Positions 1 to 59,417 of a stretch of 59,417 bases of DNA are shown here, in pieces. The notes under the pieces are model-generated. The model worked only from the letters and a program-made list of their open reading frames with translations. It was not told the origin of the DNA and ran no database searches. Both the position numbers and the translations under genes were made by a program. Position 1 is the first letter of the stretch, and each line of letters starts with the position of its first letter. Source of the stretch: Granulosicoccus sp. (GTDB lineage: Bacteria; Pseudomonadota; Gammaproteobacteria; Granulosicoccales; Granulosicoccaceae); contig JALZWO010000091.1 of assembly GCA_023300375.1 (NCBI GenBank), positions 1 to 59,417 of the forward strand. The letters are read 5' to 3'.

Positions 1-48
1 CAACACAACAATAAATGCGGTTAATTCCGTGTTTCGCGAGGTAAGTCC

Positions 49-2004
49 TTGAGTGATCTTTTGAAAAACGTCCTTCTCTGGGTTGTGATTGCAGTCATTT
101 TAATGACAGTATTCAACAACTTAGGTGGGCAACGAGTATCCACTGACACTATCGCCTATTCTGATTTCCTGCAGAGTGTTAACAGCGGGCAAGTGGATAA
201 GGTGCGCTTTAACGGTGTAGAGATCACCGGGCAGAGAGATGGTGGTCAAGTTTTCACCACTTACAGCCCTGAGACCGATAACAGTTCACTGATTGGCGAG
301 TTAAACCGCGCCGGCGTGGATTTCGAGCGTGTACCGCCCGAAAATCCTAGTGTCTTACTCAGTATCCTGATCAGTTGGTTCCCTTTCATCCTTCTTATTG
401 GCGTGTGGCTTTTCTTCATGCGACAGATGCAAGGGGGCGGCGGTGGCCGAGGAGCTATGTCGTTTGGTAAGAGCAAGGCCAGATTGCTGAACGAAGACCA
501 AGTTAAAGTCACGTTCGCCGATGTGGCGGGCGTTGAAGAAGCCAAATCGGAAGTCTCTGAACTCGTCGAATTTCTGCGCGATCCAGGTAAATTTCAAAAG
601 TTAGGCGGCAAGATTCCTCGCGGCGTTTTGATGGTCGGCTCGCCGGGTACAGGAAAAACGCTGCTTGCCAAGGCAATCGCTGGTGAAGCCAAGGTTCCGT
701 TCTTCACTATCTCGGGCTCAGATTTTGTTGAAATGTTTGTCGGTGTAGGTGCTAGCCGCGTTCGCGACATGTTCGAGCAAGCGAAAAAACATTCTCCATG
801 CATCATCTTTATTGATGAAATTGATGCGGTGGGTCGGCATCGTGGGGCTGGTCTAGGTGGTGGTCACGACGAGCGCGAGCAAACGCTCAACCAGCTTCTT
901 GTTGAGATGGACGGATTTGAAGGTAATGAGGGCGTGATTGTCATTGCGGCAACCAACCGGCCAGACGTGCTCGATCCTGCGCTGTTAAGGCCTGGGCGAT
1001 TCGACCGACAAGTGGTTGTTCCATTGCCCGATGTCAGAGGCCGCGAGCAGATTTTACAAGTGCACATGGGCAAAGTACCTACAGCAACTGATGTCAAGCC
1101 AGAGCTTATTGCACGTGGTACGCCAGGCTTTTCCGGTGCCGATTTGGCAAATCTTGTAAACGAAGCGGCTTTGTTTGCTGCACGTGAAGATGAGCGCCAA
1201 GTCGATATGGGGCATTTTGAACGTGCCAAGGACAAGATCATGATGGGCGCAGAGCGCAGATCGATGGTTATGAGCGACAAAGAAAAGAAGCTGACTGCCT
1301 ACCACGAAGCAGGTCACGCGATTGTTGGTCGCTTGGTCGAGGAGCACGATCCAGTTTATAAGGTCAGCATCATTCCGCGTGGCCGTGCTTTGGGTGTCAC
1401 GATGTTCTTGCCAGAAGAAGACCGGTACAGCAACAGCAAGCGCATGCTTGAGTGTAAAATCGCCACTCTTTACGGTGGGCGAATTGCTGAAGAGCTAATT
1501 TTCGGTGACGATGCTGTGACAACTGGAGCCTCCAGTGATATCGAGCGGGCCACTGATATTGCTCGCAATATGGTTACGCGCTGGGGTTTGTCGGACAAAC
1601 TTGGCCCTTTGGCTTACAGCGAAGAAGAAGGTGAGGTGTTTTTGGGGCGTTCTTCGAACAAGTCCAATCCTATGTCCGGTGAGACGATCAAAACCATCGA
1701 TTCTGAGATTCGTAAAATTATCGATGTCAACTACGAAAAAGCCAGAGTCATTCTCAACGACAACATGGATATCCTTCATTCCATGTCAGACGCTCTACTT
1801 AAGTACGAGACCATTGATCTTGGTCAAATCGATCGCTTGATGGATCGTAGAGAGCCGGGTGAGCCGGCTGATTGGGGTGGTGATAGTGGTGCTGGTGGTT
1901 CAGGCGCTAACTTGTCAAAGCCAGATTCAAAGACTGAGGACGATAAAAAGAAGGAAGACGATGGTGAAGCTGATTCTGGTGATCCGTCTCCGAGCTTGCA
2001 CTAG
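49..2004 (+). CDS. ftsH: ATP-dependent zinc metalloprotease FtsH
   Basis: Membrane-anchored AAA+ protease that degrades misassembled membrane proteins and short-lived regulators such as LpxC and sigma-32 in E. coli. Visible layout: first membrane segment about residues 5-22, periplasmic domain to about 100, second membrane segment about 103-124, a glycine-rich linker, Walker A GSPGTGKT at 197-204, Walker B with Asp256-Glu257, and the zinc motif HEAGH at 419-423. The C-terminal tail after about residue 600 is low-complexity, Gly/Asp/Lys-rich. Length 651 aa is normal. The start is TTG, placed by the typical FtsH N-terminus and by a GAGGTAA ribosome site about 5 nt upstream; no ATG fits. It is followed by folP and glmM, as in E. 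coli. Identification is secure. Confidence 0.98.
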
Positions 2005-2040
2005 GCGCTTTTGCGCTTTGGTGTGATCAGTTATTGCTAC

Positions 2041-2104
2041 TGATTGTTGGCACGAGGCTAACAATCAATTATCGAAAAGCCGCTTCACGCGGCTTTTCGG
2101 CTTT
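2041..2104 (+). terminator. Two hairpins after ftsH, the second a probable intrinsic terminator
   Basis: An imperfect stem (2041-2050 with 2058-2067, one G-U pair) is followed by a perfect 11-bp stem (2073-2083 with 2089-2099, loop TTCAC). The second stem has an A-rich left arm and T-rich right arm, the form of a bidirectional intrinsic terminator. It separates ftsH from the folP-glmM pair. Seen directly; termination is inferred. Confidence 0.7.
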
Positions 2105-2121
2105 CAGGATCCTTGTTTTGG

Positions 2122-3042
2122 ATGGCAGTCAGGACTACCAGAAAAATGTCGTTTTCATTAAATTCTTCTGAGCCAGAGAATTCTGAGTCATACCCTGTGA
2201 CGTTAAACTGCGGAGGGCGTGAACTCAGGTTGGATAAGCCGAGGGTTATGGGCATCCTTAACGTCACACCAGATTCTTTTTCTGACGGTGGTCTGTTTGT
2301 CTCTCATGATGCGGCTCTAGAGCGTGCGCGACACATGATCGAGGCGGGTGCTGACATCGTTGATATCGGTGGTGAATCGACTCGCCCGGGTGCTGCTACG
2401 GTATCTGCGGAGCAAGAGATGGAGCGCGTAGTGCCTATTATCGAGGCTATTTGTTCACGCTTCGACGCCATTGTTTCAATAGATACCAGTAAGCCCGAGG
2501 TCATGATTGCGGCTCACGATGCAGGTGCTGGTTTGATTAATGATGTGCGTGCATTAAGCGAAACTGGTGCTCTTGAAGCTGCTGTCTCTACACAACTACC
2601 GGTATGTTTAATGCACATGCAAGGGCAACCGAAAAACATGCAGCAAGCACCCGAATACGTCGATGTGTTTGCAGAAGTTTGCGGTTTCCTTTGCGAAAGG
2701 CGTGCAATATGCGTGCAGTCAGGAATTGCTGCGTCACAAATATTGTTTGACCCAGGTTTCGGGTTTGGCAAGACGCTTGCTCATAATCTTACGCTGTTGA
2801 GGAAGCTTGATAGCCTGTGCGCTGAGGCGCCAGTATTAATAGGGTTATCTCAAAAGCGTATGTTGGGCGACATTCTTGGCGATGAAACTGTTTGCCGAGT
2901 AACAGCTTCAGTGACGGCAGCGCTATTGTGCGTTCAGCGCGGGGCGTCTATCGTACGTGTTCATGACGTGGAGCCCACGGTGCATGCGCTTGCTGTGCAG
3001 CATGCTGTCATCCAGACGAGCAACGATTATGGAACAGAATAA
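2122..3042 (+). CDS. folP: Dihydropteroate synthase
   Basis: Condenses p-aminobenzoate with the pterin pyrophosphate in folate synthesis; cytoplasmic TIM barrel and the sulfonamide target. Signatures present: [15 protein letters not shown] near the N-terminus, [11 protein letters not shown], a VSIDTSKP strand, NDVRA, a CLMHMQG segment, DPGFGFGKT, and a C-terminal VRVHDV. The start is uncertain: ATG at 2122 (used here), ATG at 2146 and TTG at 2113 are all in frame with weak ribosome sites. Even the shortest form has an unusually long leader (about 35 aa) before the first barrel strand. The stop overlaps the glmM start by one base (TAATG), so the two are probably translationally coupled. Confidence 0.96.
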
Positions 3043-4379
3043 TGGCTAGAGAATTTTTCGGAACTGACGGTATTCGTGGTCGTGTGGGTCAATACCCTAT
3101 GACGGCGCAAGTTGTCATGAAATTGGGTTGGGCTGCGGGTAAGGTGCTTGCTTCCAAAGGCAACCGTGAAGTGCTGATCGGAAAAGACACGCGTATTTCA
3201 GGTTATCTTTTTGAGTCGGCACTAGAGGCTGGTCTTGCATCTGCGGGTATCAATAGTCGCATGTTAGGGCCCATGCCGACGCCAGCTGTTGCGTATCTGA
3301 CAAGTACATTTCGTGCGGCTGCGGGTATTGTCATCAGTGCATCGCACAATCCTTATCATGACAATGGGCTGAAATTTTTCTCAACCGATGGCACTAAGCT
3401 ACCGGATGATGTTGAGCTTGAAATTGAAGCGATGATGCGGCAAGACATGACTACCGTGGATTCTGCTGATTTGGGTCGCGCTCGACGTGTGGATGATGCT
3501 GCAGGCAGATACATTGAATTTTGTAAAAGCACCTTTCCGTCAACATTGCGTCTGGACGGCATGAAAATCGTCGTCGATGCCGCCAATGGTGCGGGATACC
3601 ATATCGCTCGTGAGGTGTTTGACGAGCTGGGAGCTAACGTTATCTCCGTGGGTGCTGATCCTAATGGGCTGAACATTAACAAAGAATGTGGTGCCACTGC
3701 GCCTGACAATTTGCGTGCACATGTACTGCTTGAGCGAGCTGACCTCGGCATTGCGCTCGATGGTGACGGAGATCGACTGATCATGGTCGACCATCGTGGT
3801 GAGATTGTAGATGGCGACGAAATCATTTACGTACTGGCCAAGGCGCGTCATGCAAACGGCACGCTGAAGGGTGGAGTAGTAGGCACTCTGATGACCAATC
3901 TAGCGTTAGAGCACGCGTTCAATGACATGGACGTGCCCTTCGAACGAGCGGGCGTAGGTGACAGATATGTCATGGAGCTCCTAAAGGCCCGAGGGTGGGA
4001 GTTGGGGGGAGAAAATTCCGGGCATGTGATTTGTCTAGATAAGGTCACTACTGGCGATGCCATAGTGGCTGCGCTGTCTGTTCTGGCTGTTATGCGCGAG
4101 ACTGGAGAGTCATTGTCCAAGTTACGTGCTGGCATGCAGCTGTATCCGCAGGTTCTACTCAATGTCCCAGTCAAAGACAAGGTGAATCTAGATGAGAATC
4201 AACCCATCCAAGATGCGTTGACAAAGGCTGAAAAAGATCTTGGCGGCAGTGGTCGCGTGTTATTACGGGCCTCCGGTACAGAGCCTTTGGTTCGAGTCAT
4301 GGTTGAAGGTAAGGTGGCTAATGACGTGCAAAGAATTTGTCAACAGGTCGCCAATGTGGTGAGAGAGGCGATAGATTAG
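3042..4379 (+). CDS. glmM: Phosphoglucosamine mutase
   Basis: Interconverts glucosamine-6-phosphate and glucosamine-1-phosphate, feeding UDP-GlcNAc for peptidoglycan and lipopolysaccharide. The N-terminus FGTDGIRG is the family hallmark. The phosphoserine loop SASHNP contains the catalytic Ser101, the metal loop DGDGDR follows around residues 241-246, and the sugar loop GENSGH is present; the C-terminal phosphate-binding RASGTEP is intact. 445 aa is the standard length. The ATG shares its first base with the folP stop codon, which supports this start and co-translation. Confidence 0.98.
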
Positions 4380-4462
4380 AGGATTTGATCTAAAGTGGCT
4401 GGACTTAAACGCTGTGTATAGGTATCCTTCGCCGGCTAACGGCAATCGATCCGAGTACTATT

Positions 4463-5227
4463 TTGAGTAATCGTCGTCCTTTTATTGCAGGCAATTGGAA
4501 ATTAAACTGTACTCGTGAGAGCGCAGTCGAGCTCGCCATGGCGGTGAGTAATGGCTTGGGAGCTGCTCAAGCCGACATTGTCGTGTGTCCAGTATCGGTT
4601 CACCTTTCAGAGGTTTCCTCAGTTCTTCAGGGAATGCCTGTTATGCTCGGCGCGCAAAATTGCGCAGTACAAGAAAACGGGGCATACACTGGTGAAGTGT
4701 CGGCCTCTATGCTGGCGCAGTTCGGCTGCGAGTACATCATCGTCGGTCACTCAGAGCGCCGTGCTTTGTTTCACGAAAGTTCTGAACTGGTTGCTGGCAA
4801 ATGTGTGGCCGTACAGCAGGCTGGTTTAACACCCATCCTCTGCGTTGGTGAGACGCTTGAGCAACGAGAAGCTGGATCTGTTGCTTCAGTTATCGCTGAG
4901 CAACTCGATGCGCTGGTCACGTTAGCAGGCGTCGCTGCATTCGATAATATGATCGTAGCGTACGAACCTGTCTGGGCCATCGGTACCGGTAAAACAGCAA
5001 GCCCCGAACAAGCACAAGAAGTGCATCTCATGATTCGTGAGAAAATTGCAGGTCTTGACAAGGCGATCGGTGATTCATTAAGAATAGTGTACGGTGGCAG
5101 TGTCAAGCCCGATAACGCTGCTACTTTGTTTGGCCAGAAGGATATCGATGGTGGTTTAATCGGCGGTGCAGCGCTAGACGCTGTTTCGTTTGTGGCTATT
5201 TGCAATGCTGCAGTCGTTGGGGCTTAA
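4463..5227 (+). CDS. tpiA: Triosephosphate isomerase
   Basis: Interconverts dihydroxyacetone phosphate and glyceraldehyde-3-phosphate in glycolysis and gluconeogenesis. The N-terminal AGNWKLN carries the catalytic Lys, GHSERR the catalytic His, and AYEPVWAIGTGK the catalytic Glu; the phosphate loops YGGSVKPDN and GGLIGGAAL are present. 254 aa is typical. The start is TTG, set by the distance to AGNWKLN; no ATG is available and the ribosome site is weak, so expression may be modest or coupled to upstream transcription. It lies 83 bp after glmM and 77 bp before secG, the usual neighbours. Confidence 0.97.
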   Translation: MSNRRPFIAGNWKLNCTRESAVELAMAVSNGLGAAQADIVVCPVSVHLSEVSSVLQGMPVMLGAQNCAVQENGAYTGEVSASMLAQFGCEYIIVGHSERRALFHESSELVAGKCVAVQQAGLTPILCVGETLEQREAGSVASVIAEQLDALVTLAGVAAFDNMIVAYEPVWAIGTGKTASPEQAQEVHLMIREKIAGLDKAIGDSLRIVYGGSVKPDNAATLFGQKDIDGGLIGGAALDAVSFVAICNAAVVGA

Positions 5228-5304
5228 CGGTTTGTGCCCTACAATAAACAACTCAAACCATTTTCATTAATCAGTCGTTTTAGAACGAAATAGTAGAGAA
5301 TTAG

Positions 5305-5700
5305 ATGCAATCCATCGCGTTAGTGCTTCATGTCATTTTATCGATCGGTGTTATCGGGCTTGTGTTAATACAGCACGGTAAGGGTGCTGATGCCGGTGCA
5401 GCTTTCGGAAGTGGCGCGTCGGCCACTGTATTTGGTGCTAAGGGGTCGGCCTCGTTTCTGACCCGAACCACGACAATATTGGCAGCGCTGTTTTTTGCTA
5501 CTAGCCTATTCCTTTTTTATCTGGCTGCGCATCGCGATTCAACTGTTCGCTCTGTCACTGACGTGCCTGGTTTGGTTGAAGAAGTAGCACCTGTAGTGCC
5601 TCAAACCGATTCTGATTTGCCAGGTGGTGTGGAGGCAGAAGGGCAGGCTGGCGACGGTGCTGTAAGCACCGATTCTGATTTGCCAGCACCTGCAGAATAA
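5305..5700 (+). CDS. secG: Preprotein translocase subunit SecG
   Basis: Small inner-membrane subunit of the SecYEG protein-export channel. Two hydrophobic segments (about residues 3-22 and 50-70) flank a loop with the family motif GKGADAGAAFGSGASATVFGA (split here only by naming it). The membrane core is normal; the C-terminus is extended by about 50 acidic/proline-rich residues, giving 131 aa against about 110 in E. coli. The tail contains the peptide TDSDLP twice, encoded by an exact 19-bp duplication (5605-5623 and 5668-5686). Position just before tRNA-Leu is the usual one. Confidence 0.96.
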   Translation: MQSIALVLHVILSIGVIGLVLIQHGKGADAGAAFGSGASATVFGAKGSASFLTRTTTILAALFFATSLFLFYLAAHRDSTVRSVTDVPGLVEEVAPVVPQTDSDLPGGVEAEGQAGDGAVSTDSDLPAPAE

Positions 5701-5772
5701 GTTCTCTTGCGGTTAACTCTTATTCAGGGTGATTCAGTGCTAGCAAATGCACCGCTGATAACTCATTCGAGT

Positions 5773-5785
5773 TATAATGCCGCGC
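5773..5785 (+). promoter_or_regulatory. -10 box and GC-rich discriminator of tRNA-Leu
   Basis: A consensus TATAAT at 5773-5778 is followed directly by the GC-rich run GCCGCGC, about 30 nt before the mature tRNA. GC-rich discriminators are known from stable-RNA promoters under stringent control. No clear -35 hexamer is visible at the right spacing. Confidence 0.6.
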
Positions 5786-5808
5786 TGCCTGAAAAGGCTA
5801 CTGCTTAT

Positions 5809-5893
5809 GCCGTCGTGGTGGAATTGGTAGACACGCTATCTTGAGGGGGTAGTGGCGCAAGCTGTCCCGGTTCGAGTCCGGGCGACGGCACCA
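5809..5893 (+). tRNA. leuU: tRNA-Leu (anticodon GAG)
   Basis: Full class II cloverleaf with encoded CCA. The acceptor arms GCCGTCG and CGACGGC pair perfectly, the D arm GGAATTGGTAGAC matches bacterial tRNA-Leu, the anticodon stem CTATC/GGTAG holds the loop TTGAGGG with anticodon GAG, a long variable arm follows, and the T arm CCCGG-TTCGAGT-CCGGG is perfect. Reads CUC/CUU codons. It sits between secG and nuoA as in many gammaproteobacteria. Confidence 0.97.
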
Positions 5894-6009
5894 TCGTACG
5901 TAATTTTAAATAACCATCGCTGAGAACCGATTGACACAAGGTCGCGTATCGCTAATGACGTACACGTCGAATTCGGTTTGTAATATACAAGTCTGTACTT
6001 CAGGTGGTG

Positions 6010-6079
6010 TAGAGCGAATCGATCCGAATAAGTTACGCTTGAGTCCAAGCGGGAAACTTCGAACCAAATCGACGCTCTA
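6010..6079 (+). ncRNA. Long composite hairpin between tRNA-Leu and nuoA
   Basis: The intergenic stretch 5894-6303 holds no credible gene. Within it four nested stems pair in register: TAGAGCG 6010-6016 with 6073-6079, TCGAT 6019-6023 with 6068-6072, AAGTT 6030-6034 with 6055-6059, and CGCTTG 6036-6041 with CAAGCG 6046-6051, closing a 4-nt AGTC loop. That is 23 base pairs in 70 nt with small internal loops. There is no T-run after it, so it is not a simple terminator. It could be a structured leader of the nuo transcript, a processed fragment of the tRNA transcript, or a small RNA. Structure is seen; function is unknown. Confidence 0.45.
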
Positions 6080-6242
6080 TGTCTGGAGCGTGTGGGTCAT
6101 TAGTACACTGTGATTCTGTGGCACTTCTCTCTCGCACAATGTTCATAGCCCTAACATGTTCAATGGACGCTAATGCGGCGTAAATTCTGCAATAATTGCG
6201 TCCTGACCTGACAAGCCATTGTGGCGCGTCTCAAGACCCTTC

Positions 6243-6279
6243 AACATTTTGCGTAAAATCTATTCGCTTCGCAAATGTT
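6243..6279 (+). promoter_or_regulatory. Inverted repeat just upstream of nuoA
   Basis: AACATTTTGCG (6243-6253) and CGCAAATGTT (6270-6279) are inverted copies with one extra T in the left arm, separated by 16 nt, ending 12 nt before the nuoA ribosome site. It could be an operator or a leader hairpin of the nuo operon. A perfect TTGACA at 5931-5936 has no good -10 box, so the nuo promoter is not located. Confidence 0.35.
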
Positions 6280-6303
6280 CAGTCGAGTTACAAGGAGCCC
6301 GAG

Positions 6304-6660
6304 TTGTTAGCAAACTACTTTCCAGTCCTTCTATTTATCGTGATCGGCCTAGGCTTCGGTGTGGCATTACTGACTGCCGGCAGACTCGTCGGTCCATCTA
6401 ACCCGAACAAAGACAAAAATTCACCGTACGAGTGTGGTTTTGAAGCATTCGAAGATGCGCGCATGAAATTTGACGTGCGCTACTACCTCGTCGCCATTCT
6501 GTTCATCATCTTCGATCTGGAAATTGCGTTCCTGATCCCTTGGGCAGTTTCACTTGACGTAATATCTGGCACCGCTTTTGCGGCCATGGGCATCTTCTTG
6601 TTCATATTGGTTATCGGATTCATTTATGAATGGAAGAAGGGCGCACTAGAGTGGGAGTAA
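6304..6660 (+). CDS. nuoA: NADH-quinone oxidoreductase subunit A
   Basis: First membrane subunit of respiratory complex I, near the quinone site at the junction of the peripheral and membrane arms. Three hydrophobic segments and the family loop [17 protein letters not shown] with its conserved Cys are visible. The start is TTG at 6304, chosen because AAGGAG lies 6 nt upstream at 6292-6297 and because the protein then begins right at the first membrane helix; the longer open frame from 6196 has no family resemblance. Resulting length 118 aa. nuoB follows after 7 nt. Confidence 0.95.
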
Positions 6661-6667
6661 CTGAATA

Positions 6668-7144
6668 ATGGGTATTGAAGGCGTTCTCGAAGAGGGGTTT
6701 GTTACAACCTCTGCCGACAAACTAATTAACTGGGCGCGTACCGGTTCCATGTGGCCCATGACTTTTGGACTCGCCTGCTGCGCAGTCGAGATGATGCATG
6801 CAGGTGCAGCTCGATACGATCTCGATCGGTTTGGCATCATTTTTCGTCCCAGCCCGCGTCAGTCAGACGTCATGATAGTGGCTGGCACGTTGGTCAATAA
6901 AATGGCTCCAGCACTGCGCAAAGTCTATGACCAAATGCCCGATCCTAAATGGGTAATCTCAATGGGGAGTTGTGCTAATGGCGGTGGCTACTATCACTAC
7001 TCCTACGCTGTGGTGCGAGGGTGTGATCGTATCGTGCCGGTGGATGTGTATGTTCCGGGCTGCCCTCCAACTGCCGAGGCGTTGCTTTACGGCATCCTGC
7101 AGCTGCAAAGCAAGATTCGCAACACAAACACAATAGCGCGCTGA
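6668..7144 (+). CDS. nuoB: NADH-quinone oxidoreductase subunit B
   Basis: Carries the terminal [4Fe-4S] cluster N2 that passes electrons to quinone. The four ligands are visible: the tandem Cys37-Cys38 in [10 protein letters not shown], Cys102 in MGSCANGGG, and Cys132 in [11 protein letters not shown]. 158 aa is standard. Short spacing on both sides (7 and 5 nt) shows it is within the nuo operon. Confidence 0.98.
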
Positions 7145-7149
7145 GGCTC

Positions 7150-7884
7150 ATGGCTACCAAACTTGATTCATTGGTGGACTCGCTAAACATAGCGTTTCCT
7201 GACATAAGCAAGATCGAAGGGGCAATACATGTCTCCCTAGATTTGGTCGTCCTCAATGTAGAGCCTTCACAGCTTCTGGAAGTGGCTCAGCGACTTCACG
7301 ATGATCCTGCTTTGTCCTTTAAACAACTCAGCGACTTGTGTGGGGTGGACTACGCTACTTACGGGCAAGACGAATGGGGCACAGACACTGGAAACATGGC
7401 CTCTTTTAGCCGTGCAGTGAGTGCCGCATCTACCGGAAGCTTGAGTTTTGGAGATGGCTTTGAGCTTCCAGCCTCTGATAATCAGCGTTTCGTTGTTGTC
7501 TACCATTTGCTATCACTTGACCACAACGTACGCTTGCGACTTCGCTGTGCTGCCAGTGATGACAGCATGCCGGTAGTGCCTTCAATCTGTTCAATCTATT
7601 CCAATGCCAACTGGTACGAGCGTGAAGCTTTTGATTTGTTCGGCATCTTATTCGATGGCCATCCAGATCTTCGCCGCTTGTTAACCGATTATGGTTTTAT
7701 CGGTCACCCGTTCAGAAAAGATTTCCCTCTGATAGGTAACGTTGAAATGCGGTACGACGCTGTCAAAGGACGGGTGGTATACGAGCCAGTAACTATTGAG
7801 CCGCGTGTGTTAGTGCCACGTGTAATTCGCGAAGATGGACGCTACGTCAGTGGCGCAGCTCCTTCGGATGAGGCCAAAGATTAA
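7150..7884 (+). CDS. nuoC: NADH-quinone oxidoreductase subunit C
   Basis: Peripheral-arm subunit (30-kDa family) of complex I with no cofactor. The family signature is at the C-terminal third: [29 protein letters not shown], and [10 protein letters not shown]. It is separate from nuoD here, unlike the fused NuoCD of E. coli. An insertion-like stretch around residues 75-105 (Gly/Ser-rich, after [10 protein letters not shown]) separates the two halves of the domain. nuoD starts 2 nt after the stop. Confidence 0.97.
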
Positions 7885-7886
7885 AC

Positions 7887-9140
7887 ATGCCTGAAATTAG
7901 AAATTACACCATGAACTTCGGCCCGCAGCATCCTGCGGCGCACGGAGTGCTACGTCTGGTTCTGGAGATGGACGGCGAGGTTGTCGAGCGTGCTGACCCG
8001 CATATCGGGCTTCTACACCGCGGTACTGAAAAGCTGGCCGAGTCGAAGCCCTACAACCAGTCGATCGGTTACATGGATCGCTTGGATTACGTTTCCATGA
8101 TGTGTAACGAGCACGGTTACGTCATGGCGATAGAAAAGCTGTTGGGTGTAGAAGTGCCAGAGCGTGCGCAATACATTCGTACCATGTTCGATGAGATCAC
8201 TCGTATTCTCAACCACCTGATGTGGTTAGGGACGCACGGTCTAGATGTGGGCGCGATGGCCATGTTTCTGTACTGCTTCCGAGAGCGTGAAGACCTCATG
8301 GATTGTTACGAGGCAGTATCAGGTGCACGTTTGCATGCCACTTACTACCGGCCTGGTGGCGTGGCACGCGATCTCCCCGACAGAATGCCTCAATACGAAT
8401 CGTCTCGGTTCACCAGCAAATCTACGGCTGGCAAACTGAATGACTCTCGTCAAGGATCGTTACTAGATTTCGTTGAAGACTTTACCAACCGTTTCCCGAA
8501 GTGCATTGATGAGTATGAAACTCTTCTCACTGACAATCGCATTTGGAAGCAGCGCACAGTGGGTATTGGTGTCGTTAGTCCTGAGCGCGCTTTGCAGTTA
8601 GGTTTTACAGGGCCTATGTTAAGAGGCTCTGGAATTGAGTGGGATATCCGAAAAAAGCAACCCTACGCGTCTTATGACAAGGTTGATTTCGATATTCCTG
8701 TAGGAACCAACGGCGATTGCTACGATCGTTACTTGGTACGCGTTGAAGAGATGCGCCAGTCCTCTGGCATTATCAAACAATGCGTTGAGTGGTTACGGGC
8801 CAATCCTGGTCCTGTCCTCACTGAAGACCACAAAATTGCGCCGCCTCGTCGTGGCGAGATGAAAGGCGATATGGAATCGCTTATCCATCATTTCAAACTC
8901 TTTACTGAAGGTTTTTGCCTGCCGGAAGGCGAGGCGTATGCAGCTGTTGAACACCCGAAAGGTGAGTTCGGCTGCTTCCTAGTATCAGACGGTGCCAACA
9001 AGCCTTATCGTTTGAAAGTGAGAGCTGCAGGCTTCGCACATATTGCAGCCTTGGATGAAATGGCGCGTGGCCACATGCTTTCTGACGTGGTTGCCATCAT
9101 TGGAACACAAGACATTGTGTTCGGTGAAATCGACCGATAA
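7887..9140 (+). CDS. nuoD: NADH-quinone oxidoreductase subunit D
   Basis: 49-kDa subunit that together with NuoB forms the quinone pocket. It begins with the hallmark [19 protein letters not shown], contains [14 protein letters not shown] (quinone-site His) and [10 protein letters not shown], and ends in [12 protein letters not shown] as expected. 417 aa is the usual unfused length. An 86-nt gap with no gene follows before nuoE. Confidence 0.98.
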
Positions 9141-9226
9141 CGGTGCGGTGAAAAGTACTTGAATATCAAAATCGAAAATACGATGAATCTGTCCAGATCA
9201 TTGACGACTGAAAAAGAGAGGCACTC

Positions 9227-9748
9227 ATGAGTTCTGTACCTGCTGATGTTCAGTTGCCCGATCCTGCCGCGGTGCTTAATGCGCATTCGATCGAAGAGAT
9301 CGAAGAATGGATGACGCGTTTTCCAGATGAGCAAAAGCAGAGCGCGGTGCTCGCGGCACTCAGCATTGCTCAGCATCAAAACCAAGGTTGGTTGTCTACT
9401 GAGCTAATGGATGCTGTTGCTGCAAAGCTCGAAATGGCGCCCATCGCTGTCTATGAAGTGGCCAGTTTTTATTCCATGTTTGAAACTAAGCCGGTGGGCC
9501 GTAACTGCGTCGCGATTTGCACCAACATTAGCTGCATGCTGATGGGCTCGGACAGCATCGTGGAACATGTTGAAAACAAATACGGTATCAAGATCGGGGA
9601 ATCTACGACAGATGGCCGGATTTTTTTGAAAGTTGAAGAAGAATGTCTCGCGGCTTGCTCTGGAGGACCCATGATGCAGGTTAATCACGTGTATCACACC
9701 AAGCTCACACCACAATCTGTAGATGAGATTCTGGATGCGCTCGACTAG
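9227..9748 (+). CDS. nuoE: NADH-quinone oxidoreductase subunit E
   Basis: 24-kDa thioredoxin-fold subunit of the NADH-oxidising module, holding the [2Fe-2S] cluster N1a. The four ligands are Cys98 and Cys103 (CTNISC) and Cys140 and Cys144 (ECLAAC). The helical N-terminal half (VLAALSIAQ..GWLS..VYEVASFYSMF) is typical. The segment after the last Cys reads SGGPMMQVN where many homologues have a charged or Ala/Pro segment. The ATG is preceded by GAGAGG. 173 aa. Confidence 0.96.
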   Translation: MSSVPADVQLPDPAAVLNAHSIEEIEEWMTRFPDEQKQSAVLAALSIAQHQNQGWLSTELMDAVAAKLEMAPIAVYEVASFYSMFETKPVGRNCVAICTNISCMLMGSDSIVEHVENKYGIKIGESTTDGRIFLKVEEECLAACSGGPMMQVNHVYHTKLTPQSVDEILDALD

Positions 9749-9825
9749 TTGGCTGACTAATTTTTGCTAACCAAGAGCACGGGCGTAGTTTTAGGCTTGG
9801 CACATGATGAGGAACACTTAAGAAC

Positions 9826-11151
9826 ATGAGCGATAGAAAAATACCAGACGGTCTGCCACCGATGAACCAAGTGTGCTACACCACCTTGCAGTTCGATGAG
9901 CCTTGGACTTTAGATAACTACCTGAAAATTGGTGGATATAAGGCATGGCAAAAAATCCTTGACGAAAAACTCGAGCCTGATGATGTTATCCAGCTTGTTA
10001 AAGATTCAGGTTTGCGCGGTCGCGGTGGAGCAGGATTTCCCACTGGACTCAAATGGAGTTTCATGCCTAAGAATGGCGGGCAGAGCTACTTCGTTATCAA
10101 TTCTGACGAGTCAGAGCCTGGAACCTGTAAGGACCGTGACCTCATCCGGTTTAACCCGCATGCACTTGTTGAGGGAATGCTCATCGGCAGTTATGCCATA
10201 CGCGCAACGGTAGCCTATAACTACATGCGTGGCGAATTCATGGATGAGGTTTACAAGAACTTCATGAGTGCCATTAAGTCGGCTTACGACAATGGTTATG
10301 CCGGTCAGAACATCAAAGGCAGTGGTATCAATATCGAAGTCATTGGTACTCTGGGCGCGGGTGCTTACATCTGCGGCGAGGAAACAGCATTGCTCGAATC
10401 GTTAGAGGGTAAGAAAGGTCAGCCTCGGTTCAAGCCGCCGTTTCCAGCAGGTTTCGGTTTGTACGGCCGGCCAACCACCATAAATAACACTGAGTCGGTA
10501 GCCAGCGTACCGGCCATCATCCGCAATGGTCCAGAATGGTTCAAGCAGATGGGTATTGAAACTGCTGGTGGGCAAAAGTGCTTTTCTGTTTCTGGTCACG
10601 TTGCTGATCCTGGTAATTTCGAGATTAATCTAGGCACTCCATTTGCAACTTTGCTTGAACTGTGCGGTGGCATGAAGGATGGCATTCCGTTAAAGGCGGT
10701 CATTCCTGGTGGCTCATCGGTCCCCGTAGTGCCTGGCAACATCATGATGAATACCAATATGGACTACGACAGCATTTCCAAAACTGCAGGATCCATGCTG
10801 GGTTCGGGGGCGGTCATTGTAATGAACGAAACCACTGACATGGTCGTAGCATTAAAGCGTATTTCACGTTTTTACTACTCGGAGAGTTGTGGTCAGTGCA
10901 CGCCTTGCCGAGAAGGAACTGGTTGGTTGTACCGCATGCTGTCACGCATTGTTGAAGGCAAAGGTCTACCAGAAGATATCGATAAATTAGAAGATGTTGC
11001 TGGCAAAATCGCAGGCAGAACTATCTGCGCTTTGGGCGATGCTGCAGCCATGCCGGTGCAGAGCTTCGTGAAGCACTACCGACATGAGTTTGAGTACTAC
11101 GTTCAAAACGGCCGTAGCATTGTCGGTGAAAAATTAGGGGCAGTTGCATAG
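9826..11151 (+). CDS. nuoF: NADH-quinone oxidoreductase subunit F
   Basis: 51-kDa subunit that binds NADH and FMN and carries [4Fe-4S] cluster N3. The nucleotide region GLRGRGGAGFPTGLKW starts at about residue 62, the FMN region NSDESEPGTCKDR follows near 100, and GAYICGEETALLESLEG near 180. Cluster ligands are Cys355, Cys358 and Cys361 (ESCGQCTPCREGTGW) and Cys401. 441 aa. nuoG follows after 2 nt. Confidence 0.98.
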   Translation: MSDRKIPDGLPPMNQVCYTTLQFDEPWTLDNYLKIGGYKAWQKILDEKLEPDDVIQLVKDSGLRGRGGAGFPTGLKWSFMPKNGGQSYFVINSDESEPGTCKDRDLIRFNPHALVEGMLIGSYAIRATVAYNYMRGEFMDEVYKNFMSAIKSAYDNGYAGQNIKGSGINIEVIGTLGAGAYICGEETALLESLEGKKGQPRFKPPFPAGFGLYGRPTTINNTESVASVPAIIRNGPEWFKQMGIETAGGQKCFSVSGHVADPGNFEINLGTPFATLLELCGGMKDGIPLKAVIPGGSSVPVVPGNIMMNTNMDYDSISKTAGSMLGSGAVIVMNETTDMVVALKRISRFYYSESCGQCTPCREGTGWLYRMLSRIVEGKGLPEDIDKLEDVAGKIAGRTICALGDAAAMPVQSFVKHYRHEFEYYVQNGRSIVGEKLGAVA

Positions 11152-11153
11152 GC

Positions 11154-13514
11154 ATGAGTGACGACACAATCAATCTGACGGTTGACGGTAAACCGCTGAC
11201 TGCAAAACGTGGACAGATGCTGATCGAAGTAACCGATCGGGCTGGCATCGATGTGCCACGCTTCTGTTACCACAAGAAATTATCAGTGGCTGCCAACTGC
11301 CGCATGTGTTTAGTGGAGGTGGAGAAGGCGCCGAAGCCTTTACCTGCTTGTGCCACTCCGGTTATGCCCGACATGGTAGTGCACACCGCCTCTAAGTTGG
11401 CGCGTGATGCGCAAAAAGGCACGATGGAATTTTTACTGATCAATCATCCGCTCGATTGCCCCATTTGCGATCAAGGTGGCGAATGTGAGTTGCAGGATGT
11501 TGCCATGGGTTATGGCAGCGGCGCCTCTCAGTACACCGAAGGCAAGCGCGTTGTTTTCGACAAATACATTGGACCGCTCATCGCGACCGAGATGACGCGC
11601 TGTATTCACTGCACTCGTTGCGTTCGCTTTGGTGAAGAAATTGCGGGAATCCGTGAGCTAGGTGCAACAGGACGTGGTGAGAACGTTCGTATTGGTACGT
11701 TCATCGAAAAATCAGTCGTATCAGAAGTCTCCGGCAACGTTATCGATATCTGTCCAGTTGGTGCTCTAACGGCCCGACCTTCGCGATTCAGTGCGCGATC
11801 TTGGGAGCTGTCACAGCAACCTTCCGTATCACCGCACGATTCCGTTGGCAGTAACGTATTCGTCCACATGGACGGCAGTACAGTCAACCGTGTCATCCCT
11901 CGTGAAAACGAAGCAGTTAATGAGGTTTGGATCGCTGACAGAGATAGATTCAGTTACCAAGGTCTCGATAGTAAAGATCGATTAAGCTCCCCGATGGTTC
12001 GAATCGATGGCAAGTTGGTTGAGTGCGATTGGTCCACTGCGCTAGCAGCTTCAGCAGAAATTCTTAAGTCCAACAGTCAGGATTTGGGCGTTCTGGTATC
12101 GCCAAGCATTACCGTTGAAGAGCTCTACTTGTCGCAAAAACTGGCACGTGCTTTGGGGACAAACAATGTTGATCACCGCTTAGGTCAGTTAGATTTCTTC
12201 GCTCAGGATGTAGCGCCTGTTATGCCTTGGTTAGGTATGCAGTTAAATGATCTTGAAACACTTGACGCTGCGTTGTTAGTAGGATCTAACATCAGAAAAG
12301 ATCAACCTATTGCAGCTCTTCGCTTACGCAAGTCGGCTTTGAAGGGTGGTGCTATAAGCTTCATCAATCCTCGCGAATTTCCATTGCACTTCGAGGCATC
12401 TGTGAGCATTGCCACACGCTACGATCACATGGTGTCTGAGCTGTATTGTGTAGCGCGCGCTGCAGGTGCTGATATCAGTTCTATGGCTGACGTGCCGCAG
12501 CTTGATCCAAGCGATAAGCATCAGCAAATTGCTGACGCTTTGAAAGAAGGCGAGCGCTCTGCAGTTATGCTGGGCAATATCTCTGTACAACATCCGGCGT
12601 ATGCACAGCTACAGTATCTGGGCAGCGCTATTGCACAAGCTACTGGCGCCACGCTGGGTATGTTGCCTGAGCGCGCAAACACAGCCGGTGCCTGGCTCTC
12701 AGGAGCTGTACCGCATCGTGGAGCTGGTGGAATGGCTTTACCAGCTGATCAATCTCCAGGTAAGACAGCGCTCGAGATGCTCGACAACGCAATGCAAGCT
12801 TATTTGTTGATAGGGTGCGAAGTGGAATTCGATGCTGCACGTCCAGCTTATGCGCTCAAATCTCTGGCTGCTGCCAAAGACGTTGTCGCCATTAGCAGCT
12901 ATATGAGTGAAAGCCTGCAAGAGCATGCGAGCGTCATTCTGCCGGTCGCCACCTTTACTGAAGTCTACGGCACTTACGTTAATGCAACAGGCTCATGGCA
13001 GAGTGCGCGTGGTACTACACAACCACCGGGCGATGCTCGGCCATCGTGGAAAGTGTTTCGCGTCCTAGCACAAGAGCTTCAGCTCGATGGGTTTAGCTAC
13101 GACACACCTGAAGCGGTTACGAAAGAACTACAAGGACATTGTGCATCGGTAACACTGAGCAACATTACTCAGTTCTCAAATGCGCCAGGGTTTCAAGCTC
13201 CCAGTAGCGATGCGTTACTGAGAGCAGGGGAGACTCCGATGTACGCTACGGACCCTATCGTACGTCGCTCACAGCCGTTGCAAAAATCAATGGATGGCAA
13301 ACAGGCATTTGCGGTTATGTCGAACGCACAAGCTTCACAACTATCAATTGCCGAAGGTGACGATGTGTCGGTGCGTCAAAACGGTACAGCCGTGTCATTG
13401 CCAGCGAAATTAGACAATTCAGTGCCTGACGGCTGTGTATGGGTGCCTTCTGGGCTTCCTGAAACGCGAGCTCTAGGTGATTTGTTTGGTGCAGTAGAGG
13501 TGAGCAAAGCCTGA
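11154..13514 (+). CDS. nuoG: NADH-quinone oxidoreductase subunit G
   Basis: 75-kDa subunit wiring electrons from FMN toward NuoI and NuoB. The N-terminal ferredoxin domain has Cys38, Cys49, Cys52 and Cys66 for cluster N1b; then [17 protein letters not shown] with the His/Cys set of N5; then [12 protein letters not shown] and the later DICPVGAL for N4. The molybdopterin-oxidoreductase-like domain begins with [11 protein letters not shown]. The four-Cys set of cluster N7 found in E. coli NuoG is absent, as in the mitochondrial form. 786 aa. The stop overlaps the nuoH ATG (TGATG). Confidence 0.97.
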
Positions 13515-14530
13515 TGGACGGATTAATCCTCACAATAGTTAGCGTATTCAAAATCCTACTGGTGATGGTTCCGCTGATTTTGTCAGTGGCCTATCTGACC
13601 TTATTTGAACGCAAGGTTATTGGCTTTATGCATGCGCGCATAGGGCCTAACCGAGTTGGATTTAAAGGCTTGGCTCAGCCGTTTGCGGATGTATTCAAGT
13701 TATTAACCAAAGAAGTCATTGTTCCGACTAATTCCTCGCGCTTTCTTTTTCTAACAGCGCCTGTACTGTCTTTGGCTCCAGCATTTGCGGCATGGGCGGT
13801 TATTCCATTCACTGATGGGTGGCAAATTGCGGATGTAAATGCCGGCTTGCTGTACGTGCTAGCAATGACATCAATTGGGGTTTATGGGGTAATTATTGCG
13901 GGTTGGGCGTCGAACTCAAAGTACGCGTTCTTAGGCGCCATGCGTTCTGCTGCTCAAATCGTGGCTTATGAAATAGCCATGGGCTTTGCACTTATTGGTG
14001 TACTAATGATGTCAGGTAGTTTGAATCTTGGAGATATTGTTCGTGCACAGGCAGGTGGCTTCACTAACTGGTATGTTCTGCCGTTGTTTCCGCTGGCCAT
14101 CGTCTACTTTATCTCTGGGGTTGCCGAGACTAACCGGGCACCATTTGATGTAGCCGAAGGCGAATCAGAGATCGTGGCAGGATTTCACGTGGATTACTCT
14201 GGCATGGCGTTTGCGCTGTTCTTCTTGGCCGAGTACGCCAACATGATCATGATTGCCGCCCTGGCCGCCATCCTGTTCTTGGGTGGTTGGATGTCACCTA
14301 TTGATGGTTTTGGTGACGGAATCCATTGGTTCCTCATTAAAACAGTGGCCTTGTTGTTTGTTTTTGTTTGGTTACGTGCAACCTTTCCCAGGTACCGCTA
14401 TGACCAGATAATGCGCCTTGGTTGGAAAGTATTTATTCCCGTGACTATCGTTTGGATTGCGGTTGTCGGCTTTGCCATCTATTTTGAAGTGGGTCCTTGG
14501 TTTAGCACAGTGCGTGGTGGTGGTTTGTAG
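13514..14530 (+). CDS. nuoH: NADH-quinone oxidoreductase subunit H
   Basis: Membrane subunit forming the heel of complex I and part of the quinone tunnel. Eight or so hydrophobic helices are visible, along with the signatures [18 protein letters not shown] near residues 32-50 and [16 protein letters not shown] near 210-225, whose acidic loop contacts the quinone site. 338 aa. The ATG overlaps the nuoG stop by one base. Confidence 0.97.
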
Positions 14531-14593
14531 AAGCTACGGCTTTGCAAATTAACGACTCACGATACAAAGCGACCTGGTTTAGAGAGATATAAA

Positions 14594-15085
14594 ATGACAG
14601 GACAGATTGGTAAGTACGTCAAAAGCTTCACCCTGTGGGAATTGCTCAAGGGGCTGAGTTTGACGGGCCGATATTTCGTTAAGCGAAGTATCACTATTCA
14701 GTATCCAGAAGAGAAGACGCCACAATCGCATCGTTTTCGTGGTCTCCACGCGTTACGTCGATACGCGAACGGCGAAGAGCGTTGCATAGCGTGTAAGTTA
14801 TGTGAGGCAGTTTGTCCAGCACTTGCTATAACTATTGACTCTGAGCAACGTGAAGACGGTACTCGGCGCACCACTCGATATGATATTGATCTTTTCAAAT
14901 GTATTTTTTGTGGTTTTTGTGAAGAAGCCTGTCCGGTGGATTCTATTGTTGAGACACGCATCTTCGAATACCATTTCGAGAATCGAGGTGAGCAGATAAT
15001 GACTAAAGACAAGCTGTTAGCTATTGGTGACAAATACGAAGACCAGATTGCTGCTGACAGAGCAGCGGATGCAGCGTTTCGTTAA
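14594..15085 (+). CDS. nuoI: NADH-quinone oxidoreductase subunit I
   Basis: TYKY-type subunit with two [4Fe-4S] clusters (N6a, N6b) linking NuoG to NuoB. Two ferredoxin motifs are visible: Cys64, Cys67, Cys70, Cys74 ([12 protein letters not shown]) and Cys103, Cys106, Cys109, Cys113 ([12 protein letters not shown]). The N-terminal amphipathic helix rests on the membrane in homologues. 163 aa, normal. Confidence 0.98.
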
Positions 15086-15175
15086 TTCACCATCGTTGCT
15101 CTCTAATCGTTTACTACTATCGCTATTTTCTGACAAGCGCTCTTTTGCAAGTGCTTGAGCCAAGGAATATCTAAC

Positions 15176-15784
15176 GTGACTTTCGAACTTTTTGCTTTTT
15201 ACTGTTTTGCGGCCATTGTAGTGTTTGCCGCGACCGCAGTTATCTCTTCGCGCAACCCGGTGCATTCGGCGATGTTTCTGGTGCTCACGTTTTTCACGTG
15301 TGCAGGAATCTGGATGTTGCTAGAAGCTGAGTTTCTCGCGGTTACCTTGGTGCTTGTTTATGTTGGTGCCGTTATGGTGCTGTTCCTGTTTGTTGTCATG
15401 ATGCTGGATGTGAACGTCGAACCATTGCGTGAAGGCTTCGTTAAGTACCTACCTGTTGGGCTGCTCGTTGGTGCCGTTATGTTGGTAGAGATGATATTCC
15501 TTATTACGCAGCGCTATTTCAAGTCGGATCAGTTTCCAGTACCAGAGCGTGCAAGCGCTGACCAGTTAAGTAATACCGAAATGCTGGGTGAGCTTTTGTA
15601 CAGCCAGTACTTATTCCAGTTCGAAATTGCGGCGATTATTCTGTTGGTAGCCATTGTTGCTGCTATCGCTCTAACCATGCGCAGACGTCCAGATACCAAG
15701 TATCAAACACCGGCAGTCCAGATTGCTGCCAGCAAGAAGGGCCGATTACGTGTCGTGCAGATGCCAGCCGAGAAGAGAAGCTAA
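15176..15784 (+). CDS. nuoJ: NADH-quinone oxidoreductase subunit J
   Basis: Five-helix membrane subunit of complex I involved in the active/inactive transition. Recognisable pieces are [17 protein letters not shown] and [28 protein letters not shown] (named in part). GTG at 15176 is chosen because AAGGA lies 9 nt upstream at 15162-15166 and the protein then begins [11 protein letters not shown]; a TTG at 15155 would add seven residues. 202 aa. The stop overlaps the nuoK ATG by one base (TAATG). The 90-nt gap before it holds no gene. Confidence 0.95.
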
Positions 15785-16089
15785 TGATCACACTGTCTCA
15801 TTACCTAGCGCTTGGCGCGATCCTGTTTTCGTTGAGCGTCGTGGGGATCTTTCTCAATCGCAAAAACGTTATCATTTTGCTGATGTGTATCGAATTGATG
15901 TTGCTTTCGGTTAATATCAATTTTGTTGCTTTCTCACACTTTCTGGGTGATGGGGCTGGGCAAATCTTTGTTTTCTTTATCCTGACAGTTGCGGCCGCCG
16001 AAGCGGCTATCGGTCTTGCTATTCTGGTTGTTTTGTTCCGCAACCGATCGACCATCAACGTCACCGACCTCGACGCGCTAAAGGGCTGA
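15784..16089 (+). CDS. nuoK: NADH-quinone oxidoreductase subunit K
   Basis: Three-helix membrane subunit of the MrpC type. Both conserved membrane glutamates are visible: [16 protein letters not shown] and [14 protein letters not shown]. 101 aa is the standard size. Translation is probably coupled to nuoJ through the one-base overlap, and nuoL begins 4 nt later. Confidence 0.97.
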
Positions 16090-16093
16090 GATT

Positions 16094-18046
16094 GTGAAGC
16101 TACTCTATACACTCATCCCGTTTGCCCCGCTTTTAGCGGCAATTGTCACGGGCTTTTTCGGTCGGCGAATCGGGCGTATCAATTCGCATCGAGTCACCAT
16201 TGCAGGTGTTGCCTTTTCGCTAGCCTTATCGGTTTATGCGTTTTTCCACGTTGTTGTGGGTGGTGCACCAACATTCAACGAAAGTCTGTACACCTGGCTG
16301 GTCAGCGGCAACATTCGATTCGAAATCGGATTCATGGTCGACAATCTCACCGTCATGATGTTGTTGGTGGTCAATTTTGTATCGCTCATGGTGCATATCT
16401 ACACCATCGGTTATATGCATGACGATGATGGCTATCAGCGCTTCTTCTCGTACATCTCTTTGTTTACGTTTTCCATGCTCATGCTGGTTATGTCAAACAA
16501 CTTCCTGCAGTTGTTTTTTGGTTGGGAAGCGGTGGGTACTGTGTCGTACTTGCTTATTGGTTTTTACTACAAAAAAGAAACTGCCATATTTGCCAACATG
16601 AAAGCCTTCCTAGTTAATCGAGTTGGTGACTTTGGCTTTGTATTAGGTATAGCCGGCATTGTTATGTACACTGACAGCCTGGCCTATACCGATGCCTTTG
16701 CTGCGGCTCCTACCTTGGTCGGGGAGACCATGAACATTGTGGGTGGTGCTGAGTGGGATGTGCTTACCGTACTGTGCATATTGCTCTTTATTGGCGCTAT
16801 GGGGAAGTCGGCGCAAGCGCCACTGCATGTGTGGTTACCAGATTCTATGGAAGGTCCAACACCGATATCGGCACTGATTCACGCAGCAACGATGGTAACG
16901 GCGGGTATCTTCATGGTCTCGCGCATGTCACCGATCTTCGAGCTCTCTGAGACAGCTTTGAGTTTCATACTGATTGTGGGTTCGTTCACTGCCTTTTTCA
17001 TGGGCTTGATCGGCATGGTGCAAAACGATATCAAGCGAGTCGTTGCTTATTCCACACTATCTCAACTCGGCTATATGACCGTAGCTCTAGGTGTATCAGC
17101 TTACTCTGCTGCTATGTTTCATTTGATGACACATGCATTCTTCAAGGCGCTGCTGTTTCTGGCGGCCGGTTCGGTCATCATCGCGATGCATCACGAGCAA
17201 GACATTCGTAAAATGGGCGGCTTGCGCAAGAAGATGCCAATCACCTACTGGACATCACTCATCGGTTCGTTGGCGCTGATTGGATTCCCAGCATTCTCAG
17301 GCTTCTATTCCAAAGACATTATTATTGAGGCTGTGCATGCGTCGACTATTCCAGGAGCAAATATCGCTTACTGGGCTGTGTTAGGTGGCGTTTTTGTCAC
17401 CGCATTTTATTCGTTCCGTTTGTTCTTCTTGGTCTTTCACGGAAAAACCCGAGCTGATAAACACACCTTCGACCATGCGGAAGAGTCACCTAAGGTGGTT
17501 ACTATTCCCCTGATTTTACTGGCTATACCATCACTGCTAATTGGTTTTGTCACCGTCAGTGCTGTTGTGTTTGGCGACTACTTCGAGGGTGTGATTTTTG
17601 TTGACCCTGCACGTGATGTGTTGGCCAAAGTAGGGGAGACCTATCACGGTCCTATACAGTTCATCAGTCATGCATTTCATGCCTCAGCGGTCTACATTGC
17701 AGCGGCGGGTGTGATCACAGCTTTTGTGTTTTACATTCTGGCTCCATCTATTCCTGCATTTCTGGATTCGAAGTTGGGCTTTTTGCGTCGAATTCTGGAA
17801 AACAAGTACGGTTTTGACGATTTCAACCAAGCCGTGTTTGCACGTGGCAGTGTTGCGTTAGGGCAGCAGCTATGGAGCAAAGGTGATATGGCTGTTATTG
17901 ATGGTGCGCTGGTCAACGGTAGTGCCAAAAGTGTAGGGCTGATAGCGGGTCTTGCCAGAAACGTACAAAGTGGCATGTTGTTCCACTATGCATTTGCAAT
18001 GATCCTTGGTCTGCTGGCCATGCTGACCTGGTTCCTGTTCATCTAA
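16094..18046 (+). CDS. nuoL: NADH-quinone oxidoreductase subunit L
   Basis: Largest antiporter-like proton-pumping subunit, with the long lateral helix at the C-terminus. Key residues visible: the Glu in FFGWEAVGTVSYLLIGF and the Lys in MGKSAQAPLHVWLPDSMEG, followed by TPISALIHAATMVTAG. About fifteen hydrophobic helices can be followed. 650 aa. The start is GTG at 16094. The next gene, nuoM, begins after 64 nt. Confidence 0.97.
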   Translation: MKLLYTLIPFAPLLAAIVTGFFGRRIGRINSHRVTIAGVAFSLALSVYAFFHVVVGGAPTFNESLYTWLVSGNIRFEIGFMVDNLTVMMLLVVNFVSLMVHIYTIGYMHDDDGYQRFFSYISLFTFSMLMLVMSNNFLQLFFGWEAVGTVSYLLIGFYYKKETAIFANMKAFLVNRVGDFGFVLGIAGIVMYTDSLAYTDAFAAAPTLVGETMNIVGGAEWDVLTVLCILLFIGAMGKSAQAPLHVWLPDSMEGPTPISALIHAATMVTAGIFMVSRMSPIFELSETALSFILIVGSFTAFFMGLIGMVQNDIKRVVAYSTLSQLGYMTVALGVSAYSAAMFHLMTHAFFKALLFLAAGSVIIAMHHEQDIRKMGGLRKKMPITYWTSLIGSLALIGFPAFSGFYSKDIIIEAVHASTIPGANIAYWAVLGGVFVTAFYSFRLFFLVFHGKTRADKHTFDHAEESPKVVTIPLILLAIPSLLIGFVTVSAVVFGDYFEGVIFVDPARDVLAKVGETYHGPIQFISHAFHASAVYIAAAGVITAFVFYILAPSIPAFLDSKLGFLRRILENKYGFDDFNQAVFARGSVALGQQLWSKGDMAVIDGALVNGSAKSVGLIAGLARNVQSGMLFHYAFAMILGLLAMLTWFLFI

Positions 18047-18110
18047 GCCTCATGCAATATTCAATACAACTGAACATGCTGATCTCCGACTCTCGATCGA
18101 GAATGAAACA

Positions 18111-19607
18111 TTGAGCTTTCCAATTCTAAGTCTGACGATATGGTTGCCGATAGTGGCGGGCATCCTGATTATTGCTACTGGTAACAGCAGTGCGCGCAAG
18201 TTTGCTATGGCAGCTTCGATCCTGACGTTTTTAGTCAGTTTGCCGCTGTATTTCGGATTCGATACCTCTACGGCTGCCATGCAGTTCACCGAGAACGTTG
18301 CTTGGTTGCCTTCGTTTGATGTCAACTATGCCATCGGCGTTGATGGCATTTCCATGCCACTCATAATTTTGACCACCATGATCAACGTTATTGTGGTGAT
18401 CTCGGCATGGGAAGTGATTAAAGACCGGCCGGCGGTCTATCTTGGCGCTTTCTCGATCATGACTGGTCTCATGATTGGTGTGTTCTCCTCGCTCGATGCT
18501 ATTTTGTTTTACGTGTTCTTCGAAGCCACGCTTATTCCCATGTTCCTGATCATCGGTATCTGGGGTGGTCCAAAGCGGGTGTACGCTACTGTCAAATTTT
18601 TCCTATATACCTTTTTGGGTTCAGTGATGATGCTCATCGCAATCATCTACATGTACGTCGAGGGTGGATCGTTTAGCGTACTTGATTTGCACGCGCTAGC
18701 CTTGAACGAGCAGCAGCAGTTCTGGATCTTCTTGGCTTTTCTTGCAGCGTTTGCAGTCAAGATCCCCATGTGGCCAGTCCACACTTGGTTGCCTGATGCT
18801 CACGTTGAAGCACCGACGGCAGGTTCTGCAGTACTAGCAGCCATCATGTTGAAAATGGGTGGCTACGGATTTCTGCGCTTCAGCTTACCGATAGCTCCTG
18901 ATGCTAGTGCAGGCATGGATACATTCATGATTGTCATTTCACTCATTGCTGTTGTGTATATCGGCTTTGTTGCTCTGGCGCAGCGTGACATGAAAAAATT
19001 GATTGCTTATTCTTCTATCTCTCATATGGGCTTTGTGACGCTAGGTATTTTTGTTGCGTTTCAGTTGATCGCCAAAGATGATATGTCAGGGGTCGCACTG
19101 GGTATCGAAGGGGCCATTATTCAGATGATTTCGCACGGTTTTATATCAGCTGCCATGTTCTTGTGTGTAGGTGTTATGTACGACCGAGTTCATTCACGTG
19201 AAATTGCCGATTACGGCGGTGTTATCAACACCATGCCTATCTTTGCAGCATTTATGGTGTTCTTTGCCATGGCTAATGCTGGCTTGCCGGGTACCTCTGG
19301 TTTCGTTGGCGAATTCATGGTCATACTGGCCAGTTTTAAGGCGAACTTCTGGATTGCCTTTCTTGCTGCCAGCACATTGATTCTGGGTGCTGCTTATACA
19401 TTGTGGATGGTTAAGCGAGTCATTATGGGGCCTGTAGGTAACGACAAGGTCGCAGCATTGACTGATATCAACACTCGAGAATTCTGGATGCTGGGTCTGC
19501 TGGCTATATTCGTCTTGTTAATAGGCGTGTGGCCAAACGTCATCGGCAATGTCATGCACGCCTCGGTGGACAACCTCGTGCAACAAATTTCAACTACTAA
19601 GTACTGA
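18111..19607 (+). CDS. nuoM: NADH-quinone oxidoreductase subunit M
   Basis: Antiporter-like proton-pumping subunit. The signature FYVFFEATLIPMFLIIGIWGG holds the essential membrane Glu (quoted only as the family motif) and AVKIPMWPVHTWLPDAHVEAP holds the lysine and loop of the discontinuous helix. 498 aa. The start is TTG at 18111 (MSFPILSLTIWLP); no in-frame ATG fits and the ribosome site is weak. Confidence 0.95.
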   Translation: MSFPILSLTIWLPIVAGILIIATGNSSARKFAMAASILTFLVSLPLYFGFDTSTAAMQFTENVAWLPSFDVNYAIGVDGISMPLIILTTMINVIVVISAWEVIKDRPAVYLGAFSIMTGLMIGVFSSLDAILFYVFFEATLIPMFLIIGIWGGPKRVYATVKFFLYTFLGSVMMLIAIIYMYVEGGSFSVLDLHALALNEQQQFWIFLAFLAAFAVKIPMWPVHTWLPDAHVEAPTAGSAVLAAIMLKMGGYGFLRFSLPIAPDASAGMDTFMIVISLIAVVYIGFVALAQRDMKKLIAYSSISHMGFVTLGIFVAFQLIAKDDMSGVALGIEGAIIQMISHGFISAAMFLCVGVMYDRVHSREIADYGGVINTMPIFAAFMVFFAMANAGLPGTSGFVGEFMVILASFKANFWIAFLAASTLILGAAYTLWMVKRVIMGPVGNDKVAALTDINTREFWMLGLLAIFVLLIGVWPNVIGNVMHASVDNLVQQISTTKY

Positions 19608-19614
19608 GAAGCGC

Positions 19615-21057
19615 ATGGATAACCTGCAGATCGCAACACCTGAGATCTTTCTGCTGGCGGCCACGTGTGCAGTGCTGGTCGTCGGGCTTTTTGTTAACGC
19701 CAAGTCAAACACAGTCTATTGGCTGTCACAGCTATCGCTGTTGGTTGCCTTGCTGATGTCTTTTACGCAATCCGGTGGGGGCGATGCCGTAACCGGTATG
19801 AGTGGCGCTTACACTTTAGATTCATTCAGCTCCACTTTGAAGACATGGCTGCTGGTCGTCTCCATTGGCGTGCTGTTGTACTCACGTGACTATGTGGGTG
19901 ATCGTAAAATACAGCGCAGTGAATATTTCGTGCTGTGCTTGTTTGCGACCTCCGGCATGATGATCATGGTGTCGGCCACGCACATGCTAACAATGTATCT
20001 TGGTCTTGAGCTGTTGGCATTATCGCAATATGCCTTGGTTGCCTTGCACCGAGACAACAGCCGTGCTGCAGAAGCTGCCATGAAGTATTTCGTGCTAGGT
20101 GCTCTCGCCTCGGGCATGTTGTTATACGGCATGAGCATGATCTATGGCGCCACAGGCTCATTGGATTTAAATGTCATTGGCCAGATTTTGGCAGGTACTG
20201 CCAGCGATTCGCCATCAGCAGAGCGTACGGTGGGTGCTCGATTCGGTCTGACCTTCGTGATAGTTGGGCTTGCATTTAAACTCGGTGCAGTGCCGTTTCA
20301 TATGTGGGTACCTGATGTGTATGAAGGTGCACCAACATCCGTCACTATGTTCATCTCTACTGCGCCTAAAATTGCAGCTTTCGCTATGTTGATCAGATTG
20401 CTCGTTGGCGGCCTTGAAACACTCAATGCTGATTGGCAGCAAATGCTGGCCATTATGTCGGCCTTGTCGGTGGTTGTTGGCAACCTCATCGCTATCGCCC
20501 AGACCAACATTAAGCGCATGCTGGCGTATTCCACCATTTCGCACGTGGGTTTCTTACTGATGGGCGTCGTAGGTGTAACCAATGAAGGTTATAGCGCTTC
20601 TATGTTCTACGCCATTACCTATGCGTTCACTACATTGGCAGCTTTTGGAGTGTTGTTAGCTGCGTCGCGTGAAGGGCATGATGTTGAAGTGCTCGACGAT
20701 CTTGCAGGTCTTGGCAAGCGCAACGCATTTCTTGCATCGATCATGATGTTGTCCATGATATCTCTGGCCGGAGTGCCACCTGCTGTAGGCTTTTATGCCA
20801 AGTTGTCTGTGCTACAGGCGGCGGTAGGCGCAGGCTTTGCCTGGTTAGCTATTTTGGGTGTGATTATGTCGGTTGTGGGTGCGTTCTACTATCTGCGCGT
20901 TATCAAGATGATGTTCTTTGATGAGCCTACTGATAGTGTAGAGATCAAGGTAGCCGGGGATGTGACCGCTGGGTTGGCAGTCAATGGCCTGGCCGTAATT
21001 GGTTTTGGGTTAGCGCCGGGACTGATAATGAGCGCAAGCATCGCAGCGTTTAGCTGA
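19615..21057 (+). CDS. nuoN: NADH-quinone oxidoreductase subunit N
   Basis: Third antiporter-like subunit of complex I, adjacent to NuoK. The motifs YLGLELLALSQYALVAL (membrane Glu) and FKLGAVPFHMWVPDVYEGAP (Lys and broken helix) are intact. ATG at 19615 is preferred: GAGAAG stands just upstream, the protein then starts MDNLQIATPEIFLLA, and the gap to nuoM is only 7 nt. The frame is open 66 nt further upstream but that would overlap nuoM. 480 aa. Last gene of the operon; a palindromic repeat follows. Confidence 0.96.
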   Translation: MDNLQIATPEIFLLAATCAVLVVGLFVNAKSNTVYWLSQLSLLVALLMSFTQSGGGDAVTGMSGAYTLDSFSSTLKTWLLVVSIGVLLYSRDYVGDRKIQRSEYFVLCLFATSGMMIMVSATHMLTMYLGLELLALSQYALVALHRDNSRAAEAAMKYFVLGALASGMLLYGMSMIYGATGSLDLNVIGQILAGTASDSPSAERTVGARFGLTFVIVGLAFKLGAVPFHMWVPDVYEGAPTSVTMFISTAPKIAAFAMLIRLLVGGLETLNADWQQMLAIMSALSVVVGNLIAIAQTNIKRMLAYSTISHVGFLLMGVVGVTNEGYSASMFYAITYAFTTLAAFGVLLAASREGHDVEVLDDLAGLGKRNAFLASIMMLSMISLAGVPPAVGFYAKLSVLQAAVGAGFAWLAILGVIMSVVGAFYYLRVIKMMFFDEPTDSVEIKVAGDVTAGLAVNGLAVIGFGLAPGLIMSASIAAFS

Positions 21058-21092
21058 TAACTCAGTTCGGCTTACGGCGTACGGCACACATC

Positions 21093-21112
21093 ATCCCCAC
21101 GAAAGTGGGGAT
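21093..21112. repeat. Palindromic repeat between convergent nuoN and amidase genes
   Basis: ATCCCCAC-GAAA-GTGGGGAT forms a perfect 8-bp stem with a GAAA tetraloop, without a T-run. The same core (ATCCCCA...TGGGGAT) recurs at 42545-42564. It is of the dispersed REP-like palindrome type and may serve as a bidirectional transcript end for the convergent genes. Confidence 0.55.
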
Positions 21113-21203
21113 CCCTGCCGAGATCCAACTCTGACCTTCTGCCTAAGAGGCGGTCACACTCCCCCGAATTGTCACTCAAGTAAGCATCATTCTGCGGATA
21201 CCA

Positions 21204-22481
21204 CTACTGCGCTGGCGAGAGCACCTGATCAATAACCTGACACGCTGCTAGCACCTGCTCATCACAGCCATTGACGCCGCATATCATCAAAGATGAAGGG
21301 GGTAAGTCTTCTCTGGCAACGGGCATAGCCATTGCGCAGCCATCAACAAGATTGATGTATGTAGTGTTTCTAAGCAGAGCACGATTGACCGAATTGAAGT
21401 CTTCTTCTGCACTGGCTATGGAAGGGGTTTCACATTTAATAGTGGGTGCTAGCAGAGCATCGAACGGCTGTAGACGTTGCTTGAAAATGGCCATAGCATT
21501 ACCACGTCTGCCAGCATGCTCATCGAGATCGGCAGCAGTTATGCCATCTGATTGATGTAATCTGGTCAACACGTGTTGATCACCTTCGGTTTTCAGACGC
21601 TCGAGGTACTCTTTGTAATAAGCCTGCGCCTCGGCAGATACGGTCACGATGAGTGCCGATGTTAATTCAACGAGTTCTGAAAATGATACCAAGTGAATTT
21701 CGTGACCTGCATCGCTGAGCTTATGTAAGGAGTCATGAAATGCCAACGCTACCGAAGCATCCATATCATCGGTGAAGGTATCTTCTGGCACCGCAAACTT
21801 TAACGGACGTGTAGGAGTTTCTAGAGCAAGCGGTTGGGAGCGGATCACGCTCATGCAGGTAATAATGTCTGCAAGCGATGTGGCTAACGGTCCGGCACTG
21901 TCATAACTTTTTGACAACGGGTGCACGCCTGTCAGTGACACACTTTGACGGCTAGGCTTGAAGCCATATAAACCGTTGATGGCTGCCGGTAGTCTTACCG
22001 ATCCGCCCGTGTCGGTGCCCATAGCCATATCACATAGTCCATGTGCAACACTGAGGCCCGCCCCAGAAGAGCTGCCACCTGGCACATTTGATTTATCGAA
22101 GATGCAGCCAGGTGTGCCGTGGTGAGGATTTTGACCCACGCCAGAATAAGCGAACTCGGTCATGGAGGTGCGACCAAACATGAGTGCGCCTGCAGCTTTG
22201 AGCCGCTCAATCACTTCAGCATCTCGTCTGGCAGGTTCACGATCTGCCAACACCGTGGAGCCCGCTGTGGTGCGCTTACCTTGCTCATCGAACAAATCTT
22301 TTATCGAAATAAGCTTGCCGTAGAGAGGCAAATTTTTATTGGCTCCCCGACTGGCATCGAGTGCGGCGGCATCGCTAAGAATACGAGGCTCGTGTAGCTC
22401 TGTAAAAATGCGCGTTTTCTCATCACCTAGGGCGTTTGCTTGCTCTAGCGCACGTGCTGCTTTGTCTTTTATTTTTCCCAT
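21204..22481 (-). CDS. Amidase-signature family hydrolase
   Basis: Member of the amidase signature family (GatA, fatty-acid amide hydrolase, indoleacetamide hydrolase relatives). The Ser-cisSer-Lys triad is visible: Lys61 in SIKDLFD, Ser137 in PGGSSSGAG, and the nucleophile Ser161 in GTDTGGSVRLPAA. 425 aa, slightly shorter than GatA. No gatC or gatB lies nearby, so it is unlikely to be the glutamyl-tRNA amidotransferase subunit; the substrate cannot be told from sequence. No signal peptide, so cytoplasmic. It is convergent with nuoN and divergent from tRNA-fMet. Confidence 0.9.
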   Translation of the reverse strand: MGKIKDKAARALEQANALGDEKTRIFTELHEPRILSDAAALDASRGANKNLPLYGKLISIKDLFDEQGKRTTAGSTVLADREPARRDAEVIERLKAAGALMFGRTSMTEFAYSGVGQNPHHGTPGCIFDKSNVPGGSSSGAGLSVAHGLCDMAMGTDTGGSVRLPAAINGLYGFKPSRQSVSLTGVHPLSKSYDSAGPLATSLADIITCMSVIRSQPLALETPTRPLKFAVPEDTFTDDMDASVALAFHDSLHKLSDAGHEIHLVSFSELVELTSALIVTVSAEAQAYYKEYLERLKTEGDQHVLTRLHQSDGITAADLDEHAGRRGNAMAIFKQRLQPFDALLAPTIKCETPSIASAEEDFNSVNRALLRNTTYINLVDGCAMAMPVAREDLPPSSLMICGVNGCDEQVLAACQVIDQVLSPAQ

Positions 22482-22525
22482 GCGAGCAGGCTACCACTTT
22501 ATTTTCATAAAGTTGCTTTAAAAGC

Positions 22526-22554
22526 TTGAATCCCAAAGCGTTCGGCTTTATACT
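22526..22554 (+). promoter_or_regulatory. Sigma-70 promoter of tRNA-fMet
   Basis: TTGAAT at 22526-22531 and TATACT at 22549-22554 are separated by 17 bp, the optimum spacing, and end 18 bp before the mature tRNA. Confidence 0.7.
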
Positions 22555-22572
22555 TCCTCTGGTCAGCACAGG

Positions 22573-22649
<77 letters not shown>

Positions 22650-22680
22650 ATATGTACAAGCTGTACCAAATCGAACAACC

Positions 22681-22706
22681 AAGCCCCTTTTTACAGGGGC
22701 TTTTTT
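22681..22706 (+). terminator. Intrinsic terminator of tRNA-fMet
   Basis: AAGCCCC (22681-22687) pairs with GGGGCTT (22696-22702) and is followed by a run of T to 22706. It gives the tRNA its own transcript end, so the tRNA is no longer part of a rimP transcript. Confidence 0.85.
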
Positions 22707-23207
22707 GTGTCTGCCGTAAAATTCACACTCTAAAAACGACACTGGCCACGACGAAACGTCTCTTGTACCCGAGTCGAGCTTCTCGGTATTTTTGTAGTGT
22801 CGGTATTGTCTTGCATAACAGTGCAGGGTGCCCTTGGGCTAAAACCTCAAGCAGACTCTCTTTTCTGCCATGGACACAATGGCAAATTTCAGATCAGTGC
22901 GAATGATGTGTGTAGTGTTGTTGACGATGCTAGAAAATTTTTACTGTTTGGGTATCTGCCACCAGATCATGTACGGTAGCAGCGCAATGCATGCTGTTAA
23001 TTTTCTGATACTGAACGGGTGATGCTCATGACTGGCACTGCATAACGGTTAGGCATCCAAGAGCAACAGCAAAAACACCATCGTCTACTAACTCTCTAGG
23101 CTCAAGAAGAGTAAAAAAACTCCGAAAAGTAATGCATGGCTTTTTGTGTTCATTGAGCACTGCCACGGCATGTAGATTGTTGCTGACAAAATGGAGTTGA
23201 GTATCTG
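22707..23207. other. Intergenic stretch without a supported gene
   Basis: About 500 bp between the tRNA terminator and the chemoreceptor. The only open frame (22797-22979) would encode 60 aa whose end, ARKFLLFGYLPPDH, loosely recalls asparagine-synthetase-like proteins, but there is no convincing ribosome site or full domain. No integrase, attachment-site duplicate or insertion sequence is visible. Confidence 0.5.
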
Positions 23208-25394
23208 TTGAACATTATCAAGAATATGCGTCTGTCAACGCAGTTTGTCGCTCTAGCGTTCATTGCTCTACTCTCGATGACTTGTCTGGCTGCACTTAGT
23301 GCGTTCGCTTTAAAAAATTCATTACTTGAAGAGCGGATGTTACTAGCTAAAAGCGTGGTGGAGGTTGCTCATGCGTTAATCTCTGTTGAGGCAGATCGTG
23401 CAGCTGCTATGGGTGAGTCACTAGAGATGGCCCAGCAACAGGTAATAGAAAATATTCTGAAAACACGTTACGGTAATGATGCTTATATTTTTATCGCAAA
23501 TCTTGAGGGCACTGTTCTAGCGAGCTCAAACTATAAGTGGATTGAAACAGATATCACTAAAATCCAAGATAAGGATGGAAAATATTTTGGCCGAGAGCTG
23601 CTGGAAAAATCAGTTTTGGAGGGTGGTGGGTATACTGAATATTATATCTCTCGCCTAAACAGCGACATCTCCGAACGAAAAATGTCATACACCACTCAGT
23701 ACGAGCCTTGGGGCTGGATGTTGGGTACTGGTCTTTATATTGACGACATCGATAGCATGTTTTACAACAGACTTATGAATTCTGCTCTGTTTCTGTTTGT
23801 ATCTGTGGTGCTTATGCTTGCATTGTTAATCACAGCGGTGTTTCAGAGTAAGCGCTCGTCAAATATGATTTTCGAGCAGATTAGCCTTCTAAGTGATGTG
23901 GATGTAGAGCTGAATTCAAATACCTTGGAAGATATTCCTCGAAACGAGTTTGGCAATATCCTGAGAGCTGTACACAACGCACGAAACTCATTAGTTGAAA
24001 AAATGACGGCGCAGCAGCGAAGCGAAACGAACCGTATTCGGCAAGTGTTAGATCAAGCTAGCTCTCCTCTGTGTTTGGCTGATTCAAGCCGTCGAATTGT
24101 GTATGCCAATATTGCGGCGCGAACTCTGCTGGCCGACATGGAAGATTCGCTGAAAAAGAACAGCCCTCAGTTTTCTTTGAGTGATAGAAGAGCGCTACGG
24201 ATTGAGCAGATGCATCCGGAACCAGAAAATTTTGTCGCAAGGCTTAATGCTTCAGATAGCAGCTTGCGAGATGAATTATGTATTGATGAACGACATTTTG
24301 TGTGTGTTACTACTCGCTTAGTGGATGTGGATGGCGTGGGTAACGAGTCTGGTTTTGTTGCTGAATGTCTCGAAGTCACGCACCAATTGCTACATAATCA
24401 GAAGATAGAAGAATTGGCGCAGATCGAAAGAGAGAAGACTGAATCAATACAGCAACGAGTGGATCAAGTTTTACAAACTGTAAGTGCGGCCTCCACAGGT
24501 GATTTGCGTGGAAATATTAATATCAGTGGTGATGACGCGGTTAGCGTTATGGGTAACTCTCTCGGTTCGTTTATAGAGAGGCTCCGTGGAAACATCACGG
24601 TTATTGGAACACACGTATCGTCAATCGCTGGTGCGACAGGTTCTTTGGCCTCCACAGCAGACATTATGGGGAAGAACGCTGATTCAACAGCCACACAAGC
24701 AGAGACAGCCACCAGTAGTGCTGCCAATATCAATACCGCCGTCGAATCTGTTGCCGATGCAGCATCGCAAATGAGCGGCTCAATACGCGATATTGCCGAC
24801 AATACCTCGACCGCGGCAACCGTTGCACAAGCCGCTGTAGAGCTTGCGGGTTCAACGGATCATTCGATGAGACAGTTGACGGAGTCATCGAACAAAATTG
24901 GACAGGTTATCAAGGTCATTAATACCATTGCTGAGCAAACGAATTTGTTGGCACTCAATGCGACGATTGAAGCGGCTCGAGCCGGAGATGCTGGTAAAGG
25001 CTTTGCAGTGGTGGCTGGCGAGGTTAAGGAGCTGGCAAAAGAGACAGCCAGAGCCACTGAAGATATACAGGCCATCATCGCATCCATCCAATCAGATACT
25101 GAGAGCGCTGTTACTGCAAATTCCACTATTCTTGAGACCGTCTCACAAATTCATACCATTCAAACCAAGATCTCTGTCGCTGTGGAAGAGCAGATGAACA
25201 CCACTCGTAACATCACGGAGTCAGCGCAAGCTGCAGCTGCAGGTTGTGGAGACGTGGTGAACAATGTATCGCAAACGGCAAGAACTGCAGACGAGGCAAG
25301 AAGCACTGCCAGACAATCGCGTGAAGCGATTGATGATCTGGCAGTTCTGGCGTCTGAACTCGATGGCTTGTTAGCCACCTATACAGTCAGATAG
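23208..25394 (+). CDS. Methyl-accepting chemotaxis protein with Cache and PAS-like sensor regions
   Basis: Transmembrane chemoreceptor that would signal through CheA/CheW. Order: first membrane helix about residues 10-32; periplasmic region to about 187 of the single-Cache type ([31 protein letters not shown]); second membrane helix about 190-210; a HAMP-like stretch; a PAS-like segment about 272-390 ([20 protein letters not shown]); a coiled coil with a second HAMP-like stretch ([19 protein letters not shown]); and the signalling tip [24 protein letters not shown]. 728 aa. The start is uncertain: TTG at 23208 or ATG at 23226. It ends 24 bp from the convergent eboB. The ligand is unknown; a cytoplasmic PAS could report redox or an internal signal. 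Confidence 0.93.
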
Positions 25395-25418
25395 TAGGCG
25401 GCTTGGCTAGGCATAACA

Positions 25419-26345
25419 TTATTTAATGATCAGATTGTTGGCATTTTTCTTAACCTTTGGCGCTTCGATAACAGGTTCTCGGCCACCTCGTAATATGGAA
25501 TTGCCTTCAAACGTTTTATTCTGATCCACAGGAATGGCATCGAGCCAGTCACGCTCGTTGATCTGACCACTCTTGCCATACGCTGCCAGTGCATTGCCAT
25601 AACATGCCATTTGAATGGCCTTTGGATCAACCCCGCGTTGCAGTGCCAGCTGCGCTGTTTTGGCCACTGCTAATGGCTCTGAGATCCCCCAATCGCATGC
25701 TGAATTCACGATAATTCTTTCGCCACCGTATTGCTGCAACAGAGATACCATGCGCTCACTTCCCATCTTGGTTGATGGATACACAGAAAATGCTGCCCAG
25801 TAGCCGCGATCTAAAACTGCATCAATGGTTTCTTCGTTGTTGTGGTCAACAATAACCCACGACGGATCAATGCCGTGTTCTTCGCTGACATCCATAGATT
25901 TGAGAGTGCCGGCTTTCTTGTCACGATGTGGCGTGTGAATTAGCACAGGCAATTCAATGTCTTTTGATAGTTCAAGTTGTGCGCGAAAATATCGATCCTC
26001 CAGTTCTGTCTGCTCGTCATAGCCAATCTCACCAATCGCTACCACTCTTTCTTTGGCTGCAAATCTGGGCAAAATTTTCATCACATCTTCGGCGAGAGAC
26101 TCGTTATTAGCCTCTTTAGAGTTTAGGCCAATCGTGCAATAGTGGCAGATCCCAAATTGGCTAGCTCGAAATCGCTCAAACCCGATGATGGCTGATAAAT
26201 AATCTTCATAGGTTGCAACGTGTGTGCGCGGTTGGCCTTGCCAGAACGCTGGCTCTATTAACGCCACGATGCCCGCTTGCGCCATAGCTTCGTAGTCATC
26301 AGTGGTGCGTGAAATCATGTGTGCATGAGGATCGATGAACATCAT
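25419..26345 (-). CDS. eboB: TatD-like metal-dependent hydrolase EboB
   Basis: Amidohydrolase-type TIM barrel of the TatD group, assigned to EboB by context and length (308 aa). Metal-site motifs: DPHAH with His7 and His9 at the N-terminus, the Glu in AIGEIGYDE, His in LIHTPH, VDHNNEE, and the Asp in NSACDWG. The C-terminal tail is Lys/Asn-rich. The substrate is unknown; in cyanobacteria eboABC is needed to move the scytonemin monomer to the periplasm. The ATG overlaps the eboA stop by 4 bases (ATGA), so the pair is translationally coupled. Confidence 0.88.
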   Translation of the reverse strand: MMFIDPHAHMISRTTDDYEAMAQAGIVALIEPAFWQGQPRTHVATYEDYLSAIIGFERFRASQFGICHYCTIGLNSKEANNESLAEDVMKILPRFAAKERVVAIGEIGYDEQTELEDRYFRAQLELSKDIELPVLIHTPHRDKKAGTLKSMDVSEEHGIDPSWVIVDHNNEETIDAVLDRGYWAAFSVYPSTKMGSERMVSLLQQYGGERIIVNSACDWGISEPLAVAKTAQLALQRGVDPKAIQMACYGNALAAYGKSGQINERDWLDAIPVDQNKTFEGNSILRGGREPVIEAPKVKKNANNLIIK

Positions 26346-27091
26346 GAGGCATTTACCATTTTAAATTCGCACTTTTGCGCATCGGTCATATAGGGGATGG
26401 TCAATGTCCACAGCTCATCGCTTACAGGTCGCGAAGCCGCATAGCGTTCTCTGGCTGTTTCTAAAAGCATTCTTGCTAGTTCTTCGTTATTACGTTGTGC
26501 AAGGCCTACTATAGGTGCCAGTGCACTGTCTATGAATAGTGCTTTAAGTACCAGATGATTAAATCGATGTGTGTCCAGATACCATGCAGGGTAGGGGTTG
26601 TAATGGGCAATAGAATTGAAAATATCGCTTACGTTACTGCGTAGTCCATCGGCGAGTCGGTCATTAAGCTCATCAGAGGGTTTAAACAGGGGAAGCCCGC
26701 TGTAGAGGGCGAGTTGTTCATGCAAGTCAGCATGTTTAAGTAATCTAGTAACCTGCACTGCCAGCTGTGCGGCATCGTGAAAACTTGCAATGATAAGCAT
26801 GCGCGCAATGGCGTCGACTCCCAGCTCGCTTATCCGCCATCCGGGTAGGTGTTTGTTCAATTCTCGCAACTGTAGCTGACTAAAATCTGGTTTGTGTTTT
26901 CCAAGTCGCCGAGTGCACAGTCCAAAAGACATATCGACGCTTCGGTTGCTTTTTTCGATGGCTACCAGAGCCAACTGATCACTGAACCATTGACTGGCTT
27001 CCAGTGGCAGGGCGCTCTTGAGCGCTGTTTGCAGCATAAGGGTACATTGTTCTCGCTCTCTATCTCCGGGTCTTTTGGTTTGGAGTGACAT
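26342..27091 (-). CDS. eboA: EboA-family metabolite traffic protein
   Basis: Mostly helical protein with no known catalytic motif. The segment IFNSIAHYNPYPAWYLDTHRF followed by NHLVLKALFIDSALAPI is the part I recognise as EboA-like (conserved HYNPYP then W/H..LVLKALF), cited here in pieces. ATG at 27091 is preferred over the open frame to 27190 because an AGGTAA site lies upstream and because the longer form would run into the divergent eboF gene. 249 aa. It overlaps eboB by 4 bases and lies 39 bp from eboF, which reads the other way. Confidence 0.85.
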   Translation of the reverse strand: MSLQTKRPGDREREQCTLMLQTALKSALPLEASQWFSDQLALVAIEKSNRSVDMSFGLCTRRLGKHKPDFSQLQLRELNKHLPGWRISELGVDAIARMLIIASFHDAAQLAVQVTRLLKHADLHEQLALYSGLPLFKPSDELNDRLADGLRSNVSDIFNSIAHYNPYPAWYLDTHRFNHLVLKALFIDSALAPIVGLAQRNNEELARMLLETARERYAASRPVSDELWTLTIPYMTDAQKCEFKMVNAS

Positions 27092-27130
27092 TTGCTTACC
27101 TGGGTATATCTCTTTGAATGAATACTCTGC

Positions 27131-28537
27131 ATGAAACCGGTTCTGGTCATACTCGCAGTTGGACTCAGCCCCTCTATGGTGGGTGAGCACACTCCAAACC
27201 TACGCAAGTTAGTTGCCAGAGGTGGACTTCGCCCACTAACAACAGTGACGCCTGCGGTCACTTGCTCTGTTCAGGGCACCTTGTTAACCGGGGAGTTGCC
27301 CAGTAGTCATGGTGCGGTGGCCAATGGATGGTATGACAGGCAAAGAGCAGAAATTGGCTTCTGGAAGCAATCAAATCACTTGCTCAGCGGCGAGAAGATA
27401 TGGGAGGCCGGGCGGCGCTTCGACGCCAGTTACACCTGTGCAAAGATGTTCTGGTGGTACAACATGTATTCAAGCGCTGATTGGAGTGCAACACCACGCC
27501 CCCAGTATCCTGCCGATGGCCGAAAAATTCCAGATCACTACGCTACACCCAGTGCGCTACACGATGAACTTGATGCACGATTCGGGCAGTTCCCACTATT
27601 TAGTTTCTGGGGTCCTAAGGCAGACATCACTTCCAGTCGGTGGATTAGTGATGCCACTGTGCATGTCATGCAAACACGTAGCCCACATCTTACGCTGACG
27701 TATCTTCCCCATTTGGATTACAACCTGCAACGCCTTGGTCCAGATCTATCTCATCCTCGTTTACAAAAAGATCTAAATGAATTAGATGAGTTATGTGGTG
27801 AGCTTATTGAAGCGGCTGATGCTCGTGGTGCCGATACCTTGGTGGTATCGGAGTATGGCATTACCAGCGTTACTGAGGCGGTACCTATCAATCGCGTGTT
27901 GCGCCGTGCTGGTTTGTTGAGTGTGCGTCAGGAGTCGGGCATGGAGCAATTAGATGCCGGTGCGTCTGAGGCGTTTGCTGTGGCAGATCATCAGTTGGCG
28001 CATGTGTATGTCAGGCAACCAGAGCGCATTCGCGAAGTAGCGCAGTTATTAGCCGCAGTCGACGGTATAGAGACCGTTTTAACTGGAGATGAATTAGCGG
28101 CTGTGGGTGTGAATCATTCTCGTAGTGGAGACATTATTGCTATCAGCAATGCTGATCGTTGGTTTAGTTATTATCACTGGCTAGATGAATCACGGGCACC
28201 AGACTACTCTCGCACTGTAGATATTCACCGAAAGCCTGGTTACGATCCTGTGGAGTTGTTTGTGGATCCACAGATTCGCTGGCCTACACTTAAAGTAGGT
28301 TCAATATTGGCGGCGAGGAAGTTTGGTTTTAATCGTTTAATGGATGTGATTTCTCCCAATGCTACACACTTGGTTAATGGCTCTCACGGTAGGCCCACTA
28401 ACCATGTTGACGATGGACCATTGGTGATCAGCAGTAATGCACAAGTGCTCCCAAAGGGTGCTGTGCCAGCAACGCAATTCAAATCACTGGTGTTGGCACA
28501 TCAGTTTGATCAAGCACGAAAAAATTATGCTGCTTAG
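27131..28537 (+). CDS. eboF: Alkaline-phosphatase-superfamily protein EboF
   Basis: Type I phosphodiesterase/nucleotide pyrophosphatase-like protein, 468 aa, no signal peptide. The fold signature is clear at the N-terminus (strand, then GEHTPNL, then TVTPAVTCSVQGTLLTG with the nucleophile Thr region, then GAVANGWYD). Some expected metal ligands are not seen: the usual DG after the first strand reads VG (LAVGLSP), and the usual SDHG reads SEYG (VVSEYGIT). HLDYNLQRLGP and GSHGR remain. Whether these changes are shared by the whole EboF family cannot be settled here. It is the only ebo gene on the plus strand: divergent from eboA, convergent with eboC. Confidence 0.85.
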   Translation: MKPVLVILAVGLSPSMVGEHTPNLRKLVARGGLRPLTTVTPAVTCSVQGTLLTGELPSSHGAVANGWYDRQRAEIGFWKQSNHLLSGEKIWEAGRRFDASYTCAKMFWWYNMYSSADWSATPRPQYPADGRKIPDHYATPSALHDELDARFGQFPLFSFWGPKADITSSRWISDATVHVMQTRSPHLTLTYLPHLDYNLQRLGPDLSHPRLQKDLNELDELCGELIEAADARGADTLVVSEYGITSVTEAVPINRVLRRAGLLSVRQESGMEQLDAGASEAFAVADHQLAHVYVRQPERIREVAQLLAAVDGIETVLTGDELAAVGVNHSRSGDIIAISNADRWFSYYHWLDESRAPDYSRTVDIHRKPGYDPVELFVDPQIRWPTLKVGSILAARKFGFNRLMDVISPNATHLVNGSHGRPTNHVDDGPLVISSNAQVLPKGAVPATQFKSLVLAHQFDQARKNYAA

Positions 28538-28573
28538 ATTTCAACACGTACGTTACAGCGCAAGTGTTGAAAT
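28538..28573. terminator. Inverted repeat right after eboF
   Basis: ATTTCAACAC (28538-28547) and GTGTTGAAAT (28564-28573) form a perfect 10-bp stem with a 16-nt loop, immediately after the eboF stop. It lacks a clean T-run, so termination is only probable. Confidence 0.45.
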
Positions 28574-28646
28574 GTGTTGTGTTCACCGAAACGGAATTAT
28601 CGTCAATTGTCATTGCCACTGAGGTGGAAAGCTACGGGTTTGCGTA

Positions 28647-28754
28647 GATGGATTCCCGCCTGCGCGAAAATGACGATCTGAAGTTGAGGATGCTTATCTA
28701 AAGTGAGAATACCGATCTGGAGGTGAGAATGGTGTTCTAGAGGTGAGAATGACG
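28647..28754. repeat. 20-nt degenerate tandem repeat with decayed palindromic cap
   Basis: Four head-to-tail units of 19-20 nt lie at 28676-28695, 28696-28714, 28715-28734 and 28735-28754, consensus ATCTRRAGGTGAGAATGNNG. They abut GGATTCCCGCCTGCGCG... at 28649-28675, a version of the dispersed CGTCATTCCCGC palindrome whose right arm has decayed. Read on the minus strand, the order is units starting CGTCATTC, then the palindrome. It lies between the convergent ends of eboF and eboC. The same architecture occurs at 42439-42564. Confidence 0.6.
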
Positions 28755-28787
28755 AAGCCCCAAAAAATGTCCTTGGTGATGAATTCT

Positions 28788-29690
28788 TTAGGTGCCGGCA
28801 ACCCAACGCTGCAAAAACAGTGTTAGAAAGAATGCGACTAATGAGGCCAATGCGCCGCTTATTCCCCACACCCAAGCTAGAAACAGCCCGTCAATCAGGC
28901 AAATTCCCGCTATTAGCCGTGCAATTGCTCGACCCTTCGAATGCCCTGATGCGTGGGTTAATAGCTTGTGCGCTGTATAGACAATCCAACATAAAACGCC
29001 AAGAGGCACCAACACGACAGGTGCTTGGACGCTTAAGCCTAGGCCCGCAATTAAAGGTAGGCAAAGCACAATGAGCGCCCAGTGAGGTTGAAACGTGCGG
29101 CGAGTTTTTTCGGTATTTATATTTTTTTCGTGTTTTGCAAAATAGGTAAGACCAATTAGCCAGCAAAACATAGCAAGCATGGCACCTACTACGGGTAATG
29201 GAAGGATACCGCTCAATGTATAACTTGATGTGATCAATACCGATAATCGGCAAGCTGCCATTAATACGGGGCTATACGGATTGTTTTTATGGTGACGATC
29301 GTAAATGATGATGAAAGCTATGAGGGTCAGCGCTCCAATTAGCCAGCCAGCGCTATCGCTGCCTTGTGCTAATGGGGCTTGCATACGCGCCACATACACA
29401 AGTGAGAAAGCTGTGAGTGCAAATCCAAATGCCCATGCGACAACACGCTCTTGACTGATTAAACCGGCGGCTATGGGGCGATGCGTTTGATGTGTTCGAT
29501 CGTATTCTTCATCACATGCATCGTTGTAGTACATGCCTGCAATGTAAAAAAGACACATGGCAACTGCTAACGGCGCCCAACCCTGTGAAGGAAAGCTAGC
29601 GCCTGCCAATGCGCCAGCAGAGAGTACATTAGTTAATACGGTGGGCAGGTTTGAAACTCTTCCAAGCGACAGATGCACTGATGTTTTCAC
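28788..29690 (-). CDS. eboC: UbiA-like membrane protein EboC
   Basis: Polytopic membrane protein of the UbiA prenyltransferase superfamily with about eight hydrophobic helices. The first Asp-rich motif is present (YYNDACDEEYDRTHQTHRP). At the place of the second Asp-rich motif there is YFAKHEKNINTEKTRR, with no DxxxD, so ordinary prenyl transfer is doubtful. GTG at 29690 is chosen as start: it lies 2 nt after the eboE stop and begins VKTSVHLSLGRVSNLPT, right at the domain; an upstream TTG would overlap eboE by 46 nt. 300 aa. Third gene of an eboD-eboE-eboC unit. Confidence 0.87.
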   Translation of the reverse strand: MKTSVHLSLGRVSNLPTVLTNVLSAGALAGASFPSQGWAPLAVAMCLFYIAGMYYNDACDEEYDRTHQTHRPIAAGLISQERVVAWAFGFALTAFSLVYVARMQAPLAQGSDSAGWLIGALTLIAFIIIYDRHHKNNPYSPVLMAACRLSVLITSSYTLSGILPLPVVGAMLAMFCWLIGLTYFAKHEKNINTEKTRRTFQPHWALIVLCLPLIAGLGLSVQAPVVLVPLGVLCWIVYTAHKLLTHASGHSKGRAIARLIAGICLIDGLFLAWVWGISGALASLVAFFLTLFLQRWVAGT

Positions 29691-29692
29691 GT

Positions 29693-30928
29693 TTAGGCAG
29701 CCGACGCTTGAGGGGCTGCAAGCGTGTTGATCACCCAATTAATTTCGCGAGCAATAGCATCGTCTACTGAGGTGTTGCGGTATTGCTCTGGCAGGACATC
29801 CCACGTGTAAGTTTCTAACTCAAGATGCGGGGCGATGGGTTTTAGAGCATGTGAGTGAAGCACACGTGCAAGATCACTCTGAGTAGTGCTGAACGCATCT
29901 AATGATGAGAGAAAAACAGGCACATGAAAATGCACGCGCCATTCCTTGCTTTGTGATGCGTTGTGCTTGTCCATATGATGTGCTTGGATGGCGATAGGTA
30001 AGTCATTGAACCGAATTAATCGCTGATCTTTTTTTTCAACGACCTGGTGCAGATAGACCGGCTCGTCGAAGTTTTGTAAAGCGCTTAATGAAAGCTCATC
30101 AATATGTTCAACCTTCAGCGCTGAGCTGAGTTGAAGTTTTATAATGGGAATACCCGCATCTTGCATTTTTTTTATACCAAGTAGCGGATCTTCAAACTCA
30201 ACGGCGGCGTGACAAATGTCATAGCAAACACCAATGTGGGTGCGTAATGCAATTTCAGCTTCGCCAGAGCTGCATTTGGCCATTGTAGATACTTGATCAA
30301 TGCTGGTTTGACTGTACAGGTGATTCATAAAAAATGAGACAACGTCATCCACTGTTTCCAACAGGCAGGCTGGCTCTGGTTCTAACGCAACACTGACGGT
30401 AACTCCCGTGTTGCGAGCCAACGTAATGCAATGTGCTACGCAGGCTAGTAAATTGTTGATTATTTTTGAGTGGACCTCCTCAGTAGCCCATTGTTTGAAT
30501 GTACCTGGTACTGTGCTGATACTGGCAAAGTTATTGGGCGGTGCAAGCTGGGAAAGTACATTAGCAATGGCGCAGGTATATTCCAGACGTTCTGAGTGGC
30601 TCCAGTCAGGCCGATATACGTCCGCTTTAACTTGTGTTCCATGAAAATTCCCATAGGGAAAACCATTCACGGTGTACACATATAGGTCCTCGTCTGCCAA
30701 CCACTGCTTAAAACTGGCCAGCACAGATGGTCTGGTTAAACTATCAATGCTACTGCGAGATGCACGTAATCCTATGCCAAAGGGGTGCTCAGGACTGACT
30801 TTGAGTTTTACGGCAGGAACATATTGTTTGAGTAGTGGGAATAGGTCGTCCCACTGTTCACCGGCATGTATGTTTGTACAATAGCTGAGGTGACATGCGG
30901 TCTCTTTTGTATGTCTGTTTATTCGCAT
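29693..30928 (-). CDS. eboE: EboE, sugar-isomerase-like TIM barrel metabolite traffic protein
   Basis: 411-aa protein of the xylose-isomerase-like/AP-endonuclease-2 barrel type. The N-terminus HLSYCTNIHAGEQW is the feature by which I recognise EboE. Barrel pieces with candidate metal ligands: VSVALEPEPACLLET (Glu), HIGVCYDICHAAVEFEDP (Asp, His), IIKLQLSSAL, and a late LELETYTWDVLP (Glu). No signal peptide or membrane segment. The start overlaps the end of eboD by 10 bases and eboC follows after 2 nt, so eboD-E-C form one operon. Function within Ebo chemistry is unknown. Confidence 0.88.
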   Translation of the reverse strand: MRINRHTKETACHLSYCTNIHAGEQWDDLFPLLKQYVPAVKLKVSPEHPFGIGLRASRSSIDSLTRPSVLASFKQWLADEDLYVYTVNGFPYGNFHGTQVKADVYRPDWSHSERLEYTCAIANVLSQLAPPNNFASISTVPGTFKQWATEEVHSKIINNLLACVAHCITLARNTGVTVSVALEPEPACLLETVDDVVSFFMNHLYSQTSIDQVSTMAKCSSGEAEIALRTHIGVCYDICHAAVEFEDPLLGIKKMQDAGIPIIKLQLSSALKVEHIDELSLSALQNFDEPVYLHQVVEKKDQRLIRFNDLPIAIQAHHMDKHNASQSKEWRVHFHVPVFLSSLDAFSTTQSDLARVLHSHALKPIAPHLELETYTWDVLPEQYRNTSVDDAIAREINWVINTLAAPQASAA

Positions 30929-32151
30929 ACAGTTCTCGTGGTCTTTAACAGGGATAAAGCTTTCGTCATCACCCTGTGATCAATTGTGTGCACCTCTACT
31001 CCCTCGCCGATTTTTTTCAACAAGGTGATGCTTAGCTCGCCACCAAGATGTCGCCGAAACTCATTAAGCCCGTTGAGAAGTGCGAGTTGACCATTTTCGG
31101 AATGAGTATCTAGTACGGGATCATAGAGTTCGAATCCAAGTGCTTTAAGTACTTGCACAACACGCTGCGATGAATGTTCGCCAAGCAGGCCAGTCAGTTG
31201 TGCATATTGACAATCTAGTGCAATACCAATGGCGACGGCGTCGCCATGCTTAATTCGGTGCGAGCTAAGCTGCTCCATTTTATGGGCTGCCCAATGGCCA
31301 AAATCTAGCGGCCGTGCAGTTCCGCGTTCAAAAGGATCTCCAGCACCTGTAATCTGTTCAAGGTGCAATTTTGCACAATGTTCAATGAGGTGGCGCATGG
31401 CCTGTGTATCGCCACGAGCCAATGCTTGTGTATTGGATTCTATCCAGTCAAAGAATTCTGCGTCTTTAATCAGAGCGACTTTGACGGCTTCTGACATGCC
31501 AGCCCGTCGATCAGTGGAATTGAGTGTTTGCAAAAATTGTTCATCGTTAATGACAGCGAAAGGAGGAGAAAACGTACCAAACCAATTTTTCTGACCAAAT
31601 CTATTTATGCCATTTTTCACGCCAATGCCGGCATCATTCTGAGCCAGCACCGTGGTGGGCAGTCGAACCAGTCGCACACCTCTATGCGCAGTGGCTGCGG
31701 CAAGCCCCACTGCATCGAGCATTGAGCCACCCCCGATAGCGATGACAAAAGAATGTCGATCGATCTGATTCATTTCAATGTGTTGGGATAATTTGTCTTG
31801 CAGTTTCAAATCATTCTTCGCGCGCTCACCCCCTGGCACGATGATCGGATTACCCGCCGACTTTATCTTTGACGAGTGGTATTCGGCGTAGGCCTGCCAT
31901 TGCTCAATCAGAGTAGGATTCCGAGCAATCACGCCTTCGTCAATCATGACCAGTGCTCGGTGTACGCGAGCGGGTTCAGCGGCGCTGAGAATCTCAGCCA
32001 GCATCGGATTATCTGGATTCAGCACCGATCGCGTGAAAACTACAGGATATTGGTACGAAACCGTAAAACTGGCCTGATGTGTCGTCGTACGCTGTTCTGG
32101 GTCTGATAGCGTTGAAACCTTAAGGGCCTTGGTTGTTTGCGAACTGGACAT
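30919..32151 (-). CDS. eboD: 3-Dehydroquinate-synthase-like cyclase EboD
   Basis: Sugar-phosphate cyclase superfamily protein. NAD-binding GGGSMLDAVGLAA, the strand LVRLPTTVLAQNDAGIGVKNGIN, the Glu in RAGMSEAVKVALI, and the zinc-site histidines in FGHWAAHKMEQLSSHRIKHG are visible. At 410 aa it is longer than AroB (about 360 aa), with about 60 extra N-terminal residues. Position at the head of eboD-E-C marks it as EboD, not the shikimate-pathway enzyme; whether it keeps dehydroquinate synthase activity is unknown. ATG at 32151 has only a weak ribosome site (TTAGAG). A near-perfect dyad lies about 70 bp upstream. Confidence 0.88.
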   Translation of the reverse strand: MSSSQTTKALKVSTLSDPEQRTTTHQASFTVSYQYPVVFTRSVLNPDNPMLAEILSAAEPARVHRALVMIDEGVIARNPTLIEQWQAYAEYHSSKIKSAGNPIIVPGGERAKNDLKLQDKLSQHIEMNQIDRHSFVIAIGGGSMLDAVGLAAATAHRGVRLVRLPTTVLAQNDAGIGVKNGINRFGQKNWFGTFSPPFAVINDEQFLQTLNSTDRRAGMSEAVKVALIKDAEFFDWIESNTQALARGDTQAMRHLIEHCAKLHLEQITGAGDPFERGTARPLDFGHWAAHKMEQLSSHRIKHGDAVAIGIALDCQYAQLTGLLGEHSSQRVVQVLKALGFELYDPVLDTHSENGQLALLNGLNEFRRHLGGELSITLLKKIGEGVEVHTIDHRVMTKALSLLKTTRTVCE

Positions 32152-32218
32152 GGGCTCTAAGCGGTTTCATTGGCGTGGTATTAACCGTTATGCGAAGAAA
32201 GTTTCGTGCCACCCAAGG

Positions 32219-32238
32219 CTTGCTTGCTGGCAAACAAG
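32219..32238. promoter_or_regulatory. 20-bp dyad upstream of eboD, candidate operator
   Basis: CTTGCTTGC-TG-GCAAACAAG is symmetric except for one base pair. It is centred about 77 bp upstream of the eboD start codon, in the place of a promoter-proximal operator. No regulator gene is adjacent, and no convincing -35/-10 pair could be fixed on the minus strand. Confidence 0.4.
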
Positions 32239-32318
32239 CTAGATCAGTAGGTAACTAGGATTGAGTGCTTCAGAACAAAAGAGGTGTTATGTCGGTAGCA
32301 TGTGGGGGTGTGCAATGC

Positions 32319-32444
32319 TACAATCGTGATGTTGAGCAACGGTGAGCTCCCTCGGCATCTGTGATTTTTTGTTATCAGATGTTGACAGTACCGCCCCTCA
32401 GGTAAGTCATAGGTTGTGTCATGGGCTCCAAATGGAGCCTTTTT
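32319..32444 (+). ncRNA. Structured rimP leader or small RNA ending in an intrinsic terminator
   Basis: The 450 bp between eboD and rimP contain a TACAAT -10-like box (32319-32324), a stem CATCTG/CAGATG (32356-32361 with 32376-32381), a TTGACA (32382-32387), and a strong terminator: GGCTCC-AAAT-GGAGCC (32424-32439) followed by TTTTT. The terminator lies 160 nt before the rimP start. GCTCC at 32346-32350 could pair with the terminator right arm GGAGC, the arrangement expected of an antiterminator. Premature terminators upstream of rimP have been proposed in Enterobacteria; whether this is the same motif is unknown. Alternatively it is a free-standing small RNA of about 115 nt. Confidence 0.45.
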
Positions 32445-32603
32445 CTTTGGTCGATCACCTGTCAGCTCATCGGTCAGATTAACGGTTTAACCCAATATAT
32501 GGATTTGGTCACACGATTGAGTTTGCTCAGTTAGTAGGCTTTACCCCAAGATTGGTTTTTCAAAATTTATTTTTTATCTTCAGCAGTGAGAGGTGTTGGT
32601 TAA

Positions 32604-33062
32604 ATGCAGCGAGCGAGTCCCCTAGTTGTCAGCGTAGTAGAGCCTGTAGTCACGGGTTTGGGCTACGAGTTGGTGGGGGCGGAATTTGGTATGGCAGAAA
32701 ATGGCCAAACCTTGCGCGTCTACATTGACAAGCCAGAAGGTATTGTTATGGAAGATTGCGCCGCTGTTAGCCGCCAACTCAATGCTGTTTTGGACGTTGA
32801 AGATACAATTAAGAGTGCTTACCTGCTGGAAGTTTCGTCTCCCGGGGTCGACAGGCCCTTATTTACGGAGGCTCAGTTTGCCAGTCAGGTCGGTGAGCAG
32901 GTACGGATAAGAATGACAGACAGCATTAGCGGCAGGCGTAACTTTAAAGGCCAGTTAGTCAGTGTTGCCAATGCTCATGCTGTCATTGAAGTAGATGGAA
33001 TTGACTATGATTTGCCGGTTGCTGATGTGGAGCAAGCGCATATCATTGGTCGGCTTTCATAG
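32604..33062 (+). CDS. rimP: Ribosome maturation factor RimP
   Basis: Needed for 30S subunit maturation. Both domains are visible: an N-terminal part with LGYELVGAEFGMAENGQTLRVYID, DCAAVSRQLNAVLDVED and the hallmark LEVSSPGVDRPL (cited in part), then a C-terminal SH3-like barrel. 152 aa is standard. It heads the rimP-nusA-infB-rbfA-truB-rpsO-pnp block. Confidence 0.97.
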   Translation: MQRASPLVVSVVEPVVTGLGYELVGAEFGMAENGQTLRVYIDKPEGIVMEDCAAVSRQLNAVLDVEDTIKSAYLLEVSSPGVDRPLFTEAQFASQVGEQVRIRMTDSISGRRNFKGQLVSVANAHAVIEVDGIDYDLPVADVEQAHIIGRLS

Positions 33063-33132
33063 TGTTTGGGTGGTTTAGCGAGATGGTTCAATTCAACGAT
33101 GTTTTCGATAACAATGAGCGTAATCTTCGTAT

Positions 33133-33147
33133 GTGCGCATTGCGCAC
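33133..33147. promoter_or_regulatory. Dyad in the rimP-nusA spacer
   Basis: GTGCGCA-T-TGCGCAC is a perfect 7-bp inverted repeat around one base, 22 bp before the nusA start codon. As DNA it could be a protein site; as RNA its loop would be too small unless only five pairs form. Function is unknown. Confidence 0.35.
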
Positions 33148-33169
33148 GGCGTACTGAGGCTTTCGATTA

Positions 33170-34684
33170 ATGAGTAAAGACATACTGCTGGTAGTGGATG
33201 CCGTTTCCAATGAGAAAGGCGTTGACGAGGGCATCATCTTTGAGGCGCTGGAAGCGGCGCTAGCATCGGCGACGCGCAAGCGTGATGGCCGTGATATCGA
33301 AGTGCGCGTTGCAATTGATCGTGAAACGGGGGATTACCTCACGTTTCGCTGTTGGGAAGTAGTCCCTGACGATGCCGAGATGGAGTTCCCTCTGCGCCAG
33401 ATTACGCTTTCCGCTGCACAGCACGATGAGCCTGAGCTCGATTTGGGTGGTGCTGTTGAAGAGGAGATTGATTCAGTCGATTTCGGCCGAATTGCCGCTC
33501 AAACCGCCAAACAGGTTATCGTGCAAAAAGTACGTGAGGCCGAACGCGAAAGAGTGGTTGACGCTTACCGCGAGCGAGTTGGCGAACTGGTCATGGGCAT
33601 TGTTAAACGTTTGGAGCGTGGCGGCGTGTACCTCGATCTTGGCGCTAATGCTGAAGCCTACATTTCACGTGAAGATATGATTCCTCGCGAAGCTGTCCGC
33701 CCCGGCGATCGCTTGCGCGGCTATCTACGCGAAGTGCGAAGCGAGCCGCGTGGTCCACAATTGTTCGTTACTCGCACGGCGCCTGAATTTTTGATTGAAC
33801 TGTTCAAACTCGAAGTTCCTGAGGTTGGGCAGGGCACAATCATCATAAATGGGGCGGCTAGAGATCCCAGCGCTAGAGCAAAGATCGCTGTGTCATCTAT
33901 TGATCCACGGCTTGATCCCGTAGGTGCATGTGTCGGTATGCGGGGATCACGCGTACAAACAGTGTCTAACGAGCTGGCTGGCGAGCGCATCGATATCATC
34001 CTTTACAATGAAAATCCGGCGCAATTTGTTATCAATGCGATGGCTCCGGCTGACGTAAAAGGTATCGTGGTGGACGAAGAAAAGGGCAGCATGGACATTG
34101 CTGTTGAAAGCGATAAATTGTCTCTAGCCATTGGCAGAGGTGGACAGAACGTTCGCTTGGCCTCTGAGCTCACTGGCTGGACGCTGAATGTTATGGACGA
34201 GTCAGCAGCGGAAGAAAAGAGCGAAGAAGAGTCAAAATTAACGGTTCAGGTGTTCACTGATCAACTTGACGTTGATGAAGAGGTCGCTCTGATCCTAGTG
34301 CAAGAGGGCTTCACCACAGTGGAAGAAGTTGCCTATGTACCTCGAGATGAGCTGCTTGACATCGATGAATTTGAAGAAGAAATCGTTGACGAGCTGCGGA
34401 GTCGTGCACAAGATGCATTATTGACCAAAGCGATCGCTACCGAAGAGAAATTGGGTGGCAATAATCCGACACCGGAGTTGATCGCAATGGAGGGTATGAG
34501 TGAGGAGCTTGCCATGGAAATGGCGGCACATGAAATCCTCACAGTAGACGATCTTGCAGATCAGTCGGTTGATGATCTTATGGTAGTGCAAGGTATTAAT
34601 GAAGAGTTAGCAGCAACGTTGATTATGAAAGCACGTGAAAGCTGGTTCACTGAAGAAGATTCGGAAGCTGCACAAAGTTCTTAG
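33170..34684 (+). CDS. nusA: Transcription termination/antitermination protein NusA
   Basis: Binds RNA polymerase and nascent RNA, modulating pausing, termination and antitermination. Order: N-terminal polymerase-binding domain (about 1-125), S1 domain (about 135-200, [23 protein letters not shown]), two KH domains ([21 protein letters not shown] and [19 protein letters not shown], cited in part), and two acidic C-terminal repeats (about 360-500), as in gammaproteobacteria. 504 aa. It is separated from rimP by 107 bp. Confidence 0.98.
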
Positions 34685-34687
34685 TGA

Positions 34688-34727
34688 CAGAAGCAGCACC
34701 CTTGAAGCTTCTGACTGCCTAGGCAGT
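34688..34727 (+). promoter_or_regulatory. Structured leader of infB
   Basis: In the 137-bp nusA-infB gap, CAGAAGC (34688-34694) pairs with GCTTCTG (34707-34713), and directly after it stands a perfect 14-bp palindrome ACTGCCTAGGCAGT (34714-34727). Another GC-rich inverted segment follows near 34780. It may stabilise or process the nusA-infB transcript; there is no T-run for termination. Confidence 0.4.
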
Positions 34728-34821
34728 TAGTGGTTTGGGGACAGGTCAGCTAGCATGTGCTGGCATAGACAGTTAGGCACTTCCGGTAAGGCCGGTCGTT
34801 TTGGGATAAACAAGAGAAGCT

Positions 34822-37758
34822 ATGGCTGAAGTAACTGTAAAACAGCTCGCGCAAGTAGTTGGTACGCCGATCGAAAAGTTGCTCGTGCAACTTGGTGATG
34901 CGGGTATTCCCAAAGAGAGCGAGGGCGACATGATCTCCGATTCGGAGAAGCTTACTCTGCTGACCTTTCTACGTGAATCGCGTGGCCAGGCAGGTGCTGG
35001 AGGCGCTGCGAAGAAGATTACGTTGAAGCGAAAGCGAGTCAGCGAGCTTAAGACTGATGCGTCTGGTCGCAAAAAAGTTAACGTCGAAGTGCGTGGGCGT
35101 AGAACTTACACGCGTCCCGGTGATGAATCGGCAGCGCCTGAGCCTGGTGATGTTGCACCAAGTGCTCCGACGCAACCCGATGGCACGCCAGATGACGTGT
35201 CTGCACCGGTTAATATCGTTGAGGAAGCGCCGAACAATTCAGCAGCAACAGACGCAGCAGCTGCTGCCTCGACAGCCGCTGCCGAAGCAGCTGTCGCAGA
35301 ACAGGTCGCCGCACAGGCAGCCAGCGAAGCAATGAGTGAAACAGCAAGCGCAACTCCAGACGCTCCAGAGGGCTCGGCCCCGAGCGTGGAGTCGTCAGCG
35401 CCTGCAGTTGAAGAGGTGTCGAATCCAGTACCTACCTCCGAAAATGACGTAGTTGCAGCACTTGAAAGACAAGCAGCGGCAGCCACAGCTGCGGCAGTAG
35501 CAGCCGAAGCTGACAAAGAATCTGCAATAACAGCTGCAGCAGCAGCTGACCTATCTCCTGCCGACAGAGCGCGTCTTGAGCGCGAGGCAACGCAGCGTGC
35601 TGAGTTGGAAAAGCAGGCCAGAGCCACTGCTGAGCGGATGGCTGAAAAGCAGTTTTCTGGTGAGAAGCGCCGCGAATCTGATGAAACGTCGAAGCGCGAA
35701 CGCGAACGTCGTGAGCAAGAGCGAGTTGCAGCTGAGCTACAACGCCGCGCTGCGATGGAAGCTCAACAGGCCGCCAGCAGTAATGATCGCGGTGGTGCTG
35801 GGCGTGGTAACGACAACAAGCCTAAAGGCAAAGGTCGTGGTAAAGGTAGCGGTGCTGGCGGTGGTGGTGATACTCGCTACGGTCGTAATCAGCTGCATGT
35901 TGCAAAAGGCAAGTCGGGTCGCAGAAAAGGCAAATCCAAGCGTGCTATGCCGGCGAATTTTGAAGCCAAGCATGCGTTTGAAAGGCCCACTGCGCCATTA
36001 GTTCGTGATGTTGATGTCCCAGAGACCATCACTGTTGCAGAGCTGGCTAACAAGATGGCCGTTAAGGCTGGCGAAGTTATCAAAGCGATGATGAGCATGG
36101 GCGTCATGGCGACGATCAACCAGCTGCTCGATCAAGATACAGCGATTCTCGTTGTTGAGGAGATGGGCCACAAAGCTAATCCGATGAGCGCCGACGATGT
36201 TGAAGCGGCACTGGCGGCATTAGTTGCTGGAGAGCGTGAAGGCGATGCAGAGTCACGACCACCTGTGGTCACTATCATGGGTCACGTCGATCACGGTAAA
36301 ACCTCATTACTCGATTACATCCGAACATCGCGAGTAGCTTCGGGAGAGGCTGGTGGAATCACACAGCATATTGGTGCTTACCAAACTACAACAGCTAACA
36401 ACGGTGTTATCACTTTCCTCGATACTCCGGGACACGCGGCGTTTACGTCAATGCGAGCCCGTGGTGCACAAGCCACTGACATCGTCGTTCTCGTGGTAGC
36501 TGCTGATGATGGTGTTATGCCGCAAACTGTTGAAGGTATACAACATGCGCGCGCCGCCAACGTGCCAATGATTGTTGCCATCAACAAGATGGATAAAGAA
36601 GGTGTTGATCTAGAACGTGTTCGGAATGAGCTTTCGCAGCATCAGGTCATATCGGAAGAATGGGGTGGTGATACGCAGTTCGTACCACTATCTGCATTAA
36701 CTGGTGATGGTGTTGAGAACCTGCTAGATGCGCTCGTGTTGCAATCAGAAGTTCTCGAGCTAACTGCCGTGAGCGAAGGTAATGCTGCAGGTACTGTTAT
36801 CGAAGCATCACTCGACAAAGGCAAAGGGCCAGTCGCCACTATCCTCGTACAGGATGGAACGCTCAAGCGTGGTGACAGCTTCATTTGTGGTCAGGTCACA
36901 GGTCGTGTTCGAGCGATGTTCGATGAGAATGGTAAAGCCGTTGATGAAGCCGGTCCTTCTACACCTGTACAGGTGTTGGGGCTATCGTCGACGCCAAATG
37001 CTGGCGACGAAATGCTAGTGGCAGCCGACGAAAAGAGTGCGCGTGAGCTTGCAGAGCTTCGTTATGGCAAGACGCGAGATGCGCGTCTGGCTGAGCGACG
37101 TCCACAACGTATGGAAGATGTCTTCTCACAAATCAAAGGCGTTGTGCCAACAGTTAACTTTGTTGTAAAAGCCGATGTGAAGGGAAGTTATGAAGCCATT
37201 CGAGATTCGCTTCAGAAGCTAAGTACTGATGAGGTTGAAGTAAGGATCGTCGGTGGTGGTGTTGGTGGTATCAACGAGTCTGATGCAAACCTTGCATCAG
37301 CATCAGGTGCCATCTTGGTGGGATTTAACGTTCGCGCCGATGCATCAGCGAGACGTTTGATCCAAGAACAAGAGACTGACCTTCGCTACTACAGCGTAAT
37401 CTACGAGCTCATTGATCTAGCTAAGAAGCTTGCTGGTGGCCTACTTGCACCTGAAGTGCGCGAACGTATTATTGGTAATGCCGAGGTGGGCGAAGTGTTC
37501 ACATCACCTAAGTTTGGTCTGATTGCAGGTTGTATGGTGGTCGATGGTGTCGTCAGAAAAGACGAGCCTATCCGCGTGCTGCGTGACAACGTGGTGATCT
37601 ACGAAGGTGAGCTTGAGTCATTACGTCGCTTTAAGGATGACGTTAAAGACGTTCGCATGGGTACTGAGTGTGGTATCGGTGTTAAGAACTACACCGATGT
37701 GAAGCCAGGTGACATGATCGAGGTATTTGAACGCACCGAAGTGGCGAGAACGCTTTAA
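34822..37758 (+). CDS. infB: Translation initiation factor IF-2
   Basis: GTPase that brings initiator tRNA to the ribosome. Order: IF2 N-terminal domain (about 1-55), an Ala/Glu-rich and then basic Gly-rich linker (about 80-370), a second IF2-N domain (about 395-450), the G domain with [23 protein letters not shown] and NKMD, then domains II-IV ending in GMECG-type [18 protein letters not shown]. 978 aa, at the long end because of the Ala-rich linker. Identification secure. rbfA follows after 37 nt. Confidence 0.98.
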
Positions 37759-37795
37759 CTTTTGATTCAGCCATCTACCAGAGCGTTTTCTACCT

Positions 37796-38218
37796 GTGCC
37801 TAGTGATTATCCTCGCAGCCACCGTGTTGCCGACTTCATCCAGCGCGAGTTGTCGGGTCTTATTCGTAACGAAATAAAAGACCCGCGACTCTCGCCGATG
37901 ATGACTATTGCCTCTGTTGAGGTGTCTCGTGATCTTGCGATTGCAAAAATTTATTACTCGGTATTTGATGCCGAAGAGCGAGACGATACTCAGCAAGCGC
38001 TAGACAGCGCTGCAGGGTTTCTGAGACAAAAGCTGGCGCGCCAGATGAAAACCCGTTCTGTGCCCCAGTTGCGGTTTTTCTACGACGATTCAGCAGAGCG
38101 TGGTGCACACATGTCAGCGCTGATTGCCGATGCGGTAGCGAGTAACACAACAGACGACGCTGAGGCTGCCGATCCGGACGTCGACGCGAGTGTCGAACAG
38201 TCTTCACCTGACAACTGA
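37796..38218 (+). CDS. rbfA: Ribosome-binding factor A
   Basis: KH-like 30S maturation and cold-adaptation factor. The signature is RVADFIQRELSGLIRNEIKDPRL at the N-terminus, then VEVSRDLAIAKIYYSV and the C-terminal LRFFYDDSAERGAHMSALI (cited in part). The start is GTG at 37796 with a weak ribosome site. 140 aa with a short acidic tail. truB begins 3 nt after the stop. Confidence 0.96.
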   Translation: MPSDYPRSHRVADFIQRELSGLIRNEIKDPRLSPMMTIASVEVSRDLAIAKIYYSVFDAEERDDTQQALDSAAGFLRQKLARQMKTRSVPQLRFFYDDSAERGAHMSALIADAVASNTTDDAEAADPDVDASVEQSSPDN

Positions 38219-38221
38219 TCA

Positions 38222-39199
38222 ATGGCGCGTAGACATCGTCGCGGGCGGCCTGTGCATGGCATCCTGCTGCTCGACAAGCCCAGTGGTGGTAGTTCAAACC
38301 ATGCGCTTCAGCGGGCAAAGCGACTATTTGGTGCCAGCAAAGCAGGGCATACGGGTAGCCTAGACCCACTAGCCACTGGCATGTTGCCTATTTGCTTTGG
38401 TGAGGCCACAAAACTCAGTGCATTCCTGCTCGACGCCGACAAAGGTTACGAAACAACGGTAAAGTTGGGCGTAACAACCAACTCTGCCGATTCTGATGGC
38501 GAAGTGCTTGAGACTCGCGCGGTTCCTAGTAATCTAAGTGCTGAGCGTTTTTCGCAGATTTGTGAGCAATTCGTTGGCAATCTGATGCAGGTGCCGCCCA
38601 TGGTGTCTGCCATTAAAATAGACGGTCAGCGACTGTATAAATTAGCCCGCGAAGGTAAAGAGGTGGAGCGCCCGCCAAGGCCTGTCACCATTTTCTCTTT
38701 GGAGGTATTGTCCTTCGCAGGAGACAGTGCGCGATTGTCTGTTCGGTGCTCTAAGGGTACGTATATCCGTTCACTTGTCACCGATATTGGTGAAGCGCTA
38801 GGGTGTGGTGCGCATGTCACAGCGCTGCGCCGAACTTTTGTTTGCCCGTTTGAGCAGCATCCCATGGTGAGTATCGAGACATTGGAGCAAATGACGGCCG
38901 ACTTGGAAGGTTCTGTGACAGCCGCTCAGTCGGATGGCTCTGCATCATGGCCTGCTCTGGACGCTCTTTTGCTGCCGCTCGACGCCGGCCTTCATCATTT
39001 GCCGGCCGTGAGTCTCGACGAAGCGGGTGAACATGCATTTGCACATGGCCAGTCGGCAGCTTGCTCTCAAATTTCGGTGCCAGCTGAGGGCGTAGATAAG
39101 CTGAGCCGAGTTTATGACGGTAACTCCCGATTGCTCGGATTGGGTGAGCTTCTGGAAGAGGGGGCGGTTTCACCGTGCAGAGTTTTGCAGTGGGGTTAA
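38222..39199 (+). CDS. truB: tRNA pseudouridine(55) synthase
   Basis: Makes pseudouridine 55 in the T loop of tRNAs. The catalytic Asp48 lies in GHTGSLDPLATGMLP, with GILLLDKPSG before it and the KVGHxx-like KRLFGASKAGHTG; RCSKGTYIRSLVTDIGEALG is the second hallmark. A C-terminal PUA-like region follows about residue 250. 325 aa. Confidence 0.97.
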   Translation: MARRHRRGRPVHGILLLDKPSGGSSNHALQRAKRLFGASKAGHTGSLDPLATGMLPICFGEATKLSAFLLDADKGYETTVKLGVTTNSADSDGEVLETRAVPSNLSAERFSQICEQFVGNLMQVPPMVSAIKIDGQRLYKLAREGKEVERPPRPVTIFSLEVLSFAGDSARLSVRCSKGTYIRSLVTDIGEALGCGAHVTALRRTFVCPFEQHPMVSIETLEQMTADLEGSVTAAQSDGSASWPALDALLLPLDAGLHHLPAVSLDEAGEHAFAHGQSAACSQISVPAEGVDKLSRVYDGNSRLLGLGELLEEGAVSPCRVLQWG

Positions 39200-39213
39200 G
39201 GCCTGCCGAAACC

Positions 39214-39222
39214 TGATATAAT
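39214..39222 (+). promoter_or_regulatory. Extended -10 promoter of rpsO
   Basis: TGATATAAT at 39214-39222 is a perfect extended -10 element, 15 bp after the truB stop, with no strong -35. Transcription would start near 39229 and give rpsO a leader of about 115 nt. Confidence 0.6.
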
Positions 39223-39226
39223 TGAG

Positions 39227-39336
39227 GACTATCTTTACAAGTGATAGTCACTGTTAACTCGTTCACACCGATTATCGCGATATCCCATTTATCTGGCAGC
39301 TTCAAAGCTGTTTTTTTTCATCAACCTCCATAGGGT
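39227..39336 (+). promoter_or_regulatory. rpsO leader with terminator-like hairpin and masked ribosome site
   Basis: Hairpin GACTATC/GATAGTC (39227-39233 with 39243-39249) is followed by CAGCT-TCAA-AGCTG (39297-39310) and eight T, a compact intrinsic terminator ending 24 nt before the rpsO ATG. A small stem AACC/GGTT (about 39323-39337) covers the ribosome site TAGGG. Ribosomal protein S15 autoregulates its own leader in several bacteria; this arrangement suggests attenuation, masking, or both. Confidence 0.5.
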
Positions 39337-39342
39337 TTTTTA

Positions 39343-39615
39343 ATGTCTTGCTTAAGCGCGGAACGAAAGGCGGAAATCGTCAAAGAATATCAAACAGACT
39401 CCACAGACACGGGGTCACCAGAAGTACAAGTTGCATTGTTGTCTGCGAGAATTTCACATCTGACAGAACATTTTAAAGAACATAAGCATGACCACCATTC
39501 ACGCCGTGGTCTGTTGAGAATGGTTAATCAGCGCCGTAAGTTGCTAGATTACCTGCACCGTAAAGACGCCTCGCGGTACCAGAACCTGATCAAACGTTTA
39601 GGTCTGCGTCGCTAG
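39343..39615 (+). CDS. rpsO: 30S ribosomal protein S15
   Basis: Primary-binding ribosomal protein of the 16S central domain. [35 protein letters not shown] and LLDYLHRKD are diagnostic (cited in part). 90 aa with one extra N-terminal residue relative to E. coli (a Cys at position 3). It lies between truB and pnp, as usual. Confidence 0.98.
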
Positions 39616-39629
39616 AAGCGCGTATCAAT

Positions 39630-39668
39630 GGCTGTCGTTTTTACAACTACTAACGACAGCCTTTCTTT
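39630..39668 (+). terminator. Hairpin between rpsO and pnp
   Basis: GGCTGTCGTT (39630-39639) pairs with AACGACAGCC (39652-39661), a perfect 10-bp stem, followed by TTTCTTT. It looks like a partial terminator, and in E. coli the same gap holds a terminator and the RNase III site through which PNPase controls its own mRNA. Confidence 0.75.
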
Positions 39669-39754
39669 CAGCAGACTAGTGAGCCTCTCTGCAAACGCCA
39701 CGCAACCTACGCGTTTTTTTACGACACGGCCATCTACCTTCTCAGGAACAATTT

Positions 39755-41860
39755 GTGACTACACATTCAAAAACATTTCAGTTCGGTAGCGAGACAGTCA
39801 CCTTGCAGACAGGCGAAATCGCCCGTCAAGCAAGTTGTGCAATCGTTGCCAGCATGGGCGACACTGTCGTTCTCGTTACCGCCGTTGGCCAGAAAAAAGC
39901 CAAGCCGGGTCAGAGTTTTTTTCCGCTGACTATCAACTACCAAGAAAAGACATACGCAGCTGGTAAAATCCCGGGCGGTTTTTTCAAGCGTGAAGGTCGT
40001 CCTAGCGAATCAGAAACTCTGATCAGTCGTTTAATCGATCGTCCATTACGACCACTTTTCCCGAAAGGCTTCCTTAATGAAGTTCAGGTTATTGCCACGG
40101 TCATGTCGCTTGACCCTGAGATCAGTGCAGATATTCCTGCGCTCATCGGGGCCTCTGCTGCATTAGCGTGCTCCGGTATGCCATTTGCTGGCCCTATTGG
40201 TGCAGCCAAGGTTGGTTATATCGACGGTGAATACGTGCTGAACCCATCTGTATCTCAAATGGAAGAATCACAACTCGATCTCGTCGTCGCTGGCACAGAT
40301 TCAGCGGTTCTGATGGTTGAATCAGAAGCTGATCAGCTCTCAGAAGAAACCATGCTTGACGCAGTAATGTTTGGCCAAGAGCAACTTCAGGTTGCTGTTA
40401 ACGCCATCAACGAACTTAAAGCTGAAGTGGCAGCTACTCCGTGGGATTGGAGTACACCAGAGCCTGACGCTACATTGGCACAACAGCTAGACGCGGCAGT
40501 TCGTGGTGATATTACTACTGCCTATCAAATTGCTGACAAGATGGAGCGTCAAGATGCTGCATCTGCTGCCAAAGCCAAAGCTGTCGAGCAGCTAGCTGCT
40601 GAAGAAGGCGCTGATGGTTTTTCTTCAAGCGATGTGAAAAGTGCATTTGCCAAGTTAGAAAAATCTATCGTTCGGCGTCGTATTGTCGATGGTGAGCCGC
40701 GTATAGATGGCCGTAAGCCTGACACAGTGCGTCCTATCACTGTTCACACCGGCGTACTGCCACGTACTCACGGTTCCGCTGTGTTCACCCGTGGTGAAAC
40801 GCAAGCTATTGTTGCTGCTACTTTGGGCACCACTCGCGACGCTCAAATCATTGATGCGCTAAGCGGTGAAAAGCGTATGGCGTTTATGCTGCATTACAAC
40901 TTTCCTCCGTATTCAGTGGGTGAGACGGGTTTTGTTGGTTCTCCTAAGCGTCGTGAAATCGGCCACGGAAAACTAGCCAAGCGCGGTGTACAGGCAGTAA
41001 TGCCAGACGAAGAAGAATTCCCATACACCATTCGCGTTGTCTCAGAGATCACTGAATCTAACGGTTCAAGCTCAATGGCATCGGTTTGTGGAACCTCTCT
41101 AGCATTGATGGACGCCGGCGTACCTTTGAAAGCACCAGTAGCAGGTATTGCTATGGGTTTGATCAAAGAAGACGACGGTTATGCAGTTCTGTCTGACATC
41201 CTTGGTGACGAAGATCACTTAGGTGACATGGACTTCAAAGTGGCCGGATCTGAGCATGGCGTTACCGCTCTCCAGATGGATATCAAAATCCAGGGAATCA
41301 CTCGCGAGATCATGGAAAAGGCGCTTGAGCAGGCTAAGGGCGGCCGCATCTGGATTCTAGGTGAGATGGCAAAAGTATTGAGTGAGGCTCGGGATGATTT
41401 GTCAGAGCACGCTCCTCGTTTCATTACCATTAAAATCAATCCTGAAAAAATTGCAGCAGTTATCGGTAAGGGCGGCGCGGTTATCCGTGCACTAACTGAA
41501 GAGACTGGCGCAACTATCGATATCGGCGACGATGGCATGATCAAAATTGCCTCTAGCGATAGATTAGCTGGCGAAGAAGCTCGTAAGCGTATAGAGCTAA
41601 TCACTGCTGATATTGAAGTGGGCACTATCTACGAAGGTAAAGTTCAGAAGCTGATGGACTTCGGTGCTTTCGTTAACATCCTGCCCGGCAAAGATGGACT
41701 GGTACACATCTCGCAAATTTCAGAGAACCGTGTACAGAACGTTGCTGACGAATTATCTGAAGGCCAGATAGTAAAAGTCAAAGTGCTTGAAGTTGATAAG
41801 CAAGGCCGAATTCGACTCAGCATGAAAGCTGTAGAAGAGGGCGAGGCTGTTTCAAGCTAG
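39755..41860 (+). CDS. pnp: Polyribonucleotide nucleotidyltransferase
   Basis: Phosphorolytic 3'-5' exoribonuclease of the RNA degradosome. Two RNase PH-like domains (about 10-230 and 315-540, including [22 protein letters not shown] in part, and [23 protein letters not shown] in part), a KH domain ([21 protein letters not shown]) and a C-terminal S1 domain ([22 protein letters not shown]). 701 aa is normal. GTG start at 39755 with AGGA 7 nt upstream. Confidence 0.98.
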
Positions 41861-41890
41861 GTTGCTTGCAAGCATCTAAGGTCTAGAAAA

Positions 41891-41914
41891 AGGGAGCCTG
41901 GCGCTCCCTTTTTT
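41891..41914 (+). terminator. Intrinsic terminator after pnp
   Basis: AGGGAGC (41891-41897) pairs with GCTCCCT (41903-41909), loop CTGGC, followed by TTTTTT. It abuts the first possible tadA start codon at 41915. Confidence 0.85.
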
Positions 41915-42397
41915 ATGTCAACTATGAACTCTCCCAATCAACAAAAGACTGACGAGCATTTCATGGCGGAGGCCTTGTGCCTTGCCGAGAATGCTGCAGC
42001 TATGGATGAAGTACCAGTCGGTGCTCTAGTGGTACTCGATGGGCAGGTGATTGGTAAAGGCTACAATCGTTGTGTGTCAAACAATGATCCTTCGGCGCAC
42101 GCTGAAATTATGGCCTTACGTGAAGCTGCCATGCACCTTGAAAACTTCAGGCTCGATGGTGCAACGCTCTACGTCACCCTCGAACCCTGTCTGATGTGTT
42201 GCGGTGCTTTATTACAAGGGCGTATAGCGCGTCTTGTGTACGGTGCCCGTGAACCACGGACTGGTGCGGTGGTCAGCGTGCATGAGTGTTTGCGAGCGGT
42301 AGGTGTCGACCATCACGTGGCCATTTGCGAAGGAATATTGCTCGACCAGAGCGCTGAGCTTTTAAAGCAGTTTTTTAACACGAAGAGGAAGTGTTGA
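41915..42397 (+). CDS. tadA: tRNA-specific adenosine deaminase
   Basis: Zinc deaminase that converts adenosine 34 to inosine in tRNA-Arg(ACG). The active site is complete: SAHAEIMAL (zinc His and catalytic Glu) and TLEPCLMCCGAL (two zinc Cys). The start is uncertain: ATG at 41915 begins right at the T-run of the pnp terminator, ATG 41924 and ATG 41963 (MAEALCLAE) are alternatives; the family core starts at the last. If the terminator is efficient, tadA depends on read-through or an undetected promoter. Confidence 0.95.
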   Translation: MSTMNSPNQQKTDEHFMAEALCLAENAAAMDEVPVGALVVLDGQVIGKGYNRCVSNNDPSAHAEIMALREAAMHLENFRLDGATLYVTLEPCLMCCGALLQGRIARLVYGAREPRTGAVVSVHECLRAVGVDHHVAICEGILLDQSAELLKQFFNTKRKC

Positions 42398-42438
42398 ACC
42401 TGCTTCGCAGCGCTATGATCGATTTCCCTGCGAACACA

Positions 42439-42564
42439 ACGTCCTCATTGCGAATTGAACGTCCTGCCCGCGGTTTGAGCGTCATTCCCGCGGTTTGAGC
42501 GTGACGCCCGCGAAGGCGGGAATCTAAGTGTTACCCAAGCATGGATCCCCACTTTCTTGGGGAT
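42439..42564. repeat. 20-nt tandem repeat capped by palindromes, second copy
   Basis: Three 20-nt units at 42439-42458, 42459-42478 and 42479-42498 (consensus RCGTCMTKCCCGCGGTTTGA) lead into CCCGC-GAAG-GCGGG (42507-42520) and then ATCCCCA/TGGGGAT (42545-42551 with 42558-42564). Same period, same CGTCATTC core and same units-then-palindrome order as 28647-28754, in opposite orientation. It lies between convergent tadA and the GST gene. Nothing else is seen in 42398-42610. Confidence 0.6.
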
Positions 42565-42610
42565 GACGAGCTGTGATTACGTGGGGATGAATTGTTGACT
42601 CAACTACCGA

Positions 42611-43228
42611 CTAACCAATCGCAAGCACCTGTTTCACAGCAGGCCGTTCAAGCATGAGTTTATGATGAGCTGCGATTAAGGGATAGTCGCTGATGGTCAC
42701 GCCATCGCCTTCCAGCCATAAGCTAATGGCAAATAGATACGGGTCGCTAATAGAGAATTTTTCACCATGCACCCACGGGCCTTGCATCATCTCGTTTTCT
42801 ATCAACGTCATACATAGCCCCATTGATGTGGGTACATACTTGCTGAGTTTTTGATGTACCACGCTATCATCTGACCAACGCGAGCCGCGCATTTTGTGCG
42901 CATGCGCCACATGTACCGTTGAGCACAGATAGCTGTTAAATGATTGGATATTGGCTTGTGCTAAAGCACTTTCAGGCAAAGCAATGGACGATTCTGGAGC
43001 TAGTTGTGCAAGATAGAAAAGGATGGCTGGCGTTTCGGTAAGTATGTTTCCATCCACAATCAATGAAGGCACACGCGCCTTAGGGTTGATTTTCAGATAC
43101 TCGCTAGACTGTTGCTGCTTGTTCGCCATGTCGATATTAACGAAAGCAAACTCTAATCCGGATTCTGCTAATGCGATATGCGTGGCAGCGCCAACAGTGG
43201 CGGTGTTCGAATGTAATTCTAGTCTCAT
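42611..43228 (-). CDS. Glutathione S-transferase family protein
   Basis: Two-domain cytosolic GST: thioredoxin-like N-terminal half (LELHSNTATVGAATHIALAESGLEF, cited in part; then the cis-Pro and glutathione-site segment RVPSLIVDGNILTETPAIL) and an all-helical C-terminal half with GEKFSISDPYLFAISLW. 205 aa. Substrate unknown. ATG at 43228; a small GGCTA/TAGCC stem lies just upstream. Stands alone, convergent with tadA. Confidence 0.92.
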   Translation of the reverse strand: MRLELHSNTATVGAATHIALAESGLEFAFVNIDMANKQQQSSEYLKINPKARVPSLIVDGNILTETPAILFYLAQLAPESSIALPESALAQANIQSFNSYLCSTVHVAHAHKMRGSRWSDDSVVHQKLSKYVPTSMGLCMTLIENEMMQGPWVHGEKFSISDPYLFAISLWLEGDGVTISDYPLIAAHHKLMLERPAVKQVLAIG

Positions 43229-43418
43229 GAAGTCAGGCTACCTTAGCCTCGTTCAATGTACAAGTACGGCTTGATACCAGCATGACGCAATGCTGTCTGT
43301 TCAGGTACAGGGGGAGGGAGGTATTAGTGGTGCCTATCGTCGCTACAGTGAAATGGTCGTCACCACGGCTTTCTTTGCATACTGCTGTCAATCGTTGCTA
43401 GGCGCATGACCGTAAATT

Positions 43419-44126
43419 TTAATTAATACGCCACCGTGATCGTGGCTTAACATTAGCAGGCACTTGCACAACGGTGTCTGGCCCAATCATGTAAAGCTTA
43501 TCGTGTTTGGAATCAGGTTCAATCAACATGCCACCTGTAAATTCTCCAAAAGCTGGCATGACCATATGTCCTTCGCGAAACCAGAATATGGGTGCGCGAA
43601 TTCCACCACGTCTTACGCTACCTATGCGCCAAGCTGGATGTATATGCCCGCTAAGTACATACCCACGAGTATCGTCCTTGGGTTCATGACGCAGCACAAG
43701 CCCGCCTAAAACAATGCCTTCTGCGTGCCAACAGATGCGTGAGTCAATAAGGTGCCTACCTGCTACACGATCATGATTGCCTGCCACTATGTCTACAGTC
43801 AGGTCTGGTTGCTCATCTAATAACTGACTTAGGTAAGTTAACCACGATTCGCTATGCAAGGGTACGTTGTGCATGAAATCACCAAGCACTATGAGTCTTT
43901 TGGCACCACTACTGTGAGCAAGTGCAAATAGCTGTTGTAACGTACGTTCGCTAATACCTCCCGGTATGGGGATGCCATTGCGTCCAAATACATGCTCTTT
44001 GCCCACGTGTACATCAGCCACAAACAGCACCGATTGTGCAGGCCAGTACATCACTCGATGAGGATGCAGTAAAAAAGACTCATTGGCCTGTTTAATTGCC
44101 AGGCACTGTGATTCGAAATGATTCAT
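43419..44126 (-). CDS. pdeM: Ligase-associated DNA damage response phosphoesterase PdeM
   Basis: Calcineurin-like metallophosphoesterase. Metal motifs in order: ADVHVGKEHVF (Asp38, His40), VLGDFMHN, VAGNHDR, and the late SGHIHPAW. 235 aa. In many bacteria it is encoded with a helicase, a metallo-beta-lactamase-fold exonuclease and an ATP-dependent DNA ligase. Here only the helicase is linked, ending 14 nt upstream, so the two form a small operon. Reaction partner DNA ends are inferred from family context. Confidence 0.9.
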   Translation of the reverse strand: MNHFESQCLAIKQANESFLLHPHRVMYWPAQSVLFVADVHVGKEHVFGRNGIPIPGGISERTLQQLFALAHSSGAKRLIVLGDFMHNVPLHSESWLTYLSQLLDEQPDLTVDIVAGNHDRVAGRHLIDSRICWHAEGIVLGGLVLRHEPKDDTRGYVLSGHIHPAWRIGSVRRGGIRAPIFWFREGHMVMPAFGEFTGGMLIEPDSKHDKLYMIGPDTVVQVPANVKPRSRWRIN

Positions 44127-44140
44127 CTTATAGCGCCACG

Positions 44141-46606
44141 TTATATTTCAGCCTTCATCTCTGTTGCCGCGCATTCGATGTCATTCAAAACACTTTCTAA
44201 GCGTGCCTGAAAACTTTGCGTGCTCATTGTCTGGCTATTGAGGCTCTCAGCCCAAAGAGGAAACGATAGGGGAGTCAGTCTTTCTATAGCATTAACATGC
44301 CACTGGCGCTTTTCAAGCCCTTTCAAGGCTGATTCAAGCCTGGTGTATTCGAGCTGTTGTTCTAGTACTTCCCGGTGGGCTTGATCCAACAATAGATTCT
44401 CTTCATCATAGTTTTTTAGAACATCGAATATCAAGCCACTGGAGGCCTGTACTTGCTTCGACGTTTTGGAGCTGCCTGGATAGCCATCAAAGACTAAGCC
44501 TGCAATGCGGGCAATATCTCGGAACCGGCGTTTAGCAATTTCACTAGAGTTCATAGAACTCAGTATGTCTTCGAGAAGATCTTCAGGCGTGAATGCGTTC
44601 TTCAATTGTTCAGTACTAAAACTAATAGGCGAGGGGCTTTGTAGTTCAAAGCCGTAATCGTTAATTTGTAAGGTAAATGTGGCTGGAGTTATTGATGCCA
44701 GCCGTTGAGCAATTACCATGGCGAGCCCTTCGTGAGCGAGTCGCCCTGCAAAGGGGAAGAAGAACAGGCTATAGCCCTCTCGGGTTTTTATAGTTTCTAT
44801 TAAAAAGTCATTAGGCCCGGGCACCATTGACCATTGTTTTTGCATCTCTAGCGTGGTGCTAATACAGCTAAGTTCACGGCTCTCTATTTGTCCATCGCGC
44901 CAAAGGTCCAGTGTTTCCTGAACACTATCGGCAAGCTCTGTACTCAGTGGCATTTGTGTGCCCCACCAACGAGGCACGGCATTGCTTCGTTTGGTGGCCT
45001 TACGGACATAGGCTGTCATATCACGTACTTGTACAAGCTCTAAGTGCTTTCCAGCAAACTGGAAGGTATTGCCAGATTTCAATCGAGCAATGAAATTCTC
45101 TTCAATTTTGCCAAGGCGTTTTCCACCTCTAAACGCCACACTTATCTGTGTATCACTGCTTATGGTGCCAATGGACATTCGGTGACGCTGTTGTATTTCA
45201 CTATTCATGACTCGGTAGGTGCCAACCACGTTAAGTACTTTATGGTATTGAGGATAGCCTTGTAGTGCTTGTCCGCCACGTGTGATGAAATCAATAACCC
45301 ATTGCCACTGTTCATTGTTTATACGGGCAAACGCGTTGGTGGTGCGTATTTCCGCCAGCATGCTATTCAATGTAAATCCACTGCCCATAGCCAGTGTCAC
45401 CAGATGTTGGCAGAGCACATCCAGGCACAACGTTGGTGATGTGCGTGCTTCTATTCGGCCATGCTGCAATGCTCTTCGTACAGCGGTTATTTCAACAAGC
45501 TCCAATACATTGGTGGGAACACAGAGCACTCGCGAAACAGAGCCTGGTCTGTGCCCACTTCTGCCTGCTCGTTGTAGCAAACGAGCGACCCCTTTGGGAC
45601 TTCCAATTTGCAACACTTGATCGACAGGGCTGAAGTCCACACCGAGATCAAGGGAAGAGGTGCAAACAACACACCTTACTGTGCCTTCTCGTAATTTGTC
45701 TTCTATGCTGGTGCGGAGCTTTCTGTCCAGTGAGCCATGATGCAATGCAATGGTTTCAAACCATTCAGGCTTTGCATCCAGCAATGCTTGAAACCATAGC
45801 TCTGCTTGTGAGCGAGTATTAGTAAACAACAAAGTAGTGCCAGCATTGTCTATAGCTTTGATAACAGGCTTTATTAGCTGCAGGCCTAAATGCCCAGACC
45901 ATTTGAAACGCTCTGAATTATCAGGTAGAACAGAATCGATCACTACTTCGCGAGGCACCACTCCTTTGATAAGCACGCCTTGGTTATTTGGTCCTAGCAG
46001 GTCAGCCATGGCTTGATCAAGATTTGCTAGTGTTGCAGACACGCCCCATACTCGCAAGGTGCCGCACAGTTGTCTTAAACGAGCCAAACACAATTGTAAT
46101 TGCACGCCTCGTTTGCTGCCCATTAGTTCATGCCATTCATCGACAACAACTGTATGGATATTTTGCAATCCAATATCGGCGCCTGGATAGCTGAGCATGA
46201 CCGATAAACTCTCTGGCGTTGTCACCAGCGCATAAGGGGGCTGCGAGCGTTGTTTGCTACGGCGGCTGGTGGATGTGTCGCCTGTTCTTATTTCAACATT
46301 GATAGGTACATCCAGCTCATCACATGTTTTCTGTAAATGGCTGCAGGTATCGTTAGCTAATGCTCGTAGCGGAGTTACCCAAAGTACGCGCAGTGGCTCG
46401 TCGGCTGCGAGTTGTTTGTTACGCATCGCGTCTTGAACGGGGCCAAGCCATGCGGCCAGTGTTTTGCCACTGCCTGTAGGAGAGTGAATTAACCCTGACT
46501 GTCCGCGATGCCAGGCATGCCACGCTTGCTTTTGAAAGTCGAAGACTGTCCAGTTGTTGTCTGCGTACCACTGGCACGTGGTTGCAATGGCGCCACGAGG
46601 TGTCAT
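44141..46606 (-). CDS. Ligase-associated Lhr-like DEXH helicase
   Basis: Superfamily 2 DNA helicase related to the Lhr core. Walker A SPTGSGKT at 42-49, Walker B DEWH at 156-159 with motif III SATLAN after it, then the second RecA domain with LLFTNTRSQAELW, SSLDLGVDFSPVDQV, and motif VI QRAGRSGHRPG. A winged-helix region and a C-terminal Lhr-specific domain follow to 821 aa. It forms a unit with pdeM (14-nt gap). The DNA ligase and exonuclease normally linked with these two are not in this window. Confidence 0.9.
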   Translation of the reverse strand: MTPRGAIATTCQWYADNNWTVFDFQKQAWHAWHRGQSGLIHSPTGSGKTLAAWLGPVQDAMRNKQLAADEPLRVLWVTPLRALANDTCSHLQKTCDELDVPINVEIRTGDTSTSRRSKQRSQPPYALVTTPESLSVMLSYPGADIGLQNIHTVVVDEWHELMGSKRGVQLQLCLARLRQLCGTLRVWGVSATLANLDQAMADLLGPNNQGVLIKGVVPREVVIDSVLPDNSERFKWSGHLGLQLIKPVIKAIDNAGTTLLFTNTRSQAELWFQALLDAKPEWFETIALHHGSLDRKLRTSIEDKLREGTVRCVVCTSSLDLGVDFSPVDQVLQIGSPKGVARLLQRAGRSGHRPGSVSRVLCVPTNVLELVEITAVRRALQHGRIEARTSPTLCLDVLCQHLVTLAMGSGFTLNSMLAEIRTTNAFARINNEQWQWVIDFITRGGQALQGYPQYHKVLNVVGTYRVMNSEIQQRHRMSIGTISSDTQISVAFRGGKRLGKIEENFIARLKSGNTFQFAGKHLELVQVRDMTAYVRKATKRSNAVPRWWGTQMPLSTELADSVQETLDLWRDGQIESRELSCISTTLEMQKQWSMVPGPNDFLIETIKTREGYSLFFFPFAGRLAHEGLAMVIAQRLASITPATFTLQINDYGFELQSPSPISFSTEQLKNAFTPEDLLEDILSSMNSSEIAKRRFRDIARIAGLVFDGYPGSSKTSKQVQASSGLIFDVLKNYDEENLLLDQAHREVLEQQLEYTRLESALKGLEKRQWHVNAIERLTPLSFPLWAESLNSQTMSTQSFQARLESVLNDIECAATEMKAEI

Positions 46607-46753
46607 AGTTGCTCACTTCTGAATAAACTTGTGCGCTGGGTGCCAGCTGGTCTTATCCATGAAGCTCTGAAGGCGACACCGAGTCCGGATTTTGCGTCAC
46701 CTGTTGCCCTGTGGCTCGTGCTGTTTAGTGTGCACATCTTCGGCCCCGATGAG

Positions 46754-47536
46754 CTAAGTGATATGAGCGACCAAAGCATCCAGCTGGGTGAAAATAGTGG
46801 CAAGCGATGTTTCATCAGACAGTCTGTGATCAGCGCCGTGTAAAAGAGTGAGTGCTGCATCGTGATCCTTTGGCAACTTGCTCATCATACGTATTGCCAG
46901 CTCAAACGGAACATCGTTATCGTGGGTGCCGTGCAGCATTCTCACTGGGCACGCTAGGGTGTTCAATGCATCGCTATGTAATAGGGACAGTTCTTTGCCA
47001 CTGTCTATAAGCGCTTGCTTAATTTTGAAGGGTTCGTCGTAGTTGTTGGGTACATCGACCACGTTGCCTTGGCTAAGATCCCAAATATCACCCACCGATA
47101 ACTTGGGCACCATCAGCTCGCTGATAAAATCGGGAGCAGCTGCTAGGAGTAGCAGGGCGTTGACTTTTTCTGGTCGTCGAAGAGCTGCCAGAGTGGCCAA
47201 CCAAGCCCCCATAGATGAACCAATAAGAATGCTTGGGTGGTGCTCATCAAGCATCGCCAAAGTGTCGTCAAGACCGTTAGAGAGTGTGAAGTCGGCAGGC
47301 GCACCGCCACTCTGGCCATGTCCGCTGTAGTCAAATCGTGTGAAATGCCACCCCTGTTCACGGCAATGGGCTTTTAAAGCCTGCGCTTTCGCACCTTGCA
47401 TAGCTGAATGGAACCCGCCACAGAACATGATGTGCGGGGCTTGAATGTCACTATTTGCCGGTGAATGCTCAAAGGCTAATTCCAGATCACCTGTGTGCGC
47501 AAAGGTGGATAAAGTTACTTCGGATGTTGTTGCCAT
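46754..47536 (-). CDS. Alpha/beta hydrolase
   Basis: Soluble alpha/beta hydrolase of 260 aa, resembling the ABHD10/YqiA-like esterase group. Oxyanion segment FCGGFHSAM near residue 38, nucleophile elbow GSSMG with Ser108, acid in HGTHDNDVP, and His in GADHRLSDE. No signal peptide. Substrate unknown. It is divergent from lutA with a 94-bp gap, and 147 bp with no gene separate its end from the helicase start. Confidence 0.88.
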   Translation of the reverse strand: MATTSEVTLSTFAHTGDLELAFEHSPANSDIQAPHIMFCGGFHSAMQGAKAQALKAHCREQGWHFTRFDYSGHGQSGGAPADFTLSNGLDDTLAMLDEHHPSILIGSSMGAWLATLAALRRPEKVNALLLLAAAPDFISELMVPKLSVGDIWDLSQGNVVDVPNNYDEPFKIKQALIDSGKELSLLHSDALNTLACPVRMLHGTHDNDVPFELAIRMMSKLPKDHDAALTLLHGADHRLSDETSLATIFTQLDALVAHIT

Positions 47537-47630
47537 TCAGTTAGTATAAGGTAGACGTAGGCTAATGACACTGTAAGCTAGGTGCCGTTTTCAATAAGCT
47601 CCTCAATTGCCGCCAGCATAAAGTTTAACT

Positions 47631-48458
47631 ATGAATAACGATTCAACGTCCCATGAATCTACCGTGTCCTCTCGCACAGTGAGTGTCGGGCTTTTTGTGA
47701 CCTGTCTGGTAGACCTTCATCGTCCGAATGTGGGCTTCGCTTCTATTAAATTACTTGAGCAGGTGGGTTGTGTCGTGAGCGTCCCGCAAATTCAAACCTG
47801 CTGTGGGCAACCTGCATACAACAGTGGTGATGATAAAACGTCGCGACAAATTGCCATGCAAACCATCAATGCATTTGCCGGTTTTGACTATGTGGTTGTG
47901 CCGTCAGGGTCTTGTGCTGGAATGCTCATTGAGCACTACCCTGAGTTATTTAAGGATGATGAGGCTGAGTTTGCAAAAGCTACCGAATTTGCCAGTCGCT
48001 GTCACGAGCTACTCAGCTTTCTGGTTGATGTTCGAGGAATGACTGACTTTGAATCAAAGTTTGATAGTAGCGTGACCTACCACGACAGCTGCAGCGGTCT
48101 GCGTGAGTTGGGAATAAAAGATCAACCGCGCGCATTAATGCAATCGGTGCAGGGACTCAAGCTTAACGAGATGAAAGACACCGATGTGTGTTGTGGCTTC
48201 GGTGGCACTTTCTGCGTTAAGTACCCTGATATTTCTGAGCGCATGGTCAGTGACAAAGCAGCGCTGGCTGTGCAGAGCGGCGCCGATACATTGTTAGGCG
48301 GAGATATGGGGTGTTTGTTAAATATCAGTGGCAGGTTAAGTCGTTTGCAGCAACCTATGCGGGTTTACCATGTGGCAGAAGTGCTCGCCAATATGGCAGA
48401 TGGTCCAGCCATTGGTGAAGGTAAACCCGTAGATCAATCTACTGCAAGTGAAGGGTAA
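47631..48458 (+). CDS. lutA: L-lactate utilisation iron-sulfur protein LutA
   Basis: First protein of the LutABC L-lactate dehydrogenase complex. Two CCG-type domains are visible: FVTCLVDLHRPNVG, QTCCGQPAYNSGDD, then SGSCAGML, TYHDSCSGLRELG, and DVCCGFGGTFCVKYP, supplying the cysteines for cluster binding. 275 aa with about 16 extra Ser/Thr-rich residues at the N-terminus. lutB follows after 6 nt. No lactate permease or lut regulator is visible next to it. Confidence 0.94.
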   Translation: MNNDSTSHESTVSSRTVSVGLFVTCLVDLHRPNVGFASIKLLEQVGCVVSVPQIQTCCGQPAYNSGDDKTSRQIAMQTINAFAGFDYVVVPSGSCAGMLIEHYPELFKDDEAEFAKATEFASRCHELLSFLVDVRGMTDFESKFDSSVTYHDSCSGLRELGIKDQPRALMQSVQGLKLNEMKDTDVCCGFGGTFCVKYPDISERMVSDKAALAVQSGADTLLGGDMGCLLNISGRLSRLQQPMRVYHVAEVLANMADGPAIGEGKPVDQSTASEG

Positions 48459-48464
48459 TCGACC

Positions 48465-49922
48465 ATGCAATCACAATCGCATAGCTTCAAACTCAATGCA
48501 CGTGAGGCGCTTCTCGATGACAACCTCAAGCAAGCGTTAAGTAATGTGAAAGGGGGCTTTATTGGAAAGCGAGCTGCTGCTGTCGCTCTTGTTCCTGAAT
48601 GGCAGCAGATAAAGAATGAGGCTCGTGAATTAAAAAACCATGTACTGGAAAATCTTGATCACTACTTGCTCGCTTATGAAAGTAAAGTGCAGTCAGCGGG
48701 TGGTCACGTTCATTGGGCGCAAACCTCGGAAGATGCCAACGCGATCATTGTTGATATTTGCAAGCAGGTCAACGCTAAAACAGTCACCAAAGGCAAGTCG
48801 ATGGTGAGTGAAGAGGCCAGTCTTAATGCTGCAATCGAAAAAGCTGGCATAGAAACTATCGAAACAGACTTGGGCGAGTACATTATTCAGTTGGCAAAGG
48901 AGGCACCGAGCCACATCATCGCGCCTGCCATTCATAAAACGCGGGAACAAGTCTCCGACTTATTTCATGAGCATCACGCGCAGTATGGTTTGCATGAGCG
49001 ATTGGTTGATCGTAAGGCCTTGGTTAATGAAGCCAGGTCCGTGTTACGAGAAAAATTCCGTGCTGCTGATGTGGGTATTACAGGTGCGAATTTTCTTATT
49101 GCTGAAACCGGTCAGCACGTGTTGGTCACCAATGAAGGCAATGGTGACTTGACGTCCAATTTGCCACGAGTGCAAATCGTGATTGTTGGCATTGAGAAGG
49201 TCATTCCTACACTTGAAGACGCGAGTTGTTTGTTGCGATTATTGGCGCGTAGTGCCACCGGACAAACTTTTTCTAACTACACGAGCCTCATGAGCGGTCC
49301 TGCTAGAGCAGATGATCTTGAGGGGCCAGAGCAGTTTCATGTTGTGTTGGTAGATAATCACCGAAGCGACATGCTGGCAGGGGAGCTACGGGAAATGCTT
49401 CGCTGTTTTCGCTGTGGTGCTTGTTTGAACCATTGCCCAGTGTACGGCGCGATTGGAGGGCACGCATACGGATGGGTTTACCCAGGGCCCATGGGGTCGG
49501 TGGTCACGCCTGCCATGATTGGAATTGAAAATGCACCTGATTTGCCGCATGCCTGCACCCTCAATGGTCGCTGTGCAGAAGTATGTCCTATGAGCATCCC
49601 GTTACCAAAATTGTTGCGTGAACACCGGCGTCAGACATTCCTTAAAGCGTTGCAATCGCCGAGCGCTCGCTATGGTTTAGGTCTGTGGGCGTTTGTGGCA
49701 AAACGTCCGGCTATATACCAACGGCTGACATCAATAGGTGTTGCATTGTTATCCCGATTCGGTGGCAAAAGTGGCCGCTATCGACGATTGCTGCTGGCTG
49801 GCGGTTGGACCCAAAGCCGAGATTTACCAGCGCCACAAGGGCCCTCAACCTTCATGCAGCAGTATCGAAAGTCTGATCATTTCGCAACAAACGGTGAACA
49901 AGCGGAGCGCACAAAAAAATGA
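48465..49922 (+). CDS. lutB: L-lactate utilisation protein LutB
   Basis: Iron-sulfur subunit of LutABC. An N-terminal LUD domain (GKSMVSEEASLNAAIEKAGIE, TGANFLIAETGQHVLVTNEGNG, cited in part) is followed by two ferredoxin-type motifs: FRCGACLNHCPVYG and CTLNGRCAEVCPMSIPLPKLL. 485 aa. Its stop overlaps the lutC start by 4 bases (ATGA), so the two are translationally coupled. Confidence 0.95.
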   Translation: MQSQSHSFKLNAREALLDDNLKQALSNVKGGFIGKRAAAVALVPEWQQIKNEARELKNHVLENLDHYLLAYESKVQSAGGHVHWAQTSEDANAIIVDICKQVNAKTVTKGKSMVSEEASLNAAIEKAGIETIETDLGEYIIQLAKEAPSHIIAPAIHKTREQVSDLFHEHHAQYGLHERLVDRKALVNEARSVLREKFRAADVGITGANFLIAETGQHVLVTNEGNGDLTSNLPRVQIVIVGIEKVIPTLEDASCLLRLLARSATGQTFSNYTSLMSGPARADDLEGPEQFHVVLVDNHRSDMLAGELREMLRCFRCGACLNHCPVYGAIGGHAYGWVYPGPMGSVVTPAMIGIENAPDLPHACTLNGRCAEVCPMSIPLPKLLREHRRQTFLKALQSPSARYGLGLWAFVAKRPAIYQRLTSIGVALLSRFGGKSGRYRRLLLAGGWTQSRDLPAPQGPSTFMQQYRKSDHFATNGEQAERTKK

Positions 49923-50584
49923 GTTCACGCGATGAAGTATTGGCAAAAGTGGCCGCCGCGCTGGGTCGCGATTCCTCAGTTGCAACATTGACACTAGCTG
50001 ACCAGCCGCCGGAGGTGACGCAACGTTTGCAAGCAGCGCATCGACATACACTGCCAGGTGTTGGAAACGATCTGCTCGAAGCGCTAACCCATGCAATGGA
50101 GTCGGTGGCGATGAGTGTGGTCAGATTGCAGTCGATGAGTGATGTTGTCAGTGCGGTTGAATGGTATCTTGAGTCTGAAAATCTGGATGCGGGGTCTCGT
50201 GGCGATGTTACGGTTGCTCCGGCACTGGCAGCACTTGAGTGGCCTGAGCACTATGCATCTGGAAAGGCTACCGGTGTTGAAAAGGTCAGTATTACGTCGT
50301 GCCTTGCAGCTGTTGCCGAGACGGGTAGTGTGGTAACAGCCAGTAACCAGGCAACGCCTGCAACACTTAATTTTTTGCCAGAAACTCATATTGTTGTGCT
50401 GCGAGAATCACAAGTTAAGCGACACGTTGACGATGTATTTCCCTTACTGCGTGAACTGGATATATTGCCGCGCGCAGTGAACTTCATTACAGGCCCCTCT
50501 CGTACCGCAGATATCGAACAAACTTTAGAGATAGGTGCCCATGGACCACGACGTATGCATGTATTGTTGCTCGCCGGTGAATAA
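49919..50584 (+). CDS. lutC: L-lactate utilisation protein LutC
   Basis: LUD-domain subunit of LutABC. Family segments visible: ITSCLAAVAETGSVV, HIVVLRESQVKRHVDDVFPLL, and the C-terminal FITGPSRTADIEQTLEIGAHGPRR, cited in part. 221 aa. Overlaps lutB by 4 bases; a HAD phosphatase gene begins 6 nt after its stop and is probably cotranscribed. Confidence 0.94.
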   Translation: MSSRDEVLAKVAAALGRDSSVATLTLADQPPEVTQRLQAAHRHTLPGVGNDLLEALTHAMESVAMSVVRLQSMSDVVSAVEWYLESENLDAGSRGDVTVAPALAALEWPEHYASGKATGVEKVSITSCLAAVAETGSVVTASNQATPATLNFLPETHIVVLRESQVKRHVDDVFPLLRELDILPRAVNFITGPSRTADIEQTLEIGAHGPRRMHVLLLAGE

Positions 50585-50590
50585 TTTGTC

Positions 50591-51304
50591 ATGAAAGCTG
50601 ATACCAAAGCCGATCTGAGCGTCATTAAAGTATTGTCGTTTGATCTTGACGATACGTTCTGGGATTGCGCGCCAGCTATTGATAATGCCGAGCGTGCTTT
50701 ATACGCATGGTTCGAGCAAGTTACGCCAAAGATTGCATCAGCGCATAGTCCTGCATCGTTGGAGCAGTTTCGGGCGGAAGTGCGAGTTCGGCATGTTGCA
50801 CTTCAAGGTTGTGTTACTGCAATGCGCCGACAGGGCCTTAAAGAATTACTGGTGCACTATGACTACCCTGAAGAATGGGTTGATGAGGCATTCGATGTGT
50901 TCTATCGAGCGCGCAGCGAGGTGCAACTGTACCCATTGGTTCATGATTTGTTGCAAATGACGAAGGAGCGTTTTCAGGTGGCTGCCATCACTAACGGTAA
51001 TGCAAGCCTTGAGCAGATTGGCATATCTGGGTATTTTGATAAAGTATATGCGGCTGATCTGGAATTAAAAGCCAAGCCACATAGCGATATGTTCGATCGT
51101 TGTTGTTCGCATTTCGGCGTTAGTGCTCATCAGGTGCTACACATCGGAGACAATGCGGTAACCGATGTCCAGGGAGGATTGCAAGCCGGAATGCAAACAT
51201 TGTGGTTCAATCAGGCAGGTGAGCCTTGGCCACATACCCCCCCAGGACCCCATTTTGAAGCTCGCAATATTGATGAACTTCTCAAATTATTGTCGAATGG
51301 GTAG
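50591..51304 (+). CDS. HAD-superfamily phosphatase, YigB-like
   Basis: Haloacid dehalogenase fold phosphatase with a helical cap. Motif I FDLDDTFWD with nucleophile Asp18 and acid Asp20, motif II AAITNGNASL, motif III Lys in LKAKPHSDMF, motif IV HIGDNAVTDVQGG. 237 aa. Closest in appearance to YigB/YjjG-type FMN or nucleotide phosphatases; the exact substrate cannot be told. It begins 6 nt after lutC. Confidence 0.88.
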   Translation: MKADTKADLSVIKVLSFDLDDTFWDCAPAIDNAERALYAWFEQVTPKIASAHSPASLEQFRAEVRVRHVALQGCVTAMRRQGLKELLVHYDYPEEWVDEAFDVFYRARSEVQLYPLVHDLLQMTKERFQVAAITNGNASLEQIGISGYFDKVYAADLELKAKPHSDMFDRCCSHFGVSAHQVLHIGDNAVTDVQGGLQAGMQTLWFNQAGEPWPHTPPGPHFEARNIDELLKLLSNG

Positions 51305-51476
51305 GGTTAAGAACATTTTCTGCTCCGCGATACCAAACGTCACAGTAGTTTTGTAGAATTCTTGACTTTAAACCCAGTGAATCGGCGTAAAATGGTGAGT
51401 AGTCCTGAAGCGGGAGTGAGAATTTCCAATTCAGCGACGTATGACTTCTGTTAGCTTGTTTTTCGGATCCCAAACG

Positions 51477-52334
51477 ATGAGTCGAACCTTCTACGTCAAC
51501 GGTGAATTTGTTGCCGAAGAGAATGCCACCATATCTGTACTCGACAGAGGCTTTTTGTTCGCCGATGCAGTGTACGAGGTCTCTACCGTGCTCGACGGTA
51601 AACTGATTGATAATAAAGCCCACCTGAAAAGACTGGCTAGATCATTGTCAGAGCTGTCAATGGCGCCGCCGTGCTCTGACGAAAAAATTCTTGAAGCGCA
51701 GCTTAAACTACTTGACCTGAATTCAGTGTCAGAGGGCTTGCTTTACCTCCAGGTTTCGCGTGGAGTGGCCGATCGCGACTTTGCCTACCCTAAGGACGCA
51801 CGTTCGTCTTTAGTGATGTTCACTCAGGAAAAAAATCTGATTAATTCGCCTTTGGCAGAAACTGGAATGCATGTCATCTCTATTCCTGATTTGCGATGGA
51901 AGCGGCGAGACATCAAAACCGTTGGCTTACTTGCGCCTAGTATGGGCAAACAAGCCGCTGTGGACGCTGGTGTACACGATGCTTGGATGGTTGAGGACGG
52001 CTTGGTTACTGAGGGTACCTCCAATAATGCATACATCGTTACAGCAGACAAAAAAATTCAGACCCGCCATTTGGGTACCGAAATACTCAGTGGTATAACC
52101 CGGCAAGCCGTGTTGAGTTTTGCGCGCAAGGCGGGTTACACAGTTTTAGAGGAACCTTTCACTATTGAGCAGGCCAAACAGGCACAAGAGGCGTTCATTA
52201 CCAGTGCTTCAACGTTTGTTATGCCGGTCGTTAACATTGATGGTGTGGCGCTGGGTGATGGTAACCCGGGCCCTGTATCCAAAGAATTGCGAAAGACCTA
52301 CATCGAAATGGCTCTGGCACACCAGGATTTGTAA
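51477..52334 (+). CDS. D-amino-acid transaminase (class IV aminotransferase)
   Basis: PLP enzyme of fold type IV, most like D-alanine aminotransferase, which supplies D-Glu/D-Ala for peptidoglycan or degrades D-amino acids. Visible: FYVNGEFV, SVLDRGFLFADAVYEV at the start, the probable PLP lysine Lys147 in RRDIKTVGLL, EGTSNNAYIV (PLP phosphate site), and TEILSGITRQAV. ATG at 51477 is preferred because the family begins there; the frame is open to an earlier ATG at 51441 that adds 12 residues. 285 aa. A TTGACT at 51362-51367 with TAAAAT 20 bp later is a weak promoter candidate. Confidence 0.92.
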   Translation: MSRTFYVNGEFVAEENATISVLDRGFLFADAVYEVSTVLDGKLIDNKAHLKRLARSLSELSMAPPCSDEKILEAQLKLLDLNSVSEGLLYLQVSRGVADRDFAYPKDARSSLVMFTQEKNLINSPLAETGMHVISIPDLRWKRRDIKTVGLLAPSMGKQAAVDAGVHDAWMVEDGLVTEGTSNNAYIVTADKKIQTRHLGTEILSGITRQAVLSFARKAGYTVLEEPFTIEQAKQAQEAFITSASTFVMPVVNIDGVALGDGNPGPVSKELRKTYIEMALAHQDL

Positions 52335-52385
52335 TACTTCTTTTGAGTTGTACCCACCAGGAATCGGATATCGAGGCGGTTAGGG

Positions 52386-54656
52386 ATGACGTTGCTTAAG
52401 CTTTTACAGCTGAACTTTGCGGGCAAAAAATTGACGTGCATTGCTGCCTGCCTGCTTATCGCAGCCTGTAGCTCAGGCGGCGGTGACTCTGGCGTGGTAT
52501 CTTCAGATGCTGACACCGGCTCTGACACCGGCTCTGACACCGGCTCTGACACCGGCTCTGGCTCCGGCACCGGCTCTGGCTCTGACACCGGTACTGGTAG
52601 CAACGACAACGATTCGTCGACGGATCCCATGATTCCGGTAGGCGACTCAACGCCGAATTCAACGGCCACTCAAGGTCAATTTGAGGACAGTGGTAACGAA
52701 GCGCGTCTAGGTTTCTCCATCGCAGAAGATTCGGCGCTCACTGGTGCTTTTGCAAGCCCGAGCTCAGAGCAAGCGCGTGCCGATTCGCCTACGAATGCTG
52801 GGCCAGACGTAAACTTCAACCAATTCACCATTTTATCGCCGCCAACGTTTGGTTTTTTACAGATAAATCCGGACGGCACGGCATTTAGCTACGAGCCAAA
52901 CGTTAATTACACAGGTGTTGATGTTTTCTCCTATGAAACGTCAGCTGGGCGTGAGGTGGTGGTTAATATCAACATTTCTCCAGTACCTGACGCACCTGTG
53001 TTCAGTCGAGATATTACGCCCATAGCGAATCAGGGTAGACGGTACCAAGTGCAGCTTCAAGGTTTTGACGCCGATGGAGACTCTCTAACATTCACAGCTG
53101 AAAATTTACCAGACTGGCTGGTGCTTGATGGTGCTAGTGGCATATTGACAGGTGTTCCCGGACAAGCCGACGTGGGTAGTGTTGAAGGTATCCGTTTGTC
53201 AGTCGTAGACAGTACTGGTCTTAGCGATGTTATCGAAGAACTTGAACTTGAAGTTGTCGATATTAACGACGTGCCAATACTAAACCTCACTCAGGCGCCA
53301 CGTGAATTGTTTGGACGTCAACTGACTAATTTCAATGTGTTTCCACGCGATATCGAAAACGATTCTGTTGAAGTGTCGGTTGAGCCTAATGAGCTTCTGA
53401 GAACCACAGTTAACGGCAGTCAGATAAATATCGAAGTTGCCGATGTCGAGAATGCACAGACCACTACCCTCACGATTGTTGCCCGAGATGATCGTGGCGC
53501 GGTTACCCGGGAGTCGATTTCCATCGCTCTTTTCCCGCGCACCGAATCCAACAAAGGGACAACATTGTTAGGCCATAAACAAGGGCGTGGTGTGCATATC
53601 GTCATTCTTGGGGACGGGTACTCCAGTGACGAGTTGCCTACTTATCGACAGCATGTGGATTCGGTGCTTGATAATATTCAATCCGATTCAGGGATTGCAG
53701 AGCATGTCGGTGCTCTCAATATCCATATGATAGAGGTGGTGTCCCAGCAGTCGGGTGCAGACGATAGTGACAGCGATGACCGAGTGACTACCGCTTTTGA
53801 TAGCGCCTATAACTGTCGTGCAATTCCTCGACTGATTTGCGCAGATATTTTGAAGCTGTTCGAGGCATCTCTCGCTGAATATCCCGACGTAGATCAGATC
53901 ATTTTATTAGTAAACGACAGTCGCTACGGTGGCAGCGGTAACAGCGGCGGCCGCGTTGCCATTACGTCAGCGTTCTTTCCCGAAATTGCATTGCATGAAA
54001 TGGGGCATAGCCTTGCCGATCTAGCTGATGAATACGTTGATCCACTGATTCTTGATGTCAGCGGTGTCTTGCCTTTTGAGGAAGGGCGGTTTAAGAATGT
54101 GTCCAACTTGTCTGATCCGACACAGGTGCCTTGGGCTCACTGGCTTGATTTCCAAAGCTCTCTGCCGCCGAGCGCAGGCGGTTTAGGTGTGGGTGTCTTC
54201 GAGGGCGGGTATTACCGCTCAACAGGGGTTTATCGCTCATCGGTGAGCAACCGTATGCGTGACTACAATTCCGATTTCGGTCCGGTTAATACAGAGCAAT
54301 GGATACTGCGCTTATACACGCTAACTGAGGGCATTCGGTCGCTGTCCCCGGAAGAACTAGTACTTGATGCCGTTGCAGGTGACGTTCTGCCTTTCAATGT
54401 TGAGCCGATATTTGGCGATGCCGTTCAAAGGATCGTCTGGACGCTGAACGGTCAGACATTGAATTTTCAAGACGACGCCGTGAATGTGGGTACCTTGTCC
54501 GTGGTTGCGACTGACAATTTGCATTCTCTCAATTTGGCGTTGCCACCCGGTCAGCATCGACTCTCAGTGACTATCAGCGATGTGAGTGGTCGAATTCAAA
54601 TACCGCTGCCGCACGCCGGAATATTCACAAGGCAATGGGATATCAACGCGCTATGA
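52386..54656 (+). CDS. M64-family metallopeptidase lipoprotein
   Basis: Predicted outer-membrane or surface lipoprotein: signal peptide with lipobox LIAAC, lipidation Cys28 followed by Ser. A flexible Asp/Gly/Ser/Thr linker (about 43-75) follows, then two beta-sandwich-like segments (cadherin-like NPDGTAFSYEPNVNYTGVDVFSY; Ig-like FDADGDSLTFTAENLPDWL, cited in part), then a peptidase domain from about residue 400. The zinc site is HEMGHSLADLADEY with His537, Glu538, His541 and probable third ligand Asp548, the pattern of IgA-peptidase family M64. 756 aa. The stop overlaps the next gene by 4 bases. Substrate unknown. Confidence 0.85.
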   Translation: MTLLKLLQLNFAGKKLTCIAACLLIAACSSGGGDSGVVSSDADTGSDTGSDTGSDTGSGSGTGSGSDTGTGSNDNDSSTDPMIPVGDSTPNSTATQGQFEDSGNEARLGFSIAEDSALTGAFASPSSEQARADSPTNAGPDVNFNQFTILSPPTFGFLQINPDGTAFSYEPNVNYTGVDVFSYETSAGREVVVNINISPVPDAPVFSRDITPIANQGRRYQVQLQGFDADGDSLTFTAENLPDWLVLDGASGILTGVPGQADVGSVEGIRLSVVDSTGLSDVIEELELEVVDINDVPILNLTQAPRELFGRQLTNFNVFPRDIENDSVEVSVEPNELLRTTVNGSQINIEVADVENAQTTTLTIVARDDRGAVTRESISIALFPRTESNKGTTLLGHKQGRGVHIVILGDGYSSDELPTYRQHVDSVLDNIQSDSGIAEHVGALNIHMIEVVSQQSGADDSDSDDRVTTAFDSAYNCRAIPRLICADILKLFEASLAEYPDVDQIILLVNDSRYGGSGNSGGRVAITSAFFPEIALHEMGHSLADLADEYVDPLILDVSGVLPFEEGRFKNVSNLSDPTQVPWAHWLDFQSSLPPSAGGLGVGVFEGGYYRSTGVYRSSVSNRMRDYNSDFGPVNTEQWILRLYTLTEGIRSLSPEELVLDAVAGDVLPFNVEPIFGDAVQRIVWTLNGQTLNFQDDAVNVGTLSVVATDNLHSLNLALPPGQHRLSVTISDVSGRIQIPLPHAGIFTRQWDINAL
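52512..52559 (+). repeat. 12-bp tandem repeat in the M64 lipoprotein linker
   Basis: Four exact copies of GACACCGGCTCT, each encoding DTGS, followed by degenerate copies to about 52597. Perfect copies point to recent expansion or slippage; each gain or loss keeps the frame and changes the length of the surface linker. Confidence 0.9.
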
Positions 54657-55126
54657 AGCGACTTGCACTTATTTTTTGGGCAGTGATAGCATTTTCTAGT
54701 TACTCAACATTCGCTAACGATGGGCAGCCAAGCGAACAGCGGGTGTTGCTCAGTTTCGATAACTCGGGGCACCATGTGCGCCAAATAATTCATAGTGAAG
54801 CGCAAGTCTTACAGGCAGAGCCCACGCCTTTACTTGAAACAGAGCTTAACTATTTACAGGCGGCCGTTGCTGATCTGGTTCCCGGGCAGGCTATGCTTTT
54901 GTGGCAGGATGATGAAGGGGGCTGGTATCCGAGGTCACAGGTTCCTGATCCTCGCGTCTCTCATGCGCCTGCACACATTTTTGGTGCGGAGAATTCACAA
55001 GTGGGTGATGTATCTGGTGCGTGGCTGGTTTCAGGGTCGGGCAGAGCGAGTAGGTTAATTATCTTACTGCCACGCAACACGGCACTTGGACTCGCTTTTG
55101 AACAATGGGATGTTGCTTTGAATTAA
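54653..55126 (+). CDS. Small exported protein coupled to the M64 peptidase
   Basis: 157 aa with a clear signal peptide (MKRLALIFWAVIAF, probable cleavage after STFA). The mature part has no family I recognise: an N-terminal beta-like stretch RVLLSFDNSGHHVRQI, a helix, then VPGQAMLLWQDDEGGWY and a C-terminal RLIILLPRN. ATG at 54653 is preferred because it overlaps the peptidase stop as ATGA; ATG 54635 would add six residues before the signal peptide. Coupling suggests a partner, inhibitor or chaperone of the peptidase (inference). Confidence 0.75.
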   Translation: MKRLALIFWAVIAFSSYSTFANDGQPSEQRVLLSFDNSGHHVRQIIHSEAQVLQAEPTPLLETELNYLQAAVADLVPGQAMLLWQDDEGGWYPRSQVPDPRVSHAPAHIFGAENSQVGDVSGAWLVSGSGRASRLIILLPRNTALGLAFEQWDVALN

Positions 55127-55150
55127 AACGGCCTGAGAGTGAGATATATT

Positions 55151-55166
55151 GCGGTGTTTTTACCGC
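55151..55166 (+). terminator. Small hairpin after the M64 unit
   Basis: GCGGT-GTTTTT-ACCGC followed by TATTCAATTT; a weak terminator candidate in the 211-bp gap before the TolA-like gene. Nothing else is seen in the gap. Confidence 0.35.
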
Positions 55167-55337
55167 TATTCAATTTAAGTTGTTTTTGTTGGCATTTTTA
55201 AGCAAGTTTGATGTTAAAACAACCGAAAACCGTTGGAGTGTCACATTGTCTACGATTCGGTGTAAGGCAATTACGGTAACATACCGCTCTAGCAGACTTG
55301 CTTCGACTCGCAGGGACGACGGTAGCCAATAAAAAGT

Positions 55338-57293
55338 ATGCATATAGCACCTGACAAATATAAGGCTGAGGACGCGGATTCCGATTTCGATTTTTTGAAG
55401 TCAGACGAGCCACGTGCAGACCAATCATCTGACTCTGATGAAGAGAGTGCTCGAAGCAGTGGCACTCGAAGAACACGCTCGACCAAAGCAAAGTCAGCAG
55501 ACAGGCCATTCCCCAAAATAAGGAAGCCGGTACCGGTTACAGAATCTGGGGCAATTCGTGCTCCAAAAGCCGGTGATCCAGTGGCTCCACCCCCTCCGCT
55601 AACAGATGGGATAAAGCCAAGCTCGAATGTCACAACCCCAAGCCACGTGCGAAGGGATCCCGTTGATTTTGAGAAGATCGATCTAGGCCTGGACGAGGAT
55701 GATTGGCCCAGTAGCGATCAATGGGCGGATCGGGCAGGTCGCCCCATGCCCAATCTTCATGAAGAAGACCGGCAAAGCCCCTTGCGCAAATTTGGCTATT
55801 CTTTGGGTGTTGTGCTCATGATCGCTGGTGTAGGCACAGCGCTATACAGGGTTCCGGTGGTAAAGCAATGGTTTGGAAGCGTGTCTCCGGTCAGTTTGCC
55901 CAGTAGTGCGGCAGATGTGCCATTCGAGCCAATTCCCCTAGATCCAATACTCGAGGAGTCAGTTGCAGACTCCCTGTTCCAGCGTTATCAAACGGAGTTG
56001 GAGGCCTTCGAAACAATGCTGGCTCGTCAGGAATTCGATGAGGCGTCATTGCGTCTACAGAGCATGGACAGAACCCTCTACGGGTACGGAAAACCAGAGT
56101 TTGATCTGATAGCACAACAAATTGCCAAGGGCCCAGCTTCACCTGAAGAGCTCGCTGCACAAGCAGCGGAACTTGCCGCAGTAGAGCAAGCAGCAGCCGA
56201 TCAAGCTGCATTTGATCAGGCAGCAGAAGAGCGAAGCGCGGCAGAACTGGCAGCGTTAGAACAAGCCGCAGCAGAACAGGCGGCGCTAGAGCAGCAGGCA
56301 GCAGCAGAGCGAGCTGCAGCAGAACAAGCCGCGTTAGAGCAACAGGCAGCAGCAGAGCGAGCTGCAGCAGAACAAGCCGCGTTAGAGCAGCAGGCAGCAG
56401 CAGAGCGAGCTGCAGCAGAACAAGCCGCGTCAGAGCAGCAGGCCGCAGCAGAGCTAGCTGCAGCAGAACAGGCAGCATTCGAACAGGAAGCAGCCGCGGA
56501 ACTAGCCAGAATTGAGCAGGTGGCTTTAGAAAAGCAAGAGGCAGCTTCCGCTGAGCAACGCAGGTTGGACCGTATTTCTCAGGATCGTGCTCGTGAGGAG
56601 CAGTTGGAGGTCGCCCGTAGACAGCGACTTGAACAGGAGCAACGTTTGCAGCAATCAGCCCAACAAGCAGCGGCTGCCGCGGCATATCAGCCAAGCGAAT
56701 TGCCAGCTGCAGCGCAGACACTGCCAGAGCAATCGCAGACAGTGCAAAACATTGCTGCGGCTCAACGAGCAGCGGCTCGTGAGCAACGCCTTGATGAAGC
56801 AAGAGAGAGAGATGATTCAAGCATCAGCCAACCATCGCTCGCAGTATCACCCGCAGTATCACCCGCAGTAATACCTGAAGCATCACCTGCAGATACGGTT
56901 GTGGCGCGGGTGGAAATCCCTGGCGTACCCGTTGTAGAAAGGTCTGTTTCGCCAAGGTCCATTTCTGACGTTGAGTTGCAGCAAGTTTACAGTTCGTTTA
57001 CTCAGCTGGTCGGGCTCATAGAAAGACGTGACATCAGCGCAATGATTGATTCAACTCAAATGTCTGGGCTTCGAGTTCAGCAGTTCTTACAGTTATTTGA
57101 AAATAACGTGAGTATTGAAGCTAAGCTGCGAAATGTTTCTACATTGGATGCTTCTGGGGAAATCCAGGGCATATTGCAGGTCACTCGTCTGGTGCGCGCT
57201 GATGGCTCGGTCACTGGTCCTCCGTTCAATTTATCATCGGTGCAACTTTCCGCTGTGAGGGAAGGTAACGGTTGGTCGGCGATTCGCTGGTAG
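55338..57293 (+). CDS. Single-pass membrane protein of TolA-like architecture
   Basis: 651 aa, no recognised family. Residues 1-150 are cytoplasmic, disordered, acidic then Pro-rich (PVAPPPPLTD). One membrane helix (about 153-170, FGYSLGVVLMIAGVGTALY) has no cleavage site, so the rest faces the periplasm. About 185-260 is helical; about 265-480 is an Ala/Glu/Gln-rich coiled coil containing four 16-residue repeats (AALEQQAAAERAAAEQ); 480-545 is a Pro/Val linker; the last ~105 residues form a compact domain (VELQQVYSSFTQLVGLIERR ... GNGWSAIRW) resembling NTF2/SnoaL-like folds by pattern only. This recalls TolA/TonB, which span the periplasm. Its own ribosome site is weak. The next two genes are close and likely cotranscribed. 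Confidence 0.7.
   Translation: MHIAPDKYKAEDADSDFDFLKSDEPRADQSSDSDEESARSSGTRRTRSTKAKSADRPFPKIRKPVPVTESGAIRAPKAGDPVAPPPPLTDGIKPSSNVTTPSHVRRDPVDFEKIDLGLDEDDWPSSDQWADRAGRPMPNLHEEDRQSPLRKFGYSLGVVLMIAGVGTALYRVPVVKQWFGSVSPVSLPSSAADVPFEPIPLDPILEESVADSLFQRYQTELEAFETMLARQEFDEASLRLQSMDRTLYGYGKPEFDLIAQQIAKGPASPEELAAQAAELAAVEQAAADQAAFDQAAEERSAAELAALEQAAAEQAALEQQAAAERAAAEQAALEQQAAAERAAAEQAALEQQAAAERAAAEQAASEQQAAAELAAAEQAAFEQEAAAELARIEQVALEKQEAASAEQRRLDRISQDRAREEQLEVARRQRLEQEQRLQQSAQQAAAAAAYQPSELPAAAQTLPEQSQTVQNIAAAQRAAAREQRLDEARERDDSSISQPSLAVSPAVSPAVIPEASPADTVVARVEIPGVPVVERSVSPRSISDVELQQVYSSFTQLVGLIERRDISAMIDSTQMSGLRVQQFLQLFENNVSIEAKLRNVSTLDASGEIQGILQVTRLVRADGSVTGPPFNLSSVQLSAVREGNGWSAIRW
56283..56474 (+). 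repeat. 48-bp tandem repeats encoding a 16-residue helical unit
   Basis: Four head-to-tail units (56283-56330, 56331-56378, 56379-56426, 56427-56474). Units 1-3 are nearly identical at DNA level, unit 4 diverged. Each encodes AALEQQAAAERAAAEQ or a variant. In-frame gain or loss would lengthen or shorten the predicted periplasmic rod. Confidence 0.9.
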
Positions 57294-57310
57294 ATCAAAG
57301 AGTAAATTTC

Positions 57311-57985
57311 ATGAAGTTACAAGTTCTAAGACATTGGGTGGCATACTCAGTTTCTTTGTGTCAGGTCCTGCTGTCCTGTTCGGTATTCCTATCTGTACCT
57401 GTTTACTCTCAAACACTAGATACAGAACCTCCTGAGGTTGGTCTCGATGGTGTTGGTGAAGCCCGTAAAGGTGATTCGCAAGTATTCACAGTATCGGCTA
57501 CTGACGATAGTGAGATTTCTGACCTTACGGTGTTTTTCCGGCAAGGCACAACAGGTGAATTTGAAAGCGCTCAGATGATGCGCATAGGTAACACCGACCT
57601 TTTTACTTACACATTAAGAGCCGAGTCGATAGCCCCCAGTACCGATGTCATTCAATATTATTTTGATGCACGAGACGCCGCTGGAAATCGAACCTTGCAA
57701 GGTTTCTCCTTTGATCCATTGGAGCGAACGCTTATAGATGGTGGTTCAATTCAGGCCGAAAGCAGCCCACCCTCTAGCTCGCAGAGCGACAAGTCAACCT
57801 CGGTGCTCGGTTCCTTGAGTACCACCCAAAAAGTGGTATACGGAGCGGTGGCGCTCGTGGTGGTAGGCGCTTTGATAGCGGTTGCTTCCTCTTCAGGTGG
57901 TGTTTCAGGGGGTGCGGGCAATAACCCCGGTGATGAGTTCACTCCAGTCACCATTGTTAGTGATCCTTTGGTGCCAGGTTTATGA
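57311..57985 (+). CDS. Exported Ig-like protein with C-terminal membrane anchor
   Basis: 224 aa. N-terminal hydrophobic signal (about 12-33, ending VPVYSQ), then a beta-sandwich region (about 38-140) with TEPPEVGLDGVGEARKGD, SATDDSEISDLTVFFR and YYFDARDAAGNRT, as in bacterial Ig-like modules. A Ser-rich linker leads to a second hydrophobic helix (about 177-195, YGAVALVVVGALIAVA) and a short Gly-rich tail. No known family beyond Ig-like. ATG at 57311 (MKLQVLRHW) is preferred over the open frame from 57272, which overlaps the previous gene. Its stop overlaps the next start (ATGA). Confidence 0.72.
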   Translation: MKLQVLRHWVAYSVSLCQVLLSCSVFLSVPVYSQTLDTEPPEVGLDGVGEARKGDSQVFTVSATDDSEISDLTVFFRQGTTGEFESAQMMRIGNTDLFTYTLRAESIAPSTDVIQYYFDARDAAGNRTLQGFSFDPLERTLIDGGSIQAESSPPSSSQSDKSTSVLGSLSTTQKVVYGAVALVVVGALIAVASSSGGVSGGAGNNPGDEFTPVTIVSDPLVPGL

Positions 57986-59417
57986 ATTTTCTATCTCGAA
58001 AAGCGCTCTGCAAGGCGCGAAATCCGCGCACAAGATTTCAGGGTCTAGCAGGAATAGCCTTAGCGGCGCTTGCTTTAAGTGCCTGTGATTCTGGCGTTAA
58101 CTCAGGGCAAATTGATGTCCTAGACGGGAATGCGGGTGTGGCCTTCACAGCGCCATTGTCCATGCTGAGTTCTCGTAACATAGCCAGCTCCAACTTGTTT
58201 CTACGCATTGTCATCGATGGAAATTCCATTGGATCTGTGTCTACCGATATTCAGGCAGATAGCAACGGCGAGTATATCTTTTCAACAAGTTTGCCTTCTA
58301 ACACCCAATTGAGTGTTTCATTGGCCTGGATAGAATTGATTAATGGCGAAGAGCTGTTGTTAGCCACTTCCGAAAAACCCCTGTTTGTTGGATCTGCCGA
58401 CAGCCCTGCGCAGCTGAGTTTCTTGGAGGAGGAGTACAACACATCAATAGATCTTGATCAGGACGGTACATCCAACCTTACCGAGCGCCTTACCGGCGCC
58501 GGAACAGGTTTTAATAACCCCGACGATCCTGTTGAGCGTCCAGTACTTGTCGATCTCAACGTTGAATTTAATTTACCTGAGTTGCTTGAAACTGCTTCGG
58601 ATGATGTTCGCAACAGGATTGTTGCGTTCGGTTTAGTCAATGGCGCAGTCATTAACTTAACGCGTAACGGGGATGTTTGGAACGGCATTACGCAAGTGTT
58701 TAACAACACAGAACCGTTAGTCAGAGTGCAATTTTTCGCAAGCTCTGAAAGAAATATTCTGCTAGCTGACCGCTCACGCAATTTTGAAATTGGCAACGGC
58801 GGCACCTTCGTGTTTGAGGCTGAAGATTACCTAGAAGAAGAGCTGGATGCCCTGAACAACGATAGTGATGAGTTTAATAACGCTGAAGAGATAGTCAACG
58901 AAACTGACCCAGCAGACGAGTTATCCCCTGATTTTGATGGAGATGGACTGTCGTTTGAAGCAGACAATTGTTCAATGGTGTCTAACCCTGATCAGGAAGA
59001 CATAGATGGCGATGGCATCGGTGATGTGTGTGACCCAATCAACGACAACGATACTGACGGCGATGGATTTGACAATGATGTTGATAACTGTCCGACTGTA
59101 GATAATCCTGGTCAGGAAGACATTGATGGAGATGGCGCTGGTGATGCGTGCGATAACTTCAATAACAACGATACCGATGGAGACGGCATTAATAATGTCG
59201 TTGACAACTGTCCAGATAATGCTAATTCCGATCAGTCAGATTTAGATAATGATGGCGTGGGTGATGTATGTGATGCCACACCTAATGGGAATCCGATAGA
59301 GCCAACGCCGGAGCCGACACCAGAGCCAACGCCGGAGCCAACGCCAGAGCCAACGCCAGAGCCAACGCCAGAGCCAACGCCAGAGCCAACGCCAGAGCCA
59401 ACGCCAGAGCCAACGCC
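57982..59417 (+). CDS. Thrombospondin type-3 repeat lipoprotein, truncated by window end
   Basis: Open from ATG 57982 to the last base (478 complete codons, no stop). Signal peptide with lipobox LSAC and Cys35, followed by Asp at +2, which in E. coli would favour inner-membrane retention. About 40-300: a beta-rich domain of no recognised family (FLRIVIDGNSIGSVSTDIQA). About 300-433: Asp/Asn calcium-binding repeats of thrombospondin type-3 style (DGDGIGDVCD, DGDGAGDACD, DNDGVGDVCD with NC..V.NP/Q spacers). From residue 440: EPTP repeats running off the window. The ATGA overlap couples it to the Ig-like gene. Probably calcium-stiffened envelope or surface protein with a Pro-rich spacer; what follows the spacer is outside the window. 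Confidence 0.85.
   Translation, partial: MNFLSRKALCKARNPRTRFQGLAGIALAALALSACDSGVNSGQIDVLDGNAGVAFTAPLSMLSSRNIASSNLFLRIVIDGNSIGSVSTDIQADSNGEYIFSTSLPSNTQLSVSLAWIELINGEELLLATSEKPLFVGSADSPAQLSFLEEEYNTSIDLDQDGTSNLTERLTGAGTGFNNPDDPVERPVLVDLNVEFNLPELLETASDDVRNRIVAFGLVNGAVINLTRNGDVWNGITQVFNNTEPLVRVQFFASSERNILLADRSRNFEIGNGGTFVFEAEDYLEEELDALNNDSDEFNNAEEIVNETDPADELSPDFDGDGLSFEADNCSMVSNPDQEDIDGDGIGDVCDPINDNDTDGDGFDNDVDNCPTVDNPGQEDIDGDGAGDACDNFNNNDTDGDGINNVVDNCPDNANSDQSDLDNDGVGDVCDATPNGNPIEPTPEPTPEPTPEPTPEPTPEPTPEPTPEPTPEPTPEPT
59299..59417 (+). repeat. 12-bp tandem repeat GAGCCAACGCCA at the window end
   Basis: About ten copies of a 12-bp unit encoding EPTP, the last six or so identical, continuing past the window edge. 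The array is in frame within the thrombospondin-repeat lipoprotein and likely varies in length among strains. Confidence 0.9.

Follow-up and report, generated by a model that had tools for sequence, protein, structure and literature searches.

A rod, Ig-like protein and TSP3 lipoprotein locus in Granulosicoccus: a candidate branch of an unnamed modular envelope system

The window, a 59,417-nt stretch of DNA from the marine bacterium Granulosicoccus that is an entire contig (G000:C91:1-59417), ends in genes for a rod protein, an Ig-like membrane protein and a TSP3 lipoprotein. We consider it plausible, with our judgement evenly balanced, that these last three genes belong to a modular envelope system without a name, of which they would be a branch that bears a rod and lacks a kinase. 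We arrive at this reading because the NTF2-like domain of the rod also ends kinase, caspase and transporter proteins, often next to the same partner genes, and shares 16 genomes with the Ig protein. Sequence and synteny show a core that consists of a protein with an NTF2-like domain at its C-terminus, a single-helix Ig-like membrane protein, and a lipoprotein that has DxDxDG motifs and, at its N-terminus, one or two beta-sandwiches. In Granulosicoccus, a polar tail that contains an FDFL motif and an extended rod rich in Ala/Glu/Gln take the place of the output domain of other branches, and the triad belongs to a conserved gene cluster that also encodes an M64 lipoprotein, two GH16 proteins (one intact, one lacking the catalytic motif), a probable barrel and an exported protein. 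In the literature searched, with its thin coverage of subscription journals, no description or name of the rod/Ig/lipoprotein triad was found. The first-pass annotation of this DNA had proposed a trans-envelope or cell-surface apparatus that it did not recognise as a described one, with a TolA-shaped rod; an unnamed trans-envelope system with a conserved triad fits, and kinship with TolA does not.

Results

Five consecutive reading frames on the + strand occupy the right end of the window (Table 1): an M64 lipoprotein, a small exported protein, the rod, the Ig-like membrane protein and the TSP3 lipoprotein. The run of five exported or membrane proteins annotated earlier is thus recovered, as are its two ATGA couplings, at 54653-54656 (M64 and small gene) and 57982-57985 (Ig and lipoprotein genes). 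The automatic ORF list starts the small gene at 54635 rather than at the overlapping ATG 54653, and the Ig gene at TTG 57272, where ATG 57311 is the likely start. Since the small gene and the rod gene are 211 bp apart, a single five-gene transcript is putative at most. Promoter- and terminator-like sites are no commoner than in shuffled sequence, and transcription units therefore cannot be drawn.

Table 1. Coordinates of the locus and its conserved upstream neighbours (window positions unless another contig is given).
Feature	Position	Strand	Basis or remark
HAD hydrolase	50591..51304	+	PF00702; conserved upstream neighbour
Class IV aminotransferase (Dat-like)	51441..52334	+	PF01063; conserved upstream neighbour
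M64-family metallopeptidase, predicted lipoprotein, 756 aa	52386..54656	+	Pfam PF09471, 1.5e-27
Small exported protein, 157 aa	54653..55126	+	ATG overlapping M64 stop (ATGA)
Rod protein, 651 aa	55338..57293	+	Polar tail, one TM helix, rod, NTF2-like C-terminal domain
Transmembrane segment of rod, aa 157-175	55806..55862	+	Hydropathy
Ala/Glu/Gln-rich periplasmic rod	55863..56954	+	Composition
C-terminal NTF2-like domain of rod (predicted), ~110 residues	56955..57290	+	AF2 model, VIA-align, family shared with kinase/caspase/transporter proteins
Ig-like protein	57311..57985	+	Signal peptide, one Ig domain, C-terminal hydrophobic helix, acidic tail
TSP3 lipoprotein, 478 aa, no stop	57982..59417	+	PF02412; cut by contig end
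Lipobox LSAC of TSP3 lipoprotein, Cys codon	58084-58086	+	Sequence
Two beta-sandwich domains of TSP3 lipoprotein	58087-58929	+	AF2 pLDDT 88
Probable C-terminal end of TSP3 lipoprotein	contig C47, L201 10912-10962	-	Putative continuation

The same gene order recurs across 23 rod loci, a count that leaves out five rod fragments broken by contig ends (G024:C66, G037:C113, G038:C40, G041:C265 and G042:C214). The Ig gene lies next to the rod in all 23, and the lipoprotein gene is also present in 22 (the exception being G025), so that the co-occurrence of the last three genes, suggested for checking by the first-pass annotation, is borne out. The map of relatives' rod loci was made with purpose-built profiles only, and in it three rod loci of genus g4 have no lipoprotein match. 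The HAD and Dat genes are kept in 17/17 rod loci with at least 5 kb of upstream sequence and are probably context, with no part in the system.

The Ig protein and the NTF2-like domain also co-occur at the level of genomes. Among 369 gammaproteobacterial genomes, the Ig protein is found in 18, the NTF2-like domain in 18 and both in 16 (hypergeometric 6e-24); among the 365 outside the own family, the counts are 14, 14 and 12 (8e-19). A domain search at phylum level found the own genome alone among 398 drawn, although the class draw gave 18/369. Mirror-tree analysis of the Ig protein and the NTF2-like domain gave r 0.81 over 60 pairs with shared descent left in, against a shuffled maximum of 0.15. 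That the locus is a set of unconnected neighbouring genes, a reading which the 211-bp gap and the shuffle-level frequency of regulatory sites would suit, receives next to no credence from us: both the recurrent gene order and the 16 genomes shared (of 18 and 18 over 369) reject chance clustering, and for the rod, Ig protein and lipoprotein this reading is contradicted.

Individual Ig genes keep the same company. The lipoprotein gene lies directly downstream of 70 of the 96 Ig ORFs in own-family loci, and a lipoprotein gene (within 2.5 kb) or an NTF2-domain gene (within 3.5 kb) is near 91 of them. Outside the own family, the lipoprotein is directly downstream in 9/20 and either partner is near 18/20. 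Neither partner is nearby for 5/96 own-family and 2/20 other Ig ORFs, some of which are at contig ends; likewise, 40 of 109 NTF2-domain places have no Ig gene inside 6 kb, some at contig ends. The tally of Ig places covers 132 of 134, two small second pieces of already counted genes being omitted.

The N-terminal part of the rod (~156 aa) is polar, of low complexity and cytoplasmic, and contains the FDFL motif; F-[DN]-F-L occurs near the N-terminus of all 18 rods whose N-terminus is readable. The label 'acidic tail' was dropped for this part, given 30 D/E vs 25 K/R among its 156 residues. Ahead of the C-terminal domain lies a stretch of ~364 residues, 68% of them A/E/Q/R/K/L, that is probably helical or coiled-coil. 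Pfam detects no protein kinase domain in the window rod, and the full protein matches no Pfam or NCBIfam model, those for TolA and TonB included.

Could the rod be an energised protein of the TolA/TonB type? Its outline, with one transmembrane helix after an N-terminal part, an Ala-rich rod and a small C-terminal domain, is that of TolA, yet we regard this as very improbable. The likeness is one of shape only, because the rod lacks a TolA model match and the genome encodes its own tolQ-tolR-tolA-tolB-pal operon away from the rod locus, in which the genuine TolA (L205 3191-4990; TIGR02794, 69.7 bits vs a cut-off of 59.45) lies between tolR and tolB. The C-terminal fold also differs, being NTF2-like by prediction. 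Whole-genome TolA family searches missed the TolA that TIGR02794 matches as a protein; these false negatives are not used as evidence.

The C-terminal domain of the rod has no Pfam family of its own, and a sequence comparison with the PDB returned nothing credible. Its AF2 model has a pLDDT of 89 (block means of 95-98 from residue 31 of the 135-aa model) and matches NTF2-like folds in Foldseek (E 1.5e-4) and VIA-align (Z up to 10.6, rmsd 2.7, 104 aligned). As modelled, the domain is an NTF2-like fold, and by topology it would be periplasmic. In relatives and distant Gammaproteobacteria, the same domain ends transmembrane Ser/Thr kinases, caspase-domain proteins (which have an export-like segment at the N-terminus), PF03458 transporters and short secreted proteins, and the genes of these other types are often found beside the same Ig-like gene and a lipoprotein of one family. 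The domain alignment and tree include 58 of 63 ORFs with the C-terminal domain, and in the tree the rod domains form one clade (96/95). For one caspase locus (L210), a description of neighbours as 'surface-fibre genes' was dropped, the two proteins tried giving in Pfam DUF4384 and nothing, respectively.

The Ig-like protein has an acidic tail that closes with a short hydrophobic strand-like motif, and the charge flanking its helix is the reverse of what the positive-inside rule predicts when the N-terminus is outside. Of 25 family members, one is matched, weakly, by Pfam Ig models. The family profile A1 matches the solved IgSF domain of the Porphyromonas gingivalis peptidylarginine deiminase (PDB 5ak8, E 4e-8), so that the earlier term 'Ig anchor' is right as to the fold. 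In the deiminase, the Ig domain accompanies an enzyme, unlike the window domain, which is on a membrane protein with no enzyme domain. The rod-linked Ig proteins form one clade (100/95).

The beta-sandwiches of the lipoprotein are followed by TSP3 repeats (TSP_3, 78.8 bits vs a cut-off of 25) and then a Pro-Glu-Thr repeat, in agreement with the calcium-repeat lipoprotein and Pro-rich spacer first annotated. The window ends within this Pro-Glu repeat; since the window is the whole contig, it is the assembly that cuts the protein. The beta-sandwich region has no PDB sequence match, and its model matches C2-like and CBM20-like domains at Z ~8, within the range of common arrangements. The TSP3 repeats align with MtsC (NF047638), a myxobacterial TSP3 cell-cell cohesion protein, over residues 288-392; the match is confined to the repeat region and reaches 87.8 bits against a 350-bit cut-off. 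No paper on MtsC was found in the literature searched. In the own family a CBM9 often closes the lipoprotein, being present on 43 of the 58 found outside rod loci, and the CBM9 profile matches 0/14 lipoproteins outside the own family.

Under the enterobacterial rule, Asp after the lipid Cys retains a lipoprotein in the inner membrane. The window lipoprotein has Asp at this position, and the 22 rod-locus lipoproteins have D (6), E (6), N (5), S (3) and H (1), with one unparsed by script and D by eye. From this residue, sorting of the window lipoprotein appears ambiguous.

The first of the five genes encodes, as first annotated, an M64 peptidase: Peptidase_M64 scores 97 bits vs a cut-off of 26 and the HExxH motif is present as HEMGH. 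The N-terminus of this protein carries Ig/cadherin-like domains (He_PIG and Big_9, also above their cut-offs), and the protein contains HEMGHSLADLADEY plus a lipobox-like sequence. Where at least 5 kb of upstream sequence is available, the M64 gene is present in 16 of 17 rod loci and absent from one, and the small exported gene, whose product has no Pfam match, in 15. The TSP3 pattern is missing in 6/22 rod-locus lipoproteins, one of them truncated; given these absences, neither TSP3 nor M64 is essential.

The first-pass annotation had proposed extending the sequence past 59417. The contig itself stops there, and contig C47 of the same genome probably continues the locus, with the end of a Thr/Glu/Pro-repeat protein followed by an exported protein, a GH16, a probable outer-membrane barrel, a second GH16, acpS and pdxJ. 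Granulosicoccus relatives have the same gene order as the window plus C47. All 15 rod loci with 3.6 kb or more of downstream sequence have the exported protein, and all 12 with 7 kb or more have the barrel gene. 'PsbP-like' is a nickname for the exported protein, a relative scoring 12.6 bits vs a cut-off of 23.5 and the own copy being unmatched. The first GH16 (PF00722, 9.6e-23) has the catalytic motif ExDxxE, within DPEIDIMEY, which is kept in 16/16 relatives; its best match is the endo-beta-glycanase EglC, under that model's cut-off. In the second GH16 the motif is absent, the own copy reading PQVYIMEH, and it occurs in 0/11 relatives. The genes for the exported protein, the GH16s and the barrel may simply lie nearby, with no function in common.

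Discussion

The most likely function of the window locus, as we infer it, is calcium-dependent attachment or degradation at the surface by a complex that the inner membrane anchors. In this scenario, the rod, anchored in the inner membrane, would span the wall, and its NTF2-like end, perhaps oligomeric like the CaMKII hub, would hold on to the Ig protein and to the lipoprotein at its base. The lipoprotein could lift calcium-stiffened TSP3 repeats on its Pro-Glu stalk to the surface and there bind glycan or an adjacent cell; M64 and the catalytically active GH16 may meanwhile trim the surface or matrix. The complex would be mainly a tether and not a receptor kinase.

The enzymes could also be given the leading role. 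In a polysaccharide- or matrix-processing locus, the rod/Ig pair would not be a tether but would help to export or assemble surface lipoproteins (M64, TSP3, GH16s). The invariable exported protein and barrel downstream and the pairing of a catalytic, EglC-like (though below cut-off) GH16 with a non-catalytic one point in this direction; however, paralogous and distant loci have the same Ig, NTF2 and lipoprotein genes but not these enzymes, and we think the idea decidedly unlikely.

A signalling device is a further alternative, unlikely in our view though less so. Here the rod would be a pseudo-receptor whose NTF2-like domain pairs with that of a separate kinase, the lipoprotein and Ig protein would report contact at the surface, and the FDFL tail would scaffold the kinase or be phosphorylated by it. 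NTF2-like folds often dimerise. The own genome has a Ser/Thr kinase paralogue ending in the same domain (contig C100, L067 9379-11478), G020 likewise has a rod and a separate NTF2-domain kinase (L206), and the F-[DN]-F-L motif is as invariant as a docking motif would be. The CaMKII hub (PF08332) offers a parallel in its NTF2-like fold, C-terminal to a kinase and linker, and CaMKII-type chains are among the Foldseek matches; yet the domain here is periplasmic by topology, and the sequence match is negligible, one of 58 members weakly matching CaMKII_AD (E 0.0046). Against signalling, the kinase is absent from the locus, the separate clades of rod domains and rod-linked Ig proteins suggest separate complexes, and the M64 and GH16 neighbours point outward.

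Returning to the modular system with its tethering rod, we suspect, though with somewhat less assurance than for the branch itself, that a common trans-envelope sensor/attachment platform (a periplasmic NTF2-like docking domain, an Ig-like membrane protein and a glycan- or calcium-binding lipoprotein) carries swapped effectors. These would be a kinase, a protease of caspase type, a PF03458 transporter, no effector at all, or a long rod with a polar tail, and in algae-associated Granulosicoccus the rod would have made of the receptor a structural tether at the surface that works with a protease and glycanases. The NTF2-like domain, the Ig-like protein and the lipoprotein beta-sandwich, each without a Pfam name of its own, are found in company across part of the Gammaproteobacteria; should they make up a single platform, it would explain in general terms how surface contact is coupled to different inner outputs. 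The rod branch would show conversion of a receptor kinase into a mechanical tether. Among the assembled genomes of a kelp-surface metagenome study, that of Granulosicoccus ranked first in abundance (PMC9238374). The rod form is conserved in the genus and opens the attachment of a dominant epiphyte to kelp to gene-by-gene tests.

None of the window rod, Ig, lipoprotein or M64 proteins matches a PADLOC family, and an anti-phage defence identity was rejected for them. Kinase paralogue L067 hits 34 PADLOC models, most strongly mad6 (2.3e-50, in the kinase region), and caspase protein L142 one caspase model (9.9e-8), which we read as shared enzyme domains.

PASTA kinases are transmembrane Hanks-type Ser/Thr kinases with extracytoplasmic domains. 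PknS of Xanthomonas citri is described with the same architecture (PMC13147305). The paralogues of the rod are such kinases, sharing its C-terminal domain and partner genes; the window rod differs in having a polar tail in place of the kinase domain and surface enzymes as neighbours. In the TagQRST-PpkA threonine-phosphorylation pathway of the T6SS, a membrane kinase acts with envelope partners that include an outer-membrane lipoprotein. No T6SS gene was noticed among the gene names listed for the rod loci. In the distant genome G249 (L212), an NTF2-domain kinase gene lies beside T6SS genes for FHA, TssJ and TssK.

Gene content of the locus and its probable continuation

We place the genes at the right end of the window as a conserved, unnamed envelope locus, namely the branch without a kinase within a modular envelope-protein family. 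The first-pass annotation had described five exported or membrane proteins as a possible trans-envelope or adhesion/degradation apparatus with a TolA-shaped rod. All five reading frames are real, and the observation of an unnamed conserved envelope locus stands; the interpretation was only partly right. TolA identity of the rod was ruled out: the genome has a tolQRAB-pal operon elsewhere, and the TolA encoded there scores over the NCBIfam cut-off.

Features of the rod locus, of its probable continuation and of other loci mentioned in the text
Feature	Location	Strand	Remarks
Lut-like genes	window 47631-50584		upstream of the locus
Five-gene locus	window 52386-59417
M64-family metallopeptidase			leftmost of the five; lipobox-like N-terminus, Ig/cadherin-like domains
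Small exported protein			after M64; ATGA overlap with M64 gene
Rod protein	window 55338-57293	+	651 aa; after small exported protein
NTF2-like C-terminal domain of rod	window 56955-57290	+
Ig-like membrane protein	window 57311-57985	+	likely ATG 17 bp past rod
C-terminal helix region of Ig-like protein	window 57833-57985	+
TSP3 lipoprotein	window 57982-59417	+	ATGA overlap with Ig gene
Thr/Glu/Pro repeat protein, end and stop codon	terminal bases of contig C47 (L201)	-
Exported protein, nicknamed PsbP-like	L201		after repeat protein; no Pfam match of its own
First GH16 protein (GH16a)	L201		convergent; after PsbP-like
Protein ending Tyr-Tyr-Tyr	L201		after GH16a; outer-membrane-barrel match below threshold
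Second GH16 protein (GH16b)	L201:5593-6579		then acpS, pdxJ
Caspase fusion locus	L210:1-2758
Loci on contig C105, same genome	L066:1-612, 3365-3865
T6SS-gene locus	L212:6663-13967

Neither the rod, the Ig-like protein nor the small exported protein matched a Pfam family. The N-terminal part of the rod is a polar tail, not an acidic one, with an F-[DN]-F-L motif in all 18 rods that have a readable N-terminus. From the membrane to the C-terminal domain, the window rod extends for about 364 residues (248-486 across 18 rods), and it has no kinase domain. Promoter- and terminator-like sites at the locus occur at chance frequency.

The assembly (4.58 Mb) consists of 247 contigs, of which the window is one complete contig, and the lipoprotein ends at 59417 because the contig ends there. 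Searching the same genome with a neighbouring gene of a close relative located a probable continuation at the end of contig C47, where the gene order is the same as in unbroken relatives, e.g., G020 (L053), G026 (L056) and G045 (L055). We infer the junction from a repeat at both contig ends and from synteny. The ExDxxE catalytic motif is found in GH16a of 16/16 relatives and in GH16b of 0/11, and by this motif the two would form an active/inactive pair.

Conservation and co-inheritance

Co-occurrence of the last three genes is borne out by the relatives: the Ig gene lies next to the rod in 23/23 rod loci and the lipoprotein in 22/23. Named matches were assigned to Granulosicoccus or Granulosicoccaceae in all 18 loci. 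Where at least 5 kb of upstream sequence is available, HAD and Dat genes are present in 17/17 rod loci, the M64 gene in 16 and the small exported gene in 15. Downstream, 15 loci extend for 3.6 kb or more; all of them have the PsbP-like gene and 14 have one or more GH16 genes (the exception being a locus that ends early). The barrel protein is present in 12/12 loci with at least 7 kb. Individual cluster members are sometimes missing, and 6 of the 22 rod-locus lipoproteins, one of them cut, lack the TSP3 pattern. In a genome of another genus (G015, contig C85), a rod locus, L072, is nested within the Granulosicoccus rod clade; it is either a transfer or a misbinned contig.

In a class-wide draw of 369 gammaproteobacterial genomes, 18 matched the Ig profile, 18 the domain profile and 16 both; after subtraction of four genomes of the Granulosicoccaceae these numbers are 14/365, 14/365 and 12. 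A domain search of 398 genomes drawn from the phylum gave no match except the genome of the window. Within the Granulosicoccaceae, 69 of 109 domain places have an Ig gene no more than 6 kb away, 51 of them lying directly upstream of it on the same strand; the other 40, including lone kinases in Granulosicoccus, have none in that range. Conversely, a lipoprotein or domain protein is near 91 of 96 Ig frames in the family and 18 of 20 outside it.

The rod domains form one clade in the domain tree (22 rows, support 96/95), and the rod-linked Ig proteins form one clade in the Ig tree (23 rows, support 100/95). Distance matrices of linked Ig proteins and domains correlate with r 0.81 for 60 pairs (rods alone 0.74, kinases alone 0.83); each correlation exceeds all 500 shuffles, and shared species history, which was not removed, contributes to r.

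Exchange of output domains

The Ig-like protein is present in 48/48 genomes of the Granulosicoccaceae, often in several copies. The usual neighbour of the other copies is a lipoprotein of the same family as that of the window, which carries CBM9 at non-rod Ig copies in 43/58 cases in the family and 0/14 outside. Often these copies also adjoin a protein ending in the C-terminal domain of the rod. For instance, L067 of the same genome encodes a 699-aa protein in which a Ser/Thr kinase domain (PF00069, 4.4e-37) is joined through a membrane segment and a linker to the NTF2-like domain. The kinase profile is found in 26 of 63 annotated domain-bearing frames (17/50 in the family, 9/13 outside). Four frames (L142, L167, L175, L178) carry a caspase domain, and at five loci (L120, L122, L149, L150, L151) PF03458 multi-pass transporters, 5/5 Pfam-confirmed, end in the domain; there the Ig gene runs on the other strand. 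Three further loci encode a short secreted protein that consists almost entirely of the domain, with the Ig and lipoprotein genes after it. Because 9 of the 13 distant domain proteins are kinases, the simplest reading is that a kinase would have been the ancestral output, with deep branches of the domain tree poorly resolved.

Four distant loci (L162, L168, L169, L181) have, adjoining the lipoprotein or Ig gene, a gene for an exported protein whose N-termini look alike by eye (G...N-x-N-F type). L210 holds a fusion of caspase and NTF2-like domains, flanked by an Ig gene and by a lipoprotein of the CBM9 type, with a DUF4384 protein further along.

Predicted folds and proposed working

As modelled from 58 rows, the C-terminal domain of the rod is an NTF2-like fold (pLDDT 89 overall, block means 95-98 from residue 31 on). 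By VIA-align it resembles a ketosteroid-isomerase-like protein (Z 10.6), the N-terminal domain of Enterococcus faecium penicillin-binding protein 5 (Z 9.8) and Helicobacter Csd6 (Z 9.0). CaMKII-type structures are also among its Foldseek matches, and for 1 of 58 members Pfam gives a weak match to the CaMKII association domain. The Ig family profile matches the solved IgSF domain of Porphyromonas gingivalis peptidylarginine deiminase at 4e-8. The first 281 residues of the window lipoprotein past the lipid cysteine were modelled as two beta-sandwiches (pLDDT 88); their top fold matches are of C2-like and CBM20-like type and fall short of a decisive assignment. Pfam TSP3_bac is found in 16/28 of such regions.

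Parts, gene order, co-inheritance and the exchange of N-terminal output domains are established. We suspect that the rod, Ig-like protein and lipoprotein bind one another, that the rod would span the periplasm, and that the lipoprotein may sit at the cell surface, where its binding to glycan or to other cells would depend on calcium. The M64 and GH16 proteins may act at the surface too, the GH16 genes not being proven laminarinases. We give this function about an even chance of being correct.

Two features of the proteins count against this proposal, as do the occasional loss of cluster members and the chance frequency of promoter- and terminator-like sites. Under the enterobacterial sorting rule, Asp at +2 leads to retention in the inner membrane. 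In the window lipoprotein this residue is Asp, and among rod-locus lipoproteins D, E and N often occupy the position; the Asp thus suggests inner-membrane retention, against the surface reading. The C-terminal helix of the Ig-like protein and its homologues (113 proteins) has K/R of 2.0 before it and 0.43 after it, and is followed by an acidic tail with a short hydrophobic motif at its end. The positive-inside rule would predict the reverse; since the positive charges flank the helix on its presumed periplasmic side, the topology is uncertain.

Comparison with known systems and neighbouring genes

In our searches of open-access papers we found no description of the rod/Ig/lipoprotein triad, and no PADLOC model was matched by the rod, Ig-like protein, lipoprotein or M64 protein of the window. 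At one distant gammaproteobacterial locus (L212), the T6SS genes for FHA, TssJ and TssK lie beside an NTF2-domain kinase. Contig C105 encodes a further TSP3 lipoprotein as well as a protein with Glu-Pro repeats that by eye looks TonB-like, both unrelated to the rod locus. Upstream of the locus in the window, three genes resemble the Lut lactate-utilisation trio, encoding a CCG-domain protein, a LUD-domain protein with Fe-S and a LUD-domain protein.
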